Under the pieces are notes generated by a model, which saw only the letters and a list, made by a program, of their open reading frames with translations, had not been told where the DNA came from and did no database searches. The position numbers and the translations under genes are program-made. Of a stretch of DNA of 64,000 bases, positions 1 to 64,000 are shown one piece after another. The stretch covers positions 558,001 through 622,000 of the forward strand of contig JAKOGH010000776.1 in the NCBI GenBank assembly GCA_024811115.1, in the 5' to 3' direction. How positions within the stretch are numbered: position 1 is the stretch's first letter; each line of letters begins with the position of its first letter. The stretch is from Terana coerulea (taxonomy: Eukaryota; Basidiomycota; Agaricomycetes; Polyporales; Phanerochaetaceae).

Positions 1-869
1 ACATATACCACGCACCTCGTGCTCTATGCCAGAGTACTCTCCCTCGGTGTTCTCACGGATGAGGACGGTGTTGACATCGTCATAAGGGGTCTTGAAGCCC
101 TGAATGGAAACACACGGGCGGACATTCGCGAAGAGGTTGAATGTCCTACGGAGGGTCAGGTTCAGGGAGACGTGGCCCTTTCCGACTACGGGGGAAATAG
201 GTTAGGTAGCACGCGGGGTCGAGTGGGGGAGATAGCACGCACTAGGGGGTCGCGAGGGGCCTAGACGAAACGAAGGGAGCTCGTCAGCGGAGAGAAGCGT
301 CGCAGAAGCATGGAATGCACGCACCCTTCAGAGCAACGGTGTTCTTCCTGACGGACGCGATTGCGGAGTCGGGAATGGCCGTCTTGCCGTTCTTCAGAAT
401 GGGGGTCACGTCGACTTCCTCCCATTGAATGGGGACCTGTGGGAGACGTAAGCTTCGGCAATCCCCCACAATATTGAGCTGGGACGTACGCCTGCAGCAC
501 TGTAGATGTCCTTGACCGACTGGCTGATCTCCGGGCCAATACCTAAACACGCGACTCAATGAGCGACAGCTCCGCGTCCCCAACCCATCGCAACGCACCG
601 TCTCCTGGGATAAGCGTAACAGTGTATTTGCCCTAGACCATAGTAAGCACAGTGAGACCGCGAGTACGCGCGTTGGAACTCACATTGGCCCCCTTCTGTC
701 CAGCAAAAGCAGCAGTTGGTGCAGCCGAAGCGTAGCTACGCAAAGACTGCAGCACACCACATGAGCGGGATTCTGTCCTACGGGACCTGCACCGTTGGTG
801 TTAAACACGTACCTGCGAGCTCTTGAGTGCGCCCCGCGCGAAGCTCTGAACGTTTCTGGCTGCGAACAT
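1..869 (-). CDS. idh2: NAD-dependent isocitrate dehydrogenase subunit 2 (5' part; runs off window)
   Basis: Mitochondrial TCA-cycle enzyme subunit that oxidises isocitrate to 2-oxoglutarate with NAD. Only the N-terminal part lies in the window. The start ATG at 869 opens an Arg/Ser-rich presequence ([19 protein letters not shown]), then exons encode [45 protein letters not shown] and [20 protein letters not shown], ending in [20 protein letters not shown] at the window edge. These are diagnostic Idh2/IDH3A blocks (substrate and NAD-binding region). At least five introns of 50-80 bases with GT..AG ends are readable, e.g. 757-812 next to the presequence. Oddity: the conserved PLATPIGKGH block around 247-262 reads in the wrong frame unless one C is added to one C-run and one removed from the next, probably sequence error. 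Confidence 0.93.
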
Positions 870-1163
870 TTTTAACGGTGGTCGGAGGAGAACGGTGTGC
901 AGCACAACTTTTGTCGGACAGCGGCCGATGCCACCCACGTGGAATGATGTAAACACACGTGCAATGGGCGGCTAGCCTTAACCGCGGTAAGCAGGCACTA
1001 GTGAGGCAGCACTGCGGACAAAATACGCAAAGAACGGACCTCTACACGACAGTGCGAAGGAATGTTATTACGTAGGCTGTGTGGTGTACGCTGTTTCTAC
1101 ATAATGTCTGGATTATGACCAAGTATCCAGTAATAATGGCGTCCGGGGCGTCGAATACTGATA

Positions 1164-3040
1164 TTAATGTAGGATAATGTCGCCCACTTCATCCACAAAC
1201 TGCCGGCTCTCCTTCCCGTCTTTCTTCGGACGAAGGCACTTCCTCTGTCTTCCCATCCACCTTGCTCTGCCGCGCCAGCACCTCGTCGTACCCCTCCCCA
1301 AGAACGCATCCGCGAGGTCGCCAATGATATCCAGGAACCTGCGCCCGTCGCGCGCCATGCCCCCGAACGGGACGACAACACCGAAGTCTGAGAAGGACGC
1401 GTGTTTCGCGCGGACGAGGGTGATGAGCTGCGCGTATGTGTCCTGTTGGTCGCAGTCCTGCCGGTCAGCCGCACGATCCTTTACGGACTCGTTCCATGTC
1501 TTGACGACGTCCTTGAGGCGTGCGAAGTGGCTGTCCCACAGCGTGAAGCCCTCGGAGTTGATCACGAGCAGCTTTGGTGGCTCTTGCGGATGATCCTGAA
1601 GCGCGGACTCCATTTCATACGGTTTGGGACCCGGAGTTGGGAGAGGCTCTAACCACGGGTCTAACGCAACGGCACGAGTGAATGGTATGTTAGGGAATTC
1701 TACGCCATCCAGCTTGGGTGGGCCTTGCGAAAGTACGGAGAACTTGCATGACACAAGTGGTAAGAAGCAGCTGGGAGAGAGAACGCTAAGGTAGACATAC
1801 CACGGTAGCACCGCCAAACGAGTGCCCTGTGAGCAGTACGTCTCGTGTGCATTCTACTTTGGGCTTGGTGTCCGTGGACAGCCAGCTTTCCCAAAATGTC
1901 TTGTCATGTGGACGTTTCTCTAAGTCGTGATTCCACGGGCCGTCTATGGTATGCAGCCAATCTACAGATACCGCATCTACAAATCAAAGTGTCAGCAGTG
2001 ATTCTGGTCTACTCAAAAACCTGATTACCTTGTTTCCACGGGGCCGAAACCAAGCGCTTGAAATACGTGTAAGTCGAGTATAACTCCAGTCGGCGGTATA
2101 GAAGCTGGTCTTCTCTAAGCGCAAAGCGATCCTTTCCTGCGTCCGGATCGTCCCATCTAGCCATAATACGTTAGGTTCCGAATGAACGCAAGCATGAGTC
2201 TGACTTACGCAACATCGTCCGGCTGGAGGTACATCTTGCAATTCGCAGGCAATTCGTCCTTCAGCCCGGGTATGGGCGTACGCGTGTATACAAACGGACC
2301 TGTGCCGTCGCGGTGCTCAATGGCGAGGACTAATCTGCCCTGCGCAGCCAACCTGGAGCAGATGTGGCTGGAAAACCCATTAGAATGACTTCGCCTGAGC
2401 AGAGTTGAGGCCCTCACCTGTAGGTTGTTCGAGTCCCACCCAGACCGTGTGAGAAGATGACCAGAGGCCATGGCTTAGCGGACTTGTCTTTGACGTTCTC
2501 GGGGTGCAACAGTGGAGCATTGAGGTATAGAGGCACCTGCAGCCAGAACATTCGAACTCTGCAAGCTAGCACATGTGAAGGCAACATACTTTCAAGAAGT
2601 GCGCTATTCCACCGCCTAGTGTACTGACTACCCATTGGTTTGCCCCGCCAAAATGTGCATACCCTCGCAGGACGTCGTTCACAGGCCTAGTAGCGGTCGA
2701 TGGCCATCAGCACGACGTAGACGCAAGATATAAGACCCACTCACCTAGGGATCCAATGCATTGACTTGCTGAGTTTGTGCTTGTCATGCGTGTCCGCGGG
2801 GTAGTATGCCGTAAAGGCGACTTCTTCAAACTTGAGTGCAGGTGTGTCTGGCTGACCTCCGCTGGTAGGCTTCAGCTTTGCACGGCCGATGATGCGAGCA
2901 GCGTCGTTCGTCGTTCTGATGGGTATGGCGAACGTCGTCGCGCCGACGGGGTACTTCCCACGACCTCCGGGAGTGTGAAGACCATGGTGGTTCAGGCGTA
3001 GGTTGCGTTTGCCACTGGTTGCGCCGCTCGTGTGCATCAT
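1164..3040 (-). CDS. PAF-acetylhydrolase-type esterase (1-alkyl-2-acetylglycerophosphocholine esterase)
   Basis: Serine esterase of the plasma/type II platelet-activating-factor acetylhydrolase family, which removes short or oxidised sn-2 acyl groups from phospholipids. Exon 1 (3040 down to about 2743) encodes the N-terminal region with KFEEVAFTAYYPAD; later exons give YAHFGGANQWV, PWPLVIFSHGLGGTRTTYR (oxyanion region), LVLAIEHRDGTGP, the nucleophile elbow TGHSFGGAT near 1820-1850, ALDPW (expected Asp of the triad), LLVINSEGF and KHASFSDF (expected His). All three catalytic positions are therefore present. At least five short introns. No signal peptide is obvious, so an intracellular enzyme is likely. 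Physiological substrate in fungi is not known from the sequence. Confidence 0.88.
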
Positions 3041-3437
3041 ATCGCTGTCGGCTCGGGTGCTGTGCGATGGGACGTCCGGATGTGGAGCACGACCGTCACC
3101 GTCATCACGGCTTTATCAAAGGCCGAAAGCGGTCAGCTCACGTGAAAACGCCACAAAGCCTTCGGCCAAATAAGCATAAGCAACGGAGATAGGCGAACTG
3201 TCGGGGTCGGGCCGAGCCTCCAAACGAGCCCGGCGCCGACGTTCACTTGGGCTGGACTTTTTAGCAGTAGCGGGACTTGTACTTCATGCTACAATGAACG
3301 ATATTTTTATTGGTATGACTGCAATTCAGGTATACTCCATGCGGCGCCCTGAGAATAGCAGTGATCTTAGGCCCCGTCGACATGGGAAGAAATGCACCCG
3401 CGAACCTTGCATCCCCGCGTCCGCCCCCAATCCCTCC
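3041..3437. other. Intergenic, divergent from esterase
   Basis: About 400 bases upstream of the esterase and downstream of the first peptide gene. No reading frame with family features was found; presumably holds the esterase promoter and the peptide gene's 3' end. Confidence 0.5.
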
Positions 3438-3666
3438 TCACGCCTGTCCAACAGCATCCTCTCTCTTCCATCCGCCACAAGGGTAACCGCCGCATTTGTA
3501 TTGGCGTTTGTCTACGGCCTACAAGCCGGATCTCCGGAGTTAGTATTACGTCCAGGGCCGCAGTTTGCGCGTAGGGGACACGTACCTCCGCGATGGGGCC
3601 AGCAGCAGCAGTCTGCACGAGCACAAAGGCTGCAACGAGCGCGACGAGCTTGAACGTGAGCTGCAT
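3438..3666 (-). CDS. Small secreted cysteine-peptide precursor, copy 1 (53 aa)
   Basis: Unrecognised two-exon gene. Exon 1 (3666-3586, 27 codons) encodes a clear signal peptide with a Leu/Val/Ala core ending in QTAAA. A 67-base intron (3585-3519, GTACGT..TTGTAG) precedes exon 2 (3518-3438, 26 codons plus TGA). Exon 2 reads AVDKR, then QYKCGGYPCGGW, then KREDAVGQA. The dibasic KR pairs on both sides of the 12-residue core are canonical Kex2 sites, so the likely product is a short peptide with one CX4C disulphide loop and an N-terminal Gln able to form pyroglutamate. Copy 2 at 4580-4809 has the same plan and the same intron position and phase. A TATA-like CATAAACA lies about 75 bases upstream of the ATG. 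Function unknown; processing and disulphide are inference. Confidence 0.7.
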
Positions 3667-4579
3667 GCTTTGTTCTTGGGGTGGGTAAGAAGACGCAAGG
3701 CGACGTCGTCAACGTTAGACGCTTCGCGGAACGGCTGTTTATGACACCCCCGCCGGCGCCAGTTAGCGCGACCATGTGGATTCTTAGACAAAATCTGATA
3801 CGCGGCCCAGCGCAATCAGGCGGGTTTTAGCATGCAGCATCTGACCACGCCTCAATTGTTCAGTCGGTGGGACAGGGCGGCCGCATTCGAGTTGGCAACA
3901 TCTCTCGAAAGGCCTTCTTCAGGGTTCTGACTTCTTCAGCGGTGTGCTTGTTACAGGGTCAATGATAGTAGACAACTATGCCATTATTGGCTAGGAAGCA
4001 TACCATGCTTTGTTCCAGCTTTGGGCCCTGAGAGCAACGTCGGCGACTCGGATGACGATCGCTACGAGTCTTCTCCTGCGCAATTCCACGTGAAGATGCG
4101 ATGACACGGCAATATTCAGTGATGTCATCTCCTCTGCAACCTGACATCCACACCACGGTGGAGGCCGACCACGACGAGTCTCATCCACACCCGCTCGCTC
4201 CGCTTCAGCCGCCAGTCGCAAAGTTTGAGAAAGATCACTTGGGCGTGACGGACGGTATCAGGTTCTCTGGATGGATATACGAGTGTTTCATTCATCTGGG
4301 AACGGCAGCCCGTTGTGCCGAGACGGTTTGCTTGAATGCAGTCAGGCAGAGGCCATATCTTGCGCGCAATGAGCGGCAGTTTTCAAGCTAAGTCCTTCTT
4401 CCATTCCATTGGCACGGCACAAAACAAGGTCTCTCGAAATGATAATCAGCCCAACACGCTCCGTCGACGCTCTGGTGTTCTGCAACAGCAAATGTGGCGT
4501 AAGAACGATGGAAGTGGGCAGAGTTTGTGCAAGTCTTACCACGACCAATTTCCCCAGGCCCCATATCCACGCCGCTATT
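3667..4579. other. Spacer between the two peptide genes
   Basis: About 900 bases with the promoter of copy 1 at its left end (CATAAACA on the minus strand, about 3736-3743) and the 3' untranslated part of copy 2 at its right end. I looked for a third copy of the signal peptide or of the CGG..C core here and found none. Confidence 0.5.
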
Positions 4580-4809
4580 TCAAGCCTCCTCCGCGCCGTG
4601 CTCTTTCTTCCACCATGTGCAGCGCATGCCGCCGCAGGTGCCCTGCCTCTCGGCCAGCTACAAGACAACAACGTGAGATGCAAGCAATCAACAGCGGGAC
4701 AGTCGGAAACGGGGGCCGAGACACGCACGTGGGCAGTAGGGGTGGCAGCAACGACCTGCAGTAGCTGCAGGGCGACGACAAGCAGGCCGAACTTCAGCGC
4801 GAGACGCAT
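4580..4809 (-). CDS. Small secreted cysteine-peptide precursor, copy 2 (52 aa)
   Basis: Paralogue of the gene at 3438-3666. Exon 1 (4809-4729, 27 codons) gives a signal peptide starting MRLALKFGLLVVALQLLQ and ending VVAATPTAH. The 71-base intron (4728-4658, GTGCGT..TTGTAG) sits at the same codon and phase as in copy 1. Exon 2 (4657-4580) reads LAER, QGTCGGMRCTWW, KKEHGAEEA, stop. The core matches copy 1 at Q1, C4, G5, G6, C9 and W12 with the rest freely changed, while the basic pair before the core is ER rather than KR and the one after is KK, so processing by Kex2 may be weaker or done by another protease. A minus-strand TATTATAAG lies about 80 bases upstream. Role unknown. Confidence 0.68.
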
Positions 4810-5475
4810 AATGGATTTCTTGCGAGCGGGCGAGGTGGCGGCAGCAGAGGCAGATGGCTCGTCTTCGGTGTCTGCTCGGCCATGCTCTTATAATACCCAA
4901 TAAACGCTTTGCGAAGCCGGTGTGCGGACCAGCTGTGGCAACGCCCGGAGGCCGTCGACTGATGTTCCAGATGGATCTGCGCGTGATTCGTCGAAGTCGA
5001 CGGAGGCGGTGGCGCGTCTGAGGACTTAAATAATTCGTACCTGACCTCTATCTGAATGTGCGAATCTGCTGCTAGGCGGAAGATCAATGCAAATGCGCCT
5101 ATTCCATACAAGCAATCAGCGACGCATGAGCCCAAGATAGCATGTAAGTGTAGTACCCGCCGTCTGTGCCTATTCGTGTGGACGCGGGCCCGTAGCAGAT
5201 TATGTCAAGAATGGTGGCGTTGTTTCTATGGAAGAGAGCGGGCGCCTTGCGGGTCCACGGTATGAATGGTGAGGTAAGGGTTCTAAGCTTGTGAGCATGC
5301 TGGTGCCTAGAAGATGAGACACTGGGTCTAGGTCGTTCGCCTATGGCAACGCAGATCTTGCCGGTGCTCTCCAATTCTCACAACGCGCAGTGTAGAAACT
5401 AAGACGTATACCAAATAATACTATACAAGATCTTCTCCCGAGCGTAATACACAGCCATCGTACCATTCCGATTGA
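4810..5475. other. Intergenic, peptide copy 2 to Vps24
   Basis: Contains the promoter of peptide copy 2 and the 3' side of vps24. No other supported gene seen on either strand. Confidence 0.45.
4887..4895 (-). promoter_or_regulatory. TATA-like element of peptide gene copy 2
   Basis: TATTATAAG on the minus strand, about 80 bases upstream of the ATG at 4809; copy 1 has CATAAACA at a similar distance. Assigned by position only. Confidence 0.45.
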
Positions 5476-6344
5476 TCAGCTGAGGAGACCGCTGAGTTGC
5501 TGTCGGTATTGCTCCATAACGCGTTCGGTCTCTTCGTCTTCCAGCTTGTCCTCCAGTGACTGCGGAACACGAATGTGAGCTGCGGTACAGAGAGAGGTTG
5601 CAAGTAGACTCACCGGTGGCTCTGGCACTGCACCTGCCTGCCCAAGCTTGCCATTTGTAAGGTCAAACAACACCTTATCCACCTCTGCGTCAGCCTCCTC
5701 CTCCAGCTCTTCATCCTCCTCCACGGCAAGGGTATCGTCCATCATCTCCTCCAAAATGCCAGCCTGCAGTTGCATGATAGTGAGCCACACCGTGCTTACT
5801 TCATTGTAGGAAGGTTTCAACCGACCTTCGTCATCTCTATGCTCATTTCTCGCATGGTCTGGGTGATCTGAGGTAGCTTGATGAGCTGATTCGAGAGCTT
5901 CATGATCTCCGTGGATTTCTGCAGCGACCCGGTCACCTTGGTCATTGCTCTCACACCACCGAATGTCAGCATCGTCACACCGAGGACTCCCGGCTGCACT
6001 CACCCAGCTGCTGCGACAGCTGTGTCCCTATCGAGCCGAGCCGCGCCTTGCTCACCGACAGCCGGTCCTTCTGCTTGTTACTCCGGACGACCTCGCGCGC
6101 GAGTATCCGCGCGGACTTCACGTCGCCCTTCGTCGCCAGCTGCTTCACCGTCGTCCGCGCCTTGTTCGTCGCCGCGTCCAGCTGCGTCCCCGGGTCAGCA
6201 CGCCGCGCATCAACCTGGGCCGCCGAGACCGACCTGCCTCATCTCCCGGTCGAGCTGGCGCTGCTCCGAGCGCAGCTTCGCCTGCCACGCGCGGATGCGC
6301 TCCTCCGGCGTCGGGCCGTATATGAATCGGTTTATTGTCTGCAT
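5476..6344 (-). CDS. vps24: ESCRT-III subunit Vps24 (CHMP3)
   Basis: Endosomal ESCRT-III component that polymerises with Snf7 and Vps2 to bud vesicles into multivesicular bodies. Start at 6344 gives MQTINRFIYGPTPEERIRAW, then EQRQLDREMRQ, LDAATNKARTTVKQLATKGD, KARLGSIGTQLSQQLA, KVTGSLQKSTEIMKLSNQLI, LPQITQTMREMSIEMTKAGI, LEEMMDDTLAVEEDEELEEE and a C-terminal MIM-like segment ending QYRQQLSGLLS (stop at 5476). Basic N-terminal helices followed by an acidic C-terminal half is the expected ESCRT-III layout and the length, about 220 residues, fits. Four short introns, for example the one joining QQL to AMTKV (GTGAGT..GAG) and the one after EMTK. Confidence 0.92.
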
Positions 6345-6732
6345 ACGTGTGTGGTGTGGTGGGTACGGAAGGCGGGAGGGGTGTGAGGGGTGGACGGAGG
6401 AAGAGTGCAGTCATAGCCTGCTTGGGAGAACGCGAGCGCCCAGGTCCAAGTGATGCCAAGCGCCACAAAGGCGCATCAGGGAGCGCATCAAGCGCGCGAT
6501 CGTGCAGAGCCCGAGGCTGGCGCTTTGCGGCTTGCACTCGTCCGCATCCGTCCTCGTCAGCCTCTGGCAAGCCTCCGCCGCAGACTATTTCAGCCATGCA
6601 TTCCCCTGCCGGACAGCTCAGCACTTCTCACTTTCACACTCTCACCTGGTCCGGTACCACCCACATTCCTTCTACGCTGGTCGTCCTGCTCTCTTTGCTT
6701 TCGTTTTTACCTACCGCTCTACTCTCCTCATC
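6345..6732. other. Shared divergent promoter region of vps24 and the Kre9-like gene
   Basis: About 390 bases between two divergent start codons. Pyrimidine-rich on the plus strand near the wall-protein start (CTCCTCATC). No separate gene supported. Confidence 0.5.
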
Positions 6733-8154
6733 ATGACCATCGCACGTTCACTCGTTATAATCTTCCTCTATCTGGCGGCGACGACTCTGGCAGATCTCAC
6801 GCCTACCGCTCCTGGCCCCGGAGAAGCATTCGCTGCCGGCAGCAACTGCACCATCGTGTGGGACGTCGACCAAGCAGGAACATGGACGAATGTCACCATC
6901 GGTATGGCTCGTCGGAAACGTCCGTGGACGCGGCTGACATCTTCTACTTCTAGACCTCATGTCAGGCTCGAATACCAACATGAGCTGGGTCGCGAACGTT
7001 GCTTCTTCCCTGGACGGCACAGACGCTACCCTGACGCCATTCAATTGGACGTGTCCGGAGGTCGATCCATATTCCGCCATCTACTTCTACCAGGTATGCG
7101 CTACTGTGCCTATGGTGGTATAGTGGTACTCATGACTCTTGCTAGTTTACCAACAACGGTCAGACCGGTGATGCAAAGTGGACGACACGATTTACCGTAC
7201 GTGTACTGTTTATGCTTCATGTGCTGTCATGGCTCACCTTGTGGCCGTAGATCATGTCACCATCTGGAGAATATATGCCACCCGAGAACACTCAGCAACC
7301 AAATGGCGACACGATCCCGTGGGGTACAGGTGCCTTGGTTTCCAACGACGCGGACGCGGACACGAGCGATGCAGACCCGACGTTGGACGACACGGACTCG
7401 GACACGAGTGACGCAGACCCGACGTTTGACGACACCGGTTCGGACACGGAGTCATCCACAGCTGTCGATCAGTCCAATATCCAGCATGCTGAACAAATCG
7501 AAGTCAGGCACTCCGAGGACTCATCTGGCGATGGCGACGATTCTGGGTCTGAGGACGACAGAGATGAAAAGGGCTCCGACAACGGTAATGGCGATGACGG
7601 CGACGATGGCGACGACGACGGTGAAGACGACAGCGACGACAAGGACAGCGGCGGTTCGTACTCATCGTCCAGCGTGACTGCAGAGGGAACGCCGAAGGCT
7701 GGCGCTTCCATCCAGCTCAAGCAAGGTTAAAGCCACCGCCTCTGCAGATCCTTCGGATGTCAAGACAAGCTCGAAGGCGAAAGCAGTCGCATCGTCGACC
7801 AAGACCAAGAGCTCTTCCTCCTCTGCCGACGACACCGCGCCTACCTCGTCCGCAAGCCAGGACTCGGGTGACGCTGCGACTGAGGCCGCGGCGCCGACGG
7901 CCGACCTTCCAGCATCCGCAAAGCCCAAGACCCACTCTTCGTCTGTGCCTGGTGCTACTCTGTCTGGGATGTCGAAGACAACATCGCACGCTGTCGTGGC
8001 CGCTGCCTCGACCAACACTTGTTCTTGCGGCCCTTCCGGATACGACTCGCAGGACGGGTTGGCGAAGCTCATGAGCGGCGGTGCTGATATCGCGAAGATG
8101 TCTTTCTGGGTTCAGCTGCTGTCTTTGGTTCTTGCGGTTCTCGCCTTGTACTAG
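6733..8154 (+). CDS. Kre9/Knh1-like N-terminal domain protein, Ser/Asp-rich, probably GPI-anchored
   Basis: Secreted wall-type protein. ATG at 6733 opens a signal peptide (MTIARSLVIIFLYLAATTLA), then the Kre9/Knh1 N-terminal domain: TPTAPGPGEAFAAGSNCTIVW, TWTNVTI, SGSNTNMSWVANVASSLDGT, FNWTCPEVDPYSAIYFYQ, FTNNGQTGDAKWTTRF. Exons are joined by three short introns near 6903-6953, 7095-7145 and 7199-7251. A long acidic, Asp/Ser-rich stalk follows with a 42-base tandem duplication at about 7360-7445. The last part (7731-8154) is Ser/Thr/Ala-rich and ends in a hydrophobic tail FWVQLLSLVLAVLALY typical of a GPI signal. The stalk frame stops at 7730 while the tail lies in another frame, so either one base is wrong between about 7690 and 7730 or the product ends early. 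Confidence 0.75.
7360..7446 (+). repeat. 42-base tandem duplication in the acidic stalk
   Basis: Two adjacent near-identical units encoding DTSDADPTLDDTDS and DTSDADPTFDDTGS. Differences are few and mostly synonymous, so the duplication is fairly recent. Confidence 0.75.
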
Positions 8155-8639
8155 CCCCATTTGTCCGGCTCGGTGTGTCAATACAAGGGTGGCTACGGCT
8201 ACAACTCTATTGCTACATGTCACAAAGCGTTCGACGGGTGGATGAACCGTTTCGTGAAGGTCAGTCAGATGCTTGCTGCGGGCAGCAGTCCGAGGACTGG
8301 TTACGCATGTCCATATCTCTTTCACGGTAAGCAGTACTGGCGCATGGCCGGTCACTAGTCACTGTACGTCCGTTCTTTCGTATTCTCAAGATATTCCGTC
8401 TCGCCTATTTTGTCCAGCGATGCTCGTTCCAGCAGTGGGTGAAATGATGCACTGAACGTTGTCCACCATGACGTGGATAAAACACGTAGAATGAGATGTG
8501 CAAGGGTCTGCCAGTGTTCAAGCGGCCGCCCGCCGGCGGCAAATCTGTCGGGCGTCAGGAGCAGTGCATCGGCCGAATTAGGCATGTGAGATGGTTCAGA
8601 ACGTGAAGAGTGCCCGCGGCGTGACCTTGTTGATTGTCA

Positions 8640-9300
8640 ATAAACAGACCACCACCCCCCGCGCAGTATAAATACCCTGCCCCCTCGCCCTCTCTCTTCA
8701 CCGGCCTGCCTCCTCTCCTTCTCTTCCGACCCCTTCCCCGGGCCTGTCTAGGTGCGCGACGGGAGGACTTTCCGGCATTGTGTCTCTGTGGGTAGCACCT
8801 CGTCGCCTCTCCCGCCGCCTGCGTTCATGGGCCCACCAAACAACACAAGTGCCAGTGGTGGCATGGACGCGCCTTGGGCCTTGGTGCCTGTTAACCTCCA
8901 TGACCTTGTGTGCCCACCGCAGGCGGTCGGCCTGAAGAGCGATGAGCGTGTCCATGGACTTCCTTTGCCCGCGTCCTCCCAACAGTCCGTGCACCCCAGA
9001 CCCCTTCGACAGTCCGACTCTCTCCCTCCTCCTTCCGACGGCTGCGATGTATGGCAGGTACGTGTAGCCCATAGCCCAGGTGCAGGTTGTGACAACCCCT
9101 CGTCGTCCGGCCGTGCGAAACCATGCTCGTTCTGGTGGCTGGCCTCAGTCGAGTATGGCGGCCTGTGGCCATACGTTTGCCGGGCGAGCAGTGACTTGAC
9201 CCCTGCACCTCCCTATGTGGTACACTACTTCGGCGTGCATTGCGCTTCGACAGCCGTTCGACTCTCACTGAGACATGATTGAATTTGAAGGTACGTCCCG
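8640..9300 (+). other. Possible unrecognised transcript with TATA box
   Basis: A TATAAATA at 8667-8674 is followed by a pyrimidine-rich start-like region and a 176-codon open frame from 8752 to 9282. Two strong donor-like sites (CAG|GTACGT at about 9057 and AAG|GTACGT at about 9290) suggest splicing. The translation is Pro/Ser-rich and matches no family I know, so coding is uncertain; it may be an untranslated RNA or chance. The rest of the 8155-9634 gap shows nothing else. Confidence 0.25.
8667..8674 (+). promoter_or_regulatory. TATA box
   Basis: Perfect TATAAATA in a C-rich context, followed about 30 bases later by a CT-rich initiator-like stretch. No recognised gene follows. Confidence 0.4.
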
Positions 9301-9634
9301 AGGGAGGGCGGACATCCTTTTGATGTTCGTCCTGGCGTGGACCTTTGCGTGGTCCTCGGGATAAGTACCTCCGAGGAGGGAAACCAACTCACGCCTAAAT
9401 CTTCTCTTTGTCCTTCTACCACTGGAATTTTTGATATGTATTCTGCTGTAGCATATATCGTATCTGCCGCAACTGAGCGCAGGCTATTCCGAGTTTGACT
9501 CCGAGAGGATGTACTTATGAGGCCCTCAAAACGTCTTATACGCGCGTGCAGCTCATCTATATAATCTACATGATTGGCAATTGACACTCCAAGAAACCAA
9601 ACAGGGTGAATATCTCAGTAAGAATGGGATGTAC

Positions 9635-11577
9635 CTAGATGAGGTACCTAAACCCAGGCACAGTTTCACCTCTCTCCATCTCTGCTCGATGCAGCTTCCT
9701 GTTCATGGCAGCCAGGCGTCTTCGAAGCACAAAAGACAACGCTATCGAGGTGCCAGCCGCGACGATGCAAATCATAAAAGACTTTCGATATGTCGGGGCC
9801 CATTCGTGGGGCCACACATATCTATCAGCGCACGCAGGGGGTGTCAGCGTGTGCAGATAGCAAATAAACGGGGGCACGCACGATCCCGCCACGTTGCCCA
9901 GCTGGGATAAGGCATTGATGAGTGCGAGCGCGATGGCTCGTTTCACAGGCGGACTCGGGAATGTGTTGCTCATCCAGCCGTAGAATACGGAGAAGCCAGC
10001 ATAGGCCTGTGCAAGAAGAAACCTGTGGGCACACTGTCAATGCATGCCCTTGGTGCGTCGACCAGGATATCGACCTACAGCGAAAAGTAGCGCGCTGCAG
10101 TGTTCATGGTTGACATTGCAATGCAACATCCAAACATACCAATCCAAAATGGTATGGTGATGTGATAGAAACGCTCGCCTGTGGCATCGGAGTGTCTACA
10201 GGGTACGGCTATAAGTGGTGTATATGCGTGTGTAAATGAAGTAGACTCACCGAGAGACATAGTATGCCAAAAACGTGGTAAGCAGGTACGGTGGCGCGCA
10301 TAGTAGTAACGTCGTCGTGCGATCATAGCCGAGGGTGGACGCAATAGTCGGGAACCAGGCCGTGAAGCTGCAAGCAACGACTTCACAAGTCATAATCACG
10401 GTTAACAGGTAGACGTTTGGATCTTTGACCGCCATCCAGAGTCCCTCTACCAGGCTTGTATGCCTGCCGCCGTGCTCAGCAGAAATATCGGCGTCCTCGT
10501 GCATGCGTCTCACGGCGAGCCGGACCTCCTGCTCAGTGAGCCACCCAGGCCGAGTCGTCTCCGGGAAGTCAGGCAGCACGAACATCGCGCATACAGCCAC
10601 CAAGATCGTCAAAGACCCCTCGATATAGAAGAGCCACCGCCAGGCGGCGCGCCCGAGACGCCCTGCATGTTGTCTAGGATCGCGGAGGCGATGAGCGCGC
10701 CGAAGGCGTTGCTGATGATATTACCGCAGAAGAGGAGTGCGGTGCGCGAGCCGAGCTCGCTGTGTTTGTACCACTTGCTGATTAGAAAGAGGGCGCCTGG
10801 AAGAACGAGGCTTCGACAATGCCGAGCATGAAGCGGGTTACGAGGGCGCCGAGGAAACTGATGAGAGAGTCAGAGATAGTGAGATAGTGGCTGCAAAGGT
10901 ATGTTTCTCTAACTTACTTCGTCGCAAATCCTGCAAGCTGTATAAGTGAGCTGCGTGCGTAGGATGAAAGTTTCGAAGTCTTACCAGTCATGACGGAGAT
11001 GAATCCCCAGACTATCATGCAGATAGGCAAATATACGGAGGGCTTCCCAATATGACTGAGAAACATATTCCTATGCGAATGCATGAAGGCGTGCTTGCAA
11101 GAAGTTAAGTAAATGGTGCTTACGATGGTATTTGCATGGATATATAGCCCACATAGAGGATCGAGAGAATTGTCGCGAATTGCTGCCCCTTGAGCCCGAG
11201 ATCTTCTTCGAAGCCGCGGAGCCTTGCTGCACTGAAGATCGTTCATTGTCAACGTACTGACACAGCAGTACACTGTTCGAGCTCCTGTATCCGACATACC
11301 CAGCGTTATTCCTGTCGATCTATAAGCAGTCAGTGCGTGTGACACAGTGAACTGGGGTGCGACGTACGAAGTTGAGAATATATATGAGCACCAATATCGA
11401 CATACGCTTGTCAAGCTTCCAGAGTAACTTCTGCTCCAGCTCCGCTCTCGCCAATGGCCCTCCGAACTCGACGTCCATGTCCTCGTTGTTGGTACCCCAA
11501 GAACCCTGACCTATAACTTCGTCCTCGTCGTCAGGTTTCAGAAGAGGCGTTTGAGGATCTACGTGAATAACGACCAT
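9635..11577 (-). CDS. MFS transporter, anion:cation symporter (Dal5/Tna1-like) family, copy 1
   Basis: Twelve-helix plasma-membrane permease of the fungal ACS family, whose members import organic anions such as allantoate, nicotinate, pantothenate or vitamins; substrate not predictable. Start at 11577 (MVVIHVDPQTPLLKPDDEDE), then ELEQKLLWKLDKRMSILVLI leading to the D-R-N conserved loop, IGKPSVYLPICMIVWGFISV, VTRFMLGIVEASFF, LPDFPETTRPGWLTEQEVRL, LLLCAPPYLLTTFLAYYVSR, IAMSTMNTAARYFSL, VKRAIALALINALSQLGNVA and YVWPHEWAPTYR, ending FRYLI (stop at 9635). Many short introns. Two spots (about 10660 and 10799) need a base added to keep frame. Its PLLK and KLLWKLDKRMS features are closest to copy 3 at 38.9 kb. 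Confidence 0.87.
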
Positions 11578-11997
11578 GATGATCCTGCGAGACTAAGTTT
11601 TGGGGTATAAGGAAGTCTACGGGCTCGAAGCAGTCCCGGGAGTGAGATCACGAAGCTTATGGGCAATACTGGCGTGGGATATAACTATCCGGGAGATTAC
11701 CCAGAAATAGAAACACGCCAAGATGAGTTCTTGCTTGCAAGGAGTGTCGTCTGAAGGAGGGTGCAAGTAGTGGCTGGTATTGGGTATCTTTCGCTTTGTG
11801 CTTGTGAGCGGCGACGGAGACGGAAGAGGCGCAGGAGCGCCCGCTGAATGTGGTTTCACGCGTCTCATTACACGTGATGCGACGCGAACGTTGTTTACGC
11901 GTTTGCCGTTCCCACTCCCGACGCCCGTAAGCGACAAGTATCTTGACTCTTTCTCACTTCCACATCTTTGCTACTCTGCTTACAGCTCGTGCGACAC
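11578..11997. other. Divergent promoter region, transporter 1 / RING gene
   Basis: About 420 bases between divergent starts; nothing else supported. Confidence 0.45.
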
Positions 11998-12837
11998 ATG
12001 GATACGTTGGAATTTACGAGCGGCGACGAGCTTTCTGTAGAGGAACGTATCGAGCGGGCCATACAGGAGCTACCGACTCTGTCGGCGCAGGACGTCCCTC
12101 GCGACGAAGCATGCCCTATCTGTCTCATGCCGTTCTCAAGCATCTTGAAACCCGATTTCGAAGACGACACATCATGTCCTGCTGGGAAGTTGGCTGGTGT
12201 CACGAAGTTGCAGGGCTGTGGACATATCTTCTGTAAATCCGAGTGAGCCAGTTGTCGCTTTAAAGGTGCTCTAAGCTGACTGTGCAGCATTCCAGTCTTG
12301 TAGAATGGATAAGAAACAAAGTGCGTCGCGAGCTTGCACGCTACCAATATCACCACTCATCATTCGCAATCAGAACGGAACCTGTCCTGCATGCCGACAT
12401 GAGTTCCTTGCCGTCCGGCCCCCTCTGAATCAGACGACGAATCGTCCGATGAAGACTACGAGCCAGACGACGACTACGAAGCAGAGGACGACTATGACGA
12501 AGAGGACGATTACGACGCAGATAGCGACTTCGGTGACAGCTCGGATGTCGGTGGCCGGGACTACATGGATTTCGAGCACCAAGCCTATAACACGCATATG
12601 GCGTGCATGGAAGGGAGCCGGGGAGACGAGGATTACGATTGGTCGTCTTCGGAACCCGACGACACACGACCGCCCAGCCAGGCTAACGACATCGGCGATG
12701 ATAGCACGTATCGGGAGCTAATAGAAGGGGATAACGCCTCGGAAGCAGGCCGTGCTGTCAATTGGGAAGAAACAGTGGATAATGAAACCAACGCTGGTAC
12801 GCTTCCTCTTCCTTCACAGTGGATTATTGCACCTTAG
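11998..12837 (+). CDS. RING finger protein with acidic C-terminal tail
   Basis: Probable E3 ubiquitin ligase. ATG at 11998 gives MDTLEFTSGDELSVEERIER, then the RING: CPICLMPF, a cysteine in DDTSCPAGKL, GCGHIFCKS, a spliced join to DLVEWIRNK (intron about 12244-12292), a second intron, then NGTCPACRHEF. The C-terminal half is strongly acidic (ESDDESSDEDYEPDDDYEAE and onward) and ends SQWIIAP. The acidic frame is reached only if one C is added to the C-run at about 12420-12424, so the sequence probably lacks a base there. Targets unknown. Confidence 0.78.
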
Positions 12838-13098
12838 AGCTCACTAAAATCATCAAGATACATGCGTAAATGTCGGTGACGAAAGCCACTATCCAGATAG
12901 TACTGGGCCGAGCTCTAGAACGTTTTAGGATCTCAGTCGTATGTGGGTCTGATTAAGCATGTACCAGCCATATCTATCGGTGTCATACATTGTGTTTTGA
13001 GCGCATATATGCCCGACTGCGCGATGTCTCTCTTTCGTATCTATCACACATTCATTTCGTCTTCAATATCTTTACAAGCTATCCTCGTACATATATCA

Positions 13099-14768
13099 TC
13101 ATAGCCCCAATATACTTCTCACAGCAGCGCCCTCCTTCGCGTCCTTCCACACTCCTGAGAACTTCCCACTCCACCTCGAGCCCTTCCCTCCGCCCTTCAC
13201 GCCGAGCTTAGCCTTCAGCGCTTCACCTACCTCCTTGACACGTTTGTCATCCGAGCCTAGCACCATCACAACAGTCGTGGTCGATCCCATCTGCGTAGAG
13301 GGTGCTGAGGACATCACGACGAGGTATGACGGCACCGGGCTGCGTTCCGCCGCGGCGGCCATGAATACTGTCGATATGGACGTGAGGAAACCCAGCGGGT
13401 TCGCACTGTCGTCCGTGCGGTGTTTGTGCACAAGCACATTTTCCTTCCCCCTCGGCGGGCTCTGCGGAAGCAGTGGCGAGGATGCCGTGCGCGACGTACC
13501 CTGCCAGCTCGAGCTCGACGTCCTCCACCCGCTTGCTCGCCTTCCTGCGCTCGTCGACGACCTGCGCGACACGCTCGGGCACCTGCGGCGCGCCGCAGCT
13601 CATCGTCGCCGCGGCGGCGCTGAGATGCGTGTGCGCAGACGTGAGGTGGGTGATGAGGCGCGGACCGGCGAGGAAGTAGAGCCGAGCGGTGGAGGTGGAT
13701 GTCCCCGCGCGAGCGACTCCATTTGGGGGAGTAAGAAGAGCTGGAGGTTGTGGATGGTCGGGGCGTGAGTGCCGCAACATCTAAGGTTGCAAGTCAGCAC
13801 AATTGCATGTATTTGCAGCTATCATTGTGGGAAAACTATGCTTACGGGCCACGGTCAAGGCCGTCGATTATCACTATCCTGTTCACACCACCCGAGTAGT
13901 CCTCTGGGATACCTTTGGAGGGACCGTTGTACTGTCGTCCCTCGTGGTCCAGCTCCTGGACTTCTACGTAGACACGGCGTCCTTCGAAGACGTAGCGGTT
14001 GCATTCATCCTGCACGGCCATAATCTCCTCTGGCGTCATCGCGCGTGGGATCTCGACATACGAAGGGGTGGGGTATGTGGTCAGAGACCAGGAGAGTGTG
14101 TCCAGCTTGTAGCGCGACTCTAAGACTGCTGATAACAAGTGTTGTGAAGTGTGCATGGACATCTAGCGTCCAAGGTTTCAATAGATACGCTTAGATGAAC
14201 TAATCAGAGGTTGGACATACATGATCTATCCTTCTCTTCAAACCTTCCTCACCCAGCTTCGCAACAACCTTAGTCCCCGTCTTAAACGTCTCCAGAGCAC
14301 CCTCGACGCCATTGACGCATTTCACGTAGTGTACCGCATGCCCGCCGATCCGGACGACTTCTGTCACCTCCCATTCAGTACCATCTTCTGTAACTAAAAT
14401 ACCAATATCCGATGGTTGGCCACCTCCAGCAGGGAAGAGCACGGTGTCATGAAGAAGCACTTCAAGAAGGGGAGTAGCCGGTGCAGCAGGGCCCTTGTCT
14501 TTCTTGGCTCGTTTCGGTGCTGGTGGAGCCGCCGCAGGCTTAGAGCTCACGACTGTCGTGGACAATTCTCGAAGGAGGGGGTCCCCTGATACGACATCAC
14601 TTAAATCAGCATGATTCAAGATCATTGAGGAGCGCCCGCACTTTGGCATGCAAGAAGGCCTACTTGAATAGACGTCTGGGGGTCACTTGGGATTTTGAGA
14701 GTGGGTGAGACTATCCGGTGATAATCCGGCGGCGTGAGGGGTGGTAGGACGATCGCAGTGGCTGCCAT
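13099..14768 (-). CDS. AlaX-like alanyl-tRNA editing protein
   Basis: Free-standing trans-editing enzyme related to the AlaRS editing domain (AARSD1 type), which removes Ser or Gly wrongly attached to tRNA-Ala. Start at 14768 (MAATAIVLPPLTPPDYHRIV); LLACQRDPLLREL is made by an intron ending TATCAG; then LLEVLLHDTVLFPAGGGQPS (typical AlaX entry motif), RRIDH, and the zinc-site HTSQHLLSAVLE with HxxxH. Further blocks are VEIPRAMTPEEIM, THAPTIHNLQLFLLP, ARLYFLAGPRLITHL, RVAQVVDERRKASKRVEDVE and the tail GGKGSRWSGKFSGVWKDA (stop 13099). The C-terminal coiled-coil/DHHA1-like part is therefore present. Two runs of G (about 13703-13706 and 13447-13451 on this strand) must be one base longer and one base shorter to keep frame. 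Confidence 0.88.
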
Positions 14769-15772
14769 AGTGCGTTAGTGAGATCAAGGTATCTAGAGGT
14801 TTGGATCTGTGCTGTGTGGCCGGGTGTACACTCTGTTGTTGTTGATGGAAGCTCGTGTGTCTTTCTCGAGCTTTATCTACGCCTTTCAAGGCAATGCCTG
14901 TCTCCACTACAGACCGTCGTTCAAGCTTATTCGTTGTCTCAATTCTCTATTAAGCAGGGTCAGAACGTACCTGAACCTCTACCTTTTCTTCGCAATCTTT
15001 GGCTGCAGGAAGATATTCCCGAATGATCTCGTCTGGGACCAAACGACGTTGCGATAATTAGGAATCACAGTGAAGGTGACTCGACCAAGCCAAGTGAGAA
15101 AGCGCCCAGTAAGCAGACCAGGCACGCCACAATTTGTCTGATGCGATCGGCTGGTCGATCCATGCTTCGTCATGCGGGCCGCCGGTTCCGCTGTCCCCAC
15201 TGGCAAAGCACATTGCCATTTTGACAACGGTCAGCTGCCATCTTGGACAGCGTACATAAGAGCCCACAGGTCGGGGGCGTTGAACACATCGAAAACGAAG
15301 CCCTCGAAGGACCAACAACGTCGTCGAGGGCATCGGGCGGGAGTCTTTTCCCACTGCCCCGCCCACCCCGCACGTCGGTGCCCCGGATTACCCCGCCGAT
15401 GGCCCGCACGCAAAGTACTTTACCCCGCCCCCAACTTCTTCCAGATTACGCTTGCACTGCAGAGTAAGCGAGAATTTTTCTCCTTGCCGTCCAATCCGAG
15501 CTCATCGCTGGCTCAGCGTTCGGCTCTGTGTTGCCTCCCTTGCCTTCCAGGATCCGAACCATGCGTTCCAAACCTCATCATTCCGGGGCACTGATGTTTC
15601 TCCTGAATTCCTCCAGGCACGGTGTGGGGTCGGAAAACCGACCGGATCGTCTCCAGAGAGCGTCAGCGCGAAGCGAGATAGCCTATAAAACCTTGACGTC
15701 GTATCAGAGGACTCTACTGAGGACACGCTTCTCGGACGCCCTCATCCCTCTCTCCCTTTCCTTCGCGCAGAG
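14769..15772. other. Divergent intergenic region, AlaX / transporter 2
   Basis: About 1 kb. TATAAAA at 15684-15690 is a likely promoter element for transporter 2. No other supported gene. Confidence 0.45.
15684..15690 (+). promoter_or_regulatory. TATA box of transporter 2
   Basis: TATAAAA about 85 bases upstream of the ATG at 15773. Confidence 0.5.
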
Positions 15773-17357
15773 ATGGCACCGCAGCGCGCACAATCGATCA
15801 CGTCCAAGGAGGACGCCGTCGACCTCGAGTATGCGAAGGGGGCACGCTGCTAAGGCCCGCGGCGACGAGGCGTTCGGCGGTACGGAGGAGCGACAGAGGA
15901 TGGAGAAGAAGTTGCTGCGAAAGCTCGACGCACGGATGTCCATCCTCATCATCATTTACATCCTGAACTACGTACGTTTTATGTGCCTCAGCTACTGGTT
16001 GCACCGGGCTGATTGCTTGGATGTGCTCAGATTGACAGGAATAATGCAAGTGCTGCACGTCTCCGCGGGTTTGAAGCCGACCTACACCTGGTGAAGCAAC
16101 AATTCCCCACGATTCTCAGTATCCTTTACGTCGGCTACATCCTTATGCAGATTCCTTCGTAAGTCCTAATCCATCCCGAGTGCTTGTGCTGTCCTCACCT
16201 CTGCATAGAAACATGCTGCTCAACCACACCGGGAGGCCCTCGATATACCTACCATGCTGCATGATGATCTGGGGCACCATTTCCTGCCTTACTGGTGTTA
16301 CCACGAACTTCGTCGGGGCGCGCTCCTAACGCGATTCTTCCTTGGCTTTGTCGAAGCTGCCTTCTTCCCCGGTGCCCTCTTCCTGCTCTCCAAGTGGTAC
16401 ACTCGCAGGGAGCTCGGCACGCGCACCGCCCTGCTCTCATGCGGATCCCTGATCAGCAACGCATTCGGCTCGCTCATCGCGAGCGGTATTCTCGACGGCA
16501 TGGAGGGCAAGCTCGGCCACTCCGCATGGCGTTGGCTCTTCTACATTGAAGGCGCTCTCACCATCTTTGCTGCTGTCTGCGCCATCTTCATCCTGCCTGA
16601 TTTCCCCGCGACGTCGCACCGTTGGCTTTCGCCGCTCGAGGTGAAGCTCGCTGAACGCCGCTTGGAAGAGGACGCCGGTGTTGGCGACGAGGCCCAGACG
16701 GAGAGCGGCAGTCAGTTCCATGGTTTGCTCCAGGCTGTCACCGACTGGAAGGTCTGGTGGCTCGCACTCGCGCTCACAAGCATGGTCATCTTCCTCTCCT
16801 TCAACGCCTTCTTCCCGACACTTTCCGCGACCTTGGGCTACAACCGCACCGTCACGCTCCTCCTGTGCGCGCCGCCCTGGGTGTTCGCGACGCTCGTCGC
16901 CTTCGCCGTCACGCGGCACTCGGACAAGGTCGGCGACCGCTTCTGGCACATCGCCGCGCCGCTCGCGCTCGGCATCGTCGGGTGCGTGATCGCGATGTCG
17001 ACGATGAACACCGCCGCGCGCTACGTCGCGCTCTTCCTCCTCGCGCAGTCGTACGCGGCCTTCATCACGTTCCTCGCGTGGATCAGCAACTCGATCCCCC
17101 GCCCGCCGTCGAAGCGCGCCGTCGCGCTCGCGCTCATCAACGCGTTCTCGCAGCTCGGCAACGTCTCGGGCTCATACATCTGGCCGACGACCTGGGGCCC
17201 GAGCTACCGCTACTCGTACGGCATTTGCATCGCGTGCAATGGGCTCGCGATTGTCATGTGCTTTATGTTCAAGAAGCATCTGGAGAGCTTGAACAGGCAG
17301 GCAGAGGAGCGGGAGCGGGAGCAGGGGGCACCCAAGGGTTTCCGCTATATTTCATGA
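15773..17357 (+). CDS. MFS transporter, ACS family, copy 2
   Basis: Permease of the same family as the copies at 9.6 and 38.9 kb. Readable blocks: KKLLRKLDARMSILIIIYIL, IDRNNASAARLRGFEADLHL, ILYVGYILMQIPSNMLLNHT, LLTRFFLGFVEAAFFPGALF, AWRWLFYIEGALTIFAAV, LPDFPATSHRWLSPLEVKL, LLLCAPPWVFATLVAF, IAMSTMNTAARYVALF, SNSIPRPPSKRAVALALINA, YIWPTTWGPSYRYSYG, ending FRYIS (stop 17357). Introns at about 15972-16030 and 16159-16209; unlike the other copies most of the 3' part is one uninterrupted exon. Frame is broken twice: one extra G in the run at 15838-15842 and two extra bases in GCGCGC at 16318-16323. Start at 15773 assumes the first correction; 15831 is the alternative. The beta-mannosidase follows on the same strand. 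Confidence 0.83.
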
Positions 17358-17889
17358 TTTATTATGGGCTTTACGATATCGCACGAGTAACGCATACCAC
17401 ATACCATTTGTATTTTTAATGTTTCCCTCACCAATTGCATCCATCTATTCAGCTTTACTCAAACTAATTTGAACGGTTTGCCGATGACATGTCTTGCATG
17501 CGAGGTTCCAAACCCTCGTCCATTGATGACTACGGAAGTGACGTTGTATGACACTAGTGAATCGGCTCGCATCCTACACTGTTGGAACTATTTCCTGGTT
17601 CCAAGCTTGATGGATAGTCTCATTTCTCCGTTACGTGCAGGGATCTCCTTGCCAAATTGCGCCACACGCGGCGAAACCTCGGCACGATGCTCACGTTTCC
17701 CGCCTTCCGCGGCCCACCGACTCCGAGCTGCTCTTGTCTGCACTCCTGACCGCGCCGACCAGGCTCTATCGCCCCGGGATCTCTTCCACGGAAAATGCAA
17801 TCACTCATCAGCGACGGCCCATATAAGAGACTGCGCACGACGGAAATGCCACTCTATACCGCCGTCGACGAACTTGCAGGACACTGACG
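17358..17889. other. Intergenic with beta-mannosidase promoter
   Basis: About 530 bases; ATATAAGAG at 17821-17829 is a likely TATA element 70 bases before the next ATG. Nothing else supported. Confidence 0.45.
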
Positions 17890-20800
17890 ATGGCGAAGCT
17901 CGCGACACAGGTGCTCGACAAGAACTGGAGCTACAGCCTCACCAAAGCGAACTCGGATGCGGCAAATGTGAAGGAAGGCGAGTGGGTGTCCGTGAAGCAG
18001 TTTCCGACGACCGTCCACGTCGAGCTGCTGAAGGACGGCAAGATACCTGACCCCGTACGTTACATTGACTGTCATCATGCCAGCATGACTCATTGTTTGG
18101 ATAGTTTGTCGGCCTGAATGAATGGGAAGTTCAGTGTATGGTTACCGCGCCAGTATTCTGTGTTCCTATCTGAACGTATGATTGGCGTTCACAGGGGTCG
18201 GCGAAGCCGATTGGTCGTTCAAGACAACGTTTACCGTGGACGAGGCACAACTTGCTGCTCCCAACGCTGATATGGTGTTTGACGGATTGGACACGTTTGC
18301 CACGGTTTACCTCGTAAGTCCAAATTACTGGCGGGAGCTACCGCAGCAATTTTTGAACATTTTCCGTTTCGGTAGAATGGCAAGAAGATCCTCGAGTAAG
18401 TGCATCTTTCGGGACGCCATACACTGTGATTGATAAGAGCACTGTTGTCGTTCCTCAAGGTCGGACAACCAGTTCATCTCGCATCGCGTTGCCGTCAAAG
18501 ACGTGCTGAAAGAGTCCGACAACGAGCTGGTCATAGACTTCTTGAGCGCGTTCCGCAAGGTCTGTGAACAGCTGTAACTCCTTGTTGCGCCGCAATTAAA
18601 CTCTAACGTCAACTATGAATTCATTAATTCCAGGGACGAGAAATTGAGAAGCAACATGAGAAGCTCAACCTCTGGAACGGTGACTCCAGCCGGCTGCACG
18701 TTCGTAAGGCGCAATACAAGTATGTTTTGCTGGCCTCAAGTTGCTGCGTAATCGACTGATAAATGCGACAGTTACGGCTGGGATTGGGGTGAATTCGCAT
18801 GCTCGTGTTTTATATCTTTTATTCACATTCTGTTTGGTATAGGCCCGGTTCTGATGACCACTGGTCCCTGGAAGCCAGTTTCTTTGGAGATCTACGGTAC
18901 CAGCATCAGCGAAGTCGACATCCGCACAGAGGTAAACGAGTCTCTGGACGCCAAAGCGCACGTTTTCTTCTCAGTGACAAGTCCCTCTGAGCACCTCCGC
19001 GCCACTGTCCGAATCCTGAACCCGGACGGCCAGCACGTCATCGGGCAAAGCAACGTCAAGATACCGGACGGCTCAACGACATGCAGCTTCGGCTTGTCGA
19101 AAGGGGCGTATGAGCCGTGGTACCCGGTGGGATATGGCAAGCAGCCGTTGTATACCGTGGAAGTCGTAGTTGCGGACGAAGTGCGTCTACTGGGTAATAA
19201 CTGCAATTGCTGTGCCAGCTGATGATCGAACCTCAGCAAGGAAACGTTCTCGACAGCAAGACGCAGAAAATTGGATTCCGGCGCGCGCTCATTGTCCAGG
19301 ACGAGCTGATTGACCAGCCGGGACGTACGTTCCTGTTCGAAGTCAACAATATCAGGATCTTCTGCGGAGGTAAAGCTGTATTTGACACACTGCAAAGCTG
19401 ATCATGATTGACCCGCGTGTTATGTAGGCTCAAACTGGATTCCGGCTGACTCATTCTTGACAACGTACGTGTTACAACCGCAAGAGACAACAAAGTGCAT
19501 GCTGAAGGCCGCTGCATAGGATGACACGGGAACGCTACCGCGCTTGGCTGCAGCTGCTCGTCGATGGGAACCAAAACATGATCCGCGTTTGGGGCGGAGG
19601 CATCTACGAGGCAGATGACTTCTATGAACTCTGCGATGGTATGCGCGCCTTCCTTTATCGCGATGGGTACACCTGACGACACTCGCCTGCAGAACTGGGG
19701 TATTTTGGTTTGGCAAGACTTCATGTTTGGCTGCGGCCAGGTACATTCACATTGATCATGTGAGTCCGACACCGATTGACATATACGTATAGTATCCGGC
19801 CTATGATTCGCTACTCAAGTCCATTGAGGTCGAGGCCGAACAAAATGTTAAGCGACTGCGTCATCACCCTTCCGTTGTCATCTTCGGTGCGTCGTCTAAG
19901 CGAACTGTATTTTCGAGCCTTCTGACCTCACTCCTTTGCAGCCGGAAACAACGAAGGTCTGGACTGCTGCCTCATTTTCTCCAGTCCTTATTGCCATTTG
20001 CTGACCGTACACTTGGGTCTATAGACTACCAGGTCGCCGAGTCCTTCAAGCTTGATCTAGACTACGATGACGAAACGTCAGACTACCGTAAAACCAATTT
20101 CCCCGCGCGGCACATCTACGAGCGACTCCTGCCTTCGGTGGTCGAAAAATATAGCAACATATTCTATCACCGCAGCTCCCCCTACAGTGGCTTCGGAAAG
20201 CCGACCACCGACAAGACGTACGGCGACCTCCACCAATGTACGTGATCAATCACCATATGACCCCCGCCCCTTGCGTGATACTGAAAACTATGAACGCATT
20301 TCAGGGAATGTCTGGCACGGTTCCCAGGAACCCTGGCACAATTGGGACATCCTGGCCGGCCGCTTCGTGTCTGAATTCGGCATGTGAGTGCCCTCATCAC
20401 CTCGCGGGGGGCCAATGTGACCGCGCGGCGCTCACGCACGCGTGCACGGCAGGGAGGGCTACCCCGACATCCGCACCGTGGACTACTGGCTCGGCGGCAA
20501 CAAGGCGGAGCGGTTCCCCCAGTCGCGGTACGTACGTCCCCGCACGCGGGCGGTTTTTTTACGTACGAGGGCAGGACTGACGACCGGAAATGAAGGACGA
20601 TGAACAACCACAACAAGGCGGACGGGTTCGAGCGTCGGCTAGAGGTCAGTCCCCCGCGCACGGTCCCGGCCCTCCCTGCGCGGGACCTGTGCTCACGCGC
20701 CGGATCTCGCAGCTTTACCTCATGGAGAACTTCACGCACGCGTTCGACATCGAGAGGTGCGTGGTTCACAGCCTGCGCTGTATTGCCCCGCGGGGTCGTC

Positions 20801-21795
20801 TGACCGGTGCTTCGCGCCCCAGCTACGTCTACTACACGCAAATCATGCAGGCCGAGACCCTCGCGTCTGCGTACCGGCTCTGGCGGCGGAACTGGAAGGG
20901 CAGGGGCCGGGAGTACACCGCCGGCGCGCTGGTGTGGCAGGTGAGCTGCCGTCCTCTCGTTTGGGGTTTTTTCGGCCTGGGCGGGGTGCGGGCGCGGCCC
21001 AGGTGCTGACGCGGCGGTATGCGAATAGATTAACGACTGCTGGCCGGTGACGTCCTGGGCGATCGTGGACTACTTCCTGCGCCCGAAGCCGGCGTACTTC
21101 GCGATCGCGCGCGAGCTGCGGCCGTACACCGTCGGGATGGCGCGCACCGAGAAGAAGACGTACCCGGACGCGCTCTCCACCGCGAAGGTCACCATCGAGA
21201 GCGTGCTCGCGGTCTGGGGCACGAACGGCACGCTCGAGGAGAAGCGCGTGACGCTGGAGGTCGCCGCGTTTGACCTGCACTCGGACTGGACGGAAAAGTG
21301 GACAAGGGACGTCGTGCTCGCGCCGAACGCGAGCACGGAGCTGTTTGCGGGCGCGGTGCCCGGCCTGCCGCCGCGCACGGCGCCGGGTGCGCCCCCGCGG
21401 ACGGTCGTCGTGTCTGCGCGGCTGCTCGACGAGACAGGCGCGGTGCTCGGGCGGTACGCCAACTGGTGCGTGCGCAGCCGCCGAGGATGCACTCACACTG
21501 ACTCCTCCATCGCATATTGCATTACAATGTGTCTAGGCCCGAGCCGTTCAAGTACATTCACTTCCCGAAGCCGGAGGAACTTGGCCTGGAGGTCACCGTC
21601 GGCGCGGACGGCGAGTCCGTGCGGCTCTCGGCGAAGAAGCCCGTCAAGGGTGTCGTGCTGGACGTCGAGGGCGAAGAGGTGCGGTGGGGCGACCAGGCGA
21701 TCGACCTCGTGCCCGGCGACCCGCAGGTGGTCGCGGCGCGGGGGCTCAAGGGCAGGCCGGTGACATGGCGCTTCCTAGGAGACGGGTCGGCTTGA
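17890..21795 (+). CDS. Beta-mannosidase, glycoside hydrolase family 2
   Basis: Retaining exo-glycosidase that releases mannose from beta-mannan oligosaccharides. Start MAKLATQVLDKNWSYSLTKA at 17890. Many short exons: EADWSFKTTFTVDE, FDGLDTFATVYLNGKKILES, NYGWDWGPVLMTTGPWKPV, QKIGFRRALIVQDE, FEVNNIRIFCGGSNWIPADS, QNMIRVWGGGIYEADDFYEL, ELGILVWQDFMFGCGQYPAY, VKRLRHHPSVVIFAGNNE with the expected acid/base Glu of NNE, WHNWDILAGRFVSEFGM with the expected nucleophile Glu of SEFG, and INDCWPVTSWAIVDYF. The C-terminal beta-sandwich follows and ends LGDGSA. No secretion signal was seen, so an intracellular enzyme acting on imported oligosaccharides is likely (inference). More than fifteen introns. Confidence 0.92.
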
Positions 21796-22439
21796 GGCAG
21801 GAGGCCTGGACCGGCCTGCGCGAAGGGCAATTATGGGTGTGCTCGTGTTTCGATGAGTTGGGTGCGCGTGTGTGCCCCGATATGCAGCGGTGTCGCCACA
21901 GCTATGGACGGGAGACGCAATGGAACCGCCCCATGAGCATGTGTCGCGCGTCGTACATACCTACTCCTCTTCTTCATGTCTCATAATCAATCCGAACGGA
22001 CCCTCGATCGTCATGCGCACTCAGGGGTGCCAGCGCCAGCGAGATGAGATGCACGATTACAATAAGCAGTATTAGGGGCCGTCACGTAGTGGTACAGCAG
22101 GGCGTGCGTCCCGGGAGGAGGCCTAGGTGACGGGCAGGTGTATCGTATGTACGGACGGGAGTTTACAGGTCGCGTGAGGGGAGGGAGACGAGAGAACACA
22201 AACAAACAGACAGAATGCGAACGTGTGCGAGGGGCGGCAGGGCAAGAATGATAAGTCAAGGTCCAATTTACAGCCGACGGTTCAACCCGGAGAGAAGAGG
22301 AGAGAGCATGGGGGGCGGCAGCGGGCGCCTCATTACAGGGGGCACCAGGGGCGGTCAGGAGACCAATGCAGCAGAATCGAGGGCGGGAATGCGAGGGCGG
22401 CGGGGCATGCAGAGTCAGGAGGGTTTCTAGCGTCTATTA
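21796..22439. other. Convergent intergenic region, beta-mannosidase / rheb
   Basis: Contains the two 3' ends. Purine-rich GGGAGG tracts on the plus strand; no gene supported. Confidence 0.45.
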
Positions 22440-23313
22440 TTATTGGATGGTGCACTTGGAGGCTGGCGGCTCGCCGGACTTGCTGCTCGGGGACGACTTC
22501 TCGATTTCGGCGAGGCAGAGCTCGAAGACTTTGGCTAATGAAGGTGGGACGCGATAGGGGTTAGCACTGTGAGGGCCGTGGGGGGACACGCAGAGATGAC
22601 ATACCGACGTTGCTGTTCGTCTTCGCGCTCGTCTCGACCCACGCCGCGTGGTTCTGCCTCGCGAGCTGCTGGCCCTCCTCCGCCTGGACCTGTCTGGGGC
22701 GACTGTGAGGCGCGCTGCTCGCAACACAAAAAGGAGGCGTCGGCGTTGGGCACAGTCCGCACGCGCGCAGGGCCCGGGACGCACTCACCTCGTCTGCAGG
22801 TCCGTCTTCGAGCCGACGATGACGCACGGCACCTGGTGCAGGCCGCAGAAGGACACGATCTTGTCGTACACGATCTGCACCATCTCGAACGACTTGCGCG
22901 ACGCGACCGAGTACACGAGCACGAAGCCGTGGATGCCGATCGCGTGCTTCGAGTTCAGGATCGTGAACTCGTCCTGTGCGTGTGTGTGCGCGCGGGGGCG
23001 GCGGGCGGCGGGGTCAGCGACGGGTGCGCGCGCGAACGAAGGAAGGGGAGGACGTACCTGGCCGGCGGTGTCTATGATGTCACACTCATAGTTCTTCCCG
23101 TCGTACGGGATCGTTTTCGAGAACGTGCTCTCGATGGTCGGGTAGTACGACTCGACAAACTGGCTCTCGATGAACTGAATCACGAGCGAGGACTTGCCTG
23201 GGGGCCGCGGTCAGCACGGGGCGTCGGCCGACGGCCAGCGGTGGGGATGGCCACTCACCGACGGAGCGGGACCCGAGGACAGCAATCTTGCGCTTCTTGA
23301 GGGCTTCGGGCAT
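22440..23313 (-). CDS. rhb1: Rheb-type small GTPase
   Basis: Ras-family GTPase that activates TORC1 in response to nutrients. Start at 23313 (MPEALKKRKIAVLGSRSVGK), giving the P-loop GSRSVGKSS with the Rheb-type Arg at the second position. Effector region ESYYPTIESTFSK, switch II DIIDTAGQDEFTIL, KHAIGIHGFVLVYSVASRKS, GSKTDLQTR (the NKxD equivalent is SKTD), ETSAKTNSNV and the C-terminal farnesylation box CTIQ, stop 22440. Five exons with introns at about 22563-22605, 22694-22788, 22975-23056 and 23199-23258. A minus-strand TATATTAA lies about 60 bases upstream. SKTD instead of NKTD is odd but the same substitution is possible in Rheb-like proteins. Confidence 0.93.
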
Positions 23314-26300
23314 GCTGGACGCGGCGAAGGGGAGGGGACAGGGGTGTGCGGCGGAGGCGGTCGCGGGGTTAATATACGGGAGGGTTGATGGAATGGAGGG
23401 CAGGAGCGTAAAAAGGTGGAGAGGGGCAAGTAACGGGGTCGGCTTCGCGGTGTCCACCTATTTTCCGCGCCGTTTCTCCGGGGGCGCCGAGGGCGTGTGG
23501 GCGGGGCGAGGGGGCGGTGGTGGTCGTGGTCGTGCGCGTCGCAGCCGGCGACGGCGAGGGGGCGGGGGCGGGGGCGAGAGGAGGTGGACGGGCGGAGGCA
23601 GGCAAGGGGTATTTAAGGGCTGACCCGGCGGCGGGGCAACGCGAATGTGGGTGGCCGGATCGGGGCAGGCCCGGCTAAACGAGAAGGCAGCGAGCGAGGC
23701 TCCTGCAGACTCTGCGTGCTTGCCTCTCTTTTCTCTTTCCAACCCACCCCTGCCAACCGCCAGAACAGAGCAGAAAGGTTGCGGTTAAAATTGAGTTGGG
23801 GCCCCGCGGGCTCGCCTCGAGAGGTCCACCCATCCGTCTCCCGCCCACGCCCCGCGGCTCGCCCGGTCCCCCTGCCTCCCCTGGTCCCCGTCCCCCCACG
23901 CCTCCAGGCGGTCGCTGATGCGACTGGCTCCCGCTCAGCTGGCTGCTGCCTGCCTCTTCCTCCCTGCGACTTCTCAGCCCAGCCCGGGCGTGCCTGCCGC
24001 CTTCTGAACCTTCGCCCCGCGCTCGCCTCGCCCGTCGCCCGCAATGTGCTGCTCGTCTTCCCCGTGCGTCGTGCGCTGCCGGACGCTGTACACATCCCGT
24101 CCATCGGGCTGCCTCTCCGGACGCTGCGCTGCTCTGAGTCAGTTGCGTGTCCATCCCATGCATTGCTGTGTCCTGTGCCCGCCGCCCGTGCGCGGCCGGG
24201 TCTGCTGACGCCGTCGTGCAATGCAAGGCAAAGACCCGTCGGGCTCGTCGCAGAGGAAAGCACCGTCCGGAGCGCATGCGTGATCCCATCGGTGCGTACG
24301 CCCGCTGCCTCTTGTCCTGGAACGAGCCCCGCAAGCCCCCAGCGCGCCCAGACCGCGGCACGGCCATCCCTGCATATTATCCCTGCACGCCCGTCTCTCT
24401 CTACCCCCGAGCGAGTGCAGGAAGGCTGCCGCCACAGGAGGCGCACATATCCCCTGCCCGCCGCAGCGCAGCGGCGCTTGCACGCGAGATAAGGCTGGCT
24501 GGCGCACACCGTGTACGGCACTGCACGCTCGCGAGCATCTCAACGAGGCGTCCTGGCGCATGCGGAGATGTGGGCGCGCCGGACACACACCCACCGTCAT
24601 CTATCACGAATCTTACGGCCGTGGACGCCGCAGGGCCTCATGTCGCGCAGGCTCGCTGCTCGCCGCCTGCGCGGATATGTTTTAGCTGTTCGTGGACGCA
24701 GGTTGGTTCACGGCAGCTGCAGGAACGGACGCCAGGCGTGGCTCAATCACCGGCGTATGGGCCCATCACGCTATGAACGCATCTCTCCCGCGACCCTCCG
24801 CGTTTCAAGGAGCCCGTCGCGACGCCGCGGCGCGCAAGACGACGATCTCTCTCCCCATGCACGTAGTTTTCTCCCGCGGCGTGGGCGAGCACATGCAGCG
24901 CCGCCGCTGCTGCTCCCGAAGAAAACTCTGCACCGCGCCGCGCGAGGGTCTCGGCCGGTGTTGCTAGGAACGACAGCGACGGCGCGCGTCCGCACAGAGT
25001 GCGGCGACACGTAACGGTTGGGTGTACGCCCCTTCCTCGTGATTTTCCTGGGCGAGCACGTTCGCGAGAACCCCTCTGGCGACGCGCGCCCGGCCATCGC
25101 CGCCGCTTCCTCTGTGCGCGTTCTGGACATCCATCCCGGACGCACTTACCAGGGACAAGGCAGTCTCACTTCCGACAATCAGCCCCGCGGCAGCCGTGCG
25201 CAGATGCACGAGCGGGGGAAGTCCGTCGGGCATATCCAGATACCCTCGGGTGCATGTATTCCAGTGCTACAGCGCGAGTGCTCGACGTAATGGGATGTAC
25301 TGTTTGCATCTCCCAGTGGTGATCACAGCCAGGCCTCTGACGGAACGCGTGATGAACTGTACGGTGTACGAGCCAGCGCGCGTCGGAGGAAGTCTAAATC
25401 CTGGACCTTGCCCATAGAGGAGCGATCGACGGGCGGGAAGACCAGGGCCTGCAAGGCAACGTCCGGACGCTCTGCACACCGGAGATGCCCAGCCCTCGCA
25501 ACAACGCGCGGCGATTGACTTTCTGCTAACCCGTCCAGTTAGCATATACGCCGCCACACGTCGCTTCGGCCATACAGCCAGTAGCTTACTGTAAAAAGAG
25601 GCTGGGGATATGTGGAAGCTATATGCGTATGTGACCGCTGCCCCGTGGCGGCGACGGCAATTGCAACTGAGCTTGCGGCGAAGCACCACACCGCGCCCCT
25701 GTGCAAACACGACAACCGTCTATCTCTCCGTGGAGCGCCGCCCGAGAAAGACGGCAGGCGGGGCGTGACGTGGGTGCCGCGCCGCGTGCAGCATGCCGTA
25801 CGCGCCCCGCGTCCAGGGTCCTCTGCTGTCACCCTTCCTCTCGTCTTCCCCGTATCTCCCTGCGGGCGTACCTCGTAAGCTTCGCGGGGCGGACGGGCGT
25901 GATAGTTGCCACCACCTGCTTACCTAGCTACATGACGCCAGCTCGCCACGGAATGCCGGGCAATACAGTCCACCTGTGTAGTGTGCCACCGTGTGTGCGT
26001 GCCGCGGACATAGGTGCGCCACGGCCAGCGGGCCCAGGACCCCTGACAATAGGGGGACGCCTGAGCCGGGGTCCGCGATTTCGTCCCAGGAATACGGACG
26101 GAAATTTCTGATTTTGGGTCAAATCAGTACGGATTGCCTCAGGCGTTCCGGCCTGACGGCCGGATTTGATATGGACGGACAGGACCAGGCGTCCCAGGCC
26201 CGTAGTACATATTATACAGTGTAAGTACATTGCTCAGCGCACCATGAAGCAGGTCGAGAATGGACGTTTCATGCTGTAAGGCTGTATATTACACATGTAC

Positions 26301-28588
26301 ACACCACATACTTCCTCGCTTGCTGTTGCAGAAGCAACAGCATCTGCCTCGGTCGCCGGGTTCCCACGCGCCTTAGCAGTGTCGAGCTAGACCGCGGCAA
26401 CTATGGCCTCTCGAGACCTCGTTGCGTTCAGCTCGGCAGAGAGTAGGCAAGAATTTTGATTTCTCGGTAACTCGTCAAGCTAAGTAACCCAGGACGGTCA
26501 AAGGGCCGAGTCGTTCCGCCTCAGGCCTCGGGCCCAGGGGATCAGGCATACCTCCTTTCGCAGGTCGGATACGGACTAAAGGCTCAGGCTCGCCGGCCTG
26601 ACGGCCGGCTTTGATACGGACTGCACCAGGCGTGAGGGGTCAAATTTCGTCAAAATGATACGGATTTGGCCTCAGGCGTCTCCCCCTATTGTCAGGGGTC
26701 CTGCGGGCCCGCGCGTCCCACGCCCGGTCATCAGTGAGAACGCGCACGCACGCCACCCGCGTACCCAGCGTGTCGGGCGGCGGCGTCGTGGCGGCCACGC
26801 CGCGGGGGACGCTAGGCCCGGGAAGGCGAAGATGGCCAGACTAGGACGGGCGGCCAGGCGGAGCGCGCCTGCGGTGTGACGAGCAGTGGTTGCGTGCACC
26901 GCTGGCTGTCGGCTTCGGACGCGCAGGTCATGCTGTGTCACGATAAGTAGCCTGCTTCTGTCACCAGAGTCAGCTTGCAAATTTTCATGCGCAGTAGAGC
27001 AATTGGCAACGCACCCGCGAATTTTGCGAATAATGGGCAGAAGAACTGCCTGCGCAGCCGTTCATTTCGCGAGAGGCACTGAAGAGCCTCCGGGGCTCTC
27101 CCGCCAGAAGGCGTGACCGCGCGCGTCCAAGCGCAGACAAAGTAAGGACAAAGGTACGCAGGCAGCCCAGACCGAAGCCGCAGGGCGAGAGAGATAGGCT
27201 TTCAGAGGAAATGCCTCCGCCCCGCCGGGTCCTCCACGTGGGCTGCGACACTGATCCAGGGCGGCGGCATCCATGCGAGACACGCCTATATTGTTTCCGG
27301 CGGGCCCGCGAACGTCTTGTCCCTCCGTTGCGTCTTCTCAGGCAGATCGGCAGCAGTATGCAATAATGGCGCGGCGACAGGGATGCGGGACGGAGAAGAG
27401 GGTGACGCCACTATCGCTGGCCGCGCGACGGGCTGGGCACGTTGCGGCGAGATAACGGAAAGGAGGGGCTGCTTCAGAGGTCGAGAGATGCCTGGAGAGC
27501 TCTGGTAGGTCGCCGGTCAGGGAGGAGGCGGGGGCGAAGCTGTCCAATGGCGTGGCGGCGCCGCGCGAAACTGGTAACGTTTGCGTACGGGCGGGCCGCC
27601 AGCACGCCAATCTTCCCTTGGCTCTGACCTCGCCGCACGACAGGGCCGCACCTACTCATCGAAGAGACAGGGGCATGTTTAAGTGTCGAATTCGAAGTCC
27701 GGGAGGGCTGGAACGCTAAAATCGCTCACAGGGAATGTGGTCTCCGTAGGTCTCCCATCGCCTTGCAGGCAATCAGGGTGTTAATCTTGCAGATAGCAAT
27801 ATGCACCCTCGGAGCGTCCAGCCGTGCGTGGTTCGCAATGTTGTTTGGCGAACGAGCCTCGAGGTCGTGATATTGTGTTCTGGGGCGGTGTTGCGGAAAG
27901 ATTTGTGTTGGCTGAGTGTGCGAGACAGGGTCACTACGCACATATAGAGAACATCACATCTGTTACTTACTGTCGATGAGATGGGTATGACGATACCGCC
28001 TTGCGACCACGTCTCGACGACAGCGGGAGTGACTCCCTCGAGTAAAGTAAATCTTCGTAATAAATAAATCGAGGAGCTAGCAGAACGACAGTCAATAATG
28101 AGGAAGCTATTTGTGGCTCACAAAAGAACCGACCGATGCTCAACAAGGATTTTGTCGACTCGATACACCATCGTGAAGTGCAGAAGACATGGTTTGTATA
28201 CGCATACAACCAGCTTTCCTGGAGGTATGGATGGATTAAACACAAAGCTGTGAATGAGCCGATGTGAATCTTTTGCCAAAAATACTTGGAAGGCCGTGAA
28301 AGCTTACCGTTCATGTTCTACGACGCGCCTTCTCACTCTCACTACCTGAGGGACAATGTTGGAGATAATCTGCTAAATATGTGGTCCGAGACACATTAGT
28401 CGGAGAGTGTATTTACCTTGTTCCGGTGTTGACAACTGCGGAGCGGGCGTAGAATAAAGCAGCAAGACACATGAAGTTCTGCTGCTGTGGCAGATATCTT
28501 GCAGTCGTTGAAACTTGAGTGAGTCAAGCTAAGTCAGGATTTGGTCCAGACATGCACGATCGCGACCTAGGGGAGGTTAGGGTCATAC
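23314..28588. other. GC-rich gene-poor tract
   Basis: More than 5 kb without a supported protein gene in an otherwise dense window. The first 4.3 kb is markedly GC-rich with several long overlapping open frames on both strands whose translations are compositionally biased (Arg, Pro, Ala, Ser) and lack any family motif, as expected from chance in GC-rich DNA. It contains the inverted-repeat element at 26036-26702. From about 27.7 kb the base composition becomes ordinary; a 115-codon minus-strand frame at 27967-28314 ends at a consensus donor (ACA|GTAAGT) and could be an exon of an unknown transcript, but I cannot support it. Confidence 0.55.
26028..26710. mobile_element. Non-autonomous TIR element (MITE), hAT-like by target duplication
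   Basis: Element 26036-26702 (667 bases) begins AGGACCCCTGACAATAGGGG and ends with its reverse complement. The inverted repeats run about 33 bases with a two-base gap (ACGCCTGAG block). It is flanked by a perfect 8-base direct repeat GCGGGCCC at 26028-26035 and 26703-26710, read as the target-site duplication. Each terminus also holds an internal hairpin, CCCCT..AGGGG. Subterminal copies of GCCTGACGGCCGG occur at about 26149 and 26598. There is no transposase frame, so mobility would need a partner. Eight-base duplications with short inverted ends point to the hAT superfamily, but the terminal bases are not the classical CAGGG form; P- or Kolobok-type elements are alternatives. Confidence 0.85.
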
Positions 28589-28641
28589 CACGTGCCAGAA
28601 CACGAGCACGTGAGAGTCGTGTTCTTCCCACGTGCCACGTG
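28589..28641. promoter_or_regulatory. Four-copy CACGTG (E-box) array
   Basis: Perfect CACGTG palindromes at 28589-28594, 28607-28612, 28629-28634 and 28636-28641. The second sits at the centre of a larger inverted repeat with arms AGAACACGA (28597-28605) and TCGTGTTCT (28617-28625). The array lies about 150 bases before the ATG of the Spo12-like gene. CACGTG is the classic site of bHLH factors (Cbf1, Pho4 and relatives). Confidence 0.75.
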
Positions 28642-28789
28642 AAGGTTCATTTTAGAACCTCGAAACGCGAGTGGTGTCTTTCCTGCACCTCCACTTTGTC
28701 AGCCTGCACCACCACCTTCAGCTCAGCGTTCAACGTTCAACTCTTACCGTCGCCACCCCGTCTCTGAACACTTGCTTTACATCGCCATC

Positions 28790-29290
28790 ATGTCTGCCGT
28801 TTCTACCCCCGACGCCTCGCCCGCGCACGTCCAGCCTCTGCACAACCCTGCCCAAGCGGCGAAGGTCGTCGTCCCGCAGGCACCACTCGGCAACGCCACG
28901 AACGGGAGCACGACTGGTGTACCAGCACCGGGGATGGGCGCGAAGGCGCTGCTAGCGAAGAGGATGGCAAAGAACGTGTACGTGTCTCCCGAATGAACGC
29001 CACAATGGTTGTGGTTTTGATCCCCGGCGTGTCCAGGAACCCCGCATTCGTCTCGCCGACGGACAACCTTATGACACCGTGCACGAAGAAGATTAGTGCT
29101 GCAAAGAAGAAGAACTTCGCAAAGTGAGTGTCAGAGTCGTTGATCTTGTCGGAGGTGTGCTTACTGGAGCACGTTCGGAAGGGGCGCTGCCAAGCCCATG
29201 CCGTCGCTGTTCGCACAACAAGAGGCCAAGGAGTCTGACTCAAGCGGCGACGAATCAAAGAAGCAGGACGACGACGAGAACCCGTTCTAA
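28790..29290 (+). CDS. Spo12-family small protein
   Basis: Short nuclear-type protein of the Spo12 family, regulators of mitotic exit. Exon 1 from 28790 (MSAVSTPDASPAHVQPLHNP) ends RMAKNV; a splice at GT|GTACGT to TCCAG|GAACC (about 28978-29037) gives the conserved core NPAFVSPTDNLMTPCTKKIS, followed by AAKKKNFAK. A second intron (about 29123-29178) leads to GAAKPMPSLFAQQEAKESDS and the acidic tail QDDDENPF, stop 29290. The SPTDNLMTPCTKK block is the Spo12 signature and contains the expected SP/TP phosphosites. About 125 residues. Confidence 0.83.
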
Positions 29291-30200
29291 GTCCTCGGCG
29301 CCCTCTCACCACGGCCTCTCTCTCCCTCGTCATGACCGTCACGTCTTCTCTGTCGCTTGCATTGTTCGTTGTTCGCTCGCATCGCTCTGTTGTGTCCTAT
29401 CTCCAACGACTGTGTCGTCTGTATTATGGCTATCTATCCCGTCAAATCGAACGGTGGTTGCTCTGTATCATTCCGGCGCCTTGCGAACGAACTGTTCGAC
29501 GTCTCGCGGTTGTGCATTGTCCAGGCAACCTTGCGCGTCCCAATAAATGGGCGGTATTGATTGGCTTTGTCGAGTGTTCGGGGGCTTGGCAGGCTCAAGT
29601 ACTATACGTACTTGAAGAGACGACCCTGCTCGCGCTGGAACTATGCGCCCTCACCCTTTTGTGATTCAGAACTTGCGCCTGAGCGATGTGTCGCAGTGCA
29701 TGCAAATCATTTTCGCCACGCCGGCGCTGCGCACAGCGACTTAGCGGGTGCCTGCCGACATTTCGAAGTGATGGGTACCGATTTACCGCTGCGGACGTGC
29801 ACGGGCTTGCTGGTATTTTCTAATTATATGTAGAGTGTGACTTGGGAGAGTAGTCGTTGGTCGTGTTGATTAGCCTGGACGTTTGCCTCAGCATACAGTC
29901 TGAATCTTGAAGGCTGTGAACGATCATCTCGGGAGAGACAGAGAGCGATGCGCATTGCGGCTTAAGTACTGCAATGGCGCAGGGAGGCAGGACAGCAGAG
30001 CGCCATCAACTCGATGCTGTGTAGGTAGCGAACGGGGTGTTCGGGGGCCGCATGCCGTATAACCTGCCTCCATTCGCAACAACAGCAACGCCCACGACTT
30101 CCTCCACACCCTCACCTTTTCTTTTTCCAGGCGCGGCAGGACAGGTCCTCGACGCCGCTCTTTCTTCACGGCTCACGTCTAGCAAGCTTCACGACTCGTC
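29291..30200. other. Intergenic, Spo12-like to chitin synthase
   Basis: About 900 bases with the Spo12-like 3' end and the chitin synthase promoter. Short open frames only; none supported. Confidence 0.45.
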
Positions 30201-33170
30201 ATGGCTGATAACAGACGCCCCCACTGCCCTCCTCCAACCCTTCGCAGGCCTCGATTGGCAACAGCGAGCACGACCCGTTTGCCGACCGCCCGCACCTTGC
30301 CTTTCACGAACCGCCGCCGAGCGCATACGCGAGCACCGTCTCGCTCCCGCAGGAGTTTGGCGGGCGCGGCTCGGAGTACTACGACGACGAGACGGAGAAG
30401 GTGCCTCTGACGTCCGCAGGAGGATTGTATCCGCCAAAGTAAGCGCCATCTCATTCTCGCGGTCGCACGCGTGTCTCAAGGGCATTGTCTGCAGCCCTGT
30501 TGACCCCGATGCTTACGGCGACCCCTACGGCCGTCCCATTTCTGTGGCATCCTCATCGAGTGGGGGTGTCGAGTCTGCCTGGAGGCGCAGACAGACCATC
30601 AAGCGCGGTGTCACCCGCAAGGTCAAGCTTACTCAAGGCAACTTCATCACCGAGTATCCGGTGCCATCGCCGGTATACAGTGCCATCGAGGGCAAATGGA
30701 CGAGCGGCGCGCGGACGACCGAGTTCTCGTAAGTGAAACAGGCATACCTGTGCGGCTGCATCTGACGATGCTCGATGTAGCCACATGCGCTACACTGCCG
30801 CCACCTGTGATCCTGACGACTTCTCCGAGGCGACGGGCTACTCGTTCCGCACGAAAATGTACAACCGCCAGACGGAGCTGCTGATTGCCGTGACTTCGTA
30901 CAACGAGGACAAGACGCTGTATGCACGCACGCTGCACGGCGTTATGCTGAACATCCGCGACATCTGCAAGACGAAGCAGTCCAAGTACTGGCGCCGCACC
31001 GCGGAGGAGGGCGTGCCCGCATGGCAAAAGATCACCGTCGCGTTGATCATCGACGGTCTCGAGGCCATGGACAAGACCGTGCTGGACATTCTCGCTACGG
31101 TGGGTGTCTACCAGGATGGTGTCATGAAGAAGCAAGTCGACGGCAAAGATACTGTTGCCCACATTTTCGAGTACACAACCCAGTTGTCCGTCGACGCGAC
31201 GCCGCAGCTGGTCATCCCCCAGGGTGAAGACCCCAACAACCTCGTGCCTGTGCAGATCATTCTTGTCATCAAGGCGAAGAACCAAAAGAAGATTAACTCG
31301 CACCGATGGTTGTTCAATGCCATTGGTCGGATATTGGAGGTTCGTTTATTTATAGCACGTCCTTCTTCCAGATTGCTAATGGACCTTTAGCCCGAAATCT
31401 GCGTCCTACTTGACGCGGGTACCAAGCCTGGTCGCAAGTCGATCTACTACCTCTGGGAAGCCTTCTACAATGACCCCAACCTCGGAGGTTGCTGCGGAGA
31501 GATTCATGCCATGATTGAGGGAGGAAAGAAGCTCTTGAACCCGCTGGTTGCAGCACAGAACTTCGAGTACAAGATGTCGAACATTTTGGGTGCGTAGCTT
31601 TCGTGCCTATCGCTGAACGACCGCTGAATTCTTGTAGATAAACCACTGGAGAGTAGCTTCGGATACGTCTCCGTGTTGCCTGGTGCATTCTCGGCGTACC
31701 GCTTCCGCGCTATCCTTGGACGGCCACTCGAGCAATACTTCCACGGCGACCACTCGCTCGCTGACCGCTTGGGTCCCAAGGGTATCTACGGCATGAACAT
31801 TTTTACCAAGAACATGTTCTTGGCCGAGGATCGCATTCTCTGCTTCGAGCTTGTTGCGAAAGCCAACGACCGGTGGACGCTCACCTACGTCAAGCCCAGC
31901 AAAGCTGAGACGGACGTGCCAGAGTCGGCCGCCGAGCTGATCGGCCAGCGCAGACGTTGGCTCAACGGCTCCTTTGCCGCCTCCGTCTACGCTGTCGTCA
32001 ACTTTTTCAAGCTCTACCGCTCCGGCCACGGCATCATCCGCATGTTCTTCTTCCACATCCAGGCCCTGTACAACGTCTTCTCACTCATCTTCTCCTGGTT
32101 CTCGCTCGCCAACATCTGGCTCACGTTCTCCATCATCATTGACCTCCTGCCGGACCAGAACATCAAGCTCTTCGGGACGGTGGGCGTCACGCATTGGGTG
32201 AACTTGGGTCTGAAGTGGCTGTACCTCGCGTTCTTGGCGCTGCAGTTCGTTCTTGCGCTAGGTAACCGGCCGAAGGGTGAACGCGCGGCGTACGCGATCA
32301 CCCTATGGGTGTATGCCTTCTTGGCGGTGTACCTCTTGGTGTGCTCCTTGATCTTGACCGTCGACGCTTTCAAGGCCATCCCGGGGCAGTTGAAGGGTTT
32401 GAGTCCGTCCCAAGTTGCCAAGACGTTCATCAGCGGTCCCGTCGGTGCACTGATTGCTGCCGCGACGTCGACGTTCGGCATCTATTTCTTCGCGTCTTTC
32501 CTCTACGTATGTCTTTCCGTGACAATGCTCGATTTTTCTTACGTACTGACTGGATCTGCAGCGGGACCCGTGGCACATGTTCACGAGCTTCTTCCAGTAC
32601 ATCTGCTTGGCCCCGAGCTTCACCAACGTGCTGAACGTGTACGCGTTCTGCAACCTGCACGATGTCTCTTGGGGTACGAAGGGAAGTGACAAGGCTGAGG
32701 CCCTCCCGTCCGTCTCCTCGAAGAAGGGCAAGGAGGATACCGCCGTCGTCGAGGAAGCGACCCGGGCCAAGGACGACCTTGATGCGCACTTCAAGGAGAC
32801 CGTCACGCGTGCCGTCACGAAGCTCGAAGTCAAGGAGGCGGTTGAGAAGCCAACGATGGACGACCAGAACAGGACCTTCCGTACCCGCCTCGTCGCATTC
32901 TGGATGCTCTCGAACGCCGCGTTGGCCGTCGCCATCGAGAACATCAACGGCCTCCCGACGAACGACGAGGAGAAGGATGAGGCTAATCTCCACAAAAAGC
33001 AGAATATCTACTTCCAGATTATCCTGTACTCAACGTTTGGCCTCGCAGCCGTGCGCTTCGCAGGGGTAAGTCGTGCATTGCGTTACATTATGTGCTGTGG
33101 CTGATCACTCCTGTAGTGCCTCTGGTACTTCTTCAAGCGCAACCTATTCCGCTTCTGTCGCAGGAACTAA
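30201..33170 (+). CDS. Chitin synthase, division 1
   Basis: Processive plasma-membrane GT2 enzyme that polymerises GlcNAc from UDP-GlcNAc into chitin. The N-terminal cytosolic part has [20 protein letters not shown] and [18 protein letters not shown]; the chitin synthase N domain [20 protein letters not shown] follows. Catalytic domain: [96 protein letters not shown] and the hallmark [10 protein letters not shown]. Several transmembrane helices come next, then [20 protein letters not shown] and a last helix pair, ending [13 protein letters not shown] (stop 33170). Six short introns, e.g. 30439-30494 and 31338-31390. The start at 30201 fits only if one base is missing at about 30209-30215; otherwise the true 5' exon is upstream. 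Confidence 0.93.
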
Positions 33171-33675
33171 GCTAGGATGGATGACACGTTCTCTTCCTTT
33201 TCGTTACGGGATACCTTGCATTGGGACATTTACATGCCACACCTCCGGGGCCCTCACTCTGCGCATCGTTCGTCGGCTATCTTTGCTATGTAAATGGAGA
33301 TCGATTACTTTAGCTCGTTCTTAAACTCTGGATGCTACGGACCTTTCATGGACTTGCATTCCAAATTATTACTTCGTTTCTGCTGTATTGTTTCGTCGTG
33401 CGCAAATGAGAAGGCATAGCTCAGTGTGTCTGACTGAGGTCTGTGATTATGGCGGCGCTTGTGGCAAGGATGGGACCGGTCGGCGCCCGTCGCCGACTTC
33501 CTTTGACCATCTCTCACCGTGACCATTGTGCGGAACAGAGGACGAAACACAGCCTCGGGCCCAGGAACAGGATGCACACCCTGTCTCAAACCAGCTTGTT
33601 CTCAGGGCCACGCACAGTGTACCTCTCCGCTAATCCTTCTTATTCGTGGCAAGAACGTCGAGTACTGGAGCTACC
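33171..33675. other. Intergenic, chitin synthase to GST-like gene
   Basis: About 500 bases; chitin synthase 3' end and next promoter. No gene supported. Confidence 0.45.
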
Positions 33676-35049
33676 ATGACGGACAGCGCACAGGTCGTGT
33701 TGTATCAGTACGTCGCTTCACTGATTTCCCACGCAGCAATGAGCAATGAACAAACCTGATCCTTGTCGCTGCTAGGTACGATGCTTCGCCTTTTGCGACG
33801 AAGGTCAAGAACATGCTCCTGGTGAAGGGAATCCCCCATAAACGCGTGGTGGTGCGTACAGTAACCTCCCGAAGCCTTCGTGAGCTCGTTTATGACGACG
33901 CCTCGCACCTAGGCGGAGATGACTTGGCCGCGCGCGGAGCTCTCAGACCTACTTGGCGTGAACTACCGCCGCATCCCCGTCCTGGCCATCGGCAACGACG
34001 TGTACTGCGACACGAACGCCATCATGTCTGCCCTCGAGCGCCGCTTCCCGCAGTCGAAAGGGTACAAGACCTTGTTCCCTGCTCGTGCTGGCGGCGGAAA
34101 GGTCGACACTGGGCTGGCGAAGGCACTTGCGAAGTATTGGAGCGAAGGGGCACTGTTCCCCGCTTGTGGCGGATAGCTTGCCGTTCGGGAGGTTCAATGA
34201 GAAGTTCTTAAAGGATCGGTCTGCGGTGGGTCCCTGCTAGCAACTTTGCCCCGAGAATTTGGCGTTTATTTATGCTCACAGATGAGAGGAGCTGCCATCG
34301 ATCCGAAGAAATTGGAAGCCGCCCAAGGCTATCGCTCTAGTGCTTTGTCGTCTCAACTGGTGAGCTAGCAAGGCCTGTATAATCAGCAATATTTTAATGG
34401 TTTGGTTTAGACTCTAATTGAAGAGCAGCTCTCGGATGGTCGCGAATGGCTCTTGGATACCGAGGCCATCGGGTTGGTCGACATATCGGCGCATTTCATT
34501 CTGGCATGGGCGCAACAGATCTTCAAGCATCTACGGGAGGTTTTCAACGCTGAGGCCTTTCCCAAAACTCTGGCCGTACGTTTCTAAGTTCTGTTAATCC
34601 TATCACAAAGCTGAACCTGTCTGTTGTTTTCGTAGTGGCTTGGCCGAGTTTCCACCTTCCTCGCTCAAGCGCAGAAGAGCAACGCAGCAGCGTTCGAGTT
34701 GCTTTCAGGCGAAGAGGCTGCGAAGATCATCACATCGTCGTCTCACGAGGACGAGAAGTCCATTGGGTTCGACTCCGCCGAGGCGTCGCGTCTCGGTGTG
34801 AAGCTGAACGACGAAGTGTCCATCACGCCAGTAGATAATGGTGGGCTCTCCAACATAATGACTGCCCACAATTATGTCGACTGACGCGGTGCACGTCTTC
34901 TAGCGAAAGTGTCCACTATTGGACGCCTGGTGGCGTTGAACAGGGTTGAGAGTGTCCTCGAAACGAAAGGCTCTGCCGGAACTGTGCGGTGCCATTTCCC
35001 GAGACTGGAGTTCGTAGTAAAGCCTGCGGCTGCTAGCGCGAAGCTATAA
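33676..35049 (+). CDS. Glutathione S-transferase-like protein
   Basis: Start MTDSAQVVLYQYDASPFATK (intron at about 33711-33776 inside the first fold) shows the thioredoxin-type N-terminal domain: KVKNMLLVKGIPHKRVV, LGVNYRRIPVLAIGNDVYCD with the cis-Pro of RIPVL, and TNAIMSALERRFP. The helical C-terminal domain contains ADSLPFGRFNEKFLKDRSA, EQLSDGREWLLDTEAIGLVD and WLGRVSTFLAQAQKSNAAAF, then an extra module GVKLNDEVSITPVDNAKVST ending in SAKL (stop 35049). In many fungi such proteins are annotated as GST-like with unknown substrate; the usual catalytic Ser/Cys position reads SPF. The join LFP-VADSLPF needs removal of one G at about 34162, another likely sequence error. Seven or so exons. Confidence 0.78.
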
Positions 35050-36196
35050 GCGACAGGAGCGTTGCCTCTGAGCTTTCCTTATCTTTCTCGTTACCGCATT
35101 CTTGTGCTGTCATAGCATTATGAAATTGATGGAGTTGTTGAACAGTATTGAGTCCCCCGCGCGAGAACCATTCTGCCATACATACAAGAGACAAAGCGGT
35201 GTCTCATGCCTTTTCAGTGAGTGCCAATTCTATCTCACGCTCACCTGTCCTGTCCTGACTGTTTCTGATTCAGCTCATGTTTCACCTCACTTATAGATCC
35301 TGAGCCGCTCTCACATAATGTCAAATGGTTCCACCGCTGCGCGGTCGTGGACCTCAGAAGCCGTCCACGAAGACAATTATCACTCGCGCTCCGCCGGTAT
35401 CGTCATAATTGAATGCACGAGGCCAATGACCCGATGTGTATATGCGCCATCTCTGGCGTATGGTTTTCAGGATAATCCGTTTTCGTCGAGATGTTCACTC
35501 GAGATGGGGTTCGGAAGCGCGTCAGAGCCAGTAGAGCGTGGGCTGTTCTTGGAATCTGCGCAGCCACTAACCCTTTACAGGAGGGGGCGCATTTAGCATG
35601 TGATGCACAGCTCACGTTCGATAGAACTGCGCTCGTATTTGGATGGAACGAATTTGACCAACTGCCATACTGCCGCATATTCTGGGAGATGTGCTCCTTG
35701 GGAGAGAGCTCCGTTAATTGTCAACAGTGAGTAGTAGCGTTGTGTTATTCTACCCTAGTTTTTATGTCATGTTTATAGGTGTGTAATGACGTCGCCCACA
35801 ATTCACGTATATCAGACGTGGAAAGCGGAAGATGAGTCGGGCCTCATCGTTGCGGCCCCTAAGTTATCGCACGTTGTTAAAACGTCCTACCGCTCCAATC
35901 CATCGAAAACATGACTTCACTACAGCCCGGCGCGCCACATTCTCGTTGACAACGTGCACTATCGAATCCTGCCAGAGCGATAGAAGACACTGCTTCCCCA
36001 TTCAAGATGTGCGGTGGTGGGGCATTTGGACTTGTACTCCACGAAACGACGCTTCGTAAACTTTCGCAGTGCTGGTATGCGTTGACAACTATACCTGGTA
36101 TGCGCTGCTGCATGGCCCCAGCATAAAAGGCGTTGCGACTGCACCAATATTCCCCAGCAAACATCCTCTTCAGCAATCTCCTGCACTCTAACCAAG
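35050..36196. other. Intergenic, GST-like gene to hydrophobin
   Basis: About 1.15 kb. CATAAAA at 36122-36128 is a likely TATA element for the hydrophobin. Short frames on both strands show no family feature. Confidence 0.45.
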
Positions 36197-36624
36197 ATGT
36201 TCTCGCGCCTCATCTCCCTCTCCATCCTTGCTCTCCCCCTTCTTGCGGTCGCCACACCCGCTGCGGTTGTGCGCAACGACACGCCCACCACCGCGTGCTG
36301 CGCCAGCACCGAACCCGTACGTGTCGCCTGCGCCCCCTTCCTCGAGCGTTGCTAACTATTTCTTCTACAGGCTAACTCCGCCGCGGGCTCGGCTCTCTTG
36401 AAGGCCATTGGCGTCAACCTGAGCGACCTGAACGTCCTCCTGGGCCTCACATGCAGCCCCATCAGCGTTGTTGGCGTCGGCTCAGGCTCTGCGTGCAGCG
36501 GGTCTACCGTCTCTTGCTCCTCTGGTGTCGTCGTAAGTGTTTACATTACGCTCACTGCACCGCAGATGTTCATGAATTGGCACAGAACGGCATCGGCATC
36601 GGCTGCGTCCCCGTCACTCTCTGA
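36197..36624 (+). CDS. Class I hydrophobin-like protein with only six cysteines (106 aa)
   Basis: Small secreted amphipathic protein that coats hyphae or spores. Exons 36197-36316, 36371-36532 and 36586-36624, introns of 54 and 53 bases with GTACGT..CAG and GTAAGT..CAG ends. Signal peptide MFSRLISLSILALPLLAVAT; then TTACCASTEP, LLKAIGVNLSDLNVLLGLTC, SPISVVGVGSGSAC, STVSCSSGVV and IGIGCVPVTL. Spacing and the TCSPISV and IGCVPVTL blocks are those of polypore class I hydrophobins, which carry eight cysteines as C, CC, C, C, CC, C. Here the first cysteine is absent and the sixth is Ser (VSC instead of VCC), leaving six. The missing two are the partners of the expected C1-C6 disulphide. Confidence 0.88.
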
Positions 36625-37479
36625 GTGGATAACAGCGTGGAATTTGTTGAGCGACGCACAGGGGTGGTCGTCGCAGCTAAAGACGTCGCGGTATCTGAAT
36701 GTACTTCTATGAATGTGAATGAACACCAGTGTGATGCATTGAATCCCGCGATATTGTGAAATTTGAATTTGTCCAAATCATAGTATTAATATTATCGTAC
36801 TAGTACAGTTGACAGTACTGTCGCTGAAAGTTTTGAAGTTCATTTGGCAGGCATGCTGCACTAGTACTTACTGACTTGACTTCTCTTAGATCCAGAGCAC
36901 CCTCGACTCGGAGGTACATGACGGCGCGTCGGCGCCACAAGCGTGCGTCGGTCAGGGTGTTCACTCGTCACATGACTATGTCACTGAGCGCTCTTTGTCA
37001 CGCGTTTCTTTCGGGAGGCTTGACCTCGACCTCGACCACCACCATGCTCTTCGTCGCTACCCCAGCTTCTCTGCAGGAGACACCTGCATAGTGAAACAAC
37101 ATAGCTTCACGTATCCTGGAATATGTGAGGGTTAATTTGGACAAAATCTGGCGAAATCTGCGGTGGAAGCTTTGAAGAGGACCTAGCCGCAGATTTCGGA
37201 ATCTGTGCTGGAGCAGACATGTGAAGTTCCTCGACGCAGACTGCTCGCTGCACCAAAAACAGGAGAAGAATGTGTCTACAGTGCGTATTAACTCACTGCT
37301 GTGTGTTCTGCATGGCTAAAACAAGTAACTTAACGTTAGAAGCTGCGAATTGGGTACACATCTCGACCTCCAAGCTGTAAGGGTCGGTGCTTGACTGTCC
37401 CCTGCTCGATATTGTACCAAACATAATCTGGCGGTTGGAATAGTTTGAGTCCTTTTATGTGGGTTGCGTAGCTCTGGTG
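36625..37479. other. Intergenic, hydrophobin to broken kinase
   Basis: AT-richer than the neighbours. No second hydrophobin copy and no other supported gene found. Confidence 0.45.
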
Positions 37480-38290
37480 TGTCTCCGACTAACTACACAT
37501 CTACTTTTATGCAGAGATATTTCTGGGACGCCCTCGCTCAGGTTTCCCGCAAAGATAGCGTGTCGCTCAGGGTCAAACTATCTTTGCAGGAAAGGTTCGG
37601 CAGGTGTCAAGCTCAACGACAGCACTACTGATAGTGCTTCACTTAGCGGTACAGGAGTCCGCGCTGCTGGACTATCAGGCTGCTCGGCACACTTTGATAC
37701 CTTCCCTGCATCCCCTGGGCTGCGTCACATGGGGGCAGAAGACATACATGTTTATGACAACATATTCCACATACCCCGGTATTTCGGAGGTATCTCCGCT
37801 GGTTGCGCCCGAGGCTTAGGGATGACTAGTGACTATCGAGTCGCTTTGACGCACAGCGACTTCTATCCCCGTAACATCATGATGCTGTAGAGGGCCAGCC
37901 GAGGCCGTGCGCGGCGGTACCAGAAAGGCCCGCGTAAGCCCTCGGCGCTGAACCCAGCCAAGGCGAAGGCCGCCGACGGTGTGGACGACGCTGACGAGGT
38001 GCTCTTCGACGAGGACGAGCTGGCCACCGGCGTGCACACCAAGGCGAGCACCGATGCGGAGAGCGCCAGTGCGAGCGGGAGTGGCGGGAGGGACTCGCGG
38101 CGATGTTAAGATATCCGACATCATTGACTGGGAGATGGGCGGATGGCATCTGGAGTACTGGGAAATATACAAGGCATACGATACCTGCGCTGCGAGGGAA
38201 AAGGGTGACCGGTAGGATATGTTACCAGAGCCATCTTTGGGTACGACCACAAGATTGTTTCGCGTCATCTGCTCGAACAGTCAAGACACC
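37480..38290 (+). pseudogene. Broken APH-family (aminoglycoside phosphotransferase-like) kinase with inserted coding fragment
   Basis: Remnant of a fungal APH/choline-kinase-like gene. Recognisable pieces are IHVYDNIFHIPRYFGG, YRVALTHSDFYPRNIMM (catalytic loop; the Brenner-type HGD..N reads HSDFYPRN) and, after a break, DVKISDIIDWEMGGWHLEYW (the DFG-equivalent IDWE) followed by EIYKAYDTCA. The parts lie in different frames and the 5' half cannot be assembled. Between NIMM and DVKIS, where relatives have about ten residues, there are about 210 GC-rich bases (37888-38100) that read as protein-like sequence. The gene is therefore not functional as a kinase. Confidence 0.72.
37888..38103 (+). other. 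Foreign coding-like fragment inside the APH pseudogene
   Basis: One frame reads RASRGRARRYQKGPRKPSAL, then NPAKAKAADGVDDADEVLFD, EDELATGVHTKASTDAESAS and ASGSGGRDSRRC before a stop. Composition, lack of internal stops and GC-rich third positions are those of a real exon, unlike the flanking DNA. No gene in this window is its source. A GATG tetranucleotide occurs at both edges, a possible short target duplication or microhomology. Confidence 0.55.
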
Positions 38291-38914
38291 CTAACGCAAG
38301 CTTTTCCTCTCATTGAGTGCTCATAAACAGATCCAAGCTGGCCAACGGCACATGAATACAAACCCAGTCACAGCAACCTGTGCTCCAACGTATCCCACCG
38401 CTATACAGAACCGTTTCTTCATGCCTCCGACCCGGGCCTCCCGCATATCTTTCCAACTTGGTCCGCTCCTATGTATGTTGTGCCTCTTTTCTGATATGTT
38501 ATTTTGCAGAATATGTTGACAGATGCATACATGCCAGAAATGATAGTAGCATGCTCACTGGAGAGACGGCAGACCCGAAACGGCGTCCCGCTGCCTATTG
38601 GAGACTCGAACCAGGAACCAGATCGTCGGCGTCACATGTCACAAAGAAGTCACAATATGCTCGTCACCCGCCGCGAGCGGTACTCTCGTTGCCTTCTCCT
38701 TCACCCTGAGCAGGGTCGAACCTCCGTGAGATCGGCCCCGACGACCAGAATGACTGCGTGGAGAACGTTCGCAACGTTCCGCAGGCGTTTCGCCTGGCGC
38801 ACGCCCTCTTTCCCCCGCCCTCCCAGCACCAGTCGACACCATACCTCGACCGCGCCCACCTTTCTGTGATTTTGACTGCTAGCTCGTTCATAAAGGGCAT
38901 TGAGCTTACCTGGC
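38291..38914. other. Intergenic before transporter 3
   Basis: About 620 bases, presumably the transporter promoter. A GGTTCGAGTC-like string on the minus strand near 38612 was tested for a tRNA and rejected. Confidence 0.4.
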
Positions 38915-40817
38915 ATGGCAAATACGGATGCTCGTACGCCTCTTTTGAAGAGTCGTATCGATGGAGACGACGCAGGCGGTCCCTCCGCTAGGGAAGAGCT
39001 GGAACGAAAGCTGCTCTGGAAACTGGACAAGCGAATGTCAATCCTCATCTTGATCTACATTCTCAACTATGTACGTTCGTTTAATCTCGATTAAATGGCA
39101 GCAGCGCGGTCGTCGCTGACTGTTGCACTTGTTTACAGATTGACCGGAATAACGCTGGGTAAGCACAGCTTGTCGCCGCACGGCACATACTTGGCGCTGA
39201 ACACCGTCTTGTCTAGTGCTGCCCGATTGCATGGGTTCGAAAAGGATCTTAGGTTGAAGGGCTCACAGTTTGCAACTGTGCTGTCCGTTCTCTACGTGGG
39301 ATATGTATCCATGCAGATTCCATCGTAAACTGCCTTTCCTATCCGCCAAGGCGACTACTGACTTTATAAACAGGAACATGCTCCTTAATCACATAGGGAG
39401 ACCCTCGTTGTTTCTCCCAGGGAGCATGATAATCTGGGGGCTTGTCTCTCTGATGACGGGTGAGCTGACAATCAAGCTCTCTTCTCGCTCCCTCTGACCG
39501 TGTGCGCTCTTGTGGCAGGTTTCGCAAGGAGGTATGCTATCTTCCAAAGCACATTCCCCATAACTCAATTGCTGATCCTTTCCCAGCTTCTACGACGTCC
39601 TGCTCACGCGCTTCATCCTCGGATTTGTCGAAGCGTCCTTCTTTCCCGGTGCCCTGTTCCTCATCAGCAAGTGGTACAAACACAGCGAGCTCGGCTCGCG
39701 CACCGCGCTTCTCTTCTCCGGCGTCATCATCAGTACCGCATTTGGTTCGCTCATCGCATCCGCCATCCTAGACAGCATGAACGGGCTGCTCGGTCAAGCA
39801 GGCTGGCGCTGGCTGTTCTACGTCGAGGGGGCGCTCACCGTGCTCGTCGCCGTCTGGGCGATGTATGTGCTCCCGGACTTTCCGGAGACGACGGCACCGG
39901 GCTGGCTCACCGAGCAGGAGATCCGCCTCGCCGTCCGCCGAATGCAGGAGGATGCCGACGCGGTCGCAGGCTACAGTGGGAAGGCTGTGAGCTTGCTCGA
40001 CGGGTTCTGGATGGCAATGGCCGACCCGAACGTGTGGATACTCACCGCGGCCATGACGTGCTACATCGTCGCTTCGACATTCACGGCGTGGTTTCCGACC
40101 ATCACCGCTACTCTTGGATTCAGCCGCACGGTGACGTTGTTGCTTTGCGCACCGCCGTACCTTGTCGCGGCGGTCCTAGCTTATTTTCTCTCAAGGTGAA
40201 TGGCGAAGATCATGCTTGAGCTTGAAATTGTGGGCACTGATTGGTCATGCAGGCATTCGGACAAGACGCGAGAGCGATTCTATCATGTTACGATACCATT
40301 CGGAGTAGGCATCCTTGGTTTTGTGCTAGCCATGTCTACGATGAACACGGCTGTAAGATACTTCTCGCTGTGAGTCTATGACTATAGCGGCAGTGCTATC
40401 TAGCGCCACTAAACACTGCAACCTCGCAGCTTTCTCATCGCGCAGTCGTACGCCGGATTCGCGGTGTTCTACGGCTGGGTCAGCAACACCCTGCCAAGCC
40501 CCTCCGTCAAGCGGGCAGTCGGGGTCGCCTTAATCAACTGCATATCCCAGATTGGTAACATTGGCGGCTCGTACGTCGTTTGGCATTAGCTTATATCTTG
40601 TACTTCACTCATGTGCGTATTTATGAGTAGGTACGTCTGGCCGGATGCGTGGGCCCCGACATACCGCGGCTCGTTTGCGATCTGCATCCTCGCGTCGGCT
40701 GGGTGCATATTCTTTTGCTACATTCTACGAGTGCGGTTACTGGCGATGAACAGAAAGCTAAGTGTGCGGGGCACAGAAACGGGAGAAAGCTCCACCAAGT
40801 TCAGATATCTACTATGA
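38915..40817 (+). CDS. MFS transporter, ACS family, copy 3
   Basis: Intact-looking permease closest to copy 1. Start at 38915 (MANTDARTPLLKSRIDGDDA; the only ATG in frame there). Blocks in order: LERKLLWKLDKRMSILILIY, IDRNNAGAARLHGFEKDLRL, LYVGYVSMQIPSNMLLNHIG, FYDVLLTRFILGFVEASFFP, WYKHSELGSRTALLFSGVII, GWRWLFYVEGALTVLVAV, LPDFPETTAPGWLTEQEIRL, LLLCAPPYLVAAVLAYFLSR, LAMSTMNTAVRYFSL, SVKRAVGVALINCISQIGNI, YVWPDAWAPTYRGSFAICIL, ending TKFRYLL (stop 40817). Every exon joins in frame without correction, in contrast to copies 1 and 2. A tiny 13-base exon (about 39519-39531) is flanked by introns. Substrate unknown. Confidence 0.9.
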
Positions 40818-41284
40818 TTCATTCCGTAGCCAATGTTCGTATGTATAGATAGAAGTGATTTGATAGCATAATTTGTATTTTCGTGTATTGGAAATTCTAG
40901 GCCTCTAAATTCATAATGAGTCCTCTGGCTTCAAGGTTGTCTGAAGCATACACTGCTACTCTTGGCCTATTCAACATACTTATTTCTTTTTTAGTATATA
41001 GACCTGCCTCATATGGCAACTGCTCAAAGTTTCCCCTGGGCTTCCTCTCACCAGTATATTCTAACAAGTTCTTCCTGACGTTGACTAACGTGAAGGACTT
41101 AATTGTCTCGGCGCATCTCACCCTCACGTTCTTATCACGAAATGCTAATTAGAGTTATACAATGTGAAACTACGGCACATGTGTCGAACGTAAAGGCATT
41201 GATCGGGAAATAGGGCCTGGAGTTTGGAGCAGCAGGTAAAACACTCTGTAATGTGCCACACTGACCCTACGCCGATGAAGCAAT
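40818..41284. other. Convergent intergenic region
   Basis: AT-rich spacer between transporter 3 and the cysteine-rich gene; both 3' ends lie here. Nothing else seen. Confidence 0.45.
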
Positions 41285-43023
41285 CTACTCACCCTTGCCC
41301 TCAGCGAGTATACGCTGTAACGCATCCATGTCGTCCGGTCGAATCGGCCAATTGTGATAATATACACCATGCCGATATTGCACCGGGCTCAACCATTCAG
41401 GTCGCTGTACACGCTTGGACTTATAGTGACAACACCTGCATTGAATGATAAGTTCTGTGGCATGGGGCTCACGTATCTTCGCCGGTCCCTTTTCGAGGTT
41501 ACTGCCTTCCTTCCAACGAGTGGTCATATTCCCGCAATCGGTGTGGCACTTATTTGGACACCAGACACCAAGGTCCAGGCCCCACGGTCGGAAGTGAGGC
41601 CACGAGCGGACAAGGCACCGGGACTGAACCCCTGATTCATCGCGAAATACGACGACCACGCCGGTGTGAAACAAAGCGTCGTTGTCTTCGGCAAACGTCT
41701 CTTCCACTGCCTTCCACGGGTCCTGTCCTTGAAGATATACGGTGTAAATGAACTTCTGCAGTGTGCTATGAACCCGTGCAGGCGATAACAGAGACGCAGT
41801 GCATGTGACCACGAAGGACAGGATGCCGCTGATATCATTGCCATTAGTAGCATTTACAAATGCAATTAACAGGGATGCTAGCTTACTCATTCACCATATT
41901 CCGCAGACGTGCATGGTGATCATCAACAGTAGACACGGGGCCGCACGCCAAGATGACGAGCCCCCGGACGGTACTGGTCATCGTGGTGAGACGGACCATG
42001 ATTTCGTTGCCGAGGAACTCTTTAATTAGCTGATAAACTCAAGCCAGCTAAACGCCGTAGCAATCGTGGCCAAAATGCGTACCTTATCAGCTGGAAGGAA
42101 GTGCTGCAGTTCAGATTCAATTCCCCCTTTTCCACCTCATAGAGCAGGCCTCCAGTTAGGTCATCGCTATGAGTCTCAATTGTTATGAGGACATTTGCAC
42201 CCTTCGATGACCCCTTCAACCACTTTGTCGTTGAGTTTAGATAAAACCGAGGGTTGCATCTTGTGTTGTGCAGCGGAATTGAGACGCAGGCGAGTTTTTG
42301 CATGTCAGGTATTGGCATGTGTTACAATATGGTAAACGCACATTATTTTCTATGCCAAGGTATCGAGTGCGCAATGTGTCACGCTGCTGGTAGTGGAAAC
42401 CGACTGCCTGTAACGGCTCCGTGAGACCAACAAACAGAAACGGCTCAAGTTTAACGCCTTTTGTCGTGAGTGCCGTATGTATATGCCAGAGCTCGTACTG
42501 GCCCAGTCGTCAGTTACAGCCAGAGGTAACAACACAACGGGAGAGCACATACTGGGACCGTCTCGTCTCGAGCCCTAGCGCAGGGCGGGCAATAAAAAGG
42601 CGAGCCTTCACGATGCTTGTATCCGCTCTTGATACAGTCCCAGTACCTGCCACGAGAATCCTCCGCGCAGATCGTGCACCCACAATCATCGCACCGAAAC
42701 GATTTCACGGCATTATTGCTGCACAGCGAGCACGTCCACACAGGGCTTTCGTTAGCGAGGCAGCATGTATGTGGGGAGGCGATCATGCGGCGAACCTGCC
42801 AGTCCGTGAGCCATTCGGGAGCAGCAAGCCAGGGTACCAGTAGCTCTACGGCCGGCATACGATTAATTGGCATTAGAATGACAGGAGGTTTCTCATTTTC
42901 GGGTGTCTGTTCAACCTCTGGCGCGTGCTGCGTATGGACAGGTATATCCACTGAGACTGTTGCCTTTCGTTTGGCAGGCCGCTCTGCAACTTGAAGTGCA
43001 CGTGAAGAGCGTTTGGGGGCCAT
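41285..43023 (-). CDS. Cysteine-rich protein of unknown function, possible CHAT-like C-terminal part
   Basis: Not recognised with confidence. Start at 43023 (MAPKRSSRALQVAERPAKRK, basic). An N-terminal block LLVPWLAAPEWLTDWQVRRM is followed by a zinc-binding-like cluster: HTCCLANE, WTCSLCSNN, SFRCDDCGCTICAEDSRGR, WDCIKSGYKHREGSPFYCPP and CARARD. After poorly resolved exons comes FLGNEIMVRLTTMTSTVRGL, VILACGPVSTVDDHHARLRN, then FVVTCTASLLSPARVHSTLQ, KFIYTVYLQGQDPWKAVEET, and a second cysteine patch WCPNKCHTDCGN and IQCRCC near the end (stop 41285). The ILACG...(SP..V..F....YLQG.DPWKAVEE) arrangement recalls the C-terminal half of CHAT/caspase-fold domains, but the resemblance is weak. Probably a lineage-specific basidiomycete family. 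Confidence 0.55.
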
Positions 43024-43283
43024 CTTGCGGCAGTAGACTTCGAATGCTGGTTTGCAGCGACTGTTGGGATGATACGAACGGCTCTTGAGCTTGAGCTCTG
43101 CGCCAGATGCTTTCACGGTTTCACCCAGTCCGAGTCAGGCAGAGTAAGTAGTAGTAGCCAGCAACTCAGGAACCTTTCCCACGTGCGTCCCCGCCCTTGA
43201 CAAGCGCCCATGTACGCCAGCGCGGTGAAGTGACGCGGCGACCTTGCTTCTTGCCGTCCAGACACCGCCAAGTTTGTACAGAC

Positions 43284-46100
43284 ATGGCGACCCCGGCTGC
43301 CCCAGCGAGGCCAGCGCAAGTTGGCCAGAACAACGACAACCCGTACGGCTCCCTCATCAGCATAGCCAAGGTGCGTTGCGTGCTGCTGTCCAGTGTCTAT
43401 CAAATACGGCCCATAATATTGAAGTTTGATATGGTAGCAAGCGTTCATGGCATGGGCTGTTATGCAACTAGGTGCGTGTCCGTGATACAACACACTAAAG
43501 TGATAGTGCGCTAATTTGAGGATTTTCCGCAGCGAGCAGGATCTTTGCGTCCAAGACGACGCCCCCGACCCCTCCACCGCCCGTGACCACTCCAGGACAA
43601 GTCGCGCCTGGAGTGACCCCCGGATCTCCCGCTCCAGTGCTCGCGCAAGCGTTTCCGGCATGGCCGCTTGGCATCCCCCTCTCCATGCACGTGTACCTCA
43701 CGACATCGAATAACCCCGTCGACGTCTTTTCCGGATCGAGGAAGGGCTCCCAAACTATGTTTGGGAGAACATCACTATGGAGACTGGTCGGATGTGAGGG
43801 TGGCTGAGTACGATGTGAAAATACCTTCTGTGAGTGCTGCGAAGTCTAAAGAGCTGGCACGCTTATCAATGGCTTCAAAAGTCCGTACAACACAACGGCT
43901 CGATGTGGGCGGACGTCTTCCTTACCCGTGATGGTGCAAGCCCAAACCCGTCGAGTCCCAAGTATGACTGGAACTCCGTTCATCATGCTCGGAAATGTGA
44001 GTCCCAGGTCCCTCTTTACAGGGTGCTCATTGCCAATATCCAAGTAGTGCTGACCAGGTACCTGCCGAAGACGAAAGTACGTAAGGTGAAAAGCCTCTTG
44101 GGGTCCAATGACAAAGAAGACGCCGAAGGAGTAGAAGAAGAGGTGCGTCACGTCGGGCTCTTCTTTCATGCGCCGTCGTTCGAACGCCCTCTTAGCCACA
44201 GGCAGATGTCATGGTCTCGCATTGGCATCAGGTACGTCTGCATTTGTTCCATACGAGCATACGGAAGTATTCATGAAACTTCGTATTCAGAATCTCACTT
44301 TGGCTCTCGTGTCTGATGCATCGCCAATTCCTGTTACGCAAATGCCCGCGCCTGTGGCTCAATGTGGGCCGATACAATTCGTTCAGCGCATATAGTCAGC
44401 AGCTAATACGTTAATCCAGACGTAACATTGCTACCGGAGCGCGATGCAACCGGCACGAAGGGATACTATAGACCTGTCATATTCCCTAATGACTTCTGGC
44501 ACATGCGTTCACAGTACATTGAGGTCAATACGACAACGCCCAGCCTTCCATTGCAAATCACCTTCCAGCCAATATCATACTGGAAGTTCCAGATCTTCGC
44601 CACCATGACCCAGAGCTTCGCGGATGCGGCGAAGCAACAGGGTCAGGCCGGTGCCGGCGAGCTGGACGAAATCAAGCGCATGCTCGTCGAGACCAATCCA
44701 TGGTTCCTTGGCCTGACGGCCGCTGTAAGTATTCTACATGTCGTGTAAGTCCAACCGCACCCGGTTAGTTCCGCTGAATACTCAAATGAGATCTAGGTTC
44801 GAGATGCTTGCGTTCAGCTCCGACGTTTCGCACTGGAGAAAGAAGGAGGAGCTCGTAGGAGTCTCAGTTAGGTATGTTCCTCTCAGCGTCCCGTGCATGC
44901 TGCGGTACTCATCTCCCCCTGCACAGAACGGTGCGTCATGTGGAGCAGCCTGGACAAAGCGTCCGCCATCTCATAACTCTCCAATGACAGATCGTCGCCA
45001 ATGTCGTGGTTCAACTCATCATTCTACTCTACCTCATTGACAACAATGAGCAAACAAGCTGGATGATTCTCATGGGCTCCGGAGTTGGAGTACTCATCGA
45101 GGCCTGGAAGGCAAGTTCCATCTTCCCATTCAGGTCCGCTTGCAGCTGAATGCTCGGCCAGATTACCAAAGCCGTGGACATCAAGCTTGTGCAGTCGTCT
45201 CCAGGCTCCGTGTTGCCATACAAAATTGACATCAAAGGTCCGTGTTTTGTCCCCGCTCCGCCCACCTCGGGGCTGACTTCGGCGTGCGCTCGCCAGACAA
45301 GCATGTTTTGAGTGAAGATGAGAAGAAGACACAAGAGTAAGTCGTGATGATCAGGCGGCCTCGTATTTGTCCTGATGTCTGCGCATAGGTACGACAAGCT
45401 AGCGTTCCAATATGTCGCATACGTGACCATCCCTTGTCTCGCCGCGTACACCGTTTACTCGCTGTTGTACGAGACCCATCGGGGATGGTACTCGTTCGTC
45501 ATCTCCACGCTGACGTCCTTCGTCTACATGTTCGGATTCGTACGTCTCCGCGGCTTTCAGGAGATATCTACTTTGTCTGATGAACTACCGTTACCCCGCA
45601 GGCACAACTGGTTCCCCAGCTCATCATCAATTATAAGCTCAAGGTTAGCACGCATTGTATCAGTTCAGATGACCTAAATCAGTGCTGACATGTTGTTCCT
45701 CCAGAGCGTGGCGCACATGCCGATGAAGGCGATGATTTATAAGACCCTGTCAACTGTCGTGGATGATCTATTCGCGTATGTTCTCTGAATTTTACGCGTG
45801 GAACGAGACAAGGGATCTCACGCCGCATACGTATAGGTTCTGCATCAAGATGCCGATTTTGCACAGGCTGGCCTGCTTCCGAGACGACGTTGTGTTCCTG
45901 GTGTTCCTGTATCAGGTAAGCACACGAGCAGCACGCCGACGGCCTTCCATGACTGAATGCTGACTGGTTTCCCCCAGCGCTGGATATACCGGATTGACCC
46001 CAAGCGAGTGAACGAGTACGGTCAGGTGATGGCATCTGACGCCGACGCCGTTGTGGGGAAAGCGGGTGAGAGTGCGAAGGAGACGAAGAAGAACAAGTAG
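43284..46100 (+). CDS. CLPTM1-family multi-pass membrane protein
   Basis: Cleft lip and palate transmembrane protein 1 family; the mammalian CLPTM1L relative is linked to ER glycosyl-PI scrambling. Start MATPAAPARPAQVGQNNDNP. The lumenal domain has PLSMHVYLTTSNNPVDVF, LPNYVWENIT, GDWSDVRVAEYDVKIP, PKYDWNSVHHARK, LTRYLPKTKVRKVKSLLG and GYYRPVIFPNDFWHMRSQYI. Membrane part: NPWFLGLTAAVSILHVVFEM, LAFSSDVSHWRKKEELVGVS, LYLIDNNEQTSWMILMGSGV, EAWKITKAVDIKL, YVAYVTIPCLAAYTVYSLLY, GWYSFVISTLTSFVYMFGFA, LVPQLIINYKLKSVAHMPMK, CIKMPILHRLACFRDDVVFL and YQRWIYRIDPKRVNEYG, ending in a Lys-rich KETKKNK (possible ER-type tail). Two one-base gaps (about 43727-43732 and 43773-43776) break the frame. Confidence 0.9.
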
Positions 46101-46578
46101 GGCGGCGTATCCTCGTCACTACCGATCTATTGTGCAGTGCGGCCGGAACAAGTAATTCTCTCTCTGAACGGCCCCCGTCTGACCTGGGGGCGTGGGCCGT
46201 GCACAGGTGTCGGGTAGCTTCATCGGGATACAGAGGTCGTTTAGACATACCGAGTGCAGCAGTCTGCGACCGAGACAGCCCGCGCGGCGTGCGAAGCTGT
46301 GCAGGCCTGAGGCCTGAGGCGTTGCAGGTGACCGGACACGCAGCAGCGAGGGCTGCGATATCCGGGTCTGCTGCAGAGTGCACTGAGAGATCGCCATATC
46401 CGGATCGGGAGCCCGGCCGTGGTAAAACGCTGGACATTTTCGTGCAGCGGCTTCCGTTTGCAACTCGACTTTATGTAACCGCCAGCCCAGTCTCCTCCGC
46501 CGCCCATCTCGCTCGCCGTCTGGCAACCGTCTACGTACGCTCGCTGCCCGCTGTACTCTCTGGACTAAAGTGCTCGAC
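46101..46578. other. Intergenic before the coiled-coil gene
   Basis: About 480 bases, promoter of the next gene. No gene supported. Confidence 0.45.
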
Positions 46579-49446
46579 ATGGCCGACAGCGGCCCACCGT
46601 CGAGCTACGCCTGTAAATGCCTCAACGTACGGGTGCAGGCCTTGCCTCCGCCGAGTGCCCCTCCGCAGCCCTTGGAGCAAGGCTTCACGCCACTATACGT
46701 CGGCGAGGAAGGCGTCAGCATCGTATGTCACGATGTGCTCTTTATCCAGGCCGAACTCGACTGAGTGTTTCGGCGGGACGTTCTCTCCGATTTCTTCCAT
46801 GCATTTAGACACACATTCAACTTACCCTCCGGAATAAGGGCCCCCGCTCGGAAAGGAGAGCGGGCGAGGCGACGGAGGTTTCACGCAGCGTTTCGCTGAC
46901 GTGTCTCATCTGCGATAACCTAGTTTATCGTATATCGCAAGTTATCTCGCAGGAAGTGGAAAGCGAGGGACCCGTACTACCGACGGATGACTGGGTGGAG
47001 AACGAGGTGTTGAGGAGTGCCACTGGCTGGATAGAGGTCTCTAAGGACGCTCTGGTACGTCCCCAGCATTGCTATTATTCTGTACCTCCAACTTGGGTAG
47101 CAATAAACAAGAAGGGAGCAGACGTGTTTCTAGCATGTCCCCTTCTTGATGACGCGTCCCAAAGCTCGACGAATGCTCTGAGATGATACTTACTCGCGCA
47201 CTTAGACCGGACAAGCTATCCCACAAGCCGAGGCCTCACCGCAATATTCACGAATATTCAAAGTCTTGCTACCTTCGGGTGAGCTCCCTGCACGCAATGA
47301 AGGTCATGCATTTCTGCCCGACATCCCGCCATCAAGCCCACCTGCCCCAGCAATTCCGGCAGTCATTTTACCGCCACTGCCAGAGCTTTTCCCACCGCCT
47401 CCATTCACTCCGACCCACCCCGTGTTCGTGCATTTATCGGCTGTTGCCGCGGCGGAGTCAGAGAAACTACGCACGTCTGCAGAAGCGCACCTGCGGAAGG
47501 TCGTCGAGGACAAAATCGCGGAGATACAGGCGGTCGAGAGCAAACTCAAGAAGGACGTCGAGCAATTGTGGGCGAATTTCAAGGCCGTGCTGGACAAGCT
47601 GGAGGAGAAGGATGGGTCCGACCCGCGGTTGCGCCTCAAAACCAGGCGTAGCAGCAGTCGTGGCCGGGGCACGGCGGCATCTGTTCGGGTGACGGAGTTC
47701 GTCCCCGCCCCCAGTCCCCCGCCGAGAACGCACGGCCGGTCCACCAGTGGCGCACCGCCCTCCGCTTTATCTGCGTCCCTCGCCACGTCGACCCTTCAAG
47801 ACGCCATGCGCCACCGCCAACGTGACCCATCACCCGCTAAGTCCGAGGCGTCGCACACCGCCGGCCGCTCAGACTCGCCCTCGACTGCGTCCTCGCGGAC
47901 GCTGGGTGTGCCGGTCCTCCACGGCGAGGCGGAGATCCGCGAGGCGCACCGGCGCAATATGGACCAGTCGGTCGACGTCGCGACGAGTTTCAAGTACATG
48001 ATGGACCTCACGGCGCACATGGAGACCGCCCGGGTGCCCGGAGCGCGTCGAGGAGGAGCCCGAAGAGGCCGCGGAGGAGGAAGTGCCGAGCCCGAGTACG
48101 AGCGCGGTGCCGCGTGGCCGCTCCCCCAGGAGCGGGCAAGAGCGCTATCAAGAAGCCCAAGCAGAATGGCGAGACGGTTGCCGTTAAGGAGCCGGGCTCG
48201 CCTGTGGGGAACAGTCGAGACCAGAGCCCGCAAAAGGAGCCGACCACGCCAAAGGGCAAGCGGAAGGTCACATTCGACGTCAAGCCTGACGTAGCTATCA
48301 TCGCTCCCCCTCCCGCTCCCGCTCGAAATTCAAAGCCGGACGGACCGGAAGGTATGTTCTCGGTTTGGGATAATTCTTCTACCAAGCGCTGATTTATATT
48401 TCGCCAGAGGAAGTCTTTGACATGGAGAATGAGCCTTTGGGCCAAGACGTGGACACGGCGGGACCAGTTGCGCCTGCTCCCTCTCAGCCCGAGTTACCTG
48501 TGCAGGAGCCTATACGGCTGAACCGCCGACCGACCCGGTATCGATCGACAAGCGGTTCAGGGCTGCCTACAGCTTTGTCGTCCTTGCGCCCGGCGTCCCT
48601 GCCCGCGCCGTCGGCGATGCGCCGGGTTCCGTCTGCACAGGACCAATCGGACGACCGCGCCCGGGTGCAGTCCATTCGCGCACTCGTCGCGTCTCCGACC
48701 CAGGACGCGAAGCGCCGGGACGTGGACGAAGTGCGCGAAGTCGAGCGTGAGGAGGAGAAGGTCACGGACCCCCAGAGAGGCGGAGATCCTGCGCCTCGTC
48801 GCGGCGAGCATGCCCAGCCACAGGAGCGCGTGGAAGAAGGACAGCAGTGCGTGGCGGACGTTTGTGAACAGGCAGAAGATGCAGGACTACGACCGCACGG
48901 CGATCGTCGAGGAGGACGAGACGTCCGGCGCGGAGAGTGCTGCATATTATGATGAGTCTACGGATTCGAGCGGACAAGACGAGGCGGAGTCAAGAGGTGT
49001 GCTTCCTTTGTTGTTCACGGTCATGTCATTTACTCATGGTAATCTGTCAGTGGATAATTGGTCGGGTGGCACTATCATGGCTCAATCCCTACCTATACCC
49101 ATTGGACCATTAGGTTCGGCACGGCAGGCGACGACAAAGCCAGGGGTTGACTCCGACAAAGTTTCTGCAGCTGCCATGCGCCGTGCGTCGTATGCCGAGC
49201 GTGACAGGAAGCGGAACATCGACCCGGGGGCGCTGCTGGACTACGACGACGGGGACGACGACGAGGTGGACGAGGACATCGCCAAGCTCACGGAGGATGG
49301 GGGCGGCAAGTCGATGCAGCTTGCGCTCAACATTCTGCAGAAGCACAGCGAGATACCCGGAGCTGGTGCGTTTTTGCTTTCAAGGCCCTCGCACGACGGT
49401 CATGAGCTAACTCGCCCTTCTAGGCATGTGGCGAAGTCTGGCATAA
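46579..49446 (+). CDS. Conserved hypothetical protein, CxC/CxxC N-terminal domain plus coiled coil
   Basis: Family not identified. ATG at 46579: MADSGPPSSYACKCLNVRVQ, GFTPLYVGEEGVSI, then after an intron IQLTLRNKGPRSERR, VSLTCLICDNLVYRISQVIS and LPTDDWVENEVLRSATGWIE. CKC and CLIC suggest one zinc-binding unit of about 120 residues. A proline stretch (FPPPPFTPTHPVF) leads to a helix EKLRTSAEAHLRKVVEDKIA and VESKLKKDVEQLWANFKAVL, a probable coiled coil. The rest is Ser/Pro/Arg-rich with clusters like KGKRKVTFDVKPDVAI, RREAEILRLVAASMPSHRSA-type text, an acidic IDPGALLDYDDGDDDEVDED and a terminal helix LALNILQKHSEIPGAGMWRS, stop 49446. Three one-base excesses (about 48040, 48134, 48769-48773, all G/C runs) break the frame. 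Looks nuclear; role unknown. Confidence 0.65.
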
Positions 49447-50552
49447 TGCAGATCTGCGAAGCTTGGGCATCTATACCCTACATCCCATCTAATTGTTTAT
49501 ACTCGCCACTGTTGTATCGCATACCACCAAGCTTTCGTGTTGACATTTTCTGCCCTCGAACACGCTGTCTACCACTGAGTACGTGTTTTGTTGTGCCCTC
49601 GTGTACATATGTATCGCTACCCCCGATCTTTCAGTACGCCGCACTGTCGATTTGTGCATTTCTTTGTTGTAGATACTACCTAATAGGCCCCGCCTGTCCT
49701 GCCTGTGGAATGTACCTGTACCCTGTAGCAGTAGTGTCGGTGGAGGCTGAACCAATTGATTATCTTGAACTTCAGGCGTGGCAGATGTCCAGGTCAATTT
49801 ATTCCGCTTGGCGAATCTGAAATCCTCGCCCCTTGCCTTGGGGTGAGTAGAAATCATACTGACACGCACTGAATTGCTGCTACGCTCTGGTTTTGAATTT
49901 CTCCACAACAGTCCAAGGCGCGCCAATGCGGAGGTCACTCCGTAAACGTTGAGCCTCAAGAGGCAGCTGCTGTGAGTTTTGTCCGCGTAATCATGATCAC
50001 CACTCAGACGCCACAAAGCCTTCGCCTCGGAGTCTGCCGGAGTCACTTCCCTTCAGGCTTCAAGCGCCTGGCATCCAGTGTCTGCAGTCCTAGTTTGTCG
50101 CTGACCACCACTCTCGCGAAGTCAATCAGCATGTTTATGAATGAAAGTCACGCACGGAGCTCTATATCGTAGACCTAAACATACATTTCTGAAGGCTTCA
50201 CCGTGTATAAACATAAGTGGGTAACCTGAGATGACCAAGGTGCGCCGGCAAGGGGCTGACTGAGACCTTCCAATATTTTCAATGATGTTACCGACCGTAC
50301 AAAAGTCTATCAGCTCATCGAGACCATCCAGATCTATTGCAGTACAATGAAGCCCGAACGTGATCGTCAAGCTACATCTAGTACACCACAGTACATGCGT
50401 CCATGGTTCACAGTACAGGTCCAGCAGTTCCGGGTATCACAACAAGAAAGCACACATAAACAACAGCACGGCACTCCGCCACCCAGGCGCCCCGCACATC
50501 TACTCTCGAACCTGCGTTCGAGCCCGACTTATCCGAGGAATCCTGGCCTGTG
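49447..50552. other. Convergent intergenic region, coiled-coil gene / GH79
   Basis: About 1.1 kb, AT-richer than the genes; 3' ends of two convergent genes. No supported gene on either strand. Confidence 0.45.
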
Positions 50553-52531
50553 CTATTGGTCTGGCGGGCCGTTCGCCGTCGAGTTGGCGGACGACGAAGG
50601 GGTCCCAGTCACGAACACGACGGCCATGCCGGGCCCGGGGACCTGCACGGTACACCCGCCGGCGCACGAGTACGTCTTGTCCGCCCACTGCGTCGAGGCC
50701 GCGCTCAGGGTCCCGTCGCCGCTGCCGGCGTACGTCTGGTTGCCCCACGAGATGTTCGTCGTCTCGGTCGCCGTCGGCGCGGTGAGGTGCCGCACGAGGA
50801 CGCTGCTCGCCTCTTGCGCGCCGTCGAAGAGCGCCGCAGGGAGCGCAAAGTCCGTCGCCTGCGCGGACGCATTCGCGTAGTTGAACAGCGCAAGGCTCTG
50901 CACTTTGGCAGTTGCGGAGTCGTACACCGCGTACCCGGCATGCACGGCCGCGTAGTCCGTGACGGAGCCGTTGACGTTGAGGTCGACAACTTTGCTGCCG
51001 TTCGCGGCGCCGAGCGCCTCGGTCACGGCGAGCACGGCGTAGAAGTTCGCGTTCGTCGTCCACGCGCCGCCGCCGCCTGCGACCGCGTTCGGCGGGTCGA
51101 AGAGGTTGTACGACACGCCGCGCTCGCGCGTGTGCAGATATGCGCCCGAGTAGCCGACGCTCGCCATCTGCAGCGCGTAATCGGCAGTCCAGAGCGCGAC
51201 GCCGAACATGTTGGATTGCGGTACGCCGCCACAGGATGCGGAGTTCCACTCGTCCATGAGCAGGGGCTTCCGCTGCGCAGACGGCGTGGAGGCAATGATT
51301 TCGAGACCAGGCTGTTGCCACTTGGCTAGGTTGACGGTCTGGGTGTGCGACATGTAATAGTCCAAGTGGTACTCGTAGGAGCCGAAACAGCTGTTGGAAC
51401 GGTCAGACACATGCAATTGAACCGACTATATGCGCTCACTTGTTCTGAGGATAATGCTGAAGCGTGATATATTTCAAGCGGTCCTTGAATTGATCATACC
51501 AACCGGACGTGAGAACGCCATCGAGATTCTGCAGATGTACGTATCAGTACGTTGATTGACACAAACAATCACCACCCGCGTTGTTGATTATGGTCATGAA
51601 CTCATGTTGGTGGCAAACAGCCGCCGAGATGAAACGCGTCTTGTCAATTGAAGCCCAGACGTACCCATGCACAGCAGATGGTGGGGCCGGCAATCTTGTC
51701 GAGGTCCAGAATGTCTCCCTGGGACGTGTTCTTCAAGTTGTTGAACGCTACCCAATAGTCCTGTAAGAATAACGTTTCAAAAGAAGTACGTAGTAGTAAG
51801 GGGAACATAACTTACACCAACGTAGTCGTACACAGTGTAGTTGCTTATCCCTGGTCGGTCACCATGGGAGGTATAGAGATCAGGTTCCTGAGAGTGCGAT
51901 TAGCGGCGAGCTTTCCTTTGCGTATCGTCTCCCCGTACTTACATTCCCAAGTAGGAAAGCGTCCAAATCATCTCCCAGATACTTCTGAGCGTCTCCCGCC
52001 ACCAAAGGTGTGTTGGTATTATTCGGGTCACGCAAGCTGAGGCCTGCAGGAAAGCAACTTGAGCAATAGCCTCACATCACTGTGCTGGAAACCCACCAAT
52101 AAGCCACTCAGCTCCAGCTTTGTCGCTGACGGCCTTCATTACCTCGAAGAGCACCGAACCGTATGATACAGGCTGGTCATTGACATTGGCGTTCGGGTTC
52201 GTAAACTGGATTATTTGCTGCTGGTCCGGAACGTAAGTAGAGCTATCCATCGAGTTGCCCCCTAGCCGCAGCCTCACGGGGCGACCCGAGCTCCGGGAAT
52301 GCATGGCTCCCAGATAGTTCAGCGTGGGCTGAGGTACGGAGGACGTGTCGTTCCCAAAATAATAATTCACGAAGGACAGCTCGATGGAGATGCCCATGAA
52401 GTTCGAAAAGACAGTGGTGACATTGTCGCCTGGGGGCGTAGCGGGTGGGTTGACCTGGACAGCAGCAAGAGCAGAAGCAAAGCACGACGACGCGAGAGCG
52501 AGACGGTAGAGAGCATGACGAAGGGGGCCAT
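50553..52531 (-). CDS. Glycoside hydrolase family 79 (beta-glucuronidase-type)
   Basis: Secreted retaining hydrolase that acts on glucuronic-acid side chains, for example of arabinogalactan proteins. From 52531 the N-terminus reads MAP.. then, once a C is added to the C-run at 52523-52527, a signal peptide LALASSCFASALAAVQ, followed by VTTVFSNFMGISIELSFVNY, PVRLRLGGNSMDSS and DKAGAEWLIGG of the barrel. The nucleophile region is PLLMDEWNSASCGGVPQSNM (Glu of DEWN expected), then GVALWTADYALQMASVGYSG, AYLHTRERGVSYNLFDPPN and the C-terminal beta-sandwich with YAVYDSATAKVQSLALFNYA, SSVLVRHLTAPTATETTNIS, YSCAGGCTVQVPGPGMAVVF; stop 50553. About seven introns. Exact substrate not predictable. Confidence 0.86.
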
Positions 52532-53312
52532 GGTTGCTCGAGGACGGCCTCGAGGTTTATGTACGAAGGCAAGGAGCGACGAGGGCAAACTTCAACGTTG
52601 CCGAAAGACAGGCAGCAGGACGGGAAGGAGGCGACGATGATGGTGTTCATAGCGCTTAGCGCAGTGCCGGAGCCCTTATAGCAATCCAAAGGCTTGGTAC
52701 CGCCAGTGCGGACGTGATTGCCCGTAGCATTCCAAACGTTCCAGTAGCCAAGAGAAGAGCGAGATGATCCGCACACGGCAGCATCTATCTCGATAGTTAG
52801 ATATAACTCTTGCAGGCCTGGCAATATTGTTGTATCAGTGGCAGAGTTAGGGGCGCGCTAAGGTACAAAAACATACCACCGCCACGAGGTCTAGGCATCG
52901 GCGGGCTTTTGGTACATTTAATATCCTGGACAATACCTGTTCTTCGAATTGAGACCTATGCAAGGTTACGGTTTGACTGGAACTGTGTACTCGTGAGATT
53001 AGAACATACCGAACAAGAACAAGAACGTACGAACGCACCTCAGTGACCGACAGAGTGGATGTCCGACAGTAGAAGCAAACACATGTATACAGTGATCGGA
53101 TGGTAGTGCCCGCGCCGGGGATGCCGCCCTGAAGTAATCGAGAGCTCATCGGTTCCGTTTTTATTGTATGAGCGCGCCGCGCGCACGTCGCCCAGTGCTC
53201 ACGTCATGGCCAACAATTCCAGAAATCCACATAGAATTACAAGCAAAAATCCGCACCTATCGTACACCAACAGTATCGTACATCAACAACGCTCACAATC
53301 CGCGACCCCTCT
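52532..53312. other. Intergenic, GH79 promoter side
   Basis: About 780 bases upstream of GH79 and downstream of the AAA gene. No gene supported. Confidence 0.4.
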
Positions 53313-55348
53313 CTAGAACATGAACGAACGCCCGAGCGCGGCAGCCGCCAGCGCCTTGGATCGCATATCCCGCCCGTCCCTCGACGCTGGCTCAGGAAGA
53401 CCATCAGCGGGAACGGGCACGGGCATCTCGCCAGGCATGAAGGCGTGCCGCTCCCGTTGGCCGAAGTTGGCGTCGGTTTGCCAGATGCGGGACTGGTTGA
53501 CAAGACGACTGTCGACCGGGCGCGGCGGGCGTACGCGCGGCTGCGGGAGACCGCCGTTCCACGCGCCGGGCACCTTCACGTCCCGGGTGTGCGTGAACTC
53601 GTCGTCCTTGGTGTTGAGCTGCTTTCTGAGGACTCGGATTTGGTCCTTGATGGCAGTTGGGAAATCGGGCTCTTCGCCATCTTCATAGCCAGCCAAAATG
53701 ACCAGGGTGGACACGCTGGCCAGTAATCAGTACGTGCGGTAAAGAGATGACGACATGTTAATCACAATGCTTCCTTGAGGTAGGCAAAACTGAATTTGTC
53801 GGTCAGCTTCACGAGGTCATCGACGAGGCTGTCGGGGAACTCGATCTTCTTGTTCTTCTTCAGCTTATTTTGCCAGTACTGAATATACAGCTTGCGCTCT
53901 TCCGAGTCGGGGTCTTGGAAATCGCTGAGGAGCAAGTCAGGTAGAGCTCGGAAACATTATATGTGTGGTACTCACAACTTGCGGTCGAATCTGCTGGGTC
54001 GGGAGCTCAGGGCCGGGTCAATACGATCAAGATGATTCGTAGTGCCGATAACCAGCAGGCCGTCGTTGTTCTCCAGGCCGTCAAGCTGGTTTAAGAAGAA
54101 CGAGCGGTTCTGGTTGTTGATGAGAGCATCGAGATCCTCGAGGACCAAGACACAAGGGGCCATGCGTCGGGCGTGGTCGAAGACATCGACCATGGCACCT
54201 TCTTCGCCCTTCCAGCTCCTGAAGGACTTGACGTAAAGAGGGGCGTAGCCTCTGGCATCAGCACCCTTCATGATGGCTTTTCATGCTGATGGTTTTCCCG
54301 TTCCCTGATAAAACCATCGGTTATTTGGAGTTTGTTGTGAACTAATGACACACACCAGGTGGACCATACATAATGATGCCACGCTGTTACAAGCAAGTCA
54401 GCAAGCGGGAATATAACCGAAGGTATGGTCGTCGCACCTTCCACGGAATCTCGAGATCCTTGTATATCTCCTCAGAATCAAAGAAACCAAACACGTCAGT
54501 CTTCAACCTCCTCTTGAACTCATCCTTGAGAATGACGTCTTTCCAGTCGGCCTTCTGCACTTCCTCCCAGAGCTGGTGATTCTTGTTCCAAAAGCCAGAG
54601 TCGAAGACGTATATCTCTTCGTGAAGATCATTGGTCCAGACACCAGCAGCGAAGATCAAGGCCCTGACAGGGTCCTCTGGGCCGTCGTGCACGAGGATTG
54701 ACTGGCTGCGCTCGCCAAAGCCGCTCGAGAACTACGCATAAACATGAATATTCGACAAACGAGATGCGCTAGCGAAGCAATGCTCACCACAAGCGTATAC
54801 AGAATAAAGCTGTAATTCTATGAGCAGCAAATAAGTGGCCGAAATGTAAGAGTAGGGTCGCTAAAAGCACTTACACCCCAGGTGATGCTGAAGGAGCTGA
54901 ACCTGAGCTGATTTATGAGAACTCCCGACGCGTCTCCCATACGACGAGCAAGGGGTAGGAAGATCAGGTTCGAGATGATATCCTCTGGGACAAGCGGCTT
55001 GATTTGAGCTTGGGGAAGCCCATCAAGTCGGCATTGGCAAAAGGAACGACGGCATGCTTGGGATAGATGTCGCGCAGCTTGCGTACACTAGTGGCTCTGT
55101 AAATAATACGCCTTCATGTCGACGAACAGTGCACTCACGCAAAGCCGGTGGGGTCCTGAAACTTGGCAGATCCTATGAACCAGGTTAGAAGCGAAAGACA
55201 GCCTAGTACATGCGCGCTGCGTACCGCGTTCGCCCCAAGGCTCGTACAGGGGATCGTGTCCGTCCTCCTTGGCCCGACTCTGCCGAGGAAACTCGTCCTC
55301 GCAAGTTATAACCACGAAGGGCTCGTTAGTGTCGCGCTTGGTCGGCAT
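53313..55348 (-). CDS. AAA-type ATPase of unknown target
   Basis: Start taken at 55348 (MPTKRDTNEPFVVITCEDEF); an upstream Met at about 55408 lies in another frame and cannot be excluded. N-terminal part: RMGDASGVLINQLRFSSFSI, SQSILVHDGPEDPVRALIFA, TNDLHEEIYVFDSGFWNKNH, WEEVQKADWKDVILKDEFKR. AAA module: [20 protein letters not shown] (Walker A, interrupted by an intron inside GPPG), SFRSWKGEEGAMVDVFDHAR, PCVLVLEDLDALINNQNRSF (Walker B), LDGLENNDGLLVIGTTNHLD (sensor 1) and SSRPSRFDRKL (arginine finger region). A C-terminal lid and a Pro/Arg-rich tail end GRSFMF at 53313. No presequence is evident, so a cytosolic or nuclear AAA is more likely than a BCS1-type mitochondrial one. Confidence 0.85.
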
Positions 55349-55564
55349 GTCTGGCTGTCGTCCTCGTCGTCCAAGACGAGGGTGTGTGCGGGCTGCGCTT
55401 GCCGCATGCCAGGAAGCGAGCGGCTCGGGTGGTGTGACCGTGGGTGTCGGGCGGAGGCTTTAAAGCGTCGACGCGGAGGTGCGTCGGGCGTTTAGTATGC
55501 GGCATCCGCCGGAGATGAGATTTCAGCGTTTGGGCGCCACTGAAGGGGCTCTCCGTCGGTCACC

Positions 55565-56365
55565 ATGTCTTCAACCTCCCGAACCACGACGATCCTCACC
55601 GTCGCGGGCGTAACGGTGCTTGGAGGGGCACTGGCGTATGCAGTCTACTTTGACTACAAGCGCAGAAACGATGTCGAGTTCCGCAAGAAGCTGCGTGAGT
55701 CGTGCTGACGTCTGCGAGCTGCACCCGGACGCTCACTCATTATGCTTCAGGGAAAGACAAAAAGCGGGCAGACAAGGCTGCCTCGAGCGTTGCCTCGAGT
55801 GTAAACGCAGCTAGCTCCGCTGACCGAGCAGAAGATCTGAAGGCTGCGCTGGCCAAAATCCGGGCGGAGGAGATTCCGTCGTCCACCGCAGCGAAAGAAG
55901 CTTACTTCATGGAGCACGCGAGTATGGGAGAGCAGCTTTGCACTCAGGGTGCGCATTGTCAATATGTGTTTCAGGCCTATGTTCTGACCTGTTTGCGCAG
56001 GCCCTGCTGCCGTAGTTCCCGCTGCCGCGGCCTTCTTCAGAGCACTGCGCGTGTACCCTTCACCTGTCGAGCTTCTTATGCTCTATCAATCTTCGCTTCC
56101 TGCCGACGTGTTCGCAGTACGTTTTATGCCTTGTTCTATCTTGTCCGAAGACTGACGTGTCCGTGTCCGTCAGTGCATCATGGAACTTACGAACTTGGAC
56201 GTGAGTGATCCTTCATCCCCAGGGGCTCTAGGTGATGCGGCACAGAATGCCGAGGAGGAGGCAGAAGAGGAAGAGACGAGTCCGGAACGGACTGGTCCGC
56301 CCTCCGAGGCTTCTTCCCAAGAGTGGGACAGGGTCACAGATCCCGGCAGCCAGCCCGGCTTGTAG
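55565..56365 (+). CDS. tom20: TOM20, mitochondrial import receptor subunit (unspliced-exitron isoform)
   Basis: Outer-membrane receptor of the TOM complex that binds presequences. Start MSSTSRTTTILTVAGVTVLG begins the N-terminal membrane anchor (through GALAYAVYFDYKRRNDVEFR). Then RKDKKRADKAA, EDLKAALAKIRAEEIPSSTA, KEAYFMEHASMGEQLCTQGP, ALRVYPSPVELLMLYQSSLP and ADVFACIMELTNLD, the TPR-like presequence groove. An acidic tail (EEEAEEEETSPE, SSQEWDRV) ends at the TAG 56363-56365. Introns at about 55695-55750, 55951-56000 and 56119-56172. The codon after ELTNLD is the first base of a perfect donor GTGAGT (56201), used in the alternative SET isoform annotated next. Confidence 0.88.
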
Positions 56366-57943
56366 ATTCCTCGGGTCCCTCACGCTTGGGATCGCTACTT
56401 TGTTGCTCGCACCTACCTCTACTCCGCCATATTCCTTGTCCCCCCCATTTCTTGCCCGATCTAATGCATGCTTGTTTCTTGTATGTCGTATCTCCCGATT
56501 GCGTCTCGTTAGATCAAGGACCGCGTTGAAGGTAAGCAATTTGTGTCGAGCGCACCTTACTGTGACTGAGTGTGTGCTTCCTATGGATGCTAGGGTACTA
56601 CAACTTCTTCCCTCGCAAGTCAATGAACGTTTCAGTACAAGAAAAGGGCGATAACCGCAAGAAGATTCTGGTCGCGGAAAAGACTTCGCCGCCGGCGATG
56701 TCATTTACACGGTCAGTGGCACCGGCACGGCCAATTTGCGCTGCTCACCTTCCCGCAGGAAGAGCCCGTGGTGGCCGTCTTGGATTGGGACCTTCGAGAA
56801 GCTGGCTCCCACTGCACTCACTGCCTGCGGCTCACACACAAGGCCATGTCAATCACGCCAGAAGGAGACCGCTTGAATTCGGTTTACTGCTCCAAGGATT
56901 GTCAGTTGAAGTCAAAGGTTCAATCGCATAGTTTGCTCTTCGAACTGGATCCCCTGCTACCTCCTGGGATGGACGACACCGGCACTGTTTCCCCCACGGA
57001 GGTCCGTGACCAGGCGCAAGCCGAATTCGTCGAGTACCTCAAATCGACCAAAAAGAACGGCTCGCTCCTCGTCGCCCGGTACGTCGGCCGCCAGATCACC
57101 ATCGAGACGTCCAAGATGCTCCCGCCGGCGGCGTCGGGCGCTTCGCCGCAGGATCTGCCCAACTTCGTGAACGACAACTCCCCCGAGTACGGCGTGAGCG
57201 ATCACCTTGAGCGTTTGCGGTTTATCGACGTCAAGGTCCCAGAGGAGGAGACGGAGCTGTTGACCAAGGTTCTCGGCGCGGCGCTGCCTGGTCTTGAGCA
57301 ATCCTTGACGGATGAGCGGCATCGGATGACTTTGGGTAAGATGGCCTACAACGCCATTGGTATTACATACTCCGGAGGCAGAGACGATAGGGTGAGTCCT
57401 GACTCATGATACCGGCACCACACGGTCGACTTACGCCGTTGCTGTAGCCACCTTCTACTGAGCGGCCAGAGGATCAAGAAAGGACACGGACACCGTATAG
57501 CACAGCTCGCCAGGTCGGCAGCGGTCTGTACATCGTGTCGTCTTACGTGCGTAGCGCGATAACCTGTCACATTATTTTCGCTGACCTCCTCGTCCCATAC
57601 AGCTTAATCACTCGTGTGACCCGTCGACACGCCCTTCCTTCAAAAAGGTACCTCCGAGCTGCACCTCGTTGCCGAGCGCGCGATCACGAAAGGCGAGGAG
57701 CTCACCATGGCGTACGTCGACGTCACGCAGCACGACGGGGAGACTCCCGACGAGGCCCGCCGCCGTCGCCGCTTCGAGCTCGCGCGCGGCTGGCGCTTCA
57801 AGTGCGAATGCTCGCTCTGCGCAGGAGATGCCTTCGAGGGCAGCGATGCCGGGTTGGGCGTCGAGAAGGACGAATCAAAAGTCGAGCTGGCGGTCGATCG
57901 CGTGGAGCGCAGTCTGGTCGGCGAGTCCGGCGACACGGATTGA
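55565..57943 (+). CDS. SET/MYND-type methyltransferase-like protein, probably spliced onto the TOM20 5' exons
   Basis: SET-domain protein of the SMYD/Set5-6 kind. Coding starts in a short exon IKDRVE (56513-56531) that follows an AG acceptor and has an in-frame TAG immediately upstream, so it must be spliced from an earlier exon; donor GTGAGT at 56201 gives an in-phase join ELTNLD-IKDRVEGYYNFFPRKS. Then DFAAGDVIYTEEPVVAVLDW (pre-SET), the cysteine module CTHCLRLTHKAM and SVYCSKDCQLKSKVQSHSLL (MYND-like), a helical insert, KMAYNAIGI, SSYLNHSCDPSTRPSF (NHSC signature), ITKGEELTMAYVDVT and post-SET FKCECSLCAGD, stop 57943. The alternative is a start at the Met of SMNVSV (56622). Single bases seem missing at about 56680 and 57647. 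Confidence 0.75.
56201..56512 (+). promoter_or_regulatory. Exitron-like alternative intron in the TOM20/SET locus
   Basis: GTGAGT..CGTTAG, 312 bases, against 50-70 for ordinary introns here. When retained it encodes the TOM20 tail and stop; when removed the TOM20 core is joined in phase 0 to the SET exons. Confidence 0.65.
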
Positions 57944-59067
57944 TGATTGGTGCACCGACCGCCTCAAGTTATAGATGCTTTGTTGGTGGCTACTGTGCTG
58001 AAACGGACAGACACGGTAATGGCCACCGGTAGTAGTCATATGCTCAATCTGATTAGATTCTAACACCAAAAGACGCGAAGGTATCTATTTAGTATGCTAC
58101 ATCAAGAATGGCGAAGCCATAAATTTGCAGACACGGCGTCGGCATCAGAAGACTTGGATGTTTGACTTTGGTCCACACACAGGCAATCGACAAACCGGTA
58201 TACTCGGAAGGTGAACTGCTCGAAAACTGAGCTATGGTTTGGATCTCCCAGACGCACATCGGCTTCCTGTTGAGAGGCTTTGTCACCAGCTACTTACCCT
58301 TCATGGAGGAGTATATTTTCGTCGATGCGACGTTGGTATTCGTAACAGTTGTACGTCCTGATCTTCGTGACGCGTTTGGGTATTTGGCAAATAATATATT
58401 TACCAGCTTCCGTACAGTGTTTTCGAAAATATGGTGGCTGGGGTGTTGCGTTCGCCACCAAGAGATCTGTGGTTCATCATTTGGCACACTCTGGGAAACC
58501 TTCGCATGCACATTCATTCTCGATGTTGTGGATGCATGAAATGACGCTTATACGGTATATGTCATGCCTCGTTTATGATAAAGTTACTAGTAGCGTTTCC
58601 AGACCGAACACCGGGATTGCTTGATACCCGACTTGAAGTCCGTCATTCTATTTCCATATAACACCAGCCTTTCTAATCATCGAAGCCGGCCAGCTCGGAG
58701 GAAAGGGTTTACCATGCATGGAAGAGCGGCTTTGACAAGCTACATCGCCTTTCCACACGGGTTGGTCGTTGTGCTCTACCCGTTGCAAACTGCATTTCAC
58801 AGCTTCAGCGTCAGCGCAATCGCTGGACCCTCCTGTGAATTTCCAGCCTTGCCACATCCAGACATGGTCATGCTCGAGCATACCTCTCCGGCAGTGCAAA
58901 GGGTACGAGTCTCTGTGTTTTCTTGGCAGTGACCGGTCGATGAACGCTTCCATAGTTGTAGGTGGAAATGCGATGTCCGGGACGGCTGCATCTGCATAAA
59001 TGAGAGCAACATTGTGAACACAGATGGCCCGTCAGTACAGTGTCCCGTCCAACTACTCGACAGCAAA
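57944..59067. other. Intergenic, no recognised gene
   Basis: About 1.1 kb with several 75-103 codon frames. LLIIEAGQLGGKG (near 58675) and VVGGNAMSG (near 58965) faintly recall flavoprotein motifs, but not in an arrangement I can support. Confidence 0.4.
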
Positions 59068-60616
59068 ATGGCACTTCCTACTCCGCATCACACGATATCC
59101 ATCGCCGAGGCTGAACTTCTAGGGGCATTGCTTGAGGGCCCGCTGTATGGTACGCTCATTAGACTGGAAAGCATAAAACTGAGTGTCGCTCATCTCAACG
59201 ATTTGCTCAGGCTTAAAGTGAGTATCGGTCGCTCGTTCCACTGAAAATGCCATGAAGATCACTCACGATTGTCCAGTGTTGCGATGTACGCGTATTGCGC
59301 TCGAATATTTCTCAGAGACCATACTGGGTCGCGTTTGGGAAGGAGGTGCGTCTCATTTACATGCCGCTGCGACTAAGCTCACGAGAGTATACAGCGTTGC
59401 TCTCGCTACGGCTACCATTCAGCTACTCGTCTCATCCATGCATCTCTTGGTGAACCACATCTATATGATTCGGGCTTGCGTCTACAATGGCTGCACAGAC
59501 GTGTTCTTCTCCGTGCCGTTGCCACCAATATCTGCGCTGCAAATCGGTAGCTACTATGTGAATGTGAGTGTTTGTTATCCATGCGAGCTAGCTCTATCTT
59601 ATTCAGGGCTTGGCATAGAATCTACTGAGTGATCTCATAATGGTCAGCCAGCCGACGTCCAGATATACTCATACCTGATGAAGTCCGTAGGCGTGGCGCT
59701 GCTGTATGGTCTGGAACTGCGCCCTATATGTTGCCATACCAATAGTGAGTGTCTAGTGCTTGTGCGACTGTTTCCTCACGATCAAATGGGCCGACAGGCG
59801 ATTATGGTCCTTGGCGCGACTAGTACGTACAAGATCCCCTACTAGTATCCAGTACGGCTCACTGATGCAATGGCTTAGCATCCTGCTTATCCCTCATCAA
59901 CCGGATCGGAAGACTCGCCAAAAGCCAAAACATATATGTGACCACGAAGTGGGCGACGGCCAATTTATCCCTTTCCTTGGCCGTGCAGACCGCTGCAACG
60001 CTGCTCATTGCGTGGAAAATTTGGAGGGCCTCTGTTCACCAGCCAGCCTCCACGGATAGAGTATACGTAGGCTTGGTCTCCATGGTTCTACAATCCGGTG
60101 CCATCCTCACCGCCGGCAGTCTCATTGTCTTGATTTTGCTTGTTGTGCAAGTGGAGGGAGGGCAGCTGATGACGTCCATACTCGTGCAACTAAGCGTGCG
60201 ATCATTACTTCTCCTGCGCTTCGTGGCGGACTGCTGACAACGCTTTGATTTAGTGCATGGTGTCAACGTCTATCCTGTTGCGCGCAGGTATGAGGCGAGA
60301 GAGAAGGAACGAGGAGCTTCCGTCTCCGGATGGCAGCGGAAACGGCATCTTGTTCCTGCCAACGTCTCGGCATTACAAGCACGAATCAGGTGTCAGTCTT
60401 CCACCCCATCCCCATAAAAGAAACCGCCTGATGAGTTATCTTCTACAGAGTGTCGCGGGCTCTACAACTGGAGAGCAGATGACCTTTGCGCCTAGCGTGA
60501 GTTTAAGACCGTTGAGGAATGAAAAGGTTTTAATTGCGCTCATGCAGCCGGACCACAATATTCCACAAGAAAATAAGCCTGGGATTGTCGCTGCGGGGAT
60601 GCGAGGCGAGCCATGA
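59068..60616 (+). CDS. Basidiomycete multi-pass membrane protein, possibly decayed
   Basis: Resembles the large, uncharacterised family of about 300-residue seven-helix-like proteins expanded in Agaricomycetes. Start MALPTPHHTISIAEAELLGA is the best Met. Readable parts: VALATATIQLLVSSMHLLVN, HIYMIRACVYNGCTDVFFSV, PLPPISALQIGSYYVN, then NLLSDLIMV, ASCLSLINRIGRLAKSQNIY, WATANLSLSLAVQTAATLLI, AWKIWRASVHQPASTDRVYV, LVSMVLQSGAILTAGSLIVL and STSILLRAGMRRERRNEELP with a soluble tail, last stop 60616. The exon after SYYVN reads GLA-stop-NLLSDL (TAG at about 59619-59621), where relatives would have Gln, and the following exon is hard to join, so the gene may be broken. Confidence 0.5.
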
Positions 60617-60799
60617 GGCCTGAGGGCCATGGATTGGATTGGATTCAGATGTGCAGCAGTCGGCCTATCTGGCAGGTCGGCTCGCTGACTAGATGTAGCA
60701 ATGTTACATAGAACAATGCTTTCCGGGCGTATATAGCAATAGGAAAGCACCCATCTACAGTTTGATGCATGGTATACAGCTCGTACACGACCTTCGTAT

Positions 60800-61577
60800 T
60801 CACCGCTGGAGGTGCTTGAGTGACAGTCGCATGGCGTACGCATCCTCGCCATCGGCATCTGTGCAAAAGAAGCTTCCCCTGAGTCCTAACCACATTGCTA
60901 AGAGGTTGAGCACGCACAGTATTTCTTCTCGATCTCCTTCACGGAAAACCCAAGGGTGTCCTTGTACAACGCTAGGGCCGCTCTGTTCGATTTCCGCACG
61001 TGCAGGGAGACATACGAGGCGCGATATACGGTGGCCATGGCTTCTTCTGAAAGAGTTTCGGTATCGAGGAACGGTGCATCAGGATTAAGAGCACAGACAG
61101 ACACAGGGTAACGCACGGGATTGCACCATGAGCCTTTTCGCTAAGCCAAGTCGTCGATATGACCGCAGTACGGAGATAGATGTAACATGGCCGTGTGCTT
61201 CATCGACGTCTGAGACGTCTTCCTCCCTATTGAAGAGACACAAATCGAAGGCTATAAACACAAGCTGTAGCAAGCGAGTAGTGCACACACATCTTGGCCA
61301 GAATATACCCCACGATACGGCCCTTCTCGTCCTCCGCAACGTACGACAACTGAGGCCAGCTCAAAGCGTGATACAAGTCTAGATGCGCGCGAACTGTCAA
61401 GAGTGGGATGCCACTACCTACAATATGAACACTCACAATATTTCATCGTGTAATTCTCGGGCAAGTTCTGCAGGTTGCAAGCCTGCATGCCCTGGAGGTC
61501 TTCTACCTAGCACCGCTCAGCAATATACCATACTGCTCAGACTGCTCATGACGCACCCGTGCCGCACGGATATTCAT
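60800..61577 (-). CDS. ard1: NatA catalytic subunit, N-alpha-acetyltransferase (Naa10/Ard1)
   Basis: Ribosome-associated GNAT enzyme that acetylates protein N-termini after Met removal. Start at 61577 gives MNIRAAR, spliced to [20 protein letters not shown] and [33 protein letters not shown], then [35 protein letters not shown] (acetyl-CoA loop, R-x-x-G-x-A equivalent), [40 protein letters not shown] and a last exon [19 protein letters not shown], stop 60800. [10 protein letters not shown] and YADGEDAY-like blocks are diagnostic of Naa10. Five or six exons with introns such as 61475-61540-type GTGCGT..CTAG near the start. Convergent with the membrane-protein gene, about 180 bases apart. Confidence 0.93.
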
Positions 61578-61932
61578 GGTCTGCGTTGAGCCCGAGGTGC
61601 GAAGGTGGTGGGGTGGTTAACGAAGTCAAGCCGTGTGTCTCACGCGAACGGACAAGTCACGAAGCGCGCGCGGGTGTATTCGACGAAGATGATGCTGTTT
61701 CTACAATTCTGGAGTCGTACGTACAAACGGGCGTTGCTACAATACATAATTACATGCTCGGAAGGTATGTACACGGTAAAAGCCCGCAGGCTGTCCAGAC
61801 GATGTCGTGTTGTGAGTGAGAAAAGATGCGTGCCACGATGGCATTTGTGAGGGGAAGTCCTCAAGAAACCAAATCTTCGAACAATCCATGATCTCTAACA
61901 GCCTAAACAGTAGTGGAATGCTACCGTCGAGG
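61578..61932. other. Intergenic, ard1 promoter / F-box 3' side
   Basis: About 350 bases between the ard1 start and the F-box gene stop. Nothing else supported. Confidence 0.45.
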
Positions 61933-64000
61933 CTAGTCTCCACTCCTCCCGTTCGGCGCAGCCGATGACGGTCCTTGGCCTTCGTTCAGGTTGGAACTCG
62001 ATCCAGGGCCTCGTCCGAACAAGAATGAGCTTGCGATGTGCTCCGCCGTGCTTCTCAAGCTCCTCTTCACGCTGCGTCCCCTGCCATCCGCGTCGAGCCC
62101 ACTACCATTCGGATACGACCTCGCGCTATTTCCGAGTGCGGAGTGGACGGACTCCTGCAGCTCTCTTGTTGTTGGTGACGCCGACAGAGACCGGGGCGTG
62201 TCTTCTCGCTGAACCTGCGTCCACGAGGAGGAAGAGTCGGTTCTGGCAGGGGTGTGATAGGAGTTCGAAGAGTCGTTGAGAACAGGATGGCCGTTGTATC
62301 CATTCACATGGTTGAATCCGTTTACTGAGGGCTGGCGGCTGTCTTCTTCGACAAAGGGCATAGGAGACGATTGTGATAGACCTGCTGACGGGGCAAAAGT
62401 CGTCGTATAAGGCGGTGCAGTGTTGGGAACGACCATCAGCTGCTCTCTACGGGGAGAGAACTGCCCGTTTGGACCAGACATAGGTGTAAGACCAGTGCCT
62501 CGTCCATGACCAATCTCAGCGAAGACAAGATCGGGAGTAATGACACCCCCAGCGCGCGTCGATGAAGCCGCCTCTACATAGTTGCGGAAGAACGCCGTCC
62601 CAGTGGAATAGTTTGTCCCTGCACTCCTATTTGAAGCGGCTTCGCTCGGTGTAGGTGAAGTCGATGCTTCGACTATTGGCTGGTGGCCGAACCCGCGCCC
62701 TCGGCGAGACGGCCCTGCAGTCGGCGTTGGGGGCATGGGGGTATGTGTCCCGGGCTTGCGCGAGATACGGGCATGCTGACTCGTTCTCTTGTCATGAACA
62801 ATTCTCGGGGAGGATACTGAGGAGTTTGTTGGATATCGATAGGAATGAACTGTTGGACGCTTGGTCCTCGAACGGCCTGATATCCGTAGTGCGTTCCGTT
62901 GGCATGGATAACCGGTAACATATGAATCTGCTCTTCCTCCTGCTCGTCACCATCGTCAACGACATCCATGGGAAGGTACCTCCTATCCAGGTCTTCCGAT
63001 TCGTAGTCGTATTCTGTACCGCTCTGTTGAGCACTGTCGTCGGTGATAGCGTTATAAAGCTCTGACAGGAAGTTCCGCAAGTCCGCAACGCCCTTGCCCG
63101 AGTATACACAGAAGGTCGAACGTTGGGTGGAGTTAAACTCCTATTGGAAGAAAATAGGCATAAGACGAGATGCATAAGAAATACGGATCGCACGCACCGA
63201 TGGAGGCTCCCTGCAGAACTGCTGGAGCTCAGTCCTCCTAAATGCTGGAATACCCGTGAGGCTAAGGTGGGTAAGCTTCGGCAGCTTCTGCAAGAGGAAG
63301 TGGATTGCCAGAACGGTGATCTGGTCGCAATACGACAAGTGTATGCGTTCTAAAGTTCCATGTCTTTCGCCCAACGCGTAGATCGCTTGGTCGGTGAGGT
63401 TGCTCACGCGTACGAGCCCAATGCGGCGCAGCTTCGGCAACGCAGACAATTCGAAAACGGACATGTCCGTGAGTTGCAAGCAGTCTATGTAGCAGATGTC
63501 ATGAGATACGCGCATACAGCCAACTAATGAGCACTTACTGGCAAGATCTATATACCTGAGTCTCGTACATGCCCTTGCTAGCCCTCTAATAGCGACATCC
63601 GTGATGATGCTCGCGTGTCCTAAGTGCAAGTAGTGTAGGTGCTTGCCCAGAGCACATATTGCTTCCACCGCATGGTCTGTAATAAGAGTGCATTTTGCAA
63701 GGACCAGATTCCGAATTTTCGGCGCAGTAGCCACAATGCCTTCCACCGCTTCATCCGTTATGGACGAACATGCCGTGAGATCGAGGAGACGGAGATGGTC
63801 AAACCGCTTTGTGACGCGCAACGGAGGTAGACGATCAACGAGGAAGGGTGCAGACGAGGGGAAAGGGTTAGGACCGTCTGTTACGATCTCAGGTTTCGGC
63901 GGTGCAGGGAAGGCGGTATCTGTGAGTTCTGAACAGTGTGACAACCTCATCTCGCGCATATTGGTAGAGAACGTCCACAAATCACGAACAGACACGTCCG
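61933..64000 (-). CDS. F-box/leucine-rich-repeat protein, Grr1-like (N-terminus beyond window)
   Basis: Substrate receptor of an SCF ubiquitin ligase of the Grr1/Pof2 kind. The window starts inside the LRR array: LRLLDLTACSSITDEAVEGI, KIRNLVLAKCTLITDHAVEA, LHYLHLGHASIITDVAIRGL, LRYIDLA, LQLTDMSVFELSALPKLRRI, VSNLTDQAIYALGERH, RIHLSYCDQITVLAIHFLLQ and LTHLSLTGIPAFRRTELQQF, i.e. about nine cysteine-containing repeats. After EFNSTQRSTFCVYSGKGVAD comes a long disordered region rich in Ser, Pro, Asn and Thr that ends SAAPNGRSGD at 61933. Introns at about 63485-63538 (between repeats) and 63138-63200. A GC dinucleotide excess at about 62758-62762 breaks the frame. The F-box itself lies outside the window. 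Confidence 0.9.

Follow-up and report, generated by a model that had tools for sequence, protein, structure and literature searches.

Two short predicted genes (A and B) of Terana coerulea raise the question whether they encode secreted precursors of small processed peptides and which function such peptides might have. Both are located on the minus strand of the analysed DNA stretch of 64,000 nucleotides (referred to as the window, on contig C604), are arranged head-to-tail and consist of two exons each. Gene B (4809-4580) is the upstream one, gene A (3666-3438) follows it in the same orientation after 913 bases, and the pair is situated between a PAF-acetylhydrolase-like and a Snf7-like gene. 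The features of the locus are:

1167 to 1853 (fragment): platelet-activating-factor acetylhydrolase-like gene, 17.9 bits, under the Pfam cut-off of 20
3438 to 3666, minus strand: gene A, whole coding region for a predicted 53-aa prepro-peptide composed of MQLTFKLVALVAAFVLVQTAAA, GPIAEAVDKR, QYKCGGYPCGGW and KREDAVGQA (gene model, homology to B, second copy on contig C62)
3586 to 3666, minus strand: gene A exon 1, 81 nt, putative signal peptide (residues 1-22, -3,-1 rule) and start of the spacer
3519 to 3585, minus strand: gene A predicted intron, 67 nt, GTACGT...TACTAAC...TTGTAG
3438 to 3518, minus strand: gene A exon 2, 81 nt including the stop, with AVDKR, core, KR, acidic tail and stop
3468 to 3503, minus strand: core peptide A, QYKCGGYPCGGW, from a pattern match
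4580 to 4809, minus strand: gene B, whole coding region for a predicted 52-aa prepro-peptide composed of MRLALKFGLLVVALQLLQVVAA, TPTAHLAER, QGTCGGMRCTWW and KKEHGAEEA (gene model, second copy on contig C62)
4729 to 4809, minus strand: gene B exon 1, 81 nt, putative signal peptide (residues 1-22) and start of the spacer
4658 to 4728, minus strand: gene B predicted intron, 71 nt, GTGCGT...CTCAC...TTGTAG
4580 to 4657, minus strand: gene B exon 2, 78 nt including the stop, with LAER (no dibasic site), core, KK, acidic tail and stop
4610 to 4645, minus strand: core peptide B, QGTCGGMRCTWW, from a pattern match
5479 to 6027 (fragment): Snf7-like gene, 27.0 bits, slightly under the cut-off of 27.3

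The GTACGT and GTGCGT starts, the branch-point-like sequences TACTAAC and CTCAC and the TTGTAG ends are read as fungal intron signals. The spliced precursors, MQLTFKLVALVAAFVLVQTAAAGPIAEAVDKRQYKCGGYPCGGWKREDAVGQA (A) and MRLALKFGLLVVALQLLQVVAATPTAHLAERQGTCGGMRCTWWKKEHGAEEA (B), share 42% identity. The intron is positioned after codon 27 in phase 0 in both, in agreement with the original prediction of a single intron at the same codon and phase. The claimed conservation of leader length and exon layout is seen in exon 1, which comprises 81 nt in both genes; the spacer (AVDKR and LAER) differs by one residue. Each precursor contains one core of the form Q-x2-C-G-G-x2-C-x2-W, in which 6 of 12 residues are common to A and B, namely Q1, C4, G5, G6, C9 and W12, exactly those that had been named. 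The cores carry few charges (K in A, R in B), and the precursors terminate with GQA (A) and EEA (B). In both genes Gln directly follows Arg and Trp directly precedes two basic residues. The proposed flanking by basic pairs, i.e. Kex2 sites, was found in A (DKR before the core, KR after it) but not in B, where the core is preceded by E-R and followed by K-K, so that release by Kex2 is well supported for A only.

The exon 2 peptides of A and B were reciprocal best non-self matches among 127,870 six-frame 22-mers of the window (BLOSUM62 score 55, z 8.0), with runner-up scores of 26 for A and 44 for B. The exon 1 peptides (27 residues) were likewise reciprocal best throughout the six-frame translation of the window (score 47, against 28 and 26 for the highest unrelated matches), and Q..CGG..C..W occurs exactly twice in this translation. 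Intron lengths correspond to 1 and 2 modulo 3, which would place the homologous exon 2 sequences in different frames if they were unspliced; the core is present in neither of the unspliced frames. In exon 2, 8, 11 and 17 of 25 codons differ at positions 1, 2 and 3, respectively. The hydrophobicity of the leaders was equalled or exceeded by a fraction of only 0.003 (A) and 0.006 (B) of the 925 ATG-starts in the window, i.e. both are in the top 1%, and both are among the 13 of 925 that pass the full signal-peptide rule, a home-made combination of hydrophobicity and the -3,-1 rule. At the sequence level, A and B are confirmed as a genuine pair of paralogous short precursor genes. The sequence shows the paralogy, the exon layout, a leader resembling a signal peptide, the core, the basic residues and the tail, and exon homology, leaders and gene models support the claim that two short secreted precursors, paralogous to each other and alike in exon layout, each carry a single core. 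The genes are tiny and easily overlooked, as had been stated with regard to ordinary gene callers; the retained-intron frames are, however, open (99 aa in A, 155 aa in B), so that a gene caller might call A and B wrongly instead of missing them.

Second copies of both genes are located on contig C62 (13,540 bases, 8,041 of them compared), which aligns to the region with 99.1% identity over 4,352 and 97.9% over 2,506 bases and would most simply represent the haplotype of the other nucleus. Both genes are intact on this contig and both core peptides are unchanged. Gene A shows a single base difference (I25T), gene B eight, which comprise V11A, A49V, three synonymous (R39, K45, E46) and three intronic changes, with the terminal AG of the intron being kept. 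The amino-acid changes, small in number, are restricted to leader, spacer and tail. Where the presumed signal peptides end, at 3576-3600 and 4720-4743 on the minus strand, the first residues of the spacers are X-P/X-A dipeptides, namely GP-IA-EA in gene A and TP-TA in gene B; these pairs resemble Ste13 substrates, but are located across the basic site from the core, and the pattern survives I25T. On C62, the copies of the two genes are separated by a 1.2-kb insertion (L041:4344-5541) that the window does not have. Its ends are imperfect inverted CCAGTG...CACTGG, and a copy of GGCTGAAGC on either side of it points to a target duplication of 9 bases. We take the insertion to be possibly a Mutator-like non-autonomous element. 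Its first 132 bases gave 19 genome matches at E <= 0.001, several of them at 99-100%, which argues for recent movement.

The pair had been described as the signature of a diversifying family, which was not borne out. Over the 52 aligned codons of the whole gene, pS (0.65) exceeds pN (0.36; Fisher p 0.003 with rounded counts), corresponding to a dS of 1.49 and a dN of 0.50. Values for pS and pN were 0.50 and 0.35 in exon 1, 0.85 and 0.37 in exon 2 and 0.79 and 0.38 in the core. With a pN of the core close to that of exon 1 and identical cores on C62, diversifying selection on the core was rejected, the comparison of one paralogue pair being a weak test either way.

Further members of the family were sought at DNA and protein level. 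A strict DNA pattern for CGG..C..W gave 19 matches (8 forward, 11 reverse) in the 48.4-Mb genome, compared to 10 (3 and 7) for the reversed-pattern control. Four of the 19 are genes A and B and their C62 copies, and none of the remaining 15 carries a Gln at the third position ahead of the first Cys. Genome protein searches with gene A (E <= 0.001; 6 candidates scored) and gene B (E <= 1; 4 candidates scored) retrieved only A, B and the C62 copies. In the protein database, no candidate was found with gene A as query, and the two candidates obtained with the four-sequence alignment did not reach E <= 10. Relatives are covered by this database, as seen from a transporter fragment (window 16209-17354) with 91% identity to Phanerochaete sordida and 88% to Phlebiopsis gigantea; by this one neighbour protein, the genome would be placed near Phanerochaete/Phlebiopsis. 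Since the protein search requires shared 5-residue words and has low power for a short variable peptide, the database result is no proof of absence. No Pfam-A family was matched at E <= 1 by either precursor, a 21-residue piece of A gave one meaningless match in the PDB (E 5.6), and no relative was among the six pattern matches in viral_contigs. A description of the Q..CGG..C..W core was not found in the literature searched (articles exclusive of supplements). A and B appear to resemble a fungal pheromone in layout but match no catalogued family searched.

A signal peptide and a kexin-flanked core are shared with those Kex2-processed repeat proteins (KEPs) of Basidiomycota that have an alpha-pheromone-like layout and are described in PMC9769878, e.g. 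KEP 490115 of Coprinopsis (QYKAPSW, QMRPPSW) and KEP 1091723 of Pleurotus (SGVAADW). As in A and B, the cores of KEP 490115 start with Gln and end with Trp; QYKAPSW is reported there together with its pyro-Gln form, and Trp is the last residue in many relatives from basidiomycetes (PMC9769878). KEPs contain several cores and Ste13 dipeptides after the basic pair, whereas A and B have one core with two cysteines and Gln straight after Arg. With respect to the KEP features, an N-terminal signal peptide is predicted for both leaders by the home-made rule, and dibasic flanks are present on both sides in A (KR/KR), while B has ER before and KK after the core. KEP identity was rejected because A and B have one core per precursor and no repeats, which the KEP definition as given in PMC7329392 and PMC6339444 demands. 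The predicted alpha-pheromone-like KEP QSWGGCGGRGTPCW of Trichosporon oleaginosus (PMC6339444), also a basidiomycete, shares the N-terminal Gln, CGG, a second Cys and the C-terminal Trp with A and B. It differs in its repeated cores, its Ste13 signature, a gap of six instead of four residues between the cysteines and the position of Trp, which directly follows the second Cys in QSWGGCGGRGTPCW and is three residues further on in A and B. The likeness to the peptides of PMC6339444 and PMC9769878 is one of layout; homology is not claimed.

Alpha-pheromones of Ascomycota (WCTWRGQPCW in Fusarium oxysporum, PMC7289986) are, like A and B, short and secreted, with two cysteines, a C-terminal Trp and a kexin-cut precursor. 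They differ in the C2-C9 spacing (six residues between the cysteines, four in A and B), in repeated cores and in perception by Ste2. Ste13 dipeptides (XA/XP) between Kex2 site and core are absent from A and B, in which Gln follows Arg. The STE2 profile gave one match in the genome (L062, C883:17860-18153; a membrane-protein-like frame with one stop) with 19.7 bits against a cut-off of 27.2, so that no receptor candidate over the cut-off was obtained, in a search that had no positive control (0 of 14 control genomes matched, introns split matches); the tool used did find STE3, with 23 matches. A and B were thus not shown to be alpha-type pheromones, given the different Cys spacing, the missing Ste13 dipeptides beside the core and the STE2 result. 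A CaaX mating pheromone was rejected on the basis of the GQA and EEA ends and the absence of STE3 matches from C604 and C62.

Qsp1 of Cryptococcus neoformans is a Trp-ending peptide without cysteines. It resembles what is proposed for A and B in that a basidiomycete secretes a pro-peptide from which a short signal arises extracellularly. The route is a different one: according to PMC7537855, cleavage is by Pqp1, a serine protease of the cell wall, and the product is taken up again through Opt1.

On a slight balance of probability, A and B form a tandem of paralogous prepro-peptide genes with a single core each in a wood-decay fungus of the phanerochaetoid group, and their products are released in a Kex2/Kex1-type manner and serve as extracellular signal peptides. 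The precursors would enter the secretory pathway via the signal peptide and would be cut by a kexin behind the basic residues on either side of the core, which in A are K-R in both places. In B, cuts would occur after K-K and at the single Arg, possibly through a different kexin paralogue or a yapsin that cleaves at monobasic sites. Coprinopsis precursors produced in Pichia were seen to be cut after single Arg residues (PMC9769878), and monobasic-cutting yapsins exist according to a title cited in PMC2515848; release of core B is therefore possible, but not to be assumed. A Kex1-type carboxypeptidase might trim the basic residues to leave a C-terminal Trp, the N-terminal Gln might cyclise to pyro-Gln and a disulphide may form within the CX4C loop. 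The latter should not be presumed, since the reduced form of the Fusarium alpha-pheromone is active and the oxidised one inactive (PMC7289986). The calculated [M+H]+ of the cores with pyro-Gln and disulphide is 1299.492 (A) and 1366.513 (B), that of the linear reduced forms 1318.534 and 1385.555. The most likely role of the 12-mers would be that of extracellular signals to the fungus itself or to its community, like the alpha-pheromone-like Trp-ending mushroom peptides; they would be read by a receptor or an importer other than a recognisable STE2. Signalling is preferred because of the likeness to Gln-/Trp-capped mushroom peptides and because the defining core residues are kept between paralogues and contigs. 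Against it count that B has no canonical Kex2 site before the core, that one core per precursor would be a poor route to much peptide, that the sole STE2-profile match, under its cut-off, provides no receptor candidate and that six Coprinopsis kep knock-outs had no phenotype in axenic culture (PMC9769878), which favours an ecological over a self-signalling role.

The main rival to signalling is defence against, or competition with, other organisms, in which the released CX4C peptides would target bacteria, fungi or nematodes near the mycelium, A and B being two variants of one weapon. Short, secreted, Trp-containing tandem paralogues with two cysteines would fit such a role, and a function in the biotic environment is what the authors of PMC9769878 infer from the missing knock-out phenotypes. 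With pS exceeding pN between the paralogues, core and leader diverging alike, identical cores on both contigs and little charge in the cores, however, defence is a possible but not a likely function.

Alternatively, the basic sites might be unused and the mature product might be a secreted peptide of 30 residues (residue 23 to the end) with an effector-like or cell-wall function. This would be in line with B, in which no dibasic site precedes the core and K-K follows it, and with spacer and tail lengths conserved as well as that of the core. Such a product is nevertheless unlikely in view of K-R on both sides of the core in A and of the Gln after Arg and the Trp before two basic residues, which are kept in both genes and are explained by cutting. 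Slightly less probable still is a modified natural product (RiPP), in which tailoring enzymes, for instance UstYa (DUF3328) proteins, would introduce further cyclisation of the core. A signal peptide and a kexin-flanked core correspond to the dikaritin layout, and the genome holds 22 UstYa-profile matches, 21 of them over the cut-off. None of the 22 is located on C604 or C62, for which reason a UstYa-linked RiPP was rejected; moreover, no tailoring-enzyme family was found among the 12 window ORFs (of 75 selected) and 8 upstream ORFs scanned, and dikaritin precursors are repetitive as described in PMC7329392. That A and B are chance open frames in an intergenic stretch, as the missing database homologues and Pfam matches might suggest, was rejected as extremely improbable, being largely refuted by paralogy with its reciprocal best exon matches, identical intron position, codon-position bias and intact second copies.

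A and B could be the first members seen of single-core, two-cysteine polypore peptide hormones (pyro-Gln...CGG..C..Trp) with a signalling role analogous to that of ascomycete alpha-pheromones and read without STE2, a generalisation we put forward as doubtful. Such a family would have been overlooked so far because surveys sought repeats and the genes are tiny and intron-split; the surveys in PMC6339444 and PMC7329392, as described there, define their targets by repeats, so that single-core precursors fall outside. Secreted peptide signals of basidiomycetes are poorly known, and should related fungi turn out to share the layout, fungal annotations would lack an entire class of short, split genes. 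The cores are small enough for direct synthesis and testing.

Several observations concern other loci. The UstYa matches are found on C577, C652, C582, C651 and other contigs, some paired on one contig, and RiPP clusters may possibly be encoded there. STE3 was matched on C231, C526, C529, C530 and C577; the matches on C530 form a cluster over about 18 kb, which is a candidate pheromone-receptor mating locus. Within the window, open frames at 6733-8154 (plus strand), taken by themselves, point to a likely secreted Asp-/Ser-rich protein with a hydrophobic, GPI-anchor-like C-terminus.
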